A DNA stretch of 44,552 nucleotides, from positions 1 to 44,552 of the forward strand of contig JACNLP010000040.1 of assembly GCA_014381465.1 (NCBI GenBank). The letters run 5' to 3'. How positions within the stretch are numbered: position 1 is the first letter of the stretch; every line of letters starts with the position of its first letter. Positions 1 to 44,552 of this stretch are shown piece by piece. The notes under the pieces were generated by a model, which had not been told where the DNA came from, did no database searches, and worked only from the letters and a program-made list of their open reading frames with translations. This DNA is from Flavobacteriales bacterium. Lineage in GTDB: Bacteria; Bacteroidota; Bacteroidia; Flavobacteriales; BACL11. Made by a program: the position numbers and the translations under genes.

Positions 1-26
1 AAAGGAGGCTTTTGCCTCCTTTTTTT
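1..26 (+). terminator. Rho-independent terminator of a gene upstream of the window
   Basis: A six-pair stem GGAGGC (4-9) / GCCTCC (14-19) with a TTTT loop is followed by a T-run (20-26). The A-run at 1-3 can extend the stem. It must end a transcript that starts left of the window. Part of the loop (TTTG, 11-14) also sits at the -33 position of the kbl promoter. Confidence 0.85.
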
Positions 27-41
27 ATTTGTGTACTTTTG
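11..41 (+). promoter_or_regulatory. Bacteroidota-type promoter for kbl
   Basis: TTTG (11-14), 19 bases, then TACTTTTG (34-41) match the Bacteroidota sigma-ABfr pattern TTTG-N19-TAnnTTTG. Transcription would start near base 45, so the TTG at 29 cannot be the start codon and the ATG at 62 is favoured. Confidence 0.7.
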
Positions 42-61
42 CTCTCCCAAAAAATAAAACT

Positions 62-1261
62 ATGTTAGGAAAATTTCAAAAGCAATTACAAGATGAATTA
101 GCAAGTATTGAAGATGCTGGTTTGTTCAAAAAAGAAAGAATAATTACCAATCCTCAAGGGGCAAGCATTCGCGTAAGTACAGGAGAAGAGGTGTTAAATT
201 TTTGTGCAAATAATTATTTAGGATTGTCTTCTCACCCTGATGTAATACAAGCAGCTAAAGATGCTTTGGACACCCATGGTTATGGAATGTCATCTGTGCG
301 TTTTATTTGTGGTACGCAAGATATTCATAAAAACTTAGAAGCAAAAATTTCTAACTTTTTGGGGATGGAGGATACTATATTATATGCAGCCGCTTTTGAT
401 GCAAATGGCGGAGTGTTCGAACCTCTTTTTGGAAAAGAAGATGCAATTATTTCTGATTCTTTAAATCATGCTTCTATTATAGATGGTGTGCGTTTGTGCA
501 AGGCAGCTCGTTATCGTTATGCAAATAATGACATGGAGGATTTAGAAGCACAATTGATAAAAGCACAAGACCAAAGAAATAGAATAATCGTAACTGATGG
601 TGTATTTTCTATGGATGGTTATTTGGCACAATTGGATAAAATTTGTGATTTGGCAGAAAAATATGATGCTTTAGTATTGGTAGATGATTCTCATTCTACA
701 GGTTTTGTAGGGAAAACAGGTAGAGGAACACACGAACATTGTGGTGTTATAGGCAGGGTAGATATTATTACTTCTACTTTAGGAAAGGCTTTGGGAGGTG
801 CAATGGGAGGTTTTACTTCTGGTAAAAAGGAAATTATTGATATGTTGCGTCAAAGGTCTCGTCCTTATTTATTTTCTAATTCTTTAGCGCCATCTATTGT
901 TGGGGCGGCTACTAAAGTGATTGACTTGCTAAGTAATACTACTGATTTGCGTGATAAATTGGAAGAGAATACAACTTATTTTAGAGAAAAAATGGTTGAG
1001 GCAGGTTTTGATATAAAGGAAGGAGTGCATGCAATTGTTCCTGTAATGTTGTATGATGCAAAACTTTCACAAATAATGTCTGATAAATTATTGGCAGAAG
1101 GAATTTATGTAATTGGTTTCTTTTACCCAGTTGTACCAAAAGAACAAGCAAGAATTAGGGTGCAAATTTCAGCAGCACATTCTCGTGAGAATTTAGATAA
1201 AGCTATAGCAGCTTTTACAAAGATTGGAAAGGAACTTAGCGTTATAAACAATAATAGTTAA
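62..1261 (+). CDS. kbl: Glycine C-acetyltransferase (2-amino-3-ketobutyrate CoA ligase)
   Basis: A 399-residue PLP enzyme of the alpha-oxoamine synthase family. It converts 2-amino-3-ketobutyrate plus CoA to glycine and acetyl-CoA in threonine breakdown and is cytosolic. The N-terminus ([19 protein letters not shown]) and [13 protein letters not shown] closely follow E. coli Kbl. H136 (NHASIIDG) stacks on PLP, and [11 protein letters not shown] and the Schiff-base lysine K242 (STLGKALGG) are present. Length matches the family (about 398). The frame is open from a TTG at 29, but the promoter placement and the E. coli N-terminus favour the ATG at 62. No threonine dehydrogenase gene lies beside it here. 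A related 8-amino-7-oxononanoate synthase is much less likely given how Kbl-like the sequence is. Confidence 0.95.
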
Positions 1262-1267
1262 TAATAT

Positions 1268-1297
1268 TTTGCAGGAATATAAAAAAGTGTAATTTTG
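1268..1297 (+). promoter_or_regulatory. Promoter of the rplM-rpsI operon
   Basis: TTTG (1268-1271), 18 bases, TAATTTTG (1290-1297), followed directly by CAGCCC. The same TTTGCAGCCC extension occurs at the tRNA-Phe promoter near the end of the window. Predicted start of transcription is near 1301. Confidence 0.75.
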
Positions 1298-1332
1298 CAG
1301 CCCTTTTAAAAGGACCTAAAAAAACATATATA

Positions 1333-1788
1333 GTGGATACATTAAGTTACAAAACATTATCAGCAAATAAAGAAACAGCAAACAAAGAATGGTTTGTTGT
1401 TGATGCTGACGGACAAACTCTAGGAAGAATGGCATCAAAAGTTGCCAAAGTTCTAAGAGGAAAATACAAAACAAACTTTACTCCTCATGCTGATTGTGGT
1501 GATTATGTTGTCATAATCAATGCAGGGAAAATTGTAATGACGGGTAAAAAAATGCAAGATAGAAGAATCTTTTCTCACACAGGATATCCTGGTGGACAAA
1601 AGAGAATTTCTCCTGCTGAGATGCTAGAAAAGGACGAAACATCAGTTGTAAAACATGCAATTAAAGGAATGCTTCCTAAAAATAAATTAGGTGCTGCAAT
1701 CTTAAAGAACTGTTATATATATGCAGGAGCAGAGCACGATCAAGAAGCTCAAAAACCTAAAGCACTTAACTTAAACGACTTAAAATAA
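1333..1788 (+). CDS. rplM: 50S ribosomal protein L13
   Basis: A 151-residue L13 (uL13), an early-assembling protein of the large subunit. The N-terminal [13 protein letters not shown] is the usual Bacteroidota form. It is followed by [16 protein letters not shown], the [19 protein letters not shown] core and [13 protein letters not shown], all hallmarks of L13. The start codon is GTG at 1333. No in-frame ATG is available that would keep the conserved N-terminus. The gene is followed after two bases by rpsI, the near-universal L13-S9 pair. It has its own promoter just upstream. Confidence 0.97.
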
Positions 1789-1790
1789 TT

Positions 1791-2177
1791 ATGGATACAA
1801 TTCACACAATTGGTAGAAGAAAGGCATCTGTTGCTAGAATCTATTTGTCAAAAGGAAAAGGTAATATTACCATAAATAAAAAAGACAGTAAAGATTATTT
1901 TTCAACTGATACATTACTTTATAAAATTAATCAACCATTACAAGTTGTTGAAATGGAAGGAAAATTTGATATTAAAGTAAATGTAAATGGTGGCGGAAAT
2001 ACTGGACAAGCAGAGGCAATTCGTTTGGCAATTTCAAAAGCTTTATGTGAGCTTGATGCTGAAAACAGGCCCGCTTTAAAAACAGATGGTTTGTTAACTA
2101 GAGATTCAAGAGTTGTGGAAAGAAAGAAACCGGGACAAAAGAAAGCAAGGAAGAAATTCCAGTGGGTTAAAAGATAG
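1791..2177 (+). CDS. rpsI: 30S ribosomal protein S9
   Basis: A 128-residue S9 (uS9) of the small subunit, whose C-terminal tail reaches the P-site tRNA. The signatures [31 protein letters not shown] and the basic tail ending KKFQWVKR are all present. The last lysine-arginine pair is the residue pair that contacts tRNA in known ribosomes. It lies two bases after rplM, so the two are translated from one mRNA. Confidence 0.97.
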
Positions 2178-2197
2178 AATTTTAATTATTAATAAAT

Positions 2198-2246
2198 GTT
2201 TAGCATCTAAACTTTTAGGACAAGCTAGAAAGCTTCTACCTAAGGG
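2198..2246 (+). promoter_or_regulatory. Candidate structured leader of rpsB-tsf mRNA
   Basis: The 99-base gap between rpsI and rpsB can fold into two adjacent hairpins. The first is a perfect 6-bp stem GTTTAG (2198-2203) / CTAAAC (2207-2212) with a 3-base loop. The second is an 8-pair stem 2212-2219 / 2239-2246 that includes two G-T pairs. It encloses an inner hairpin AAGCT (2222-2226) / AGCTT (2231-2235). The fold ends 30 bases before the rpsB ATG. I infer possible autoregulation by S2, as is known for the unrelated E. coli rpsB leader. No T-run follows, so it does not look like a terminator. Confidence 0.4.
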
Positions 2247-2276
2247 TTGCTTAAACAAAGTAAAAAGAAAGTAAAC

Positions 2277-3074
2277 ATGAGAACAAATTTCAAAGAATTA
2301 TTAGATGCAGGTGTGCATTTTGGACACCAAAAAAGAAAGTGGAATCCAGCAATGGCTCCTTATGTATTTATGGAGAGAAACGGAATTCATATTATTGATT
2401 TGAACAAATCGGTAGCAAAAATTGAAGAGGCAGCTTCTGCCATGAAACAAATTGTAAAATCAGGAAAAAACATTTTATTTGTTGCAACCAAAAAGCAAGC
2501 AAAAGATATTGTTGCTGAAAAAGTGCAAAAAATAAATATGCCATATATTACTGAAAGGTGGCCAGGAGGATTGCTTACTAATTTTGTAACTATTCGTAAG
2601 GCAGTAAAAAAGATGGATAGTATTGATAAAATGAAAACTGATGGCACCATTGATACCCTATCAAAAAGAGAGCGACTACAAATTTCTAGAACAAGAGAAA
2701 AACTGGAACGAAACTTAGGGAGTATTTCAAAAATGAATCGTATTCCATCTGCAATTTTTGTTGTTGACATCAATAAAGAGCGCATTGCCGTTGCTGAGGC
2801 CAAAAAATTAAATATTCCAACTTTTGCAATGGTAGATACTAATTCAAATCCGAATTTGGTTGAATTCCCTATTCCTGCAAATGATGATGCTTCAAAATCG
2901 ATTGAATGTATTGTTGAAATTTTAACAAAAGCTGTGGCAGAAGGATTAGAAGAAAAAAACAAAGCAGCTGAACAAAAAGCTATGGAAAATGCTAAAAAAA
3001 TAAAAGATAAAAAAGAAAAACAAGAATTAGAAGCGAAACAAACAAAGGAAGAAACTTCAAAAAATAAAAAATAA
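2277..3074 (+). CDS. rpsB: 30S ribosomal protein S2
   Basis: A 265-residue S2 (uS2), a late-assembling protein of the small subunit. It starts MRTNFKELLDAGVHFGHQKRKWNP, the conserved S2 opening, so the ATG at 2277 is the start even though the frame is open from a TTG at 2247. RWPGGLLTNF and the FVVDINKERIAVAEAKKLNIP region are typical. The C-terminus is a Lys/Glu-rich tail of about 40 residues, as in many Bacteroidota S2 proteins. It is followed by tsf after two bases (rpsB-tsf operon). The leader upstream may fold (separate entry). Confidence 0.97.
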   Translation: MRTNFKELLDAGVHFGHQKRKWNPAMAPYVFMERNGIHIIDLNKSVAKIEEAASAMKQIVKSGKNILFVATKKQAKDIVAEKVQKINMPYITERWPGGLLTNFVTIRKAVKKMDSIDKMKTDGTIDTLSKRERLQISRTREKLERNLGSISKMNRIPSAIFVVDINKERIAVAEAKKLNIPTFAMVDTNSNPNLVEFPIPANDDASKSIECIVEILTKAVAEGLEEKNKAAEQKAMENAKKIKDKKEKQELEAKQTKEETSKNKK

Positions 3075-3076
3075 AA

Positions 3077-4042
3077 ATGGGAGTAATTAAAGCGGCTGAT
3101 GTAGCCACATTAAGAAAACAAACAGGGGCTGGCATGATGGATTGTAAAAATGCTTTGGTTGAAGCAAATGGTGATTTTGATACAGCAATTGATATCTTAA
3201 GGAAAAAGGGGCAAAAAGTAGCTGCCAAGCGTGCCGATAGAGAAGCATCAGAAGGAGTGGCTACTACAAAAATTAATACCGACAATACAGTTGGAGTTGC
3301 TATTGTATTGGCTTGCGAAACCGATTTTGTAGCTAAAAACGATTCTTTTAAAGAACTAACCTCCCAATTTGCTGATATTGCACTCAACTATAAAGATAAA
3401 GAGTCTTTTCTGAATGCGGATTTTGGTGGAATGACTGTTACTGAAAAATTAGTGGAGCAAACAGGAGTAATTGGCGAAAAGCTAGAACTTTCAGCATTTG
3501 AAAGAGTGGAAGCAGATTTTGTTGGGTCGTATATTCATGGCGTGAGAATTGGAGTTTTGGTTGGCTTAAATAATGCTGTTAATAATGCAGAAGTTTTATC
3601 CAAAGATTTAGCAATGCAAGTAGCTTCAATGGGCGCTACTACTTTGTCGTATAAAGATTTTGATGCAGAATTTGTAGCTTCCGAAACAGAGGCCAGAATT
3701 GCTGTAATTGAAAAAGATAATATTGAATTAGGAAGATTAGGGAAAACATTAAAGAATGTTCCTCAGTATATTTCCATGGCACAACTAACGGATGAAGTTT
3801 TGGCTGGAGCGAAAACGGATATTGAAAATCAACTAAAAGCGGAAGGAAAGCCAGAGCAAATTTGGGATAAAATTGTTCCTGGAAAAATAGAAAGATTCAT
3901 TTCTGACAATACCACTTTAGATCAAGAGCAGTGCCTTTTAGATCAAAACTTTATTAAAGATGAGAAGCAATCTGTTTCTGATTACATCAAAACTTATGGA
4001 GATGTAGAAGTTAGTAGCTTTAAAAGAGTTTCTTTAGGTTAA
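3077..4042 (+). CDS. tsf: Elongation factor Ts
   Basis: EF-Ts, 321 residues, the nucleotide exchange factor that recycles EF-Tu. The N-terminal UBA-like domain ends in LRKKGQKVAAKRADREASEG. The core holds the TDFVAKN motif (ACETDFVAKNDSF), whose Asp-Phe pair inserts next to the EF-Tu GTP site. A second, diverged core subdomain follows and the C-terminus repeats the dimerisation region. It is cotranscribed with rpsB and closed by the terminator at 4062-4095. Confidence 0.96.
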   Translation: MGVIKAADVATLRKQTGAGMMDCKNALVEANGDFDTAIDILRKKGQKVAAKRADREASEGVATTKINTDNTVGVAIVLACETDFVAKNDSFKELTSQFADIALNYKDKESFLNADFGGMTVTEKLVEQTGVIGEKLELSAFERVEADFVGSYIHGVRIGVLVGLNNAVNNAEVLSKDLAMQVASMGATTLSYKDFDAEFVASETEARIAVIEKDNIELGRLGKTLKNVPQYISMAQLTDEVLAGAKTDIENQLKAEGKPEQIWDKIVPGKIERFISDNTTLDQEQCLLDQNFIKDEKQSVSDYIKTYGDVEVSSFKRVSLG

Positions 4043-4061
4043 AAAACATACATATAAAAAT

Positions 4062-4095
4062 AAAAAAAGCTACTCTTTTAGGGTGGCTTTTTTTT
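4062..4095 (+). terminator. Rho-independent terminator after rpsB-tsf
   Basis: An eight-pair stem AGCTACTC (4068-4075) / GGGTGGCT (4081-4088), including three G-T pairs, with a TTTTA loop. It is flanked by an A-run (4062-4068) and a T-run (4088-4095). It lies 20 bases after the tsf stop. Confidence 0.88.
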
Positions 4096-4144
4096 ATTGT
4101 TTAAAATTTATAAACTGCTTTAATTTTTCTTTGACTGTTTTATT

Positions 4145-4152
4145 TATCTTTG
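4145..4152 (+). promoter_or_regulatory. -7 element upstream of pyrH
   Basis: TATCTTTG matches TAnnTTTG exactly and is 18 bases before the ATG. A clean TTTG at 17-20 bases upstream is not visible. The nearest TTTG (4130-4133) is too close. Predicted leader is about 14 bases. Confidence 0.55.
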
Positions 4153-4170
4153 AACAAATTTTAATCTCCC

Positions 4171-4878
4171 ATGAAATACAAAAGAATACTTTTAAAACTT
4201 AGCGGTGAATCCTTAATGGGAGATGGTCAATACGGAATAGATTCTAAAATGTTGAGTAAATATGCTGTTGAAATTAATGCCATTGTAAAACAAGGCGTTC
4301 AGGTTGCGATTGTAATTGGAGGTGGAAATATCTATAGAGGAATACAATCAGAAGGTGCAGGCTTTGATAGAGTTCAGGGAGATTTTATGGGAATGTTGGC
4401 AACAATCATAAATGGAATGGCATTACAATCCGCTTTAGAATCAATTGATGTACAAACACGACTATTAACTGCAATAAGAATGGAGCAAGTTGCTGAACCT
4501 TACATCAGAAGAAAGGCAATGAGGCATTTACAAAAAGGAAGAGTTGTAATATTTGGCGGAGGAACAGGGAATCCTTATTTTACTACCGATACTGCTGCAA
4601 CCTTGCGTGCTATTGAAATTGAGGCTGATGTAATATTAAAAGGGACAAGAGTAGATGGAATTTATTCGGCAGATCCTGAAAAAAACCCAGACGCAACAAA
4701 ATATGAAACAATAAGTTTTGATGAAGTTTTTCAGAAGAAATTAAGCATAATGGACTTAACAGCTTTCACACTTTGTCAAGAAAATAACTTACCTATCAAA
4801 GTGTTTAATATGAATGTGGATGGTAATTTAGATAAAGTTTGTAAAGGAGAAACTGTTGGCACATTAGTTAATTTTTAA
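4171..4878 (+). CDS. pyrH: UMP kinase
   Basis: A 235-residue bacterial UMP kinase of the amino-acid kinase fold, phosphorylating UMP to UDP in pyrimidine synthesis. Visible motifs are [16 protein letters not shown] at the N-terminus, [10 protein letters not shown], the [25 protein letters not shown] core, [16 protein letters not shown] and [13 protein letters not shown]. Length is normal (235-245). It has its own promoter behind the tsf terminator and is followed by frr 27 bases later, a widespread gene pair. Confidence 0.97.
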
Positions 4879-4905
4879 TATAATTGTATCTTAAAAAGTA
4901 ATATT

Positions 4906-5469
4906 ATGACAGAAGAAATAAAATTTCAATTGGACATTGCTAAAGAGGCAATGCAAGAATCGGTAAAACATTTAGAACAAGTTTTATCTAAAATTAGAGC
5001 CGGAAAAGCAAATCCGCAAATGCTTGGTGGTGTGCAGATTGATTACTATGGCACTTCTACCCCAATTAGTCAAATGGCGAATGTAAATACTCCTGATGCG
5101 CAAACAATTTCCATTCAACCATGGGACAAAACCGTTTTGCAAGATATTGAGAAAGGAATAATGGAAGCGAACCTTGGATTTACGCCAATGAATAATGGGG
5201 AAATGATAATGATAAATATCCCCCCTCTTACGCAAGAGAGACGATTAGAATTGGTAAAACAAGCAAAACAGGAAGTCGAACAATGCAAGGTGAGCATCCG
5301 AAATGTTCGTCATAAAGCAAATGATGAAATGAAGCAATTAGGGAAAGAAGGTTTGTCAGAAGATATGGAAAAAGATGCGGAGGCAGAAGTGCAAAAACTT
5401 ACAGATATCTTTATTACAAAAACAGATGAGCATTTTACCTCTAAAGAAAAAGAAATCCTTACAATATAA
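4906..5469 (+). CDS. frr: Ribosome recycling factor
   Basis: RRF, 187 residues, which with EF-G splits post-termination ribosomes. The three-helix-bundle signature is clear: LEQVLSKIRAGKANPQML, the domain II strand region YYGTSTPISQMANVNTPDA and SIQPWDKTVL. The C-terminal helix carries PPLTQERRLELVKQAKQEVE and VRHKANDEMKQL. Full length (family 183-187). It sits downstream of pyrH, probably in the same transcript. No hairpin terminator is visible after it. Confidence 0.97.
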   Translation: MTEEIKFQLDIAKEAMQESVKHLEQVLSKIRAGKANPQMLGGVQIDYYGTSTPISQMANVNTPDAQTISIQPWDKTVLQDIEKGIMEANLGFTPMNNGEMIMINIPPLTQERRLELVKQAKQEVEQCKVSIRNVRHKANDEMKQLGKEGLSEDMEKDAEAEVQKLTDIFITKTDEHFTSKEKEILTI

Positions 5470-5566
5470 AAGCTCATTAATACCCCTTTTTTGTGTAGTA
5501 TTTCTAAATATATAAGATAAACCTATATTAATCCGTTATGTAGGTGTTAAAGTCAAAATTTGTGTT

Positions 5567-5574
5567 TATTTTCG
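5567..5574 (+). promoter_or_regulatory. Possible -7 element upstream of the exporter operon
   Basis: TATTTTCG is one mismatch from TAnnTTTG and lies in the 145-base gap between frr and the exporter gene. It is followed by GAACAAATTTT, the same 11 bases that overlap and follow the pyrH -7 element. No good -33 element is seen. Apart from a weak ACCTA/TAGGT inverted repeat (5521-5545) the rest of the gap shows nothing I can name. Confidence 0.35.
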
Positions 5575-5614
5575 AACAAATTTTTAAAATTCTCAAAAAA
5601 ATATTTTTTCTAAA

Positions 5615-8011
5615 ATGTGGGTAATAATTTCTAGAATTATATTGCGATTTAGATTAGCAATCTTGCTTACTGTTATTCTCTCAACTTCCTTTATGCTATA
5701 TCAGGCAAATAGTGTAAAACTATCTTATCAAATGGCAAAGATACTGCCAAAAACAAGTCCAATTTTTCACGACTATGAAAATTTTAAAAATACTTTTGAC
5801 GACAATAGGAATCTACTTGTAATTGGCGTAAAGAACAAGGATTTATTTCTGATTTCAGAATATAAAGCATGGCAAGAACTGAATAAAGAAATAAGTAAAA
5901 TTGATGGAGTAGATAATACTATTTCTATTGATGATTTATCATTACTTATAAAAGATACGATTAACAAAAAATTTAAGTCAAGTAAATGGTATAATTCAAC
6001 TTTATCCTCTCAAAAGAAGTTTGATAAATCAGTAGAAAATTTGTTAGCAGAACCATTTTATAAGAACTTATTTTACAATGAAAAATCGGATGCTACATTA
6101 TTAATTGTAACAATAAATCGAGAAATTCTAAAAACGCCCAAGCGAGAGGAGTTAATTTTTCAAATACATAAAAAAGCAGAGCAATACGCCAAAAAGCATA
6201 ATTTACAGCTACATTATTCTGGGTTACCATATATACGAACTGTAGATTCTGTTCAGGTAAGAAAGGAAATTTCACTTTTTATTCTGCTTACTTTACTTAT
6301 AACATCTTTTATCCTTTACTTATTTTTTAGATCTATAAAAGCAACTTTAATCTCAATGCTTGTAGTGGTAATTGGCGTAATTTGGTCCTTTGGAACTATA
6401 TCGTTTTTAGGGTTTGAAATTTCTATTCTTATGGCCTTAGTTCCTCCAGTTATAGTGGTAATAGGAATTCCGAATTGTATTTTTCTACTTAATAAATACC
6501 ATAATGAGTTCCGAGAACATAGAAATAAAGTAAAAGCAATATCACGGATAATAATAAAAGTAGGTAATATTACACTGCTTACCAACCTTTCTACTGCTTC
6601 TGGATTTGCTGCTTTTATTCTTACAAAAAGCGAAACATTAAGAGAATTTGGAGTAATAGCATCCTTAAATATTATGCTTATATTTCTCTTCTCACTTCTG
6701 ATAATCCCTATTGCCCTTAGTTATTTTTCTCCCCCAAAAACAAAACATATTCAGCACTTAGATAAAAAGTGGGTAAAAGCATCAGTTGCTACCTTAATCA
6801 AATTAGTAGAAAAAAAGAGAGAAGCTATTTATACCATTACTTTAGGTTTAGTAATAATAGGATTTATTGGTTTACTAAAGATAGAAACTACTGGAAACCT
6901 AACAGATGACCTGCCAAAGACGGGAGTTTTGTATAAAGATTTGAAGTTTTTTGAGAAAAATTTTGGTGGTGTAATGCCATTGGAAGTTTTGGTGGACACC
7001 AAAAAGAAAAATGGATTGATGCGACTTTCGACCATAAATAAAATAGAACAATTACAAATAGTATTAGATAGTTTTCCTGAATTTTCGCGCCCAATTTCAA
7101 TTGCAGATTTTACAAAATATTCCAAACAAACATTTTACAATGGCGACACGAATTTTTATGAAATTCCAAATTCACAAGAAAAAGGATGGATACTTTCTTA
7201 CGCTAATAATACTGAGAATAAGCAGCTGTTTAATGAAAATGTATTTACAGATTCATTAAAACAGATTGCAAGAATTAGTATGCGAATGGCAGATATTAGT
7301 ACGCCAAAATTAGACAGTATAATGGATGTTTTACAACCAAAAATCGATAAAATATTCGATTCTAAAAAGTACAATGTAACTATTACTGGCTCAAGTATTG
7401 TTTTTTTAAATGGCACAAAATATTTGATAAGAAACCTATTATCATCTTTACTTTTAGTAATTGTTCTTATTTCCTTGTTTATGGCTTGGATGTTTAATTC
7501 CTTTAGAATGGTAGTAGTTTCTTTAATTCCAAATTTGATTCCATTATTACTTACAGCAGCAATTATGGGTTATTTCTCAATTGCAATAAAACCATCTACT
7601 ATTCTAGTGTTTAGTATTGCTTTTGGAATTTCTGTGGATGATACCATTCACTTTTTAGCAAAGTATAGGCAAGAGCTAATTGCTAGAAAATGGAACATAA
7701 AAAACTCGGTAATTGCAGCCCTAAAAGAAACAGGAGTAAGTATGATTTACACATCAGTTGTTCTTTTCTGTGGTTTTTTTATCTTTATTGCCTCAGAATT
7801 TGGAGGAACGGTTGCATTAGGTTTATTGGTTTCCATTACTCTTTTAATTGCTATGTTGGCAAATCTATTATTATTGCCAGCCCTTTTATTAACTTTAGAA
7901 AGGGGAATTACAACTCAGGCATTTAAGGAGCCGTTACTTGATATTTTTGATGAGGAAGAAGATATTGAGTTAAAACAAATTAAAGTAAAACGAAAAACAA
8001 AAAAACTATGA
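5615..8011 (+). CDS. RND superfamily exporter (MMPL/SSD-type)
   Basis: A 798-residue inner-membrane protein with the RND two-fold repeat. TM1 lies near residues 8-28, followed by a large periplasmic domain and a helix bundle at about 220-370. The second half repeats this: a TM near 405-420, a second periplasmic domain and a final bundle at about 610-765. [19 protein letters not shown], with its Asp pair in the second bundle, is the MMPL/SSD hallmark. The first bundle has [16 protein letters not shown] at the equivalent place, without the Asp pair. No membrane-fusion protein or outer-membrane channel gene is adjacent, so it is not a classic tripartite drug pump. Substrate unknown; a lipid or hydrophobic compound is plausible for this class. 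It overlaps rfbA by four bases (ATGA), implying translational coupling. Confidence 0.85.
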
Positions 8012-8865
8012 AAGGAATAATTTTAGCAGGAGGATCTGGCACAAGATTACACCCACTTACACTGGCAATGAGCAAACAAATGATGCCAATTTATGACAAA
8101 CCAATGATTTATTATCCATTGTCAACTTTATTGTATTCTGGGATAAATGAGATTTTAATCATCTCAACTCCACATGATTTACCGTTATTTAAAAAATTAT
8201 TAGGTGATGGAAGCAGATTGGGTTGTAGGTTTGAGTACAAAGTACAAGAAATACCAAATGGATTGGCACTTGCATTTGTATTAGGAGAAGAATTTATTGG
8301 AAATGATAGTGTTTGTCTTATTTTGGGAGATAATATTTTTCAGATGAAAATCAAAATTTTACAATCATGTCAAAAAGTTGATGGTGGTATTGTTTTTGGA
8401 TATCATGTACATGATCCTGAAAGGTATGGTGTAGTTGCATTTGATGAGAATTTTAAAGCTTTATCTCTTGAAGAAAAACCAACTAATCCTAAATCAAATT
8501 ATGCTGTTCCAGGGCTTTATTATTATGATAATTCTGTTGTAGAGATTGCAAAAAATATCAAACCATCAGCAAGAGGAGAGTATGAAATTACTGATGTAAA
8601 TAAAGAGTATTTGAGACAAGGAAAATTAGATGTTCGGCTTTTAGGAAGAGGAACTACTTGGCTGGATACAGGAACTTTTACATCTTTAATACAGGCCAAT
8701 CAATATGTGCAAGTAATTGAAGAAAGACAAGGAAGAAAAATTGGTTGTATTGAAGAGGCTGCTTGGAGAATGGGTTATATTGATGATGCTAAACTTTTGG
8801 AAATAGCCGAGCCATTACGAAAGAGTGGATATGGTGAATATCTTGTTAATTTGGTTAAAAAATAA
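8008..8865 (+). CDS. rfbA: Glucose-1-phosphate thymidylyltransferase
   Basis: RmlA/RfbA, 285 residues, making dTDP-glucose from glucose-1-phosphate and dTTP, the first step to dTDP-rhamnose and related sugars. The nucleotide-binding loop [36 protein letters not shown] (metal-binding D108), [34 protein letters not shown] and TTWLDTGTF are all present. Two local departures are visible. GLAQAF is GLALAF, and the YGHxL segment usually after LGDNIF is replaced by QMKIK and is about three residues shorter. No rfbB, rfbC or rfbD is adjacent. It lies between the exporter and a polyprenyl synthase with overlapping ends (TAATG with the next gene). Confidence 0.92.
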
Positions 8866-9833
8866 TGAAAACAATTGCTGAATTAAGCATACTGCTCGAG
8901 CAAAAAATAAAAGATATTTCTTATCCTGTTTCTCCAGCATTACTTTATAGTCCCATTGAATATATTATGGAACTTAAGGGAAAAAGAATGCGACCTATTT
9001 TAGTTTTGATGGCACATCAATTGTTTGATGAGAACTTAGAAAAAGCCATTTCTCCTGCATTAGCAATAGAGGTATTTCATAATTTCACTCTATTACATGA
9101 TGATATTATGGATAAGGCTCCTTTAAGGAGGGGTAATCCTACAGTGCATGAAAAATGGAATAGTAATGTAGCGATTTTATCTGGAGATGCTATGATGATA
9201 CAAGCTTATCAATTACTTACAAAAGTTGATGAAAAGATATTAAAAGAAGTACTTCTTGTTTTTAGTAAAGCTGCTACTAAGGTTTGTGAAGGGCAACAAT
9301 GGGATATGGATTTTGAAACTCAAAATGATGTTGAGCTTGCCGATTATATGAAAATGATTGAATATAAAACAGCAGTGCTATTAGCGGCATCTTTAAAAAT
9401 TGGAGCAATTACAGCTGGAGCAACTAAAGAAGAACAAAATCATCTTTACAATTTTGGTATTAATATGGGAATTGCCTTTCAACTAAAAGATGATTTATTA
9501 GATGCATTCGGTAATCCTAAAACTTTTGGTAAGCAACTTGGAGGAGATATAATGGCAAATAAAAAAACATATTTATATTTAAAAGCATTGGAAGTTGCAG
9601 ATGATAAGCAATTTGATAGAATTACAGGGATTTATTTAAATGAAGACTTCCCATCAGATGAAAAAGTCGAATTAGTGAAATCTTTATTTGAGCAAATGGA
9701 AATCCCAAAACATACTGAAAATTTAATGTTAGCACATCAGGCAAAAGCTATGGTACATTTGGATGCCATAAACTCTGATAATAAAGCTCCTTTACTTGCT
9801 TTTACTAATAAATTGATGGGTAGAATTTCTTGA
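8865..9833 (+). CDS. Trans-isoprenyl (polyprenyl) diphosphate synthase
   Basis: A 322-residue all-alpha prenyltransferase that extends an allylic diphosphate with isopentenyl diphosphate. The first aspartate-rich motif is DDIMD (79-83) within LLHDDIMDKAPLRRG. The second is DDLLD (209-213) within FQLKDDLLDAFG, followed by GGDIMANKKTYL. Other family marks are LKGKRMRPILVLMAHQ and GDAMMIQAY. Chain length cannot be read with confidence. The family includes geranylgeranyl, farnesyl and octaprenyl (quinone side chain) synthases, so I give no symbol. The ATG overlaps the rfbA stop by one base, and the stop overlaps the next gene, so the four genes 5615-10183 are one operon. Confidence 0.93.
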   Translation: MKTIAELSILLEQKIKDISYPVSPALLYSPIEYIMELKGKRMRPILVLMAHQLFDENLEKAISPALAIEVFHNFTLLHDDIMDKAPLRRGNPTVHEKWNSNVAILSGDAMMIQAYQLLTKVDEKILKEVLLVFSKAATKVCEGQQWDMDFETQNDVELADYMKMIEYKTAVLLAASLKIGAITAGATKEEQNHLYNFGINMGIAFQLKDDLLDAFGNPKTFGKQLGGDIMANKKTYLYLKALEVADDKQFDRITGIYLNEDFPSDEKVELVKSLFEQMEIPKHTENLMLAHQAKAMVHLDAINSDNKAPLLAFTNKLMGRIS

Positions 9834-10183
9834 TGAATTTAATATCGGTACAATCTCAAATCAAAGCAAATCAATATCTTGAGGAAACCATAACCCAATT
9901 GGAAAAAGATTTCTTGATGATTGGTATAAATTTTGATATTGAAAAACCAGTTGCGAACTATAAAACGCTTTTTGTTTTTACTTATAATTTGGTAAATACC
10001 ATTAATAAGCAACACCCCAAACGGATTTTAAATTTACTCTACAGAATAGACCTTCCAGAAGAAATGGTGCAAAAACAAATGCAAGAAACCGACCTTGCTT
10101 TTACCGAAATATTAGCAGAACTTATTGTAAAAAGGGAGCTTTATAAAGTGGTTTTGAAAAAGAAATATAAGGACTTAAAGTAA
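9833..10183 (+). CDS. Small uncharacterised protein in the polyprenyl synthase operon
   Basis: A 116-residue soluble protein that I do not recognise. It reads as mostly helical, with acidic and basic patches and no signal peptide or membrane segment. The ATG at 9833 shares its A with the TGA of the synthase gene (TGATG). A TTG codon just before it is an alternative start that adds one residue. The overlap makes translational coupling to the synthase likely, but no function can be inferred beyond shared expression. It is the last gene of the operon. The 51 bases to the next (convergent) stop codon show no hairpin terminator. Confidence 0.75.
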   Translation: MNLISVQSQIKANQYLEETITQLEKDFLMIGINFDIEKPVANYKTLFVFTYNLVNTINKQHPKRILNLLYRIDLPEEMVQKQMQETDLAFTEILAELIVKRELYKVVLKKKYKDLK

Positions 10184-10234
10184 TTTTTTGTTGCATTTAT
10201 TAGTCGAACACTGCATTAAAAAACAAGCAAATTC

Positions 10235-10576
10235 CTAGCTAAATAATTTTAGTACATTTTCTGGTGGTCTTCCAATTACAGCTTTTGAGGCTTTAACTAC
10301 AATTGGTCTTTCCATTATTTTCGGATTATCAACTAAAGCGGTGATAATATCATCATCTGTCATTTCTTTTCCCTTGTAATTTGTTATCCATATTTCTTCT
10401 TTTGTTCTTACTAACTGAATGGGAGAAACACCTAATTTCACTAAAATTAATTCCAAATCTTCAAAGGTTAAAGGGGTTTTAAGATACTCAATTATTTTTA
10501 CTTCTTTTCCTTTCTCTTGAATTAGAGCAAGTGTTTGTCTGCTTTTTGAACATTTTGGATTATGGTATATTTTCAT
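10235..10576 (-). CDS. ArsC/Spx-family thioredoxin-fold protein (arsenate reductase-like)
   Basis: A 113-residue protein of the glutaredoxin-coupled ArsC family. NPKCSKSRQTL places the catalytic cysteine at C9. R57 (LVRTKE), R90 (ERPIVV) and R103 (IGRP) fit the three arginines that bind arsenate in E. coli ArsC. Length is that of the shorter ArsC/YffB-like members (about 113-118), not of E. coli ArsC (about 141). No arsR, arsB or acr3 gene is nearby, so an arsenic-resistance role is not supported by context and a general redox role is as likely. It is downstream of prfB on the same strand after a 60-base gap. Confidence 0.85.
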   Translation of the reverse strand: MKIYHNPKCSKSRQTLALIQEKGKEVKIIEYLKTPLTFEDLELILVKLGVSPIQLVRTKEEIWITNYKGKEMTDDDIITALVDNPKIMERPIVVKASKAVIGRPPENVLKLFS

Positions 10577-10636
10577 TATTTAATTATTTATTTTGGGTTT
10601 CTGGATTCTATTTCAAATTAATCTCTCATTGCTACA

Positions 10637-11728
10637 TTATCTTTTCTGTCCAAACTCCATCAAATATGCTTTAATAAAATCATTCAAATCGCCATCTAAA
10701 ATTGCATCAGGATTTGAGCTTTCAAAATTTGTTCTTAAATCTTTTACCAGTTTATAAGGGTGTAAAACATAATTCCTAATCTGAGAACCCCACTCAATTT
10801 TTTTCTTATTTCCTTCTAGTTTGTCTTTTTCTTCCTGTTTCTTTCTAAGTTCTAATTCATAAAGTTGCGACTTTAAAAGCTTTAAGGCTTTATCCTTATT
10901 TTCCAACTGTGAACGCGTTTCAGAATTTTCAATAATAATTCCTGTTGGCTGGTGCTTAAGTCGAACGGCCGATTCAATTTTATTTACCCCTTGTCCACCA
11001 GCTCCGCTAGAGCGAAAAGTATCCCAACTTATTTCTGAAGGGTCAATTATAATATCAATACTATCATCTGCTAATGGATAAACAAAAACAGAAGCAAAAG
11101 AGGTGTGCCGTTTGGCATTAGAATCAAATGGAGAAATCCGTACCAATCTATGTACTCCATTCTCCCCTTTTAAATGACCGAAAGCAAATTCACCCTCAAA
11201 TTCTAAAGTTACTGATTTGATGCCTGCTGGATCAGCTTTGTGAAAATCCAATTCTTTTATTTTATAACCATTCTTTTCTCCCCACATCAAATACATTCGC
11301 ATTATCATTTCTGCCCAATCCTGACTTTCTGTTCCTCCTGCTCCAGGATTTATAGTTAAAATAGCTGGCATTTCATCTTCATCTGCACTAAGCATATTTT
11401 TAAATTCCAAATCTTCAATGGCTAATATCGCTTTTTTCTCTTGTTGCTGTATCTCTAATTCAACTGCTTCTCCCTCTTTAAAAAACTCTAACAAAATCGA
11501 CAATTCATCTAAGTCTTTTTCAAGCTTCTGATAGGTGTTTATCCAAAATTTTAGTTTGCTAATTTGCTTTAAAATTTGTTGTGCCTTATCTGAATTGTTC
11601 CAAAAATTAGAATTATGTGTTAGCTTTTCTTTTTCTTGAAGTTGTACTTGTTTCTGCTGTATATTCAAGAATTTGAAAAGGTCTTCTTTTCTTTTATTTA
11701 ATGCGGATATTTGTTGCTCACTAATCAT
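10637..11728 (-). CDS. prfB: Peptide chain release factor 2
   Basis: RF2, 363 residues, which releases the chain at UGA and UAA. The stop-codon-reading tripeptide SPF (199-201) and the peptidyl-transfer GGQ motif (244-246) in SSGAGGQGVNK are intact. ILTINPGAGGTESQDWAEM and the C-terminal IRNYVLHPYKLVKDLRT are characteristic. The reading frame is continuous through the place where most prfB genes have an in-frame UGA and a programmed +1 shift (about residue 22, LFKFLNI here), so frameshift autoregulation is absent. UGA is a normal stop in this window. The start ATG at 11728 gives the usual length. It follows recX by 13 bases on the same strand. Confidence 0.96.
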   Translation of the reverse strand: MISEQQISALNKRKEDLFKFLNIQQKQVQLQEKEKLTHNSNFWNNSDKAQQILKQISKLKFWINTYQKLEKDLDELSILLEFFKEGEAVELEIQQQEKKAILAIEDLEFKNMLSADEDEMPAILTINPGAGGTESQDWAEMIMRMYLMWGEKNGYKIKELDFHKADPAGIKSVTLEFEGEFAFGHLKGENGVHRLVRISPFDSNAKRHTSFASVFVYPLADDSIDIIIDPSEISWDTFRSSGAGGQGVNKIESAVRLKHQPTGIIIENSETRSQLENKDKALKLLKSQLYELELRKKQEEKDKLEGNKKKIEWGSQIRNYVLHPYKLVKDLRTNFESSNPDAILDGDLNDFIKAYLMEFGQKR

Positions 11729-11741
11729 TGCTCAAAAGTAA

Positions 11742-12218
11742 TTATTTATCTGACATTTCTTTTAATTTATCCCAAACCAAATTACTTTCAAACCCTTTAT
11801 TTATCAAATACTTTGCTAATTTCGTTTTTCGTTTGAAATGATTTTTCTCTTTTATTAGGTTATTTTTCTTTTCTGCTTGAACTCCTAATTCCATCAAGTA
11901 TTCTTCCATATCAATTTCTTCCATTCCTTTTTTTATACAAACAGATGAAATGTTTTTCTTTTTTAATTCAAACTCTATTTTCCTTCTTCCCCATTTTTTT
12001 ATTCGAAATTTCCCTCTACAAAAGGAGCGAGCATACCTTTCTTCATCAATAAAGCTATCATTTATCAGTTCAATCATTATGATATCTTTTGTGTTTTCCA
12101 GAAGCCCCCATTCTGTTAATTTATTTCGAACATCCCATTGGCATCTATCTTGCAAAGCACAATAATCTTTTATTCTTATTATTGCCTCACTTATTTTATA
12201 AATTCTTTTGTTTTGCAC
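11742..12218 (-). CDS. recX: Regulatory protein RecX
   Basis: A 158-residue RecX, a modulator of RecA filaments. Three-helix repeats are visible: ALQDRCQWDVRNKLTEWGL, then INDSFIDEERYARSFCRGKFRIKKWGRRKIEFELKKKNI, the best-conserved RecX segment, then LAKYLINKGFESNLVWDKLKE. I chose the GTG at 12218. A TTG at 12221 is in frame, but the -7 element at 12224-12231 puts the transcription start at about 12220, so the TTG would fall outside or at the very edge of the mRNA. The gene leads prfB on the minus strand and diverges from an MFS transporter. Confidence 0.9.
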   Translation of the reverse strand: MQNKRIYKISEAIIRIKDYCALQDRCQWDVRNKLTEWGLLENTKDIIMIELINDSFIDEERYARSFCRGKFRIKKWGRRKIEFELKKKNISSVCIKKGMEEIDMEEYLMELGVQAEKKNNLIKEKNHFKRKTKLAKYLINKGFESNLVWDKLKEMSDK

Positions 12219-12223
12219 CAATT

Positions 12224-12231
12224 CAAAAATA
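12224..12231 (-). promoter_or_regulatory. -7 element of recX
   Basis: On the minus strand TATTTTTG matches TAnnTTTG and is followed by AATTGGTG, where GTG is the start codon. The predicted transcription start is within two or three bases of it, so the mRNA would be nearly leaderless. Confidence 0.5.
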
Positions 12232-12251
12232 CATATTCTACCTATTAATTT

Positions 12252-12259
12252 TACTTTTG
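12252..12259 (+). promoter_or_regulatory. -7 element of the MFS transporter gene
   Basis: TACTTTTG matches TAnnTTTG and is followed by CAAT and then the ATG at 12264. The expected transcription start is at or one base before the start codon. It lies 20 bases from the divergent recX -7 element, so the two promoters overlap. Confidence 0.55.
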
Positions 12260-12263
12260 CAAT

Positions 12264-13547
12264 ATGAAAAATAAAAAAGCAATTAGCTTACTTTTTCTTT
12301 CCAATATTATTTCTGGTTTTGCACAAGGAATCAGTATGATTGCAATTCCTTGGTATTTTGTGGAGGTTATTGGCAGGCCTGAAGTCTTTGCCTCTGCATA
12401 CTTAATTATTACTTTTGTTACTTTATTTTGGGGATTATATGCAGGAGCTTTAATTGATAGATATTCTAGAAAAAAACTTTTTATTCTCATCAATTTAGTT
12501 TGTGGAATTATTGTTGGAGGAGTTGCAATTTCTGGATACCTTACTAATACTACAAACGATTTATTAGTAATTCTCGTTTTTGCAATTACCATTTTCAACT
12601 ACAATGTACATTACCCTAATCTTTATGCTTTCGGACAGGAAATTACCGAGAAAAAACATTATGGAAAATTAAATTCGTACATAGAAATTCAGGGGCAATC
12701 TACAAGTATTTTGGCAGGAGCATTTGCTGCTCTTTTGCTTACTGGAACTATAAATAAAACCATGAATTTGGGTGGCTTTATCATTACTTTCCCTTTTGAT
12801 ATTCATCCATGGAAAATTCATGAAATATTTTTGATGGATGCTATTACTTATATGATAGTAATCCTGATTTTTATGCAAATAAAATATAGCCGAATAGTAA
12901 CAGATAAAATAGAAATGGGTACTTTGTTTTCTCGATTAAAAAGTGGTATTCTCTATTTAAAAAAGAACTCTCTTATTTTTCATTTTGGGCTATCATCTTA
13001 TATGCTTTTTGCTTTTCTACTGGTAGAAATTCATATTTTATTACCTACTTATGTTCATGATTTCTTAGAAGGAAAGGGTGACATTTACGCTTCAGCAGAA
13101 GTATATTATTCACTTGGTGCAATTTTGGCTGGTGTATTTGTTATTCGTTTTTTCAGAAAGAAAAACTCGATTTTTGGCATTATCCTTTTAATGCTTATTG
13201 TGTCTTTCGCTTTTGTTGGAATGGCTTTTATTAAATCGCTTTGGTACTTTTTTATTGCAAATCTTATTTTAGGATTAACCAATGCAGGAGTGAGAATCCT
13301 TAGAACTACTTATCTTTTTAATCATATTCCTAACAATATAATCGGTCGAACAAATTCAGTTTTTAATTCCTTAAATATTATGGTTCGGATGTGCTTGATA
13401 GGACTTTTTGCAATGCCCTATTTTCTTACAAATGACAATGTGCGTTGGGGTTATTTGGTGGGAGCTGTAATGATAATTTTAGCTATTGTTCCTTTGCTAT
13501 TACACTATAAATCTCTAATAAACCTAGAAAAATTGGAAAGCAATTAG
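12264..13547 (+). CDS. Major facilitator superfamily transporter
   Basis: A 427-residue inner-membrane transporter with about 12 hydrophobic helices in two halves. The loop between helices 2 and 3 reads YAGALIDRYSRKKL, a form of the MFS motif A (G-x-x-x-D-R-x-x-R-K). Helix 1 begins SLLFLSNIISGFAQGISMIAI. It most resembles MFS permeases of the MdtH/EntS-like or macrolide-efflux type, but the substrate cannot be read from sequence. The gene is monocistronic. Its TAG stop interlocks with the stop of rng on the other strand (four shared bases). Only the ATG at 12264 gives a full first helix. Confidence 0.85.
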   Translation: MKNKKAISLLFLSNIISGFAQGISMIAIPWYFVEVIGRPEVFASAYLIITFVTLFWGLYAGALIDRYSRKKLFILINLVCGIIVGGVAISGYLTNTTNDLLVILVFAITIFNYNVHYPNLYAFGQEITEKKHYGKLNSYIEIQGQSTSILAGAFAALLLTGTINKTMNLGGFIITFPFDIHPWKIHEIFLMDAITYMIVILIFMQIKYSRIVTDKIEMGTLFSRLKSGILYLKKNSLIFHFGLSSYMLFAFLLVEIHILLPTYVHDFLEGKGDIYASAEVYYSLGAILAGVFVIRFFRKKNSIFGIILLMLIVSFAFVGMAFIKSLWYFFIANLILGLTNAGVRILRTTYLFNHIPNNIIGRTNSVFNSLNIMVRMCLIGLFAMPYFLTNDNVRWGYLVGAVMIILAIVPLLLHYKSLINLEKLESN

Positions 13548-15073
13548 CTTTTTACAATACTATATTGTAAAAGGTGTAACCTTTCATCAGGAGTAATTTG
13601 AATAAATCGTTTATATTTCAAACTCCATTTCATTCCTTTTGAGAGCATCCCTTTATTTATATGGCTTGCAATAAAAGGGTGGGTTGAAATTCTTATTTTC
13701 CCATTGCTAGATTTTTCAACTATATTTTTAATTTTATTTTCAATAGTATCAATAAGCAGTAAGCTAGAATCAATTTTTCTATTTCCAACACACATTGGGC
13801 AATTTTCTCTAGTATCAATATTCATTTCTGGGCGAACCCTTTGGCGTGTAATTTGAATAAGACCAAACTTTGAAGGAGGTAAGATATGATGTTTTGCTTT
13901 ATCCCCCTTCATTGCCTCCCTCATCTTTTCAAAAAGAGATTTTCGGTTTTTCGCATTATACATATCGATAAAATCAACTACAATTATCCCACCCATATCT
14001 CGTAAGCGGAGTTGCCGAGCAACCTCTTCTGCTGCTGATAAATTTACTGCTAAAGCATTTTCTTCTTGGTCTTTTTTTGCATCTACTTTTTTACCAGAAT
14101 TTACATCAATCACATGCATTGCCTCTGTATGTTCAATCACAAGGTAAGTTCCATTTTTCATATTTACAGTTTTTCCGAAAGCTGCCTTTATTTGTTTGGT
14201 TACATCAAAATTTTGTAAAATTGGGGTTTTGCCTTTATAAAGCTTCAATATTTTTTCATGTTCGGGAGCAATGCTCATTAAATAATCTTTTAGTTCTAAA
14301 AATAACTCTTTATCATTTACATGTATGCTATTAAAACCCTCATTTAGAATATCTCTTAAAATAGCGGTGGAACGATTCATTTCTTTCAAAATCATCTGTG
14401 GTGCTTGTGCCATTTTAAGTTCTTTAAAAACATTTTGCCATTTTTTGTATAAAGCCTTAAGGTTAGAGTCTAATTCTTCTACTTTTTTACTCTCTGCAAC
14501 CGTCCGCACAATTACCCCAAAACCTTGTGGTTTGATGCTTTGTAAAAGGCGTTTTAGTCGTACTTTTTCTTCTTGTGATTTTATTTTGTTCGATAAAGAT
14601 ATTTTATTAGAAAATGGAAGTAAAACCATGTTCCTCCCTGCAATTGATATTTCGGTAGTTAATCTTGGTCCTTTAGATGAAATTGGCTCTTTGGATACTT
14701 GCACCAAAATTTGATCCCCTGATTTTAGAACATCTGTAATTTGCCCTGATTTTTCAATCTCTTTTTCTTTTCTGAAATTTTTTAATGAAGCAGTATTACT
14801 TTTTTTTGCAATTATTCTCTCTGTAAATTTCTTATACGAATTTACATTAGGGCCTAAATCAAGATAGTGTAAAAATCCATCTTTCTCATGTCCTACATTT
14901 ACAAAAGCAGCATTAAGTCCGGGCACTACTTTTTTTACTTTCCCTAGATATATATCGCCAACTGAGTAGCTATTATTGTTGTTTTCTTTATGAAGTTCAA
15001 TTAGGTGTTTATCTCGCAAAAGTGCGATTACTACCTCAGATGGCCTTGAATCGATTATAAGTTCGAATTTCAT
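13544..15073 (-). CDS. rng: Ribonuclease G/E family endoribonuclease
   Basis: A 509-residue RNase G-type enzyme that cuts single-stranded, AU-rich RNA and takes part in rRNA maturation and mRNA decay. The N-terminus (FELIIDSRPSEVVIALLRD) is followed by the S1 domain at about 36-125 (GDIYLGKVKKVVPGLNAAFV). The catalytic metal-binding aspartates are D323 (HVIDVNSGK) and D367 (IVVDFIDM). The zinc-link is CPMC (425-428). The long C-terminal scaffold of RNase E is absent, so G-type is the better call. Upstream on the same strand, 35 bases away, is a 29-residue basic protein gene and then HU. The 3' end overlaps the MFS gene by four bases. Confidence 0.93.
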   Translation of the reverse strand: MKFELIIDSRPSEVVIALLRDKHLIELHKENNNNSYSVGDIYLGKVKKVVPGLNAAFVNVGHEKDGFLHYLDLGPNVNSYKKFTERIIAKKSNTASLKNFRKEKEIEKSGQITDVLKSGDQILVQVSKEPISSKGPRLTTEISIAGRNMVLLPFSNKISLSNKIKSQEEKVRLKRLLQSIKPQGFGVIVRTVAESKKVEELDSNLKALYKKWQNVFKELKMAQAPQMILKEMNRSTAILRDILNEGFNSIHVNDKELFLELKDYLMSIAPEHEKILKLYKGKTPILQNFDVTKQIKAAFGKTVNMKNGTYLVIEHTEAMHVIDVNSGKKVDAKKDQEENALAVNLSAAEEVARQLRLRDMGGIIVVDFIDMYNAKNRKSLFEKMREAMKGDKAKHHILPPSKFGLIQITRQRVRPEMNIDTRENCPMCVGNRKIDSSLLLIDTIENKIKNIVEKSSNGKIRISTHPFIASHINKGMLSKGMKWSLKYKRFIQITPDERLHLLQYSIVKS

Positions 15074-15108
15074 GGCTTGTATGATTAAAGATTAATAGAA
15101 AAAAAAGA

Positions 15109-15198
15109 TTACTTACTTTTATGTCTATTTTTTCTCAAACGCTTCTTGCGTTTGTGAGTGGCCATCTTATGTCTTTTTCTTTTTTTTCCGCTTGGCAT
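15109..15198 (-). CDS. AURKAIP1/COX24 (mS38/bS22-like) small basic protein, probable ribosomal protein
   Basis: A 29-residue protein: MPSGKKRKRHKM followed by ATHKRKKRLRKNRHKSK, 18 of 29 residues being Lys, Arg or His. It lines up without gaps with the COX24/AURKAIP1 motif and with actinobacterial bS22. The pattern is a basic run, Met, two or three residues, a K-x-x-K run, Leu-Arg and a final Arg. Members of this family (mS38 in mitochondria, bS22 in mycobacteria) sit in the small ribosomal subunit close to the decoding region. Position between hup and rng, next to genes for RNA metabolism, fits a ribosomal role. It could instead be another Bacteroidota-specific small ribosomal protein. It is below most gene-calling length cut-offs. 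The function is inferred from sequence pattern only. Confidence 0.8.
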   Translation of the reverse strand: MPSGKKRKRHKMATHKRKKRLRKNRHKSK

Positions 15199-15247
15199 TA
15201 TTTAATATTTTAATTTCTTTTACTCAGATTTTTTATTCTGATTATTT

Positions 15248-15532
15248 TTATTTTATGCTTTCTTTTACCTGTTTTACAAATACTTTTGCAGGTTTAAAAG
15301 CAGGAATATGGTGTGCTGGTATAATAATAGTAGTGTTTTTTGAAATATTTCTTCCTGTTTTTTCAGCTCTCTTTTTTGGTTTAAATGTTCCGAAACCTCT
15401 TAAAAATACTACTTGATTATTTGTAATAGAATCTTTTACCTCAGCCATAAACGCTTCAACTACAGCAAGTGTTGTTACTTTTTCAACTCCTGTTTTCTCC
15501 GAAATCTTTCTTATTATTTCTGCTTTTGTCAT
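15248..15532 (-). CDS. HU/IHF-family DNA-binding protein
   Basis: A 94-residue HU-type nucleoid protein. The helical dimerisation part is MTKAEIIRKISEKTGVEKVTTLAVVEAFMAEV. It is followed by the beta arm, with RGFGTFKPKKRAEKTGRN and the DNA-intercalating proline in IPAHHIPAFKPAKVF. The IPAHHIPAF wording of the arm is typical of Bacteroidota HU. It has a leader of about 60 bases with its own -7 element at 15594-15601. The AURKAIP1-like gene and rng follow on the same strand, probably partly cotranscribed. Confidence 0.95.
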   Translation of the reverse strand: MTKAEIIRKISEKTGVEKVTTLAVVEAFMAEVKDSITNNQVVFLRGFGTFKPKKRAEKTGRNISKNTTIIIPAHHIPAFKPAKVFVKQVKESIK

Positions 15533-15593
15533 TACTTGATTATTTTATTTGATATTAATATAAATAAGTTTATTCTTGTTTTTTAATAGCCTG

Positions 15594-15601
15594 CAAATAT
15601 A
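15594..15601 (-). promoter_or_regulatory. -7 element of the HU gene
   Basis: On the minus strand TATATTTG is followed by CAGGC. It is an exact TAnnTTTG match, with the TTTGCAG extension shared with the rplM and tRNA-Phe promoters. A clear -33 TTTG is not seen at the right distance. Confidence 0.55.
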
Positions 15602-15675
15602 TCAACTATTTTTGAAAGAAGTTGCACGAATAATAGTCTTTTTTTATTAATTATTAATTTAGTATTCAATCGTTT

Positions 15676-16719
15676 ATGAGTTTTTCTCTGAAAATTATTG
15701 ATTGGTTTACAAAAAACAAGAGAAGTTTACCTTGGAGAAATAGCAAAAATCCATACAAAATATGGCTTTCTGAAATTATTCTACAGCAAACAAAAGTGGC
15801 ACAAGGGCTTCCCTTTTACAACAAATTTATTTGTAATTACCCTACTGTTGCTCATCTAGCTAAGGCTACAGAGAATGAAGTCTTAAAATTATGGCAAGGA
15901 TTGGGATATTACTCTAGAGCAAGAAATCTTCATTATACTGCAAAGGAGATTGTTAAAAAATATAATGGAGTGTTCCCAAAAGACTATAATACCATTTTAA
16001 AACTAAAAGGAGTTGGCACTTACACAGCATCAGCTATTTGTTCTTTTGCCTATAATCTTCCCTTTGCAGTGGTAGATGGAAATGTGATTCGGCTATTAAG
16101 TAGATATTTTGGCATTGCCACCGCATTTGATAGTAGTGATGGTAAAAAAGAGTTTCAACTTTTAGCACAAAAACTCCTAATTAAAGATAGTGCTGCAGAA
16201 AATAATCAAGCAATAATGGAATTTGGAGCTCTACAATGCACGCCAAAATCTCCAAATTGTAACATTTGCCCTATGCAAAATAGTTGTTTTGCTTTTAATA
16301 ATCATTTAGTTAATGAGTTACCAAAAAAATCAAAGAAACTTAAAATTAGAAAAAGATATTTTGAGTTTTTAATTATTAATGAAAATAAAAAATTAGCAAT
16401 TCAAAAAAGAAAAAACGGAATTTGGAAAGGACTTTATCAATTTCCACTTATTGAAAATACTAACGAAACAACAGAAAATACAATTATACAATCAAAAGAT
16501 TGGAAAAATTTATTTAATAACAAAGCTACTAATATCATGAAAATATCCTCAACTATAAAGCACCAACTTACACACCAAACAATTTATGCACGATTTTGGC
16601 ATATTAGTACAAAGCCAATTCTGCTAAAAAATACCGATTACATCCGAAAAGAAGATATAAAAAAGTACCCTATACCAAAACTATTAGAAAAATATCTTGA
16701 AAAAATTGGAATGATATAG
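15676..16719 (+). CDS. mutY: A/G-specific adenine glycosylase
   Basis: MutY, 347 residues, removes adenine mispaired with 8-oxoguanine. Catalytic E33 lies in LSEIILQQTKV. The helix-hairpin-helix is LKGVGTYTASAI (about 110-121), and the conserved aspartate D134 is in VVDGNVIR. The four iron-sulfur ligands are C188, C195, C198 and C204 in the canonical C-x6-C-x2-C-x5-C spacing. The C-terminal MutT-like 8-oxoG recognition domain (about 225-347) is present (KNGIWKGLYQFPL). It is full length, diverges from HU, and heads the mutY-ssb-gldE-gldD cluster known from Flavobacteriia. Confidence 0.96.
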   Translation: MSFSLKIIDWFTKNKRSLPWRNSKNPYKIWLSEIILQQTKVAQGLPFYNKFICNYPTVAHLAKATENEVLKLWQGLGYYSRARNLHYTAKEIVKKYNGVFPKDYNTILKLKGVGTYTASAICSFAYNLPFAVVDGNVIRLLSRYFGIATAFDSSDGKKEFQLLAQKLLIKDSAAENNQAIMEFGALQCTPKSPNCNICPMQNSCFAFNNHLVNELPKKSKKLKIRKRYFEFLIINENKKLAIQKRKNGIWKGLYQFPLIENTNETTENTIIQSKDWKNLFNNKATNIMKISSTIKHQLTHQTIYARFWHISTKPILLKNTDYIRKEDIKKYPIPKLLEKYLEKIGMI

Positions 16720-16736
16720 CTATTTTACTACATTTG
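16706..16736 (+). promoter_or_regulatory. Promoter of ssb
   Basis: A partial -33 TTG (16706-16708), 20 bases, then TACATTTG (16729-16736), an exact -7 match. It begins inside the last codons of mutY and gives an ssb leader of about 18 bases. Confidence 0.6.
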
Positions 16737-16758
16737 TTAATCACAAAAAACAAATATT

Positions 16759-17175
16759 ATGGCAGGTGTAAACAAAGTAATTTTAATCGGAAATTTAGGA
16801 AAAGATCCTGAAGTAAGGTATTTAGATAGTGGGGTTGCAGTTGCAAACTTCTCATTGGCAACCACCGAAAACTACAAAAATAAAGAAGGCGAAAGAGTAA
16901 GCCAAACAGAATGGCACAATATTGTGCTTTGGAGAGGATTAGCTGAAGTGGCTGAAAAGTGGCTGAAAAAAGGATCTTCCGTTTATATTGAAGGAAAAAT
17001 AAGAACCAAAAAATGGGAAGATAAAGAAGGAAACACCAGGTATACTACTGAAATTTTGGGCGACAACATGACTATGTTGGGTAAAAAAGAGAATGGTTCT
17101 GCTGAAAAAACAGAAACAGCTCCAGAAGAAAAAAGCATTCCCCAAGAAGAAAAAGGAGACGATTTACCTTTCTAA
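16759..17175 (+). CDS. ssb: Single-stranded DNA-binding protein
   Basis: SSB, 138 residues. The OB-fold domain spans residues 1-105 ([62 protein letters not shown]). A short Glu-rich linker follows, and the C-terminal tip ends DDLPF, the acidic peptide that docks repair and replication partners. It has its own promoter between it and mutY. gldE follows after 21 bases. Confidence 0.96.
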
Positions 17176-17196
17176 AAAAGTTAAATACACCCAAAA

Positions 17197-18528
17197 TTGG
17201 AAGAAGCATTTAGTTTACTTTTACTGAGTAACTTTTTTGAAATAGCATTACAGCCAATATCATTCGATATTGTATTGATTTTTCTTGTCATTATTTTTTT
17301 ACTTCTTTGTTCAGCTCTTATTTCTGGTGCTGAGGTGTCTTATTTTTCTCTTACACCAAAAGATTTAGAACAATTATCAGAGGATAAATCTAAGAAAGCT
17401 AAATCGGTATTAACTCTTTTGAAAAAGCCAAACAAGCTATTAGCTACCATACTAATTGTAAACAATTTTATAAATATTACTATTATTATTTTAACTACTT
17501 ATTTTACTTCAAGTATTTTTAACTTTCCAGAAAATTCAATCTTTGAATTTCTAATTCAAGTTGTAGTCATCACATTTCTAATTGTTCTTTTTGGAGAAAT
17601 TACACCGAAAGTATATGCAAACAGAAATGCTTTTTGGTTTAGTAAAAAAATGAGTATTCCTTTAATTTTGAGTAGCAAAATATTCTTACCTTTAAGTTAT
17701 TTACTTACTTCAAGCACTGCTTTTATCGATAAAAGATTAAAACGAAAAACAGAAGTGGTATCAATGGATGAAATCGCAGAAGCATTGGAATTAACTACTG
17801 AAAATAAGCATAATGAAGAGGAACAAAAAATACTAAAAAGCATTGTTGAGTTTGGGAATATTGATGTAAAAGAAATTATGAAATCAAGAGTAGATGTAGT
17901 TGCTATTGAACAAGATTTACTTTTTGAGAAAGTGATTGAATTAGTGGTAGATTCTGGCTTTTCACGAATACCAGTTTACAAAAATCAATTTGATGATGTG
18001 GTGGGGATTTTATATGTGAAAGACTTAATTCCTCACATTGAAAAATTAAAAGATTTTAAGTGGCAAGATTTAATTCGCCCTGCCTATTTTGTTCCTGAAA
18101 CAAAAATGATTAACGATTTACTTAAAGAATTTCAGGAGAAAAAAATACATTTAGCAATAGTGGTAGATGAATATGGAGGCACTTCAGGTATTGTAACTTT
18201 AGAAGATATTTTGGAAGAAATAGTAGGCGATATTAATGATGAATTTGATGATGACGGAAATTTCTTTTCTGTATTAGATGAGCATAATTTTATTTTTGAA
18301 GGAAAAATATCTTTAAATGATTTTCTGAAAACCGTGAAAGGAGAAACAGATTATTTTGATGATGTAAAAGGGGATTCCGACTCCTTGGCAGGGCTTATTT
18401 TAGAATTAAAAGAAACAATTCCAAAAAAAGGAGAAGTGATAAAATTTGCTCCTTACACCTTTAAAATTGAATCTTCTGATAGTAGAAAAATAAAGCGAAT
18501 AAAGGTACAAATAAATAAGGATGAATAA
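17197..18528 (+). CDS. gldE: GldE, CNNM/CorC-type membrane protein linked to gliding motility
   Basis: A 443-residue protein with an N-terminal CNNM (DUF21) membrane domain of about four helices (residues 25-170). A CBS pair follows (about 210-330; MKSRVDVVAIEQD and VVDEYGGTSGIVTLEDILEEIVGDI), then a CorC/HlyC C-terminal domain. CNNM proteins act in magnesium or other divalent-cation transport. In Flavobacterium, GldE is associated with gliding and sits directly before gldD, as here. The start is TTG at 17197, since the next methionine lies after the first helices. It overlaps gldD by eight bases. The symbol rests on synteny; by domains alone it is a hemolysin-C-like protein. Confidence 0.88.
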   Translation: MEEAFSLLLLSNFFEIALQPISFDIVLIFLVIIFLLLCSALISGAEVSYFSLTPKDLEQLSEDKSKKAKSVLTLLKKPNKLLATILIVNNFINITIIILTTYFTSSIFNFPENSIFEFLIQVVVITFLIVLFGEITPKVYANRNAFWFSKKMSIPLILSSKIFLPLSYLLTSSTAFIDKRLKRKTEVVSMDEIAEALELTTENKHNEEEQKILKSIVEFGNIDVKEIMKSRVDVVAIEQDLLFEKVIELVVDSGFSRIPVYKNQFDDVVGILYVKDLIPHIEKLKDFKWQDLIRPAYFVPETKMINDLLKEFQEKKIHLAIVVDEYGGTSGIVTLEDILEEIVGDINDEFDDDGNFFSVLDEHNFIFEGKISLNDFLKTVKGETDYFDDVKGDSDSLAGLILELKETIPKKGEVIKFAPYTFKIESSDSRKIKRIKVQINKDE

Positions 18529-19159
18529 AGTAATTATTATTTCTATCGCAATACTATTTTTTTCTTGCCAAGAAAATTACACTCCAAAACCAAGAGGGTT
18601 TTTTAAGATTTCTTTTCCAGAAAAAGAATTTCAGCAATACACAGGAAATTGTCCTTTTACTTTTCAATTTCCAACTTATTCAAAAATTGACACCTTAGAA
18701 AAAAGATGTTTTTTCAATTTACAATTCCCTGACTTCAAAGCAACTTTGCATGTGAGTTATTTTCCTGTGAGTGAAAATTTATATGAGCATACGGAAGAAT
18801 CAAGAACATTGGCATACAAGCATAGCATAAAGGCAAATGCCATTAGCGAACAGCCATTTATCGATCAAAAAAATAGTGTTTTTGGCTTAGTTTACGACTA
18901 TGAAGGAACAACCGCTACCGCTTTACAATTTTACCTTACCGACAGCACAAATCATTTTTTTAGAGGCGCACTTTATTTTAATACGGAAGTAAATGATTCT
19001 CTTATTCCTATTACTAATTTTTTGCAAGAAGACATAAAATACCTTATTGAGAGTTTTCGCTGGAAAGAAAAATTAGCACAGCAGAAGACAGTAATACCAA
19101 AACTGCCACAAGCTGATGTGCCACAGCAAAGAATATTGGAACCCCAAAAAGCAAAGTAA
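18521..19159 (+). CDS. gldD: Gliding motility lipoprotein GldD
   Basis: A 212-residue lipoprotein. The signal peptide ends in LFFSC (lipidated C16), followed by the GldD-typical TPKPRGFFKISFPEKEFQQY. The mature part is beta-rich and lies in the periplasm or on the outer membrane. GldD is one of the lipoproteins required for gliding (and linked to type IX secretion) in Flavobacterium. The C-terminal 38 residues (175-212) are encoded in the overlap with ctaA on the other strand. The last 30 or so (after ESFRWK) look like a low-complexity Gln/Pro/Lys tail beyond the usual GldD end. They are plausibly an extension caused by loss of the original stop. Confidence 0.9.
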   Translation: MNKVIIISIAILFFSCQENYTPKPRGFFKISFPEKEFQQYTGNCPFTFQFPTYSKIDTLEKRCFFNLQFPDFKATLHVSYFPVSENLYEHTEESRTLAYKHSIKANAISEQPFIDQKNSVFGLVYDYEGTTATALQFYLTDSTNHFFRGALYFNTEVNDSLIPITNFLQEDIKYLIESFRWKEKLAQQKTVIPKLPQADVPQQRILEPQKAK

Positions 19160-20048
19160 TTACGCCTAAAATTATCTGTAAACTTATTACTAACAAAAGG
19201 TTTACAGACGCTTTTTGTAATGCCGTATTTCTAGCTTTTTGCCAAATATAAATTGCAAAAAACAAAACAAACCATGCCATAATGCGGTGCAAAAATTGAA
19301 TATTAAAAGGGTTGTTCAATACATCAAAATTTTTCAAAATATCAGGAGTAAAGTTTGTAAATAAGCTTTGAAAAAACCCTTTTCCTGCCGGCAATAAATA
19401 ACCAGCTTTTAGCCCTGCTGTAAAAGCCCCATAAATAATTTGAAGCGTTAGTAAAAACATAAAACCTTTACTTAATTTATTAATTTGAGGATTTGTAAAT
19501 TTCTCTTTTTCTTTTACTTCCATTATCAACCAGCAGATATAAACTATCAAAGTAAAAGCAGTAAGCAAATGAATTGCTAAACGAAAATGACTTACTGCAG
19601 GTACATCTACCAAACCACTTTTTACCATAAACCAACCCAAGAAACCTTGCAAACCGCCAAGCAGTAAAAGAAAAACCAATTGGTTTTTTAGTTTTTTGTC
19701 AAGCCATTTCTTTTTCAAAAACCACAAAAAAGGAATAATAAATACCAATCCGATTAGCCGTCCTAAAAGTCGGTGTAAATACTCCCAAAAAAAGATGGCT
19801 TTAAACTCTGACAAATTCATACCCTTATTTATTTTCTGATATTCAGGGAATTGTTGGTATTTAGAAAAAGTTTCTTGCCAATCAGTTTCATTAAGTGGAG
19901 GAATAGTTCCTCCAATAAGCTTCCATTCCACCATGGAAAGCCCTGAATGTGTAAGGCGGGTAATTCCGCCAATGAGCACCATAGTAATTACTAAAAACAA
20001 ACCACTATACAGCCAAAGGGATATTATTTTCTTTTGTCTGGAATTCAT
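19044..20048 (-). CDS. ctaA: Heme A synthase (COX15/CtaA)
   Basis: A 334-residue inner-membrane protein with eight helices, oxidising the heme O methyl group to make heme A for cytochrome aa3 oxidases. The four family histidines are seen in EYLHR (H92), AIHLL (H160), QFLHR (H254) and VAHQL (H311), one per alternate helix. GGITRLTHSGLSMVEW at the N-terminus is a family hallmark. I start at the ATG at 20048. A GTG at 20054 is in frame but lies inside the -7 element. The last helix, with ligand H311, is encoded inside the overlap with gldD, so the overlap is real coding sequence on this strand. No cytochrome oxidase genes are in the window. Confidence 0.93.
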   Translation of the reverse strand: MNSRQKKIISLWLYSGLFLVITMVLIGGITRLTHSGLSMVEWKLIGGTIPPLNETDWQETFSKYQQFPEYQKINKGMNLSEFKAIFFWEYLHRLLGRLIGLVFIIPFLWFLKKKWLDKKLKNQLVFLLLLGGLQGFLGWFMVKSGLVDVPAVSHFRLAIHLLTAFTLIVYICWLIMEVKEKEKFTNPQINKLSKGFMFLLTLQIIYGAFTAGLKAGYLLPAGKGFFQSLFTNFTPDILKNFDVLNNPFNIQFLHRIMAWFVLFFAIYIWQKARNTALQKASVNLLLVISLQIILGVITLLFGVPIFFAVAHQLVAVLVLLSSAVLIFLSSENSQ

Positions 20049-20053
20049 CTGCA

Positions 20054-20061
20054 CAAAAATA
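20054..20061 (-). promoter_or_regulatory. -7 element of ctaA
   Basis: On the minus strand TATTTTTG is followed by TGCAG and the ATG at 20048. The predicted transcript starts zero to two bases before the start codon. Confidence 0.5.
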
Positions 20062-20068
20062 ACTAAGC

Positions 20069-20076
20069 TATATTTG
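20069..20076 (+). promoter_or_regulatory. -7 element of the EamA transporter gene
   Basis: TATATTTG is an exact match, 15 bases before the ATG at 20092, within the 43-base gap to the divergent ctaA start. It marks 20092 as the start, since upstream in-frame codons back to 19933 would precede the promoter. Confidence 0.55.
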
Positions 20077-20091
20077 CCAACAATTATTTTT

Positions 20092-20955
20092 ATGGAAAAA
20101 TCGATAAAAAATTACTTTATCCTCATTTTTTTAGCAATTATTTGGGGAAGTTCCTTCATTCTGATGAAAAGAGGTTTAGAGGTCTATTCCTACACCCAAG
20201 TGGCAGCTTTGCGGCTTTTTATTGCTTTTCTTTCTCTTTTACCCTTTGTTGTGCGTGCATTTAAGAAGGTCGCTAAAAAGCATTGGCTTGCAATAGTAAT
20301 TACTGCTTTTTTAGGAAATGGTATTCCGGCTTTTTTATTTACCAAAGCCCAAACCCATTTAGATAGTTCTTTTGTTGGAATACTCAATTCCCTTACTCCA
20401 CTTTTTACACTTTTACTTGGTATTTATTTTTTCAAATCGCGCCCAACTAAAACCAATATTTTTGGAATAATAATTGGGCTAAGTGGTGCTTTTCTGCTTT
20501 CTTCTTCTAATTTAGATGGCTTTTTTACAATTAATTTCTATACATTATTGGTGGTTTTGGCTACATTATTTTATGCAGTAAGCGTAAATGTAATACGAAA
20601 ATATCTTGCAGATTTGGATGCAATTTCAATATCGGCACTTGCCTTTTTATTTATCGGGCCTGCATGCGGAATCTATATTTTTAGAGGGAATTTTATACCT
20701 TTACTTTATTCAGAAGGAGGAGTAGATGCCCTTATTTACATAGCTATTTTAGCAATAATCGGCACATCTTTGGCAGTTGTCATCTTTAATAAATTAATAA
20801 AAGATTCTTCTGCTATTTTCGCATCTTCTGTTACTTACCTCATTCCTATTGTCGCTATCTTTTGGGGTATTTGGGATGGAGAGCATATACTTCTCACCCA
20901 TATAGTAGGCGCTACAATTATTCTTTGCGGAGTGTATTTGGTAAATAAGAAATAA
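20092..20955 (+). CDS. EamA/DMT-family transporter (RhaT-like)
   Basis: A 287-residue inner-membrane protein with about ten helices in two EamA repeats. Helix 1 carries LAIIWGSSFILMKRGLE, and the first repeat ends with SFVGILNSLTPLFTLLLGIYFF, a typical EamA signature. The second repeat ends with SVTYLIPIVAIFWGIWDGE, its paired counterpart. Members export amino acids or other metabolites; the substrate cannot be assigned. The upstream open frame (19933-20091) lies antisense to ctaA and is rejected as a start. The stop is seven bases from the convergent stop of the 593-residue gene. Confidence 0.88.
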   Translation: MEKSIKNYFILIFLAIIWGSSFILMKRGLEVYSYTQVAALRLFIAFLSLLPFVVRAFKKVAKKHWLAIVITAFLGNGIPAFLFTKAQTHLDSSFVGILNSLTPLFTLLLGIYFFKSRPTKTNIFGIIIGLSGAFLLSSSNLDGFFTINFYTLLVVLATLFYAVSVNVIRKYLADLDAISISALAFLFIGPACGIYIFRGNFIPLLYSEGGVDALIYIAILAIIGTSLAVVIFNKLIKDSSAIFASSVTYLIPIVAIFWGIWDGEHILLTHIVGATIILCGVYLVNKK

Positions 20956-20962
20956 ACAGAAA

Positions 20963-22744
20963 TTAACTAGCTAATGGGATAATTTTTAACGCTTCCACTT
21001 CAACTGCAAGTGCAGCCAATTTGCTTTTTGTTTTTTCCAGATTAGAGATTGTATCCTCTTTTGTTTGTTCGTATTTATCCTTCACGCTTTCAAACATATT
21101 ATTGTAATATGTTATGCCATCATTCATGTTTTCAAAAAAGCGATTAAAATATTTTTCTTGTTTTTTGTTCCAATCTTTTTTTGCCTCTTCCAATTTATTT
21201 TTGAGATAATCCATATACAAATTAAGTTCCTTTATAAACATATTTGGTCTGTCGGTTCGGTTCATAAAATTCTCTAAACCATAAATATGTTTTGTCATAT
21301 CTTCTAAGGATAATAACTTATCAAAATATGCCATATTTGGTCCTGGACAAATGGAGACCGCTTTACTTTCCCTTGTTTGAATATCATTAGTAACAACTGC
21401 TGCTGCTGAAAGCCCCATACACAAACAAACTTTATCTGTTATTTCTTCTGAAATTCCAAGCTCTTCAATTTTGTTTTTCTGATACAAACGAGATGCCGTG
21501 CAAACACCCTTTTCATCATATTCTGTGCTGAAAGCCAAATACCTTCTCGGACATGGACTTCCCGGTTTTCCTTCTTCCACTTTTTGCCATTTCTCCACCT
21601 CTTTGGATGCATTTCTCAAATTATTAAATGGCTCTCCAAGTGGGGAAACATTACTCAAATACAAATCTTTTTCTTTTGCTTTAACCAGTTGCTCTCTTGT
21701 CTTATCATCCACAGTAGTTACTTCTGGAACTAATAAAAATGGGGTTCCCCAGCCAACTGAATCTAGCTCATAATGTTTGATTAAAAAATCATGTTCTTCT
21801 GCTGTACCAACTCCACCTTGTGCTGTAATTTTTAAAGCCAATGATTTTTCAGGAGCAACTCTATTATTTGCTTTTAGTGCATCCTTGCAAATTGCATAAA
21901 CTTCCTCAATCAACTCTTCTCTTTTTTCTTTGAATTCAGCTAAAATTGGCCCCATTAAATAACCATCAGTTGCAAAAGCATGACCGCCACAATTCAAGCC
22001 AGATTCAATTCTGTATTCTGAAACCCATAATCCTTTTTTTGCTAAGAATTTTCCTTGAATAAGTGCAGAACGATAATCACTAACTTTCAACACTATTTTC
22101 TTTTTGATATAACCCTCAGCATTAGGATAAAAATCTTCAAACTGTGCAATATATCCATATAACCTTGGGTTCATCCCTGCTGAAAAAATAATGGATGATG
22201 CCAAATCAGAATTGGCATAACCCCTTAGGGCAGCATGTGCATCATTATATTCTGATGGCAAAGCCTCATTTTTGAAAAAGTTTGGCTTATCTACTTTGGT
22301 CATAATGTTTACATCAATACTTCCCATGTTCAGATTATCTTTTAACCAAGCAGAAATCTCATCCGTATTAAAATACTTTTCTGTGAGTTTATCAAATTCA
22401 TTTTTGAGTGTAGAAGTATCAGGAAAAGAGGTGAAGTACAATTTTAAAGCTTCCACTTTTTCTTTGGTAGCGGTAGTATATTCTTCATACTTCTGAGTAG
22501 CCAATGTGTTTACCAAATTCAAATAAGAAGTAATTCTATCAGCACGATAATCCTTAGTATTATTTTTTATTTCTTCATACTGCAAATTATTTTTCTCAGC
22601 ATATACTTTTCTAAGTCTTTCCAATAATACATCATCCGCCAAAGCGATTACAGAATCAATACCAAATTGTGCAACTTTAAGTGGTGTATCTGCCGTAAAA
22701 GCAGTTCCCATTACAGGAATATGAAAGGTATGTTGTTGTGTCAT
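20963..22744 (-). CDS. Large uncharacterised protein, possible FMN-binding TIM-barrel oxidoreductase with Cys-rich C-terminal half
   Basis: A 593-residue soluble protein of no assigned function. The start (IPVMGTAFTADTPLKVAQFGI) and a later loop ITAQGGVGTAEEHDF (306-320) are reminiscent of nitronate monooxygenase-like FMN barrels, where a GG-x-G-T loop holds the phosphate. Between them is a helical insert (about 40-140) and GLNCGGHAFATDGYL (249-263). After the loop come C398 (SPCPRR), C415, C440 and C442 (VCLCMG) and C466 (ICPGP), enough to bind a metal or iron-sulfur cluster. Residues 475-593 are helical and probably coiled coil. No signal peptide. The gene has its own -7 element and follows lysC on the same strand. 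The redox-enzyme idea is inference. The intact, well-ordered reading frame makes the gene itself secure. Confidence 0.85.
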   Translation of the reverse strand: MTQQHTFHIPVMGTAFTADTPLKVAQFGIDSVIALADDVLLERLRKVYAEKNNLQYEEIKNNTKDYRADRITSYLNLVNTLATQKYEEYTTATKEKVEALKLYFTSFPDTSTLKNEFDKLTEKYFNTDEISAWLKDNLNMGSIDVNIMTKVDKPNFFKNEALPSEYNDAHAALRGYANSDLASSIIFSAGMNPRLYGYIAQFEDFYPNAEGYIKKKIVLKVSDYRSALIQGKFLAKKGLWVSEYRIESGLNCGGHAFATDGYLMGPILAEFKEKREELIEEVYAICKDALKANNRVAPEKSLALKITAQGGVGTAEEHDFLIKHYELDSVGWGTPFLLVPEVTTVDDKTREQLVKAKEKDLYLSNVSPLGEPFNNLRNASKEVEKWQKVEEGKPGSPCPRRYLAFSTEYDEKGVCTASRLYQKNKIEELGISEEITDKVCLCMGLSAAAVVTNDIQTRESKAVSICPGPNMAYFDKLLSLEDMTKHIYGLENFMNRTDRPNMFIKELNLYMDYLKNKLEEAKKDWNKKQEKYFNRFFENMNDGITYYNNMFESVKDKYEQTKEDTISNLEKTKSKLAALAVEVEALKIIPLAS

Positions 22745-22767
22745 TATTTTTTCTTGTAAAATGGCGG

Positions 22768-22775
22768 CAAAGATA
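22768..22775 (-). promoter_or_regulatory. -7 element of the 593-residue gene
   Basis: On the minus strand TATCTTTG is an exact match in the 57-base gap after lysC, 23 bases before the ATG at 22744. It suggests the gene can be expressed apart from lysC. Confidence 0.55.
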
Positions 22776-22801
22776 CTAATAAGTAAGCAGTTATACTATT
22801 A

Positions 22802-24055
22802 TTACCTATCTTTAACAACTATATGAACGGTATGCCTGCTTTTTTGTTCTAGTAATACTTGCTTATTTTTCAGCAATTTTTCTATGGAATCTTCATCATA
22901 ATGACGAACAGTATACATTGTTAAGCTATCATTAAAATGAACTTCAAAATTTTCTTTTAAAGCCGTTAATAATGCTGGAACTTTATGCCTATCATTATCT
23001 ACACAAAAAGAAAAACTTACTGCCGAATTTTGCATCATATTTACTCTTACTCCATAGTGAGCAAAAAGAGAAAAGATGGAACTTAAATGCTCTTCTACAA
23101 TAAAAGATAAGTTCTTATCAGCAACTGAAATTAGGATTTGATTTTCTTTTACAATATAAGAAGGAACAAAAGGCGCAATAGTATTAAAATCACCAATTAC
23201 TGAACTCTCTTTTTCAGGATGCAGAAAAGATTTAACCTCCAAAGGAATGGATTTTCTTTGTAATGGCTGAATGGTTTTTGGATGCATCACTTTTGCACCA
23301 TAATAGGCCAATTCTATTGCTTCTTCAAACGGGATTTTCATCAATTGCTCGGTATCCTCAAAAAATCTGGGATCGGCATTCAGTACCCCATCTACATCTT
23401 TCCAGATTACAACTTGCTTTACATCAAGTGCAAAAGCCAAAATAGCGGCTGTAAAATCAGATCCTTCTCTGCCCAAAGTAGTGGTAAAATTCTCAGAAGT
23501 ACAGCCAATAAACCCTTGTGTGATTATGGGGAAATGAGTGATTTTATCTTTGCAGAAACTTATGGTTTGCTCCCAATCGATTTTTGCATTTCTGTATTTG
23601 TTATCGGTGCGGATAATATCTCTTGCATCTAGCCAAGAATTTGCAAAACCATTATCGCTTAAATAAGCACTCATTATTTTGGTAGAAAGCATTTCACCAA
23701 TGGGCACAATTTGATCATAATTAAAAGCATAATCAGGATTTGGCTCATCCTCTAACACCCACTCAATTTCAACAAAAAGATTATTCACCTCATTGTAAAT
23801 AGTATGATTTTGCTCAAATAAATCATTCAATAAATGCTCGTGAAAATCTTTTACTTTTTGCAGTTTTTCCTCAGGATTTCCGCTTTTCTGCATATAGTCC
23901 TCCACCACTTCTTCTAGCATATTGGTAACTTTTCCCATGGCAGAAAATACTACCACTAAATCCTCAGTTGCATAATTACCCAAAATTCCAGCAATTCGTT
24001 TTATGCTTTCCACATCCTTTATGGATGTACCTCCAAACTTAAAGATTTTTATCAT
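22802..24055 (-). CDS. Aspartate kinase
   Basis: A 417-residue monofunctional aspartokinase, the first step of lysine, threonine and methionine synthesis. KFGGTS (6-11), the substrate region TQGFIGCTSENFTTTLGREGSDFTA (in part) and WKDVDGVLNADPR identify the catalytic amino-acid kinase domain. The C-terminal third has two ACT-like modules (ILISVADKNLSFIVEEHLSSI and following), the usual place for feedback control by lysine or threonine. No homoserine dehydrogenase fusion. It matches the stand-alone aspartokinase found throughout Bacteroidota. Which allosteric class it belongs to cannot be read here, so no symbol is given. It diverges from the phosphofructokinase gene. An approximate -7 (TTACTTTG on the minus strand) lies about 30 bases upstream of its ATG. 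Confidence 0.92.
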   Translation of the reverse strand: MIKIFKFGGTSIKDVESIKRIAGILGNYATEDLVVVFSAMGKVTNMLEEVVEDYMQKSGNPEEKLQKVKDFHEHLLNDLFEQNHTIYNEVNNLFVEIEWVLEDEPNPDYAFNYDQIVPIGEMLSTKIMSAYLSDNGFANSWLDARDIIRTDNKYRNAKIDWEQTISFCKDKITHFPIITQGFIGCTSENFTTTLGREGSDFTAAILAFALDVKQVVIWKDVDGVLNADPRFFEDTEQLMKIPFEEAIELAYYGAKVMHPKTIQPLQRKSIPLEVKSFLHPEKESSVIGDFNTIAPFVPSYIVKENQILISVADKNLSFIVEEHLSSIFSLFAHYGVRVNMMQNSAVSFSFCVDNDRHKVPALLTALKENFEVHFNDSLTMYTVRHYDEDSIEKLLKNKQVLLEQKSRHTVHIVVKDR

Positions 24056-24122
24056 TTATTCATTTGAAATTTACGGATACAAAGTAAAGAATTATTTTCT
24101 CACCAAATCCTTTTAATTTTTC

Positions 24123-24130
24123 GATATTTG
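24123..24130 (+). promoter_or_regulatory. -7-like element upstream of the phosphofructokinase gene
   Basis: GATATTTG differs from TAnnTTTG at one base and is followed by CAGAAG. A TTG overlapping its end (24128) opens the frame but would lie in the promoter, so the ATG at 24158 is taken as the start. Confidence 0.4.
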
Positions 24131-24157
24131 CAGAAGATAAAAAGCACATCACAAATT

Positions 24158-25351
24158 ATGAAAATTGCATTCTTAACTTCTGGCGGAATTGCACCATGCC
24201 TATCCGCATCCATAGGAAGATTAACGGAAAATTATTTGAACAAGTATCCGGAAATAGAAATTATTGGCTACCTAAATGGCTACAAAGGATTGCTATTGGG
24301 CAACAGTATTTCTTTTCCGAAAACACTAAAAGAAAAAACAGATTTGTTTTACAATTTTGGCGGTTCCCCAATTGGAAATAGCCGAGTAAAATTAGTAAAT
24401 ATTAAAGATTGCATCAGCAAAGGATATGTTAAAAAAGGAGAAAACCCACTGGAAGTGGCGGCAAAACAATTGGTAAAAGATGGCGTAACAATTTTACACA
24501 CCATTGGAGGTGATGACACCAACACCACTGCTGCTGATTTATCTGAATATCTGAAAAAAAATGATTATAATTTAACGGTAGTCGGCTTGCCTAAAACGGT
24601 GGATAATGATGTCTACCCTATTGCCCAAACATTAGGGGCTTGGACAGCAGCCGAGCAAGGCGCTATTTTCTTTGAAAATGTAGTAGGTGAAAACACAACT
24701 TCTGACAGGCAACTCATCATTCATGAGGTAATGGGCAGGCATTGTGGATGGCTTACGGCTGCAACTGCTTTGGAATACCGCAAGCGATTAGGAGCAATGA
24801 CATTCATTCCAGAAATAGGAGTGTTAAAAGAAAAGTGGGAGGTACATTCTGTACTCTTACCAGAGGAAAAAATTGACTTTGACAATGAATGTGAGCGGCT
24901 CAGCAAAGTAATGGACAAATATGATTGTGTAAATGTTTTTTTGAGTGAAGGTGCAGGGATGGATGTTATAGTTGCCGAAACCGAAAAATCAGGAGCAGAA
25001 GTTTTAAGAGATGCTTTTGGTCATGTGAGGTTAGACGATTTGAATCCCGGACAATGGTTTGCCAAACAATTAGGAGAACGCCTCAAAGCCAATAAAGTGT
25101 TGGTGCAAAAAAGTGGCTATTTTGGGCGTTCTGCAAAAGCAAATCAAGCAGATTTAGATTTAATTTTTGAAGTGGTTGACAAAGCAGTTGAGAGCGCAAC
25201 AGCAGGAATTAGCGGAGTAGTTGGCTGGGATGAAGACAATAATAACCAACTTTCTTGCATTGCCTTTGACAGAATAAAAGGAGGAAAACCATTCGACACT
25301 TCTCAAAAATGGTTTCAGGAAATGATGAGAGAAATTCACGCTATAAAATAG
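24158..25351 (+). CDS. Diphosphate-dependent phosphofructokinase
   Basis: A 397-residue 6-phosphofructokinase, cytosolic, interconverting fructose-6-phosphate and fructose-1,6-bisphosphate. FLTSGGIAPCLSAS forms the phosphate loop. The donor-determining motifs are GGDDTNT (117-123) and LPKTVDND (144-151). The second Asp of GGDD and the Lys of PKT-DND are the pair that marks PPi rather than ATP use. EVMGRHCGWL binds substrate. Being PPi-linked, the reaction is expected to be reversible. mfd follows after six bases on the same strand, so they are probably cotranscribed, although the functions are unrelated. Confidence 0.93.
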   Translation: MKIAFLTSGGIAPCLSASIGRLTENYLNKYPEIEIIGYLNGYKGLLLGNSISFPKTLKEKTDLFYNFGGSPIGNSRVKLVNIKDCISKGYVKKGENPLEVAAKQLVKDGVTILHTIGGDDTNTTAADLSEYLKKNDYNLTVVGLPKTVDNDVYPIAQTLGAWTAAEQGAIFFENVVGENTTSDRQLIIHEVMGRHCGWLTAATALEYRKRLGAMTFIPEIGVLKEKWEVHSVLLPEEKIDFDNECERLSKVMDKYDCVNVFLSEGAGMDVIVAETEKSGAEVLRDAFGHVRLDDLNPGQWFAKQLGERLKANKVLVQKSGYFGRSAKANQADLDLIFEVVDKAVESATAGISGVVGWDEDNNNQLSCIAFDRIKGGKPFDTSQKWFQEMMREIHAIK

Positions 25352-25357
25352 TTTTTC

Positions 25358-28300
25358 TTGAAAGCCCCACTACTCTCCTATTTTGGCCAACCAAAAATTG
25401 CTGCAAAATTACAAAGTTGTATTGCTCATGAAAAATCCAAAATTTGGCTGAAAGGTTTGGTCGGCTCTTCCTTTGCTTTGGCTTCATCTGCAACTATTAG
25501 AGAAAGCAAAAGACCTCATCTTTTTATTTTTACCGACAAAGAAGAGGCACAATATTTTGTAAATGAAGTGGAAGCACTTCTGAACAATGAAGTTTTTTTC
25601 TATCCGGCATCTTACCGTAGGGCTTATCAGTTTGAGCAAACGGACAATGCCAATATTTTATTGAGAGCGGAAGTCCTCAACAAACTCAACAACAAAAGGA
25701 ATCCTATTATTATTACTTATTCGGAAGCACTTTCAGAAAAAGTAGTAAGCAGAAGAGAATTAAAACGACAAACCATTACAATTCAAATTGGCGATTTGCA
25801 CGAAATAGAAGAATTAGAAGAGCAATTATTAAGTCATCATTTTGATAAGGTTGATTTTGTGATTGAACCTGGACAATTTTCCATTAGAGGCGGCATTGTA
25901 GATGTATTTTCTTATGCAGACGAACATCCTTACAGAATTGAATTTTTTGATATTGAGGTGGAAAGTATTCGCTCTTTTGATATCAACTCCCAACTATCAA
26001 TTGATACAAAAAATAAAATCAATATTGTACCCAATACTGAGGCCAAAAAAACTGACAGTAAACATGTGAGTTTTATGAATTACCTTCCTAAAAATGCTGT
26101 AATTTGGACAAAAGACATTGCTTTTAGCCAAGGGATATTAGATGACTATTTTTCGAAAGCAAAGGAGCATTTCAATGAATTAGAAAGTGGTGAAACAAAG
26201 CATCAAAAACCAGAAGACCTCTTTACCTCTGGCGAGAAATTTTGTGGGCAATTAGAAGATTATTCCATTATTGAATTTGGAAATGCTCATTATTTTGAGA
26301 CTACAAACAGATTAGCATCTAACACCAAGCCACACCCAATTTTTAATAAGCAATTCGATTTGCTAAAAGCCGATTTAATTGAAAATAATAAAAAGGGAAT
26401 AAAAAATTTAATTCTATGTTCATCTGAGGAGCAAGAAAAAAGATTTGAAGCAATTTTCGAAAATGCAAAAGAAGAAATTCAGTACAAATGCATCCATTTT
26501 TCCTTACATAATGGCTTTATTGATGAGGTTAATCAACTAGCAGTTTATACCGATCATCAACTTTTTGAAAGGCATCACCGTTTTGTTTCAAAAACCAAGT
26601 TTTCAGACAAACAAGCCATCACACTCAAACAACTTACCAATCTTCAAATTAATGATTTTGTATCGCACATTGACCATGGCGTTGGGCAATTTTCTGGGCT
26701 GTACAAAATTGCTAATAACGGCAAAAAGCAAGAGGTCATAAAACTAATATACAAAGACGGAGACATCCTCTATCTCAGTATTCACGCCTTGCATAAAATT
26801 GCTAAATTTTCAGGAAAAGAAGGGCACAAGCCAAAAATTCATCAGTTAGGAAGCCCTCAATGGTTAAAAACAAAAAACAAAACCAAAGCAAGAGTAAAGC
26901 AAATTGCGTTCGATTTGATACAATTATACGCCAAACGAAAAACACAAAAAGGATTTGCCTTTTCGCCCGATAGTTATTTACAATATGAATTGGAGGCATC
27001 TTTTATGTATGAGGATACGCCCGATCAAAGCAAAGCAACAGAGGCACTAAAAGAAGATATGGAAAAGGAAACTCCTATGGACAGATTGGTCTGTGGTGAT
27101 GTTGGTTTTGGAAAAACGGAAGTAGCAATAAGGGCTGCTTTCAAGGCAGTTTCTGATAGCAAACAAGTCGCAATATTGGTCCCCACCACCATTCTTGCTT
27201 TGCAGCATTTTAAAACTTTCAGCAAAAGGATGAAAGATTTTCCTTGTAATATTGATTACATCAACCGATTCAAAACCACAAAAGAGCAAAACGAAACGCT
27301 CAAAAAATTAGCAAATGGAGAAATTGACATCTTGATTGGAACACACAGAATTGTCGGCAAAGATGTAATATTTAAAGATTTGGGGTTGATGATAGTAGAT
27401 GAAGAACAAAAATTTGGAGTGAATATTAAAGACAAACTCAAAACTCTAAAAACAACAGTAGATACGCTCACACTTAGCGCTACCCCAATTCCAAGAACCC
27501 TACAATTTTCTTTGCTTGGCGCAAGAGATATGTCGGTCATCAACACCCCGCCTCCTAACAGGCAAAGTATCGAAACCAGAATTATTGGGCTTAATCAAGA
27601 GGTTATTAGAGATGCAATTAGTTATGAAATGAGCAGAAATGGACAAGTATTTTTTGTACACAACCGTATAGAAAACATCAAAGAAGTGGCAGGAATGGTT
27701 CAAAGATTATGCCCAGATGCAAAAATAAAAACTGGACACGGACAAATGGAGGGAAGGCAAATAGAGCAATTGATGGTGGACTTTATGGAAGGTGAATTTG
27801 ATGTTTTAATTTCTACCACCATTATTGAAAATGGGGTAGATATTCCAAATGCAAATACCATCATCATCAATAATGCGAACAATTTTGGGCTAAGTGATTT
27901 GCACCAAATGAGAGGAAGAGTTGGACGATCGAACAAAAAAGCATTTTGCTATTTAATCAGCCCACCAACGCATCAAATTTCAGCAGAAGCAAGGAAACGA
28001 CTGGATGCCTTAGAGCAATTTTCAGTGCTTGGAAGCGGCTTTAATATTGCCATGCGCGATTTGGACATTAGGGGTGCAGGCGATTTGTTGGGGGCTGACC
28101 AAAGTGGCTTTATTAACGATATCGGTTTTGAGATGTACAAAAAGATTTTGGATGAAGCCATTGAGGAGTTGAAAGAGGAAAAATTTCAAGATTTATTTGA
28201 TGATGAAAAAGAAAAATTCTACATCAAAGATTGTGCCTTAGATACGGATTTGGAGATTTTAATTCCTAATGATTATGTGAGTAATGTTGAAGAACGACTT

Positions 28301-28723
28301 AACCTTTATAAAGAGTTGAATAGTTTTACAAAAGAGGAAGAAATTGTAACTTTCGAGAAAGAATTAAAGGACAAATTTGGAGTATTACCAAAAGTAATTT
28401 ACCAACTTTTTGATGCTTTGCGTTTAAGGTGGCTAGGAAAAGAAATTGGTTTTACAAGAATTATTTTGAAATCAGGAAAAATGAAAGCTTATTTTCCAGA
28501 CGACAAAACTTCTTCTTACTTTGAAAGTCAACAATTTTCAAAAGTCTTAGATTATTTGAAAAAGAACTTCCATACTACCCAGATGAAAGAAAAAAATGGG
28601 AAGTTGTCTTTTGTGGTAAAGGAAATTTCAGGGCTTAGTAAGGCTATTGATTTATGTAAGAAAATCAGTTTGAACGAATCGCCTCAACAGGATCCAACCG
28701 TGATGCAGAAAAAGCAGGAATAA
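25358..28723 (+). CDS. mfd: Transcription-repair coupling factor
   Basis: Mfd, 1121 residues, which removes RNA polymerase stalled at DNA lesions and recruits UvrA. The UvrB-like N-terminal part (FSIRGGIVDVFSYADEHPYRIEFFD) comes first. The RNAP-interaction domain begins near INDFVSHIDHGVGQFSGL. RecG-like motor motifs follow: Walker A CGDVGFGKTE (K586), DEEQ (681-684), SATPIPRTLQFSL and QMRGRVGRS. A C-terminal TRCF domain ends near residue 1100. The start is TTG at 25358, six bases after the previous stop. The terminal 20 or so residues lie in a 59-base overlap with the permease gene on the other strand and look like a non-conserved tail. Confidence 0.95.
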   Translation: MKAPLLSYFGQPKIAAKLQSCIAHEKSKIWLKGLVGSSFALASSATIRESKRPHLFIFTDKEEAQYFVNEVEALLNNEVFFYPASYRRAYQFEQTDNANILLRAEVLNKLNNKRNPIIITYSEALSEKVVSRRELKRQTITIQIGDLHEIEELEEQLLSHHFDKVDFVIEPGQFSIRGGIVDVFSYADEHPYRIEFFDIEVESIRSFDINSQLSIDTKNKINIVPNTEAKKTDSKHVSFMNYLPKNAVIWTKDIAFSQGILDDYFSKAKEHFNELESGETKHQKPEDLFTSGEKFCGQLEDYSIIEFGNAHYFETTNRLASNTKPHPIFNKQFDLLKADLIENNKKGIKNLILCSSEEQEKRFEAIFENAKEEIQYKCIHFSLHNGFIDEVNQLAVYTDHQLFERHHRFVSKTKFSDKQAITLKQLTNLQINDFVSHIDHGVGQFSGLYKIANNGKKQEVIKLIYKDGDILYLSIHALHKIAKFSGKEGHKPKIHQLGSPQWLKTKNKTKARVKQIAFDLIQLYAKRKTQKGFAFSPDSYLQYELEASFMYEDTPDQSKATEALKEDMEKETPMDRLVCGDVGFGKTEVAIRAAFKAVSDSKQVAILVPTTILALQHFKTFSKRMKDFPCNIDYINRFKTTKEQNETLKKLANGEIDILIGTHRIVGKDVIFKDLGLMIVDEEQKFGVNIKDKLKTLKTTVDTLTLSATPIPRTLQFSLLGARDMSVINTPPPNRQSIETRIIGLNQEVIRDAISYEMSRNGQVFFVHNRIENIKEVAGMVQRLCPDAKIKTGHGQMEGRQIEQLMVDFMEGEFDVLISTTIIENGVDIPNANTIIINNANNFGLSDLHQMRGRVGRSNKKAFCYLISPPTHQISAEARKRLDALEQFSVLGSGFNIAMRDLDIRGAGDLLGADQSGFINDIGFEMYKKILDEAIEELKEEKFQDLFDDEKEKFYIKDCALDTDLEILIPNDYVSNVEERLNLYKELNSFTKEEEIVTFEKELKDKFGVLPKVIYQLFDALRLRWLGKEIGFTRIILKSGKMKAYFPDDKTSSYFESQQFSKVLDYLKKNFHTTQMKEKNGKLSFVVKEISGLSKAIDLCKKISLNESPQQDPTVMQKKQE

Positions 28724-29897
28724 TACCGCTTATCACCCCAATAATTGCTGAAACGGAAAGCCCAAGAATTATATTTTGAGTAGTTAAGGTCAAATTAAAA
28801 TCGAGCATTTCTCCTGCAACAGAAGCCAAAGCCCACACAATGGCTAATCCAAAGGCTCCGCCCAATATGCACAAAAAGATAGATTCAAAAAGAAATTGCA
28901 AAAGGATGAAAATGTTTTTTGCTCCTAATGCTTTTTGAATCCCTATAATTTTAGTTCTTTCTTTTACCGAAACAAACATAATATTTGCAATACCAAAGCC
29001 CCCAACTAAAATGGAGAATCCTCCAATAATCCACCCAGCAATTCCAATAACAGAAAACAATTGGTCCAAACCCTGTTTTATCAAACTTACTTCATTCATG
29101 GAAAAATTATCATCTTCCATGGGGCGCACTCTTCTTATGGTTCGCATAATCCCTCTAAGTTCATTTTTTAGCTCTTCATTGCTCACCCCTTCAAGCGCAC
29201 TTACCATAATTATGGGGTTGCTTTTTCTTTCGTTTATAAATCTTTTTGCAAACCAATAAGAGCACAACACTGCATTATCTTGTGAATTTCCTGTAATACT
29301 TTCTCCCTGCTTTTCAATAAGTCCAATTACTTTTGCATTTATTCCTGAAATCTTGATGGTCTCTCCGACAGGATTAAAATCAAAAAGAGCTTCTGCCACA
29401 TTATGCCCAATTAAAACAAAGTTTTTTCCAGAGTTCATTTCGCTTTGTGTGAAAAATCTTCCCTTTTCCATATTAAAAGACAATATTTGGGGAAACTCAT
29501 AAGTGATTCCGCTAATCTCTACATTTTCCAAAACATTATTTCCGTTTTTTACTGTTCTCCGGCCTTCAAAAAGAAAGGCAACAGAATTGGAAGTCATGCA
29601 TCTTTCTTTTATTTTTTTGAATTCCTTAAAAGTAACTTTTGGTCTTTTAAAGTATTTCCACCATTGGTATTCGCCCCCCCCTCCCCAAGGCCACTTTTGA
29701 ATATACACCACATTCTCGCCTAAGGATTCCACACTATTTCTCACATTTTTTTCCAATGCATCCACAATGGTAAAAACAGAGATAATTGCCACAATTCCTA
29801 TTGTAACCCCTAGCAAAGAAAGAAAAGTTCTAAGACGATTATTTACAATTGCTAGCCATGCAAAACGCAAAGATTCTGTAAAAAGTTGGAAATACAT
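28665..29897 (-). CDS. MacB/FtsX-type ABC transporter permease
   Basis: A 410-residue inner-membrane permease. TM1 lies at about residues 21-45 after the typical SLRFAWLAIVNNRLRTFLSLLGVTIG opening (in part). A periplasmic MacB-PCD domain follows (about 50-260), then three helices at about 280-400 (GGFSILVGGFGIANIMFVSV, ERTKIIGIQKALGAK). The C-terminal tail SASRLDPVEAIRSN is the family signature. It is of the mechanotransmission type used in efflux or lipoprotein handling. No ATPase gene is adjacent; a partner must be elsewhere. Codons 71-78 (WPWGGGGE) contain a run of eight G, strikingly rich for this genome. The 3' end overlaps mfd by 59 bases. Confidence 0.9.
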   Translation of the reverse strand: MYFQLFTESLRFAWLAIVNNRLRTFLSLLGVTIGIVAIISVFTIVDALEKNVRNSVESLGENVVYIQKWPWGGGGEYQWWKYFKRPKVTFKEFKKIKERCMTSNSVAFLFEGRRTVKNGNNVLENVEISGITYEFPQILSFNMEKGRFFTQSEMNSGKNFVLIGHNVAEALFDFNPVGETIKISGINAKVIGLIEKQGESITGNSQDNAVLCSYWFAKRFINERKSNPIIMVSALEGVSNEELKNELRGIMRTIRRVRPMEDDNFSMNEVSLIKQGLDQLFSVIGIAGWIIGGFSILVGGFGIANIMFVSVKERTKIIGIQKALGAKNIFILLQFLFESIFLCILGGAFGLAIVWALASVAGEMLDFNLTLTTQNIILGLSVSAIIGVISGIIPAFSASRLDPVEAIRSN

Positions 29898-29915
29898 TAT
29901 TGTTTTTTAAAAAAT

Positions 29916-29923
29916 CAAATCTA
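29916..29923 (-). promoter_or_regulatory. -7 element of the ABC permease gene
   Basis: On the minus strand TAGATTTG matches TAnnTTTG, 18 bases before the ATG at 29897. A partial -33 TTG (29948-29946) lies 22 bases upstream. Confidence 0.5.
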
Positions 29924-29991
29924 CGCAAATTTTACTAGGAGTTAACAATTGTCTGTAAGTTATTAACATTATGATATTTTTCATATTTATG

Positions 29992-30023
29992 CTTGAATAT
30001 TGATTAGGATTTGGGTAAAATTG
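29992..30023 (+). promoter_or_regulatory. Promoter of purH and the rod-shape operon
   Basis: CTTG (29992-29995), 20 bases, then TAAAATTG (30016-30023), one mismatch each from the consensus. The predicted leader before the ATG at 30033 is only about five bases. Confidence 0.45.
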
Positions 30024-30032
30024 CACTTATAG

Positions 30033-31553
30033 ATGACAGGAGAAAAAATCATAAAAAATGCCCTTATTTCAGTATTCCATAAAGATGGATTAGGCCCAAT
30101 TGCAGAAAAATTAAATCAGCTTGGCGTTAGCATTTACTCAACAGGCGGAACTCAAAAATTTATTGAAGATAAAGGGATTAGCGTAAATAGGGTGGAAGAT
30201 TTAACTTCCTATCCTTCCATTTTAAGTGGGCGTGTAAAAACATTACATCCAAAAGTTTTTGGTGGTATTTTGGCCAGACGAGAAGAAGAAAATGACCAAT
30301 TACAATTAGCAGAATACAATATTCCAGAATTCGATTTGGTAATTGTTGACCTCTACCCTTTTGAAAAAACAATTTCCTCTACCAATAATGAACAAGAAAT
30401 TATAGAAAAAATTGATATTGGCGGCATCTCTCTAATTCGTGCAGCTGCTAAAAATTATAAGGATGTGCTTATTGTTTCGGAAATGAGTCAGTATGATGAA
30501 TTATTGGAGATTTTAGAGCAAGGTGAAAGCACAAATTTGGTACAAAGAAAAAAGTTTGCTACTTCTGCTTTTAACATTTCTTCACATTACGACACTGCTA
30601 TTTTTAATTATTTCAATAAAGATGCAGATGATACTTTCAAGCAAAGTATTCGCAGAAAAAAAGAATTGCGTTATGGAGAAAATCCGCATCAAAAAGGAAT
30701 ATTTTTTGGAGAAATAAATGATTTGTTTGAACAGAAAAATGGTAAGGAATTGTCCTACAATAACCTTTTAGATGTAGATGCAGCAGTAAATTTAATTGCT
30801 GAGTTTGATGAATGTACCTTTGTGATTTTAAAACACAATAACGCTTGCGGACTTGCAAGTAGAGAAAAATTGATTGACGCTTGGAAAGATGCACTTGCAG
30901 GCGATCCTATTTCTGCTTTCGGGGGAGTATTAATTACAAATCGAGAAGTAGATTTAGAAACGGCAAATGAAATTAGTCAGCTCTTTTTTGAAGTGATTAT
31001 TGCCCCATCATACAATGAGGATGCGCTTCAAATTCTTTGCCAAAAAAAGAATAGAATTGTGCTCATTAAAAAAGAAATTGCATTACCTAATAGACAGTTT
31101 CGCACTGCTTTAAATGGCGTTCTATATCAAGAAAAAGATTTGAAAACTGATAGCGTATCGGAGATGAAAACAGCAACTGAAAACAGTCCAACCGATACAC
31201 AATATACCGATCTTGAATTTGCTTCCAAAGTATGCAAACACACCAAATCGAACACCATTGTTTTTGCCAAAAACAAACAGTTATTGTCTAGTGGAGTTGG
31301 TCAAACTTCAAGGGTTGATGCGCTTAAACAAGCAGTGGAAAAAGCCAAGAATTTTGGTTTTGATTTAAATGGGGCAGTTATGGCATCTGATGCTTTCTTC
31401 CCCTTCCCTGATTGTGTGGAATTGGCAAATAGTGCTGGGATAAAAGCTGTTATACAGCCAGGAGGGTCGATAAAAGATCAGCTGTCAATTGATTATTGCA
31501 ATGCCAATAATATGAGTATGGTAATGACAGGAACAAGACATTTTAAACACTAA
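30033..31553 (+). CDS. purH: Bifunctional AICAR transformylase / IMP cyclohydrolase
   Basis: PurH, 506 residues, catalysing the last two steps of IMP synthesis. The N-terminal MGS-like IMP cyclohydrolase domain spans 1-200 (ALISVFHKDGL, STGGTQKFIED, SGRVKTLHPKVFGGILARR, IVDLYPFEKT). The C-terminal transformylase has LRYGENPHQKG, the catalytic Lys-His in ILKHNNACGLAS, DPISAFGGV and MASDAFFPFPD. It ends QPGGSIKD...MTGTRHFKH, the normal C-terminus. mreB follows after 12 bases. The purH-mreB junction is common in Flavobacteriia, so the two are probably cotranscribed. Confidence 0.97.
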   Translation: MTGEKIIKNALISVFHKDGLGPIAEKLNQLGVSIYSTGGTQKFIEDKGISVNRVEDLTSYPSILSGRVKTLHPKVFGGILARREEENDQLQLAEYNIPEFDLVIVDLYPFEKTISSTNNEQEIIEKIDIGGISLIRAAAKNYKDVLIVSEMSQYDELLEILEQGESTNLVQRKKFATSAFNISSHYDTAIFNYFNKDADDTFKQSIRRKKELRYGENPHQKGIFFGEINDLFEQKNGKELSYNNLLDVDAAVNLIAEFDECTFVILKHNNACGLASREKLIDAWKDALAGDPISAFGGVLITNREVDLETANEISQLFFEVIIAPSYNEDALQILCQKKNRIVLIKKEIALPNRQFRTALNGVLYQEKDLKTDSVSEMKTATENSPTDTQYTDLEFASKVCKHTKSNTIVFAKNKQLLSSGVGQTSRVDALKQAVEKAKNFGFDLNGAVMASDAFFPFPDCVELANSAGIKAVIQPGGSIKDQLSIDYCNANNMSMVMTGTRHFKH

Positions 31554-31565
31554 AAAATATAAATT

Positions 31566-32588
31566 ATGGGCTTTTTTGATTTTATGACAGAAGAAATAGC
31601 AATTGATTTAGGAACTGCTAATACGCTTATTATACATCTGGATAAAGTAGTTGTTGATGAACCATCTATTGTGGCAAGAGATATTCAGACCAATGAGATT
31701 GTTGCCATTGGGACAAAAGCACAGCAAATGCAAGGGAAAACTCATAAAAAAATAGAAACTATTCGCCCACTAAAAGATGGGGTAATTGCCGATTTTCAAT
31801 CCTCAGAACAAATGATAAGAGGATTTATAAAAATGATTCCTAGAAAAAGATCTTTGTTTTCCCCTTCACTTAAAATGGTTATTTGTATCCCCTCTGGCGT
31901 AACGGAAGTAGAAAAAAGAGCTGTTATTGATTCGGCAGAACATGCTGGAGCAAAAGAAGTTTTCTTAATACATGAACCAATGGCGGCAGCTATTGGAATA
32001 GGAATTGATGTGCTAGAGCCCAACGGAAATATGGTGATTGATATTGGTGGGGGAACAACAGAAATTGCGGTTATATCTTTGGGAGGTATTGTAACTGAGA
32101 AATCCATCAGAATTGCAGGGGATGAATTTACCGACAATATAAAAAATTACATGAAAACAAGGCATAATATCGCCATTGGAGATACTACTGCTGAAAGAAT
32201 AAAGATAAATGTGGGTTCAGCACTTACCGAATTGGACGAACCACCAGCTAATTATGCAGTACATGGGAGGGATTTGATGACTGGAATTCCAAAAGAGATT
32301 GTGATTACTTATAAAGAAATTGCTGAGGCAATGAATAATTCTATTGAGCAAATTGAAGAAGCAGTAATGAGTGCACTTTTCCAAACACCACCTGAACTTT
32401 CTGCTGATATTTATAATACTGGACTTTATTTAACTGGAGGCGGATCAATGCTTAGAGGGCTTGATAAAAGAATTTCACAGAAAACAAAGTTACCAGTCTA
32501 TGTAGCTGAAGATCCCTTAAGGGCTGTTGCTAGAGGCACTGGAATTGCCCTGAAAAATATTGAGAAGTTTCCATTTTTAATAAAATAA
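31566..32588 (+). CDS. mreB: Rod shape-determining protein MreB
   Basis: A 340-residue bacterial actin that forms membrane-bound filaments guiding the elongation machinery. The ATP-binding motifs are IAIDLGTANTLI (phosphate 1), VIDIGGGTTEIAVIS (phosphate 2) and LTGGGSMLRGLDKRI (adenosine). The MAAAIGIGI connector and PSGVTEVEKRAV are also MreB-specific. The N-terminal MGFFDFMTE is the short amphipathic membrane contact. It leads mreC, mreD, mrdA and rodA with gaps of 13 bases or overlaps, so the operon supplies one complex. Confidence 0.97.
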   Translation: MGFFDFMTEEIAIDLGTANTLIIHLDKVVVDEPSIVARDIQTNEIVAIGTKAQQMQGKTHKKIETIRPLKDGVIADFQSSEQMIRGFIKMIPRKRSLFSPSLKMVICIPSGVTEVEKRAVIDSAEHAGAKEVFLIHEPMAAAIGIGIDVLEPNGNMVIDIGGGTTEIAVISLGGIVTEKSIRIAGDEFTDNIKNYMKTRHNIAIGDTTAERIKINVGSALTELDEPPANYAVHGRDLMTGIPKEIVITYKEIAEAMNNSIEQIEEAVMSALFQTPPELSADIYNTGLYLTGGGSMLRGLDKRISQKTKLPVYVAEDPLRAVARGTGIALKNIEKFPFLIK

Positions 32589-32601
32589 TATTGGTTGATG
32601 T

Positions 32602-33417
32602 ATGTACAACCTAATTCAGTTTATAAAAAAATACCATTTTATACTTTTATTTCTTCTCATTGAGGGATTCTCTGTTTTTCTACTTGCATCTAACAACCAT
32701 TATCAAGGAAATAAAATAAATGCTTTTAGCCAGAAATATATTGGAACTTTTCATGCTGGACTATCTAATATTTCTGAATTTTTCAAGTTAAAACAAACTA
32801 ACAAATTCTTGGCTGATGAAAATGCAAAATTGCATTCATTATTAAAAACCCAAAATTCTTTTAAAGGAGATTCTGTATCCTTTGACAATTCATTATTTAA
32901 GTATCAATCTGCAAAAGTTATTAATAATTCCGTGCATAAAAGCAATAATTATTTAACACTAAACAAAGGTAGTCGCCATGGCATAAAAGAGAAGATGGGC
33001 GTGATAACTAATAATGGAGTAGTAGGGATTATACATTCTGTTTCAGAAAAATTTTCTTTAGTAATTTCTGTTTTACATCAAAAATCAAGTATTAGTGTAA
33101 GGTTAAAAGATGAGATGTTTCTTGGAAGAATGATCTGGAGTGACTTTAATTATAGAGAAACTACTATTGAAGATATTCCAAATCACGCTAATTTAAATGT
33201 TGGAGATACAATAATAAGTAGTGGTAATTCTGCCATTTTCCCTGATGGAGTAATAATTGGAGAGGTTATTTCATTTCAAAAAATTCCGGGAGATAACTTT
33301 TATAAAATAAGGATTCAATTTTTTGAGGACTTAAATCGATTGCACTATGTGTATGTTGCGGAATCCTTAATAAAGCAAGAAAAAGAATTGTTAGAATTAA
33401 ACGCAAAAGATGATTAA
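32602..33417 (+). CDS. mreC: Rod shape-determining protein MreC
   Basis: A 271-residue bitopic membrane protein. One TM helix lies at about 12-31 (FILLFLLIEGFSVFLLASN), then a periplasmic coiled-coil at about 58-88. The beta-barrel MreC domain follows, with LNKGSRHGIKEKMGVITNNGVVGII and INVGDTIISSG-like segments (LNVGDTIISSGNSAIFPDGV). It links MreB and PBP2 from the outside. The last eight bases overlap mreD. Confidence 0.95.
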   Translation: MYNLIQFIKKYHFILLFLLIEGFSVFLLASNNHYQGNKINAFSQKYIGTFHAGLSNISEFFKLKQTNKFLADENAKLHSLLKTQNSFKGDSVSFDNSLFKYQSAKVINNSVHKSNNYLTLNKGSRHGIKEKMGVITNNGVVGIIHSVSEKFSLVISVLHQKSSISVRLKDEMFLGRMIWSDFNYRETTIEDIPNHANLNVGDTIISSGNSAIFPDGVIIGEVISFQKIPGDNFYKIRIQFFEDLNRLHYVYVAESLIKQEKELLELNAKDD

Positions 33418-33928
33418 ACAACTTTACAAATATTTTTGGCTAACGCCCGTTTTTATCTTCATTCAGATTTATATATTAAATCAAGTATTGTTTAACGGAT
33501 ACATCAATCCTTATTTTTATATCATGCTGATTATTTGTTTGCCACAAATAACACCTAGATGGTTCTTGCTTACTTTTGCGTTTTTCTTAGGATTTTTTCT
33601 TGATGTTTTTGAAGGGTCTATCGGCTTTCATTCCACCGCTTGTGTAATGATTGCATTTATAAAACCTGCAATTGAAAGAATCGTTATTCCCAAAAATACC
33701 ATACATGCAGAACAGGACCTTTTTTTGCAAAAATTAGGATTTAAAATGTTTACTGTTTATGCATTTATGCTGATTTTTATTCATCATGCAATTTTGTTTT
33801 TATTAGCTCATTTCAAGCTAGCAACATTTACAGATATTCTTGGAAAAATAACGCTAAGCAGTTTTATAACATTTGTAATCATCATTGTTTGCCAATTCTT
33901 TTTCTTTAATTCTGAAAGAAGAAAATGA
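33410..33928 (+). CDS. mreD: Rod shape-determining protein MreD
   Basis: A 172-residue polytopic inner-membrane protein with about five hydrophobic helices. It was recognised from its helix pattern and position between mreC and mrdA. The segment FALGFFLDVFEGSIGFHSTA (FAFFLGFFLDVFEGSIG here) is the most conserved stretch of Bacteroidota MreD. It overlaps both neighbours (8 and 4 bases). Confidence 0.9.
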   Translation: MIKQLYKYFWLTPVFIFIQIYILNQVLFNGYINPYFYIMLIICLPQITPRWFLLTFAFFLGFFLDVFEGSIGFHSTACVMIAFIKPAIERIVIPKNTIHAEQDLFLQKLGFKMFTVYAFMLIFIHHAILFLLAHFKLATFTDILGKITLSSFITFVIIIVCQFFFFNSERRK

Positions 33929-35748
33929 AAATCCACAATAACAGAAAATTTATTGTAAAAGGAATTTTTATTTTTATTGCGTTGGTGTTTTTGTGTAAAC
34001 TCTTTTACATTCAAGTTATAAATGACAAATATAAATTTTCAGCAAAAAATAATGTTTTACGATATGATGTGAAATATCCTGGAAGAGGATTGTTATATGA
34101 TAGAAATAATCAGCTTTTGGCTTATAATGAAGCCTCTTATGATTTGATGGTTGTTCCAAGAGAAGTAGAAGATATTGATTCGGTTTTGCTAAGTGGTTTG
34201 CTAAATATTACAATAAAAGAATATGATAAGCGAATGAAAAAAGCAAAAAAATACTCAAAATATAAAGAAAGTGTTTTTGCAAAAAAGATTGATGCAGAAA
34301 CCTTTGCAAAATTACAAGAAATGCTGTATCAGTTTCATGGTTTCTTTGAAAGAACAAGAAGCAGTAGAGCTTACCCTTTAAATACCGCTTCTAATGTGAT
34401 GGGGTATTTGGGAGAGGTAAATAATAAAATCATAAAAAAAGATAATTATTATACGAGTGGTGATTTAATTGGTGTAAGCGGAGTAGAAGTGGCTTACGAA
34501 AAACTTTTAAGAGGAGAAAAAGGGATGGAATTGGTTTTAGTAGATGTACATAATAGCAAAAAAGGAAAATTTAATGAAGGTAGATATGACACAAACTCTG
34601 TTTCGGGAGCAAATATAACTACTACAATTGATGCTGATTTACAAAAATATGGAGAACAATTAATGCAAAATAAAATTGGGAGTATTGTTGCTATTGAACC
34701 TTCATCTGGCGAAATTCTTTCTTTGATTTCTTCTCCAACTTACAATCCAAATGTTTTAACGGGAAGAAAAAGAACAGAAAAATTTAAAGCACTTTTAGAG
34801 GATGGAAATAAACCGCTTTTTAATAGAGCTCTTTTGGGACAATATGCTCCTGGTTCTACTTTCAAACTTATAAATGGACTTATTGCTTTACAAGAAAAAA
34901 CACTTAAAGTTTATGATAATTATAATTGTATAGGTGGTTACAAATACGGAAATAATAAAATTATGCTTTGCCATGAGCATAGCAATCCTATAAATTTGAA
35001 AAAAGCAGTAGCAATATCCTGTAATGCTTATTTCTGTAATGCTTATCAAAGCTTTTTTGATAAATATCAAAACACGGAAATTGCTTATAATACATGGTAT
35101 AATCATGTCGCAAGTTTTGGGGTGGGGCAATGGATGAATAACGACTTTACATCAGGGAAAAAAGGACTTCTGCCTAAAACAGATTTTTACGATAATATTT
35201 ATGGAAGGACACATTGGAATGCAAGCACTGTTTTATCACTTTCTATTGGGCAAGGTGAACTTCTGCTCACCCCTATTCAGATGGCGAACATTACTGCAAT
35301 TATTGCAAACAGAGGATATTATTTCACCCCTCATATTGTAAAAAAAATTGGGACAGAGTTTATAGGAGATGAGCAATTTACTAAAAAGAAATACACTACG
35401 ATTGACCCTATTCATTTTAAGAGTATTATTGACGGCATGCAAATGGTACTGGAAGATGAAGATGGTACTGCTAAAAATAGTAGGGTTAATGATTTAATTA
35501 TTTGTGGAAAAACGGGAACTGCACAGAATACTTCTGGGAACAAAGAGGATCATTCTATTTTTATTGCTTTTGCACCAAAAGATAATCCGAAAATTGCAAT
35601 TGCAGTATATGTTGAAAATGGTGGATTTGGTTCTACTTGGGCTGCCCCAATTGCAACTTTAATGATTGAAAAATATTTAAGAAATGAAATAATTAATAAG
35701 CATTTAGAAGAGTTTATCTTTAATGGAAATCTAATATTAACTAAATGA
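33925..35748 (+). CDS. mrdA: Penicillin-binding protein 2 (elongasome transpeptidase)
   Basis: A 607-residue class B PBP, anchored by one TM helix (about 10-28), the peptidoglycan transpeptidase of cell elongation. The dimerisation/pedestal domain starts YPGRGLLYDRNNQLLAYNEASYDL. The active-site serine S311 and lysine K314 are in PGSTFK. The SxN motif is SCN (365-367) and the KTG motif is KTG (529-531) within CGKTGTAQN. GDLIGVSGVE is the usual PBP2 link. Lengths and spacings are normal. It overlaps mreD and rodA by four bases on each side (ATGA), consistent with matched synthesis of PBP2 and RodA. Confidence 0.96.
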   Translation: MKIHNNRKFIVKGIFIFIALVFLCKLFYIQVINDKYKFSAKNNVLRYDVKYPGRGLLYDRNNQLLAYNEASYDLMVVPREVEDIDSVLLSGLLNITIKEYDKRMKKAKKYSKYKESVFAKKIDAETFAKLQEMLYQFHGFFERTRSSRAYPLNTASNVMGYLGEVNNKIIKKDNYYTSGDLIGVSGVEVAYEKLLRGEKGMELVLVDVHNSKKGKFNEGRYDTNSVSGANITTTIDADLQKYGEQLMQNKIGSIVAIEPSSGEILSLISSPTYNPNVLTGRKRTEKFKALLEDGNKPLFNRALLGQYAPGSTFKLINGLIALQEKTLKVYDNYNCIGGYKYGNNKIMLCHEHSNPINLKKAVAISCNAYFCNAYQSFFDKYQNTEIAYNTWYNHVASFGVGQWMNNDFTSGKKGLLPKTDFYDNIYGRTHWNASTVLSLSIGQGELLLTPIQMANITAIIANRGYYFTPHIVKKIGTEFIGDEQFTKKKYTTIDPIHFKSIIDGMQMVLEDEDGTAKNSRVNDLIICGKTGTAQNTSGNKEDHSIFIAFAPKDNPKIAIAVYVENGGFGSTWAAPIATLMIEKYLRNEIINKHLEEFIFNGNLILTK

Positions 35749-37007
35749 GAATAGAAAAAAAAATATTTGGTAATGTAGATTGGATAAGTGTTTACCTTTA
35801 TTTATTGCTGCTATTTTTTGGATGGATAAATATTTATGCATCACAATATAATGACGATCAAACTGTTATTTTTGACCTAGCACAAAGACACGGAAAACAA
35901 CTTGTATTTATTGGAGCATCACTATTTGTTGCCTTTATTATTCTAATAATTGATTGGAAATTCTTTGAAGCATTTTCCTATCTTTTGTATGGAATAATAA
36001 TCTTTTCATTAATCAGCTTACTTATTTGGGGAGCTACAACAGCAGGAGCTACTTCATGGTTTGAGATTGGAAAATATAAGTTGCAGCCCTCCGAATTTGC
36101 AAAATTTACCACCATTTTAGCAGTTGCAAAATACCTAAACACTCATAATATTAAAATGCAAGCAATCAATACTAAATTAAGAAGCTTTGCGATTATTTTA
36201 GTTCCGTTATTATTAACTATATTACAAAATGATTTAGGAACTGCTCTTGTCTTTTTCTCACTTATTCTGATGCTTTATAGGGAGGGATTATCAGGAAATG
36301 TATTATTATTCGGACTTATTATTTCAATATTATTTATAGTAACTCTACTACTAAATAAATTCACCTTTATTGTAATTCTTTTTGCAATTGCTCTCTTTAT
36401 TTTCCTGTTTTCCAGACGAAAAAAGAAGGAATTTTTAGTCATTTTTGCAGGGCTTACAATTGCAATTTCATTTGTGTTTTTAGTAAATTATATTTTCTTA
36501 AATGTATTAGCACCGCATCAAGTAGAAAGAATAAACATACTTTTAGGAATAGAAATTGACCCACATGGAGCTGGCTATAATTTGATACAATCAAAAATTG
36601 CTATTGGCTCAGGTGGCTTTTTTGGAAAAGGATTTTTGAAAGGGACTCAAACAAGGTTTGATTTTGTTCCAGAACAAAGTACTGACTTTATTTTTTGTAC
36701 AATTGGTGAGGAATGGGGTTTTTTCGGATCTTTAATTTTCATTGTAGTTTTTGTAGCACTACTTCTTAGAATTATAAATTTAGCAGAAAGACAGAGGTCA
36801 AAATTTTGTAGAATTTACGGCTATGGTGTTGCCTGTATTTTATTTGTTCATTTTGCAATAAATATTGGAATGACTATCGGATTAGCTCCAGTAATTGGAA
36901 TTCCATTACCTTTTATTAGTTATGGCGGATCATCCCTTATTGGCTTTACAATTTTGCTGTTTATTTTTCTTAATTTAGATTCTTACAGATTGCAAATTTT
37001 GAGATAA
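35745..37007 (+). CDS. rodA: Peptidoglycan glycosyltransferase RodA
   Basis: A 420-residue SEDS-family polymerase with about ten helices, working with PBP2 to make the lateral wall. Recognisable segments are GATSWFEIGKYKLQPSEFAKF, PLLLTILQNDLGTALVFF, the large loop with GSGGFFGKGFLKGTQTRFDFVPEQSTDFIF (in parts; the catalytic Asp of SEDS proteins lies in this loop region) and IGIPLPFISYGGSSLI. It is the last gene of the purH-mre-rod operon, closed by the hairpin at 37006-37031. Confidence 0.96.
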   Translation: MRIEKKIFGNVDWISVYLYLLLLFFGWINIYASQYNDDQTVIFDLAQRHGKQLVFIGASLFVAFIILIIDWKFFEAFSYLLYGIIIFSLISLLIWGATTAGATSWFEIGKYKLQPSEFAKFTTILAVAKYLNTHNIKMQAINTKLRSFAIILVPLLLTILQNDLGTALVFFSLILMLYREGLSGNVLLFGLIISILFIVTLLLNKFTFIVILFAIALFIFLFSRRKKKEFLVIFAGLTIAISFVFLVNYIFLNVLAPHQVERINILLGIEIDPHGAGYNLIQSKIAIGSGGFFGKGFLKGTQTRFDFVPEQSTDFIFCTIGEEWGFFGSLIFIVVFVALLLRIINLAERQRSKFCRIYGYGVACILFVHFAINIGMTIGLAPVIGIPLPFISYGGSSLIGFTILLFIFLNLDSYRLQILR

Positions 37008-37031
37008 AAAAACCCCGAAATTCGGGGTTTT
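37006..37031. terminator. Bidirectional terminator between rodA and ppiD
   Basis: Stem CCCCG (37013-37017) / CGGGG (37023-37027), loop AAATT, with an A-run on the left (37006-37012) and a T-run on the right (37028-37031). It overlaps the rodA stop codon and lies 27 bases beyond the ppiD stop. The A/T flanks let it work for both converging operons. Confidence 0.9.
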
Positions 37032-37057
37032 AATTATTTTATTTTGAGCTATAATTA

Positions 37058-39172
37058 TTAATAAAAATTATTTCTGTTATCTACAATTTTTGCATTTTCT
37101 TTTAATACATTGAAAGCAGCTATTGCGGCATTTTGTTTTAATGTACTCATCATTTGCTGTTGCTGTTGAGAAAAGTCACCACTACTTAATCTTTCATTTC
37201 TATTAATTACCTTAAGCACAAATATAGCATTCCTTCCAATTATTGGATTGGTAATTTCCTCTTTCCCAGAAGCACAAGCAAGGCCAACTAAATCTGGCTC
37301 TATTCCCAAGTTTTGAATTTGATTAGATAAAAAATTAACTTTTTCTGCAATCTTCACTTGACTATTCATCTTAGTTGCCAATTCTTGTAATGTGCTAAAT
37401 TGCTCTAATTTTATTTCATCAACTATCATTTTTCCTTTTTTCTGTTTTCTTACTTTTGATTCTATTTCTTCTTTTAAATCTTCTAATGGTACATCTCCTT
37501 CTTCATTTATTTTTGTGAGAACTGCTACCACATAATTGTTACCAAACTCAAATACTTCAGATACCTGATCAACTGTTGCATTTTGCATCCATTTTATCAT
37601 TGTTCTTGAATTTTCTAATCCAGATATATTCTGTTTACTTGGTATTACTTTGTATTCATTTCTTTTCACTAAACTTGGATTTGCTGATACTACACCATTA
37701 AAAGTAGCAGTATCAGAATCTAATAGTGTTCTTGCAAATTGTGCTGCTTGTGTGTAATAACTATGGTATGTTTCAGAGCTTGGTTCAACAATTCTATCTA
37801 TATACGCAATTTTAACTTTTTTAGTATTTCTACTTTTTTTGGTTACTTCAATAAGGTGTACTCCAAATTGGGATTGTACAATAGTCAAATCACCTTTATT
37901 AGCCGTAAAGCAAACTTCATTAAATTCAGCAACCATTGCACCTTCCTTAAACCATCCTAAATCTCCTCCTTTTATTGCAGTTGTTTTATCAATAGAATAT
38001 ATTTGGGCTAAATCAGCAAAATCTTTTCCCGACTCAATTTCCTTCTTCACGGACTCCACAAGGGCATTAGTAGAATCCAAATCTTTATTTTCATCTGGTG
38101 AGATAAGGATATGTCTTGCTTGCACAGAGTCTGGTCTATATTGAATATCTACTAATTTTGCTACTCTATAGGTTCCTTCTGTAAAATTATAAGGCCCTAT
38201 TACTGTACCTTTCTTAGCAGTAAAAAGAGTAGTAGTATTTGTATCTACAATATCATCTTTTTTTGTAAAATTAAAAATCGTATTAAAATTATCAGAATTT
38301 CTTTTTACAAAAACCTCATAATCATCATAAGTCGAAAAGTTTTTTGATAAATTTACTAAGTTGTTTTTGGTATCCTCATCATCTTTTTTAGATGGAACAA
38401 CTGTAAAAGCTACATAATCTACATCTCTAGATTCATTTTGCTGAAAATCATTAAGGTGGCTCTTATAATAATCCTTTATTTCCACTTCAGAAACATCAAC
38501 TAATCCATCAGAAATATGGTTATATGGAACTGACACATACTCAAAACTGATATTTTCATTTGCTTGATTAAAATTAAGCTGTGCTTCCATGCTGCTCACA
38601 TACATTCCTTGTTTAACAAGATTGTTGTATTTATCATTTTTCCTAAGATTTCTTATGTATTTTTCATAACCCAACCACTGTTCTCTTGCTTGCCCGTTTT
38701 GGTCGTTTTCTAAATTCTTCATATACTGAATCATTTTCGCCCTATCAAACTGCTTAGTAATTGGGTCTTGAAAAATTTGAATTTTACTAATTTCTGGATG
38801 CACATTGTTTCCTTGAAAAAGTTCAAACATTTCTTCCGAATCCACATCAACTCCTAACATTTCAAACTCTGTATTAAATATAAGCTCACGAATATACTCA
38901 TCCCAAATTGAATTTCTGATTTGAGATAATGTACCTTGATTTATTGTAGAATTAGGGTTTGAATTTTTCCAATTTTCTGTTCCTTTTTGCACTCTTTCTT
39001 CAAATGCCTGAATAGGAATTTCCTCACCTGCAACTTCTCCTACAAAAAATCCACCTCCACCACCGCTTCTTTTGGATTGCATAAAATCTCCTAATATAAA
39101 TGCTAACATTGCTATTCCAATTACCGATAAAAGCAGTGTTGATCGTTTTCTAATATTTCCTAGTGTTGACAT
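37058..39172 (-). CDS. SurA/PpiD-type periplasmic peptidyl-prolyl isomerase
   Basis: A 704-residue PpiD-like chaperone. One N-terminal TM helix (about 12-30, LLLSVIGIAMLAFILGDFM) anchors it in the inner membrane, with the rest in the periplasm. An N-terminal SurA-type helical domain (45-240) comes first. One clear parvulin domain spans 350-445 (ARHILISPDE, GGDLGWFKEG, FGVHLIEV). A degenerate rotamase-like or helical part follows to the C-terminus. It assists folding of exported and outer-membrane proteins. It is the last gene of the coaX-to-ppiD gene run and has a separate -7 element. Bacteroidota copies are often annotated simply as peptidylprolyl isomerase. Confidence 0.92.
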   Translation of the reverse strand: MSTLGNIRKRSTLLLSVIGIAMLAFILGDFMQSKRSGGGGGFFVGEVAGEEIPIQAFEERVQKGTENWKNSNPNSTINQGTLSQIRNSIWDEYIRELIFNTEFEMLGVDVDSEEMFELFQGNNVHPEISKIQIFQDPITKQFDRAKMIQYMKNLENDQNGQAREQWLGYEKYIRNLRKNDKYNNLVKQGMYVSSMEAQLNFNQANENISFEYVSVPYNHISDGLVDVSEVEIKDYYKSHLNDFQQNESRDVDYVAFTVVPSKKDDEDTKNNLVNLSKNFSTYDDYEVFVKRNSDNFNTIFNFTKKDDIVDTNTTTLFTAKKGTVIGPYNFTEGTYRVAKLVDIQYRPDSVQARHILISPDENKDLDSTNALVESVKKEIESGKDFADLAQIYSIDKTTAIKGGDLGWFKEGAMVAEFNEVCFTANKGDLTIVQSQFGVHLIEVTKKSRNTKKVKIAYIDRIVEPSSETYHSYYTQAAQFARTLLDSDTATFNGVVSANPSLVKRNEYKVIPSKQNISGLENSRTMIKWMQNATVDQVSEVFEFGNNYVVAVLTKINEEGDVPLEDLKEEIESKVRKQKKGKMIVDEIKLEQFSTLQELATKMNSQVKIAEKVNFLSNQIQNLGIEPDLVGLACASGKEEITNPIIGRNAIFVLKVINRNERLSSGDFSQQQQQMMSTLKQNAAIAAFNVLKENAKIVDNRNNFY

Positions 39173-39205
39173 ACTTTAATTTGTTTTTTTGAGGTGGCGA
39201 ATATA

Positions 39206-39213
39206 CAAAGTTA
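39206..39213 (-). promoter_or_regulatory. -7 element of the ppiD-like gene
   Basis: On the minus strand TAACTTTG matches TAnnTTTG in the 78-base gap after the CorC gene. A second, weaker TATATTCG lies just downstream. No -33 TTTG is seen. Confidence 0.45.
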
Positions 39214-39250
39214 ATTGAGATAAAAAAAGTGTTTTTATTAACTGATTTTA

Positions 39251-40489
39251 TTACTCAAGAAGATGAATTTGAATCAATTTAATACTTCTATCATTTACCT
39301 CTTTTACTACAAACATAAATGATTCTATTTTCACTTCTGTTTCCACTTCAGGAATATCCTCATGAAAACTTAACAAAAGACCTGCTAAGGTTTCGTATTC
39401 TTGAGATGTTGGTAAGTTGAGTTCATACTTTTTATTGATAGAATCTACCTCCATTCTAGCAGAAAAAAGGTAAGTTTTTTTATCTATTTTTGTATCGATA
39501 AGTATATCCTTATCATGTTCATCCTCTATTTCTCCAACAATTTCTTCTGTAACATCTTCAACAGTTACCATACCTGAAGTACCTCCATACTCATCTACGA
39601 CCACAGCAACCGCTCTATGCTGAGTAATAAAAAGCTCAAGCAAATCAGAGGCCGATATAGTTTCTGTTACAATTGGGATTGGCATCAAAATTGATTTTAT
39701 TCTTTTTGGTTTTTTAAACAAATCCAAAGAATGTACATATCCAATTATATTATCTATATCGCCTTTATAAATAAGAATCTTTGAAAGTTTTGATTGTATA
39801 AATTTTTCTTTAAGTTGAGTAATAGAAGTTTCAAGCTCTAAAGCAACAATTTCTGTTCGGGGAACCATGCATTCTCTAGCTTTTATGCTAGTAAGTTCAA
39901 GAGCATTTTGTAACATTTCTACTTCAATATTCTCATCCTTATTAGTGTTTAGTAGAGAAAGGTATGCATCTAAATCTACTCTATCAAATAACCTTTGGTT
40001 TTCTGATATTTCTACTTTAAACAACCCCTTGAGAATCCATCTTGAAAGAGCAATCATTAGTAAAATAAACGGATATAAAATAGTATAAACAAATAGTAAA
40101 GGCAAAGAAAAAAACTTTAATGTTCTATTAGAGTTTACTCTAAAAATTACCTTTGGAATAAACTCTGCAACTACCAAAATAATAAGTGTAGAGATAATAG
40201 TTTGTACTATTATTAAAATAAAAGTTGAGCTAATAAATTGATTCAAATTATTTTCTAAAATATCTGCCATTAGCACACCATAAACTACTAAGGCAATATT
40301 ATTACCAATAAGCATAGTTACAATAAAATGAGATTCTCGTTTGGCAAAAATTGAAATAATTCTAGAAGTAAATCCTTCTGATTTTTTATCGAGTTCTAAT
40401 TTTAATTTGTTTGCCGAAACGAAAGCAATTTCCATTCCAGAAAAAAATGCTGACAATAAGAGGGTAATTATAATTAGTAAGATATACAT
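39251..40489 (-). CDS. CNNM/CorC-type membrane protein (GldE paralogue)
   Basis: A 412-residue protein with the same layout as GldE. The four-helix CNNM domain lies at about 1-150 (LLSAFFSGMEIAFVSANKLKLEL). The CBS pair is at about 195-315 (CMVPRTEIVALE and VVDEYGGTSGMVTVEDVTEEIVGEI), and a CorC/HlyC domain ends the chain. It is probably a divalent-cation transporter or regulator of the magnesium type. It differs from the gldE product in position (LptC-PpiD cluster) and lacks its long N-terminal lead. 27 bases separate it from lptC. Confidence 0.9.
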   Translation of the reverse strand: MYILLIIITLLLSAFFSGMEIAFVSANKLKLELDKKSEGFTSRIISIFAKRESHFIVTMLIGNNIALVVYGVLMADILENNLNQFISSTFILIIVQTIISTLIILVVAEFIPKVIFRVNSNRTLKFFSLPLLFVYTILYPFILLMIALSRWILKGLFKVEISENQRLFDRVDLDAYLSLLNTNKDENIEVEMLQNALELTSIKARECMVPRTEIVALELETSITQLKEKFIQSKLSKILIYKGDIDNIIGYVHSLDLFKKPKRIKSILMPIPIVTETISASDLLELFITQHRAVAVVVDEYGGTSGMVTVEDVTEEIVGEIEDEHDKDILIDTKIDKKTYLFSARMEVDSINKKYELNLPTSQEYETLAGLLLSFHEDIPEVETEVKIESFMFVVKEVNDRSIKLIQIHLLE

Positions 40490-40516
40490 TGTTAAGGTAA
40501 AATTATAAAAAATGTA

Positions 40517-41092
40517 TTAATTAACGGTATCTTTATCATCTCTTATATTAATATTCCCTCTCACATTAGTTATTTTATATGTTGAAAAATCGGGAGTTGA
40601 CTCAAACCCATCTCCAAATATTATCTCATTTTTGGAAGTGATTTTTACTGATTTTTCTGTATAAATAAGATTTGATTTTTCGTCCCAAATAAGCTTTTCG
40701 GTATTTAGTTTTTCCTGCTTTTGATTTATTAATTCCACATTTATTTCCGCTATCATTTGTTGTTTCTCATCATCAATAATTGCTTGCTGAGCAGTAAGAG
40801 TTGAGGTGAGCATTGCTGAATCGTTATAAAAGTAAACGACAAGCCCTTGCGAGAAATTAATCGTGGGTGATGGCTTAGTAAATCGTTCAATTTTTTGTGC
40901 AATAATTTTTACCTTTACTTTCCCTTTCTCTGTATAAGTTAGCTCAGCTTGCTTCAATGTTTCAGAAGGTACTTTTTCGTTACTTACAAATGTTTTCACA
41001 ATTTTCGTATCGTTACTGCATGAAAAAAAAAGAAATGCGTAAAAGCAGATGAAAATGCTTTTAGAAGTAAGTATTCTGATAAGTTTTATCAA
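40517..41092 (-). CDS. lptC: LPS export lipoprotein LptC
   Basis: A 191-residue LptC-family protein. It begins with a signal sequence ending LFFSC (C25), so it is a predicted lipoprotein rather than the TM-anchored form of E. coli. The beta-jellyroll part has KAQEATYTEKGKVK-like (LKQAELTYTEKGKVKVKI), LIWDEKSNLIYTEKSVKI and GDGFESTPDFSTYKI, typical of Bacteroidota LptC. It would pass LPS from LptB2FG to LptA in the periplasm. No other lpt genes are in the window. Its start overlaps the TPR gene by four bases. Confidence 0.88.
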   Translation of the reverse strand: MIKLIRILTSKSIFICFYAFLFFSCSNDTKIVKTFVSNEKVPSETLKQAELTYTEKGKVKVKIIAQKIERFTKPSPTINFSQGLVVYFYNDSAMLTSTLTAQQAIIDDEKQQMIAEINVELINQKQEKLNTEKLIWDEKSNLIYTEKSVKITSKNEIIFGDGFESTPDFSTYKITNVRGNINIRDDKDTVN

Positions 41093-42381
41093 TCGCTTGT
41101 TCTTACTTTAGTATTTTCATTTATCCAGCATTCTACCTTATAAGTTTGCCCAGACTCTATGCCTTGAAAAAAACACTGCTCGGTATTTGGGAAAAATTTG
41201 GAGTAAGTTGCAATAGATTTATTTGCTTTAGCTGTAATAGAAGAATCAACGGTTTTTGCTTTGATAAATTTATCGACAACCAACCAATAAATAGTTGCTT
41301 TTTCAAAATCAGTAGAGCCACATTTTTTTACAGAGGAAGCATAAATATTGGCAATACTAATGTATGGCTCTCCCCAATCTGGGCGTAATTCTACCGATTT
41401 ATAAGCCATTGAGCGAGCCGTACTATAAGTGCCAGAAATTCGGTATGCATCTGCTAGTTCTAAATAATATTTTGCTTTTGTTTTACCCTCTTGCTCAAGT
41501 TCAACCGCTTGTTTAAAATAATCAATTGCTTGCGAATATTTCTTTTTTGTAATATTCAACTTACCCATATTACTTGCAGAAATAGCAGAAGGGGAGAGTT
41601 CATGTAACCTAGTTGCGGCATCAAAATAAAGTTGATTTTCTATACATTCTTTAATGGCTAAAAGGCGGGTAATTCTTTTTAACAAATCAATATCTTCAGT
41701 AGTATTTTTAAATTTTGTAGAAAAAATTCCAATCAAATCTTCACAATTTGCATAAGGAGCAAAAAGAGACTCAATTATTTCTGATGCTTGGGTATAATAT
41801 TTTTCTTTTTTTGGATTATTCACCAAATTATAATCTATGATTTCCGCCACCTTTGCATAAGATTCTAATACTGCTTGTTTATCTAATTTCTTATTTCCCT
41901 CCATAAGAGTAGTTGCCTTGAAATAAGCTGCTAAAGCTCCTGCATCCGAATTATTTCCTTGTAACTCTAAAGATTTACTCAATATGGAATGTGCTAACTC
42001 AAAACTAGATGGCTTGTACTTTATTAAATCTGCTCCCTTTCTTCCAAGAACAAATCCTTGCTTGCCAAAATATTGAATCCTTTTGTCGTAAATCATCATC
42101 ATTGTATCAATATAAGCATTTTTATTTTCAGGATTTTTTTTCATTAAATCCTTGAAGAGCGTTGGACCATTTTTATAAATGTTTCCGCTTGATGATGGAC
42201 AATTATTATATACCCATCTCCATGGCTTTATAGCATCATCATAATTTTTTTGCTTATAGTATTCTCTGTATAGTGAAAGATTTGTCACACAATTTACACT
42301 ATCTTCTCCATATTTTGATTGTGATTGCACGCTTCCAGCCAATAACAATACACTAAATAATACCCCAAATTTTCTTCTCAT
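41089..42381 (-). CDS. Exported tetratricopeptide-repeat protein
   Basis: A 430-residue protein with a cleavable-type signal peptide (about 1-21, ending GSVQSQ). TPR-like helical pairs follow, best seen at 265-345 (SASNMGKLNITKKKYSQAIDYFKQAVELE and YYLELADAYRISGTYSTARSMAYKSVELRPDWGEPYISIANIY, in parts). It is probably periplasmic or on the inner face of the outer membrane. Function unknown. Its fixed place between an outer-membrane barrel gene and lptC suggests a part in envelope assembly, which is inference from order only. The four-base overlap with lptC implies coupling. Confidence 0.88.
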   Translation of the reverse strand: MRRKFGVLFSVLLLAGSVQSQSKYGEDSVNCVTNLSLYREYYKQKNYDDAIKPWRWVYNNCPSSSGNIYKNGPTLFKDLMKKNPENKNAYIDTMMMIYDKRIQYFGKQGFVLGRKGADLIKYKPSSFELAHSILSKSLELQGNNSDAGALAAYFKATTLMEGNKKLDKQAVLESYAKVAEIIDYNLVNNPKKEKYYTQASEIIESLFAPYANCEDLIGIFSTKFKNTTEDIDLLKRITRLLAIKECIENQLYFDAATRLHELSPSAISASNMGKLNITKKKYSQAIDYFKQAVELEQEGKTKAKYYLELADAYRISGTYSTARSMAYKSVELRPDWGEPYISIANIYASSVKKCGSTDFEKATIYWLVVDKFIKAKTVDSSITAKANKSIATYSKFFPNTEQCFFQGIESGQTYKVECWINENTKVRTSD

Positions 42382-42394
42382 TTCACTTCTTTTT

Positions 42395-43669
42395 TTAATC
42401 GTATTTTCTTTTTACAAACCAAATATCTCTTAAGCTAAGTCCTATTTGAAAACGCAAAAATTGTTCTTTTATTAAATTATTATTTGTAGTTCCTTTTTCT
42501 CCCATTTCCACTGAAAGGTTTATTTCTGACTTTGTTTTTCTAAGGGGAAGTCCAAAGCCAAAACTTACGCTTTTCTCTGTAAGTTGGGTGTTATACAATT
42601 GCAAATAGGTTTGTTCAAATTTCCCGCCAAAACGGAATTTGATAAGTTTCCAATATTTATTTACCGAATTATAATCTGGGGTAAATTGCAATCCTCCAGA
42701 AAATTTCATACTTTTTGTTAAGGAATCGGATTCTCCAAACATTCGGTATTCTGACCAATCTTGCATGCTAAAATCCGTCATCAGTAGCCATTTTTTATCA
42801 ATCTCCAATGAAAATCCAACAGCAATATTTTGAGGTAAAATCATATTATTAGAAAATCCTGTTGTAGTATTTTCAGCAGTATCTTTTACAACTTCAAAAA
42901 CGGAAGAAAAAAGCTCGTAAGTTTCAGTAAGTACAGATCTTTTAGCTGAGATTTTAGCATTATTATTTGCCGTAAAACCAAAAGATAAATGTGTATTTTC
43001 ATTGACATCTTTATTGTACATTAACCCTAATTGATAGAAAAATCCTTTTACAGAAATACTGGATTTTTTTCGAGTATTAAAAGTTGTTCCATCTGTAAAA
43101 ATTACTTTTTTATTTCTGTAAAGCCCCCCAAAAAGATAATTAGCATTTGCCCCAAGCGATAGATTATTAGTAATTCTATAAGCCATACCAACATACATTA
43201 TATTTAATCCGCCATCTCCTAAATAAGAATAATTTATCAGTCCTAAATCAGAGTGCAATTCAGAATCCTCAATTTGATAACCAATATTACTATATGGTAA
43301 AAAGCCAGCACTCGCTCCAATTTTTTTGCTAATAGGGAGTCCTAAAATAAAATGAGAAAAAGAGGAATTGTTGGTTATTTGCTCCAAATTAGCAGTTTGC
43401 ATTTTGGTGCTTTGGTGCGTTCCTCCTAATGAAAATATAAAGGAATTTGCCTTAAAAGCCGTATATGATGCTGGATTGTAAGGATTTACAATATTAGGAT
43501 TGTAACTTGCAATTGATGTGCCTCCCAAAGCCGCATATTCTGATAATACATTAGATTGTAAATTACCAATTCCAAAGCGAGAATAAGGAGAATTTATTTG
43601 ATTTTGAGCAATTATACTTCCCCCAAAAAAAAGTAATATTAGAGAAAGATAGATTTTATTTTTTCGCAT
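42395..43669 (-). CDS. Predicted outer-membrane beta-barrel protein
   Basis: A 424-residue exported protein with signal peptide MRKNKIYLSLILLFFGGSII and cleavage near IIAQ/NQ. The mature start NSPYSRFGIGNLQ is a phrase I recognise from Bacteroidota barrel proteins in this position. The rest shows many alternating hydrophobic/polar strands (GASAGFLPYSNIGYQ, LSLGANANYLFGG, NIAVGFSLEIDKKWLLMTDFSMQDWSEY), like FadL/PorV-type barrels, and it ends in an aromatic-rich strand. No specific transport role can be given. The ATG at 43669 fits the signal peptide. One at 43678 adds three residues. The start overlaps the coaX end by 14 bases. Confidence 0.87.
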   Translation of the reverse strand: MRKNKIYLSLILLFFGGSIIAQNQINSPYSRFGIGNLQSNVLSEYAALGGTSIASYNPNIVNPYNPASYTAFKANSFIFSLGGTHQSTKMQTANLEQITNNSSFSHFILGLPISKKIGASAGFLPYSNIGYQIEDSELHSDLGLINYSYLGDGGLNIMYVGMAYRITNNLSLGANANYLFGGLYRNKKVIFTDGTTFNTRKKSSISVKGFFYQLGLMYNKDVNENTHLSFGFTANNNAKISAKRSVLTETYELFSSVFEVVKDTAENTTTGFSNNMILPQNIAVGFSLEIDKKWLLMTDFSMQDWSEYRMFGESDSLTKSMKFSGGLQFTPDYNSVNKYWKLIKFRFGGKFEQTYLQLYNTQLTEKSVSFGFGLPLRKTKSEINLSVEMGEKGTTNNNLIKEQFLRFQIGLSLRDIWFVKRKYD

Positions 43670-44375
43670 TGAATTCAAGAATTATGTTTAGTCCTTTAAG
43701 TACTATTAAAGGATCTGCAAATATGCTATTTTTTAAGTGTTTTTCAAAGAATTTATGACTTCCACCGCAAACAATAACGATAGATTCCGGGTTTTCTTTT
43801 ATAAATGTAGTAATTCCCTCATCAACTTCATCCAATACCCCTTGTTGCACTCCTGCAATAATAGATGAATTCGTGTCATTTCCAATCATAAAGTGCTTAT
43901 TGGAAAAATTAATTTGAGGTAATTTAGCAGTAAAAGTATGTAAAGCATCATAACGCATCTGTATTCCAGGACTTATTCTTCCACCACTATAATTACCATT
44001 AGTAAAATAATCAAAAGTGATACAACTGCCAGCATCAATTACAAGAATATCTCTATTAAGAAATTTATTATTTGCCCCTACTATAGCAGCTAACCTATCT
44101 TTACCCAAAGTTTTTGGTGTTTTGTAATTGCTTAAAATAGGGAGAGCTGTATTATGTGTTAAAATTAAAGAATTGAAATAAGAAATAACCGCTTGAATAC
44201 GATTGTCTATTTCTATAACAGAAGAAATAATAGAGGCAGAAATATCAAAATCATTGGTAAAAGGCAGAATATTAGGTAAAGTTATTTTGTCAAAAGTTTT
44301 ATATTTCACTATCTCTTTCCCTTTGAATATAGCTACTTTACTACTAGAGTTTCCAATATCTATTATAAGATTCAT
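43656..44375 (-). CDS. coaX: Type III pantothenate kinase
   Basis: CoaX, 239 residues, phosphorylates pantothenate in the first step of coenzyme A synthesis. It is an ASKHA-fold enzyme. The motifs DIGNSSSK (6-13), TLGKDRLA (catalytic D93), IDAGSCITFD (D114) and GGRISPG are in order and spacing normal for type III. The usual DAGTA is DAGSC here. It is the first gene of the minus-strand envelope cluster with its own -7 element, and overlaps the following barrel-protein gene by 14 bases. CoA synthesis and envelope genes therefore share a transcript. Confidence 0.95.
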   Translation of the reverse strand: MNLIIDIGNSSSKVAIFKGKEIVKYKTFDKITLPNILPFTNDFDISASIISSVIEIDNRIQAVISYFNSLILTHNTALPILSNYKTPKTLGKDRLAAIVGANNKFLNRDILVIDAGSCITFDYFTNGNYSGGRISPGIQMRYDALHTFTAKLPQINFSNKHFMIGNDTNSSIIAGVQQGVLDEVDEGITTFIKENPESIVIVCGGSHKFFEKHLKNSIFADPLIVLKGLNIILEFNAKK

Positions 44376-44391
44376 TAAAATAATTTGAACG

Positions 44392-44399
44392 CAAAATTA
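44392..44399 (-). promoter_or_regulatory. -7 element of coaX
   Basis: On the minus strand TAATTTTG matches TAnnTTTG, 16 bases before the ATG at 44375. The -33 region shows no clear TTTG. Confidence 0.5.
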
Positions 44400-44437
44400 A
44401 ACATTTCAAAAGGGGATCATATGAAAACAAAAAAATA

Positions 44438-44468
44438 TTTCGCTAAAACAAAAAAACAATTAAATTTG
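44438..44468 (+). promoter_or_regulatory. Promoter of tRNA-Phe
   Basis: TTTC (44438-44441), 19 bases, TAAATTTG (44461-44468), followed by CAGCCCC. It is the same TTTGCAGCCC arrangement as at rplM. The predicted start is near 44472, about 13 bases before the mature tRNA. Confidence 0.7.
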
Positions 44469-44484
44469 CAGCCCCAATTATGTT

Positions 44485-44552
44485 GGTGCCTTAGCTCAGT
44501 TGGTAGAGCAATGGACTGAAAATCCATGTGTCCCTGGTTCGATTCCTGGAGG
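44485..44552 (+). tRNA. tRNA-Phe (GAA), 3' end cut by the window
   Basis: Acceptor GGTGCCT (44485-44491), D-stem GCTC/GAGC and anticodon stem ATGGA/TCCAT with loop CTGAAAA. The anticodon GAA is at 44518-44520. The T-loop TTCGATT is present. The window ends after AGG, the first three bases of the 3' acceptor strand, so about four bases are missing. The T-stem reads CCTGG/CCTGG, leaving a central U-U mismatch. Confidence 0.95.

Follow-up and report, generated by a model that had tools for sequence, protein, structure and literature searches.

The window analyzed here, a 44,552-nucleotide stretch of Flavobacteriales DNA, contains an open reading frame of 29 codons between a gene for an HU-type DNA-binding protein (hup) and a gene for an RNase E/G family protein (rng), and the question that this locus raises is whether so short a frame is a gene and, if so, what its product does. 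The initial annotation had placed the frame at exactly the right position between HU and RNase G and had taken it for a probable unlisted ribosomal protein of the AURKAIP1/COX24 type. Read on the minus strand, the frame has its ATG at 15198-15196 and its stop codon at 15111-15109, and both neighbors, identified by their Pfam domains, lie on the same strand (Table 1). The hup gene is the sole PF00216 (HU) match in the source genome.

Table 1. Coordinates of the bS22 gene, the features around it and the viral copies (window positions unless a viral contig is named)
Feature	Position	Strand	Details
bS22 coding sequence	15109..15198	minus	29 residues + stop, product MPSGKKRKRHKMATHKRKKRLRKNRHKSK
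hup, HU-type DNA-binding protein	15248..15532	minus	PF00216, 1.8e-25; upstream neighbor of bS22
rng, RNase E/G family	13544..15073	minus	PF10150, 6e-97; downstream neighbor of bS22
TATATTTG, -7-box-like	15594..15601	minus	~60 bp before hup; resembles Bacteroidota -7 promoter box
Inverted repeat TCAGA-N8-TCTGA	15224..15241	minus	in hup-bS22 gap, without T-run; weak evidence
Viral bS22 (apparent), contig L289	3342-3434	+	231,285 bp contig, product MSGAKKKKKIKIATHKRKKRSRKDRHKTKR
Viral bS22 (apparent), contig L290	9109-9201	+	297,623 bp contig, product MSGAKKKKPSKISTHKRKKQSRKNRHKTKK
Viral bS22 (apparent), contig L295	8820-8912	-	18,050 bp contig, product MSGAKKKKSSKISTHKRKKQSRKNRHKTKK

Identity of the encoded protein and its probable place on the ribosome

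A search of PDB sequences with the window protein returned three chains only, all of which align without gaps over their full or nearly full length: a chain of 9I5V named 'AURKAIP1/COX24 domain-containing protein' (E = 3.5e-10), chain 5 of 7JIL (E = 1.5e-9), which is the ribosome of Flavobacterium johnsoniae (PMC9723584), and Borrelia bS22 from 8FMW (E = 1.8e-5). These matches bear out the proposal of an AURKAIP1/COX24-like ribosomal protein, and the gapless alignment to the mS38/bS22 motif on which it was based is right, although the formal match to the Pfam model falls below the cut-off. As bS22 of the Bacteroidota/Borrelia type we counted Lys/Arg-rich proteins of ~28-31 residues that have K-x-x-THKRKK as their core and RHK close to the C-terminus. 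Across Bacteroidota and Borrelia the invariant core is K-x-x-THKRKK...RHK, and the window protein has every invariant column. We are thus nearly certain that 15109-15198 encodes ribosomal protein bS22 in a Flavobacteriales-like member of the Bacteroidota, and that its product would lie as a bent helix in a pocket of the 16S rRNA. The protein is already known and has been solved in Bacteroidota ribosomes, so that the copy in the window is an ordinary orthologue.

The F. johnsoniae protein (7JIL chain 5) aligns over all 29 residues and shares the core MPSGKKRKRHKxATHKRKKR; it differs from the window protein by M12V, L21A, K23A and S28K and is one residue longer. A Flavobacterium-type locus (L015) that encodes the 7JIL chain 5 sequence also has the order hup-bS22-rng. 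Borrelia burgdorferi bS22 (8FMW chain V, bb0822), likewise solved in the ribosome, aligns without gaps over 27 residues but belongs to a different phylum, begins with MPCGRKRKLKK and has a published GUG start. The window's genus (L001-L004) has retained the widespread bS22 N-terminus MPSGKKRKRHK, whereas in other genera of its family (L020-L030, L101-L105) the N-terminus has diverged to MSGAKKKKxxK or MPGDKKKKRTK. The PDB labels for this protein are inconsistent, with one 30-residue sequence (7JIL_5, 9OZ9/9OZN/9OZZ/9P0E) deposited both as '30S ribosomal protein S22' and as '50S ribosomal protein L38'.

Published structures place F. johnsoniae bS22 in the pocket that holds bS22 in mycobacteria and mS38 in mitochondria, and bS22 is regarded as the bacterial counterpart of mS38 and an analogue of eL41 (PMC10618245; PMC10085706). 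The pocket is formed by h2, h27, h44 and h45 of the 16S rRNA, with a further contact to 23S helix H68 (PMC10618245) or H67 (PMC10085706). Mycobacterium smegmatis and Cutibacterium acnes bS22 are, according to published work, short basic bent helices in the identical 16S pocket, and mS38 (AURKAIP1/Cox24) in mitochondria and eL41 in the cytosol have an analogous helix and site, although mS38 is a longer protein. The density near h44 that the initial annotation proposed to look for in Flavobacterium 70S maps has already been assigned.

By analogy with these structures of close relatives, from which the position and the contacts are taken, we infer that bS22 would sit at the same ribosomal position in the source organism. 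There, the very Lys/Arg-rich peptide would fill, as a bent helix, the 16S pocket beside the decoding-center helix (h2, h27, h44, h45), would reach 23S H67/H68 to provide an extra intersubunit contact, and would stiffen the 30S neck and upper h44. Its role is most likely structural, and it may affect decoding or subunit joining. In yeast mitochondria that lack mS38, initiation on particular mRNAs is disturbed, and h44 is thought to be freed (PMC6582356).

Against the Pfam model PF08213 (COX24_C), the window protein scores 13.2 bits (E = 0.083) in register over residues 3-27, which is below the gathering threshold of 23 bits, so that the match that the initial annotation had proposed as a check is in register but weak. 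Sequences of the F. johnsoniae type, from Borrelia and from other Bacteroidota do not reach this cut-off either, indicating that the COX24_C model misses this branch. No NCBIfam family matches the window protein. The description of the protein as unlisted is correct for the annotation libraries but not for the literature, in which bS22 has been published. A ribosomal protein that is present in nearly the whole phylum yet has no working family model will be missing from gene lists and ribosome inventories, and a Bacteroidota/Borrelia profile would mend this gap in annotation.

The low COX24_C score is also what would be seen if the window protein were a ribosomal protein of separate descent that shares its pocket with actinobacterial bS22 and mS38 by convergence of short basic helices. 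C. acnes bS22 has only about 37% identity to the F. johnsoniae protein (PMC10085706), and a search of the PDB with a Bacteroidota profile matched only Bacteroidota-type and Borrelia chains and found no actinobacterial bS22, those of M. smegmatis and C. acnes included, and no mS38 chains. Nevertheless, the pocket is identical, the structures can be superposed and the COX24_C match, though weak, is in register, all of which makes separate descent improbable. Far less probable still is that the peptide is translated but acts mainly off the ribosome, as a cationic DNA- or RNA-binding or antimicrobial peptide that is perhaps tied to HU. The peptide is indeed highly basic and its gene adjoins that of HU, and free C. 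acnes bS22 inhibits both bacterial growth and cell-free translation (PMC10085706); however, near-identical proteins are built into 70S structures, the helix residues are conserved, and the gene keeps its place beside rng across the Bacteroidia.

Conservation of the gene and its neighborhood

In pairwise comparisons of 29-codon copies, the rates of difference at codon positions 1, 2 and 3 are 0.13, 0.10 and 0.45, so that third positions vary at roughly four times the rate of the other two. Within the genus, pairs of copies differ synonymously at 3-4 codons and non-synonymously at 0-1, except for one pair that is identical at every codon. The frame shows the substitution pattern of a coding gene on which purifying selection acts, and it thus has the codon-level conservation across relatives that the initial annotation had asked for.

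The same frame, which the initial annotation had suggested looking for between hup and rng in other Bacteroidota, is widespread there. Protein searches matched bS22 in 38 of 40 relatives and in all 24 of those of good quality (completeness of 90% or more, contamination no higher than 5%), and a match is present in 288 of 296 genomes sampled across the phylum. At 80 loci of named genomes, gathered by DNA pattern, the gene immediately after bS22 is rng in 74, and hup precedes bS22 in 70; when only loci with a long enough flank are counted, these figures are 63 of 65 and 39 of 40, respectively. The order hup-bS22-rng is conserved among Bacteroidia relatives, and the window locus conforms to it. 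In many relatives the distance between HU and bS22 is wide enough for an extra gene, and the order is hup-bS22-rng with a spacer gene after hup in some. The frame at 15109-15198 is a real gene that exceeds chance: a fortuitous AT-rich, Lys/Arg-rich frame in the hup-rng spacer, for which one could cite that 29 codons alone are not improbable and that Pfam and NCBIfam make no call, is refuted by the codon bias, the near-phylum-wide presence and the fixed gene order, and its probability is negligible.

The gap between hup and bS22 is 49 bp, and the ATG of rng lies 35 bp past the bS22 stop. No terminator-like site was found in 13400-15800, and so none lies between hup and rng. A MutY-like gene at 15676 is divergent from the three genes, which are probably co-transcribed as one operon. 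The consensus of the Bacteroidota -7 promoter box is TAnnTTTG; the TATATTTG box ahead of hup is possibly the promoter of this operon, although such boxes are no more common than expected by chance (6 matches in locus L001 compared to 5.6 expected).

Neither protein nor profile searches detected bS22 in the genomes G184, G232 and G236 of one genus (g124) or in G264, G311 and G323 of another (g104), which are nearly complete and belong to classes other than that of the window. Profile and pattern searches of the bS22-negative genomes were empty; since the pattern also missed the known carriers G118, G188 and G226, these results fall short of proving loss. It is possible that bS22 has been lost or has strongly diverged in g124 and g104, and the protein may not be strictly universal in Bacteroidota.

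Leaders of the bS22 gene

The initial annotation had linked the protein to the disregard of Shine-Dalgarno sequences by Bacteroidota ribosomes. This link is unsupported, the published cause being bS21, bS18 and bS6 (PMC9976891). Of 59 loci that belong to classes of the phylum other than Bacteroidia, 75% have a Shine-Dalgarno-like leader (GGAG, GAGG or AGGA) before bS22, compared to 15% of neighboring ORF starts. Leaders outside the Bacteroidia (L108-L157, L159-L167, e.g. L143, L144, L156 and L163; L220) are often strongly Shine-Dalgarno-like, down to approximately -17 kcal/mol. Among placed loci of named Bacteroidia, none of 62 has such a leader, nor does the window gene; the cases in named genomes are two Ignavibacteria/Chlorobiota MAGs and one unplaced Bacteroidota MAG. 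We considered autoregulation of bS22 through a Shine-Dalgarno sequence, by analogy with rpsU, and rejected it, given that the leader follows lineage and is missing from these 62 loci and from the window gene. In the rpsU (bS21) gene of the source genome (contig C16, 29482-29640; L168), a strong Shine-Dalgarno sequence is not evident ahead of the start codon (TTTAAAAAAAGAAT-ATG), whereas the literature describes one for rpsU in most Flavobacteriales.

Two other candidate signals were set aside. Stems of a hairpin between hup and bS22 are somewhat longer than those of shuffled sequences in the genus and family but not in named Bacteroidia, which is too weak an effect. The AT-rich motif TTAA[CT]N0-9TAAA, picked after the data were seen, is present in 39% of bS22 leaders of named Bacteroidia (L170-L248), compared to 5% of other ORF starts and 10% of shuffles; it was rejected as a leader signal because it is post hoc and the loci are related.

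Apparent virus-encoded copies

The window gene itself matters little, being a known protein that annotation libraries have overlooked; the copies worth following are viral. Searching IMG/VR for the bS22 core yielded three contigs (Table 1), to which two further patterns added none. These are uncultivated assemblies. The two long contigs, L289 and L290, contain large terminase genes (Pfam Terminase_6N, 2.5e-9 and 3.1e-5) as well as bS21 genes above the cut-off. The short contig, L295, contains a phage lysozyme gene and a minor-coat-protein-like gene (phrog_1644), the end of which overlaps the start of bS22. Neither HU nor RNase G was found beside bS22 in the stretches read of the three contigs.

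Three viral contigs appear to carry bS22, much as viruses are known to encode other ribosomal proteins such as bS21 and bL12, and as far as we have found this is new. S22 is absent from the main text of a survey of ribosomal proteins in viruses (PMC6375957), and we found no report of phage-encoded bS22 among the titles and abstracts of the limited literature that could be searched. No bS22 was found in INPHARED phages, and none of the actinobacterial type in viral contigs. If the assignment is true, these would be the first bS22 genes to be reported from viruses.

Among bS22 sequences, those of the bacterial family to which the window belongs are the nearest to the three viral proteins. All three begin with MSGAKKKK, a start seen in that family but not in the window's genus, and because this start is shared we believe that the viral host is probably a member of the family. 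A tentative scenario, to which we give somewhat less than an even chance, is that bS22 is an exchangeable ribosomal protein, that large phages infecting the window's bacterial family have acquired its gene along with that for bS21, and that they insert the protein into host ribosomes so as to favor viral translation. With viral copies, bS22 would become a candidate means for phages to retune the ribosomes of their hosts, joining phage bS21, which is already proven. The bS22 genes of L290 and L295 differ from one another by 9 synonymous codons and 1 non-synonymous codon, a pattern that fits selection on the protein.
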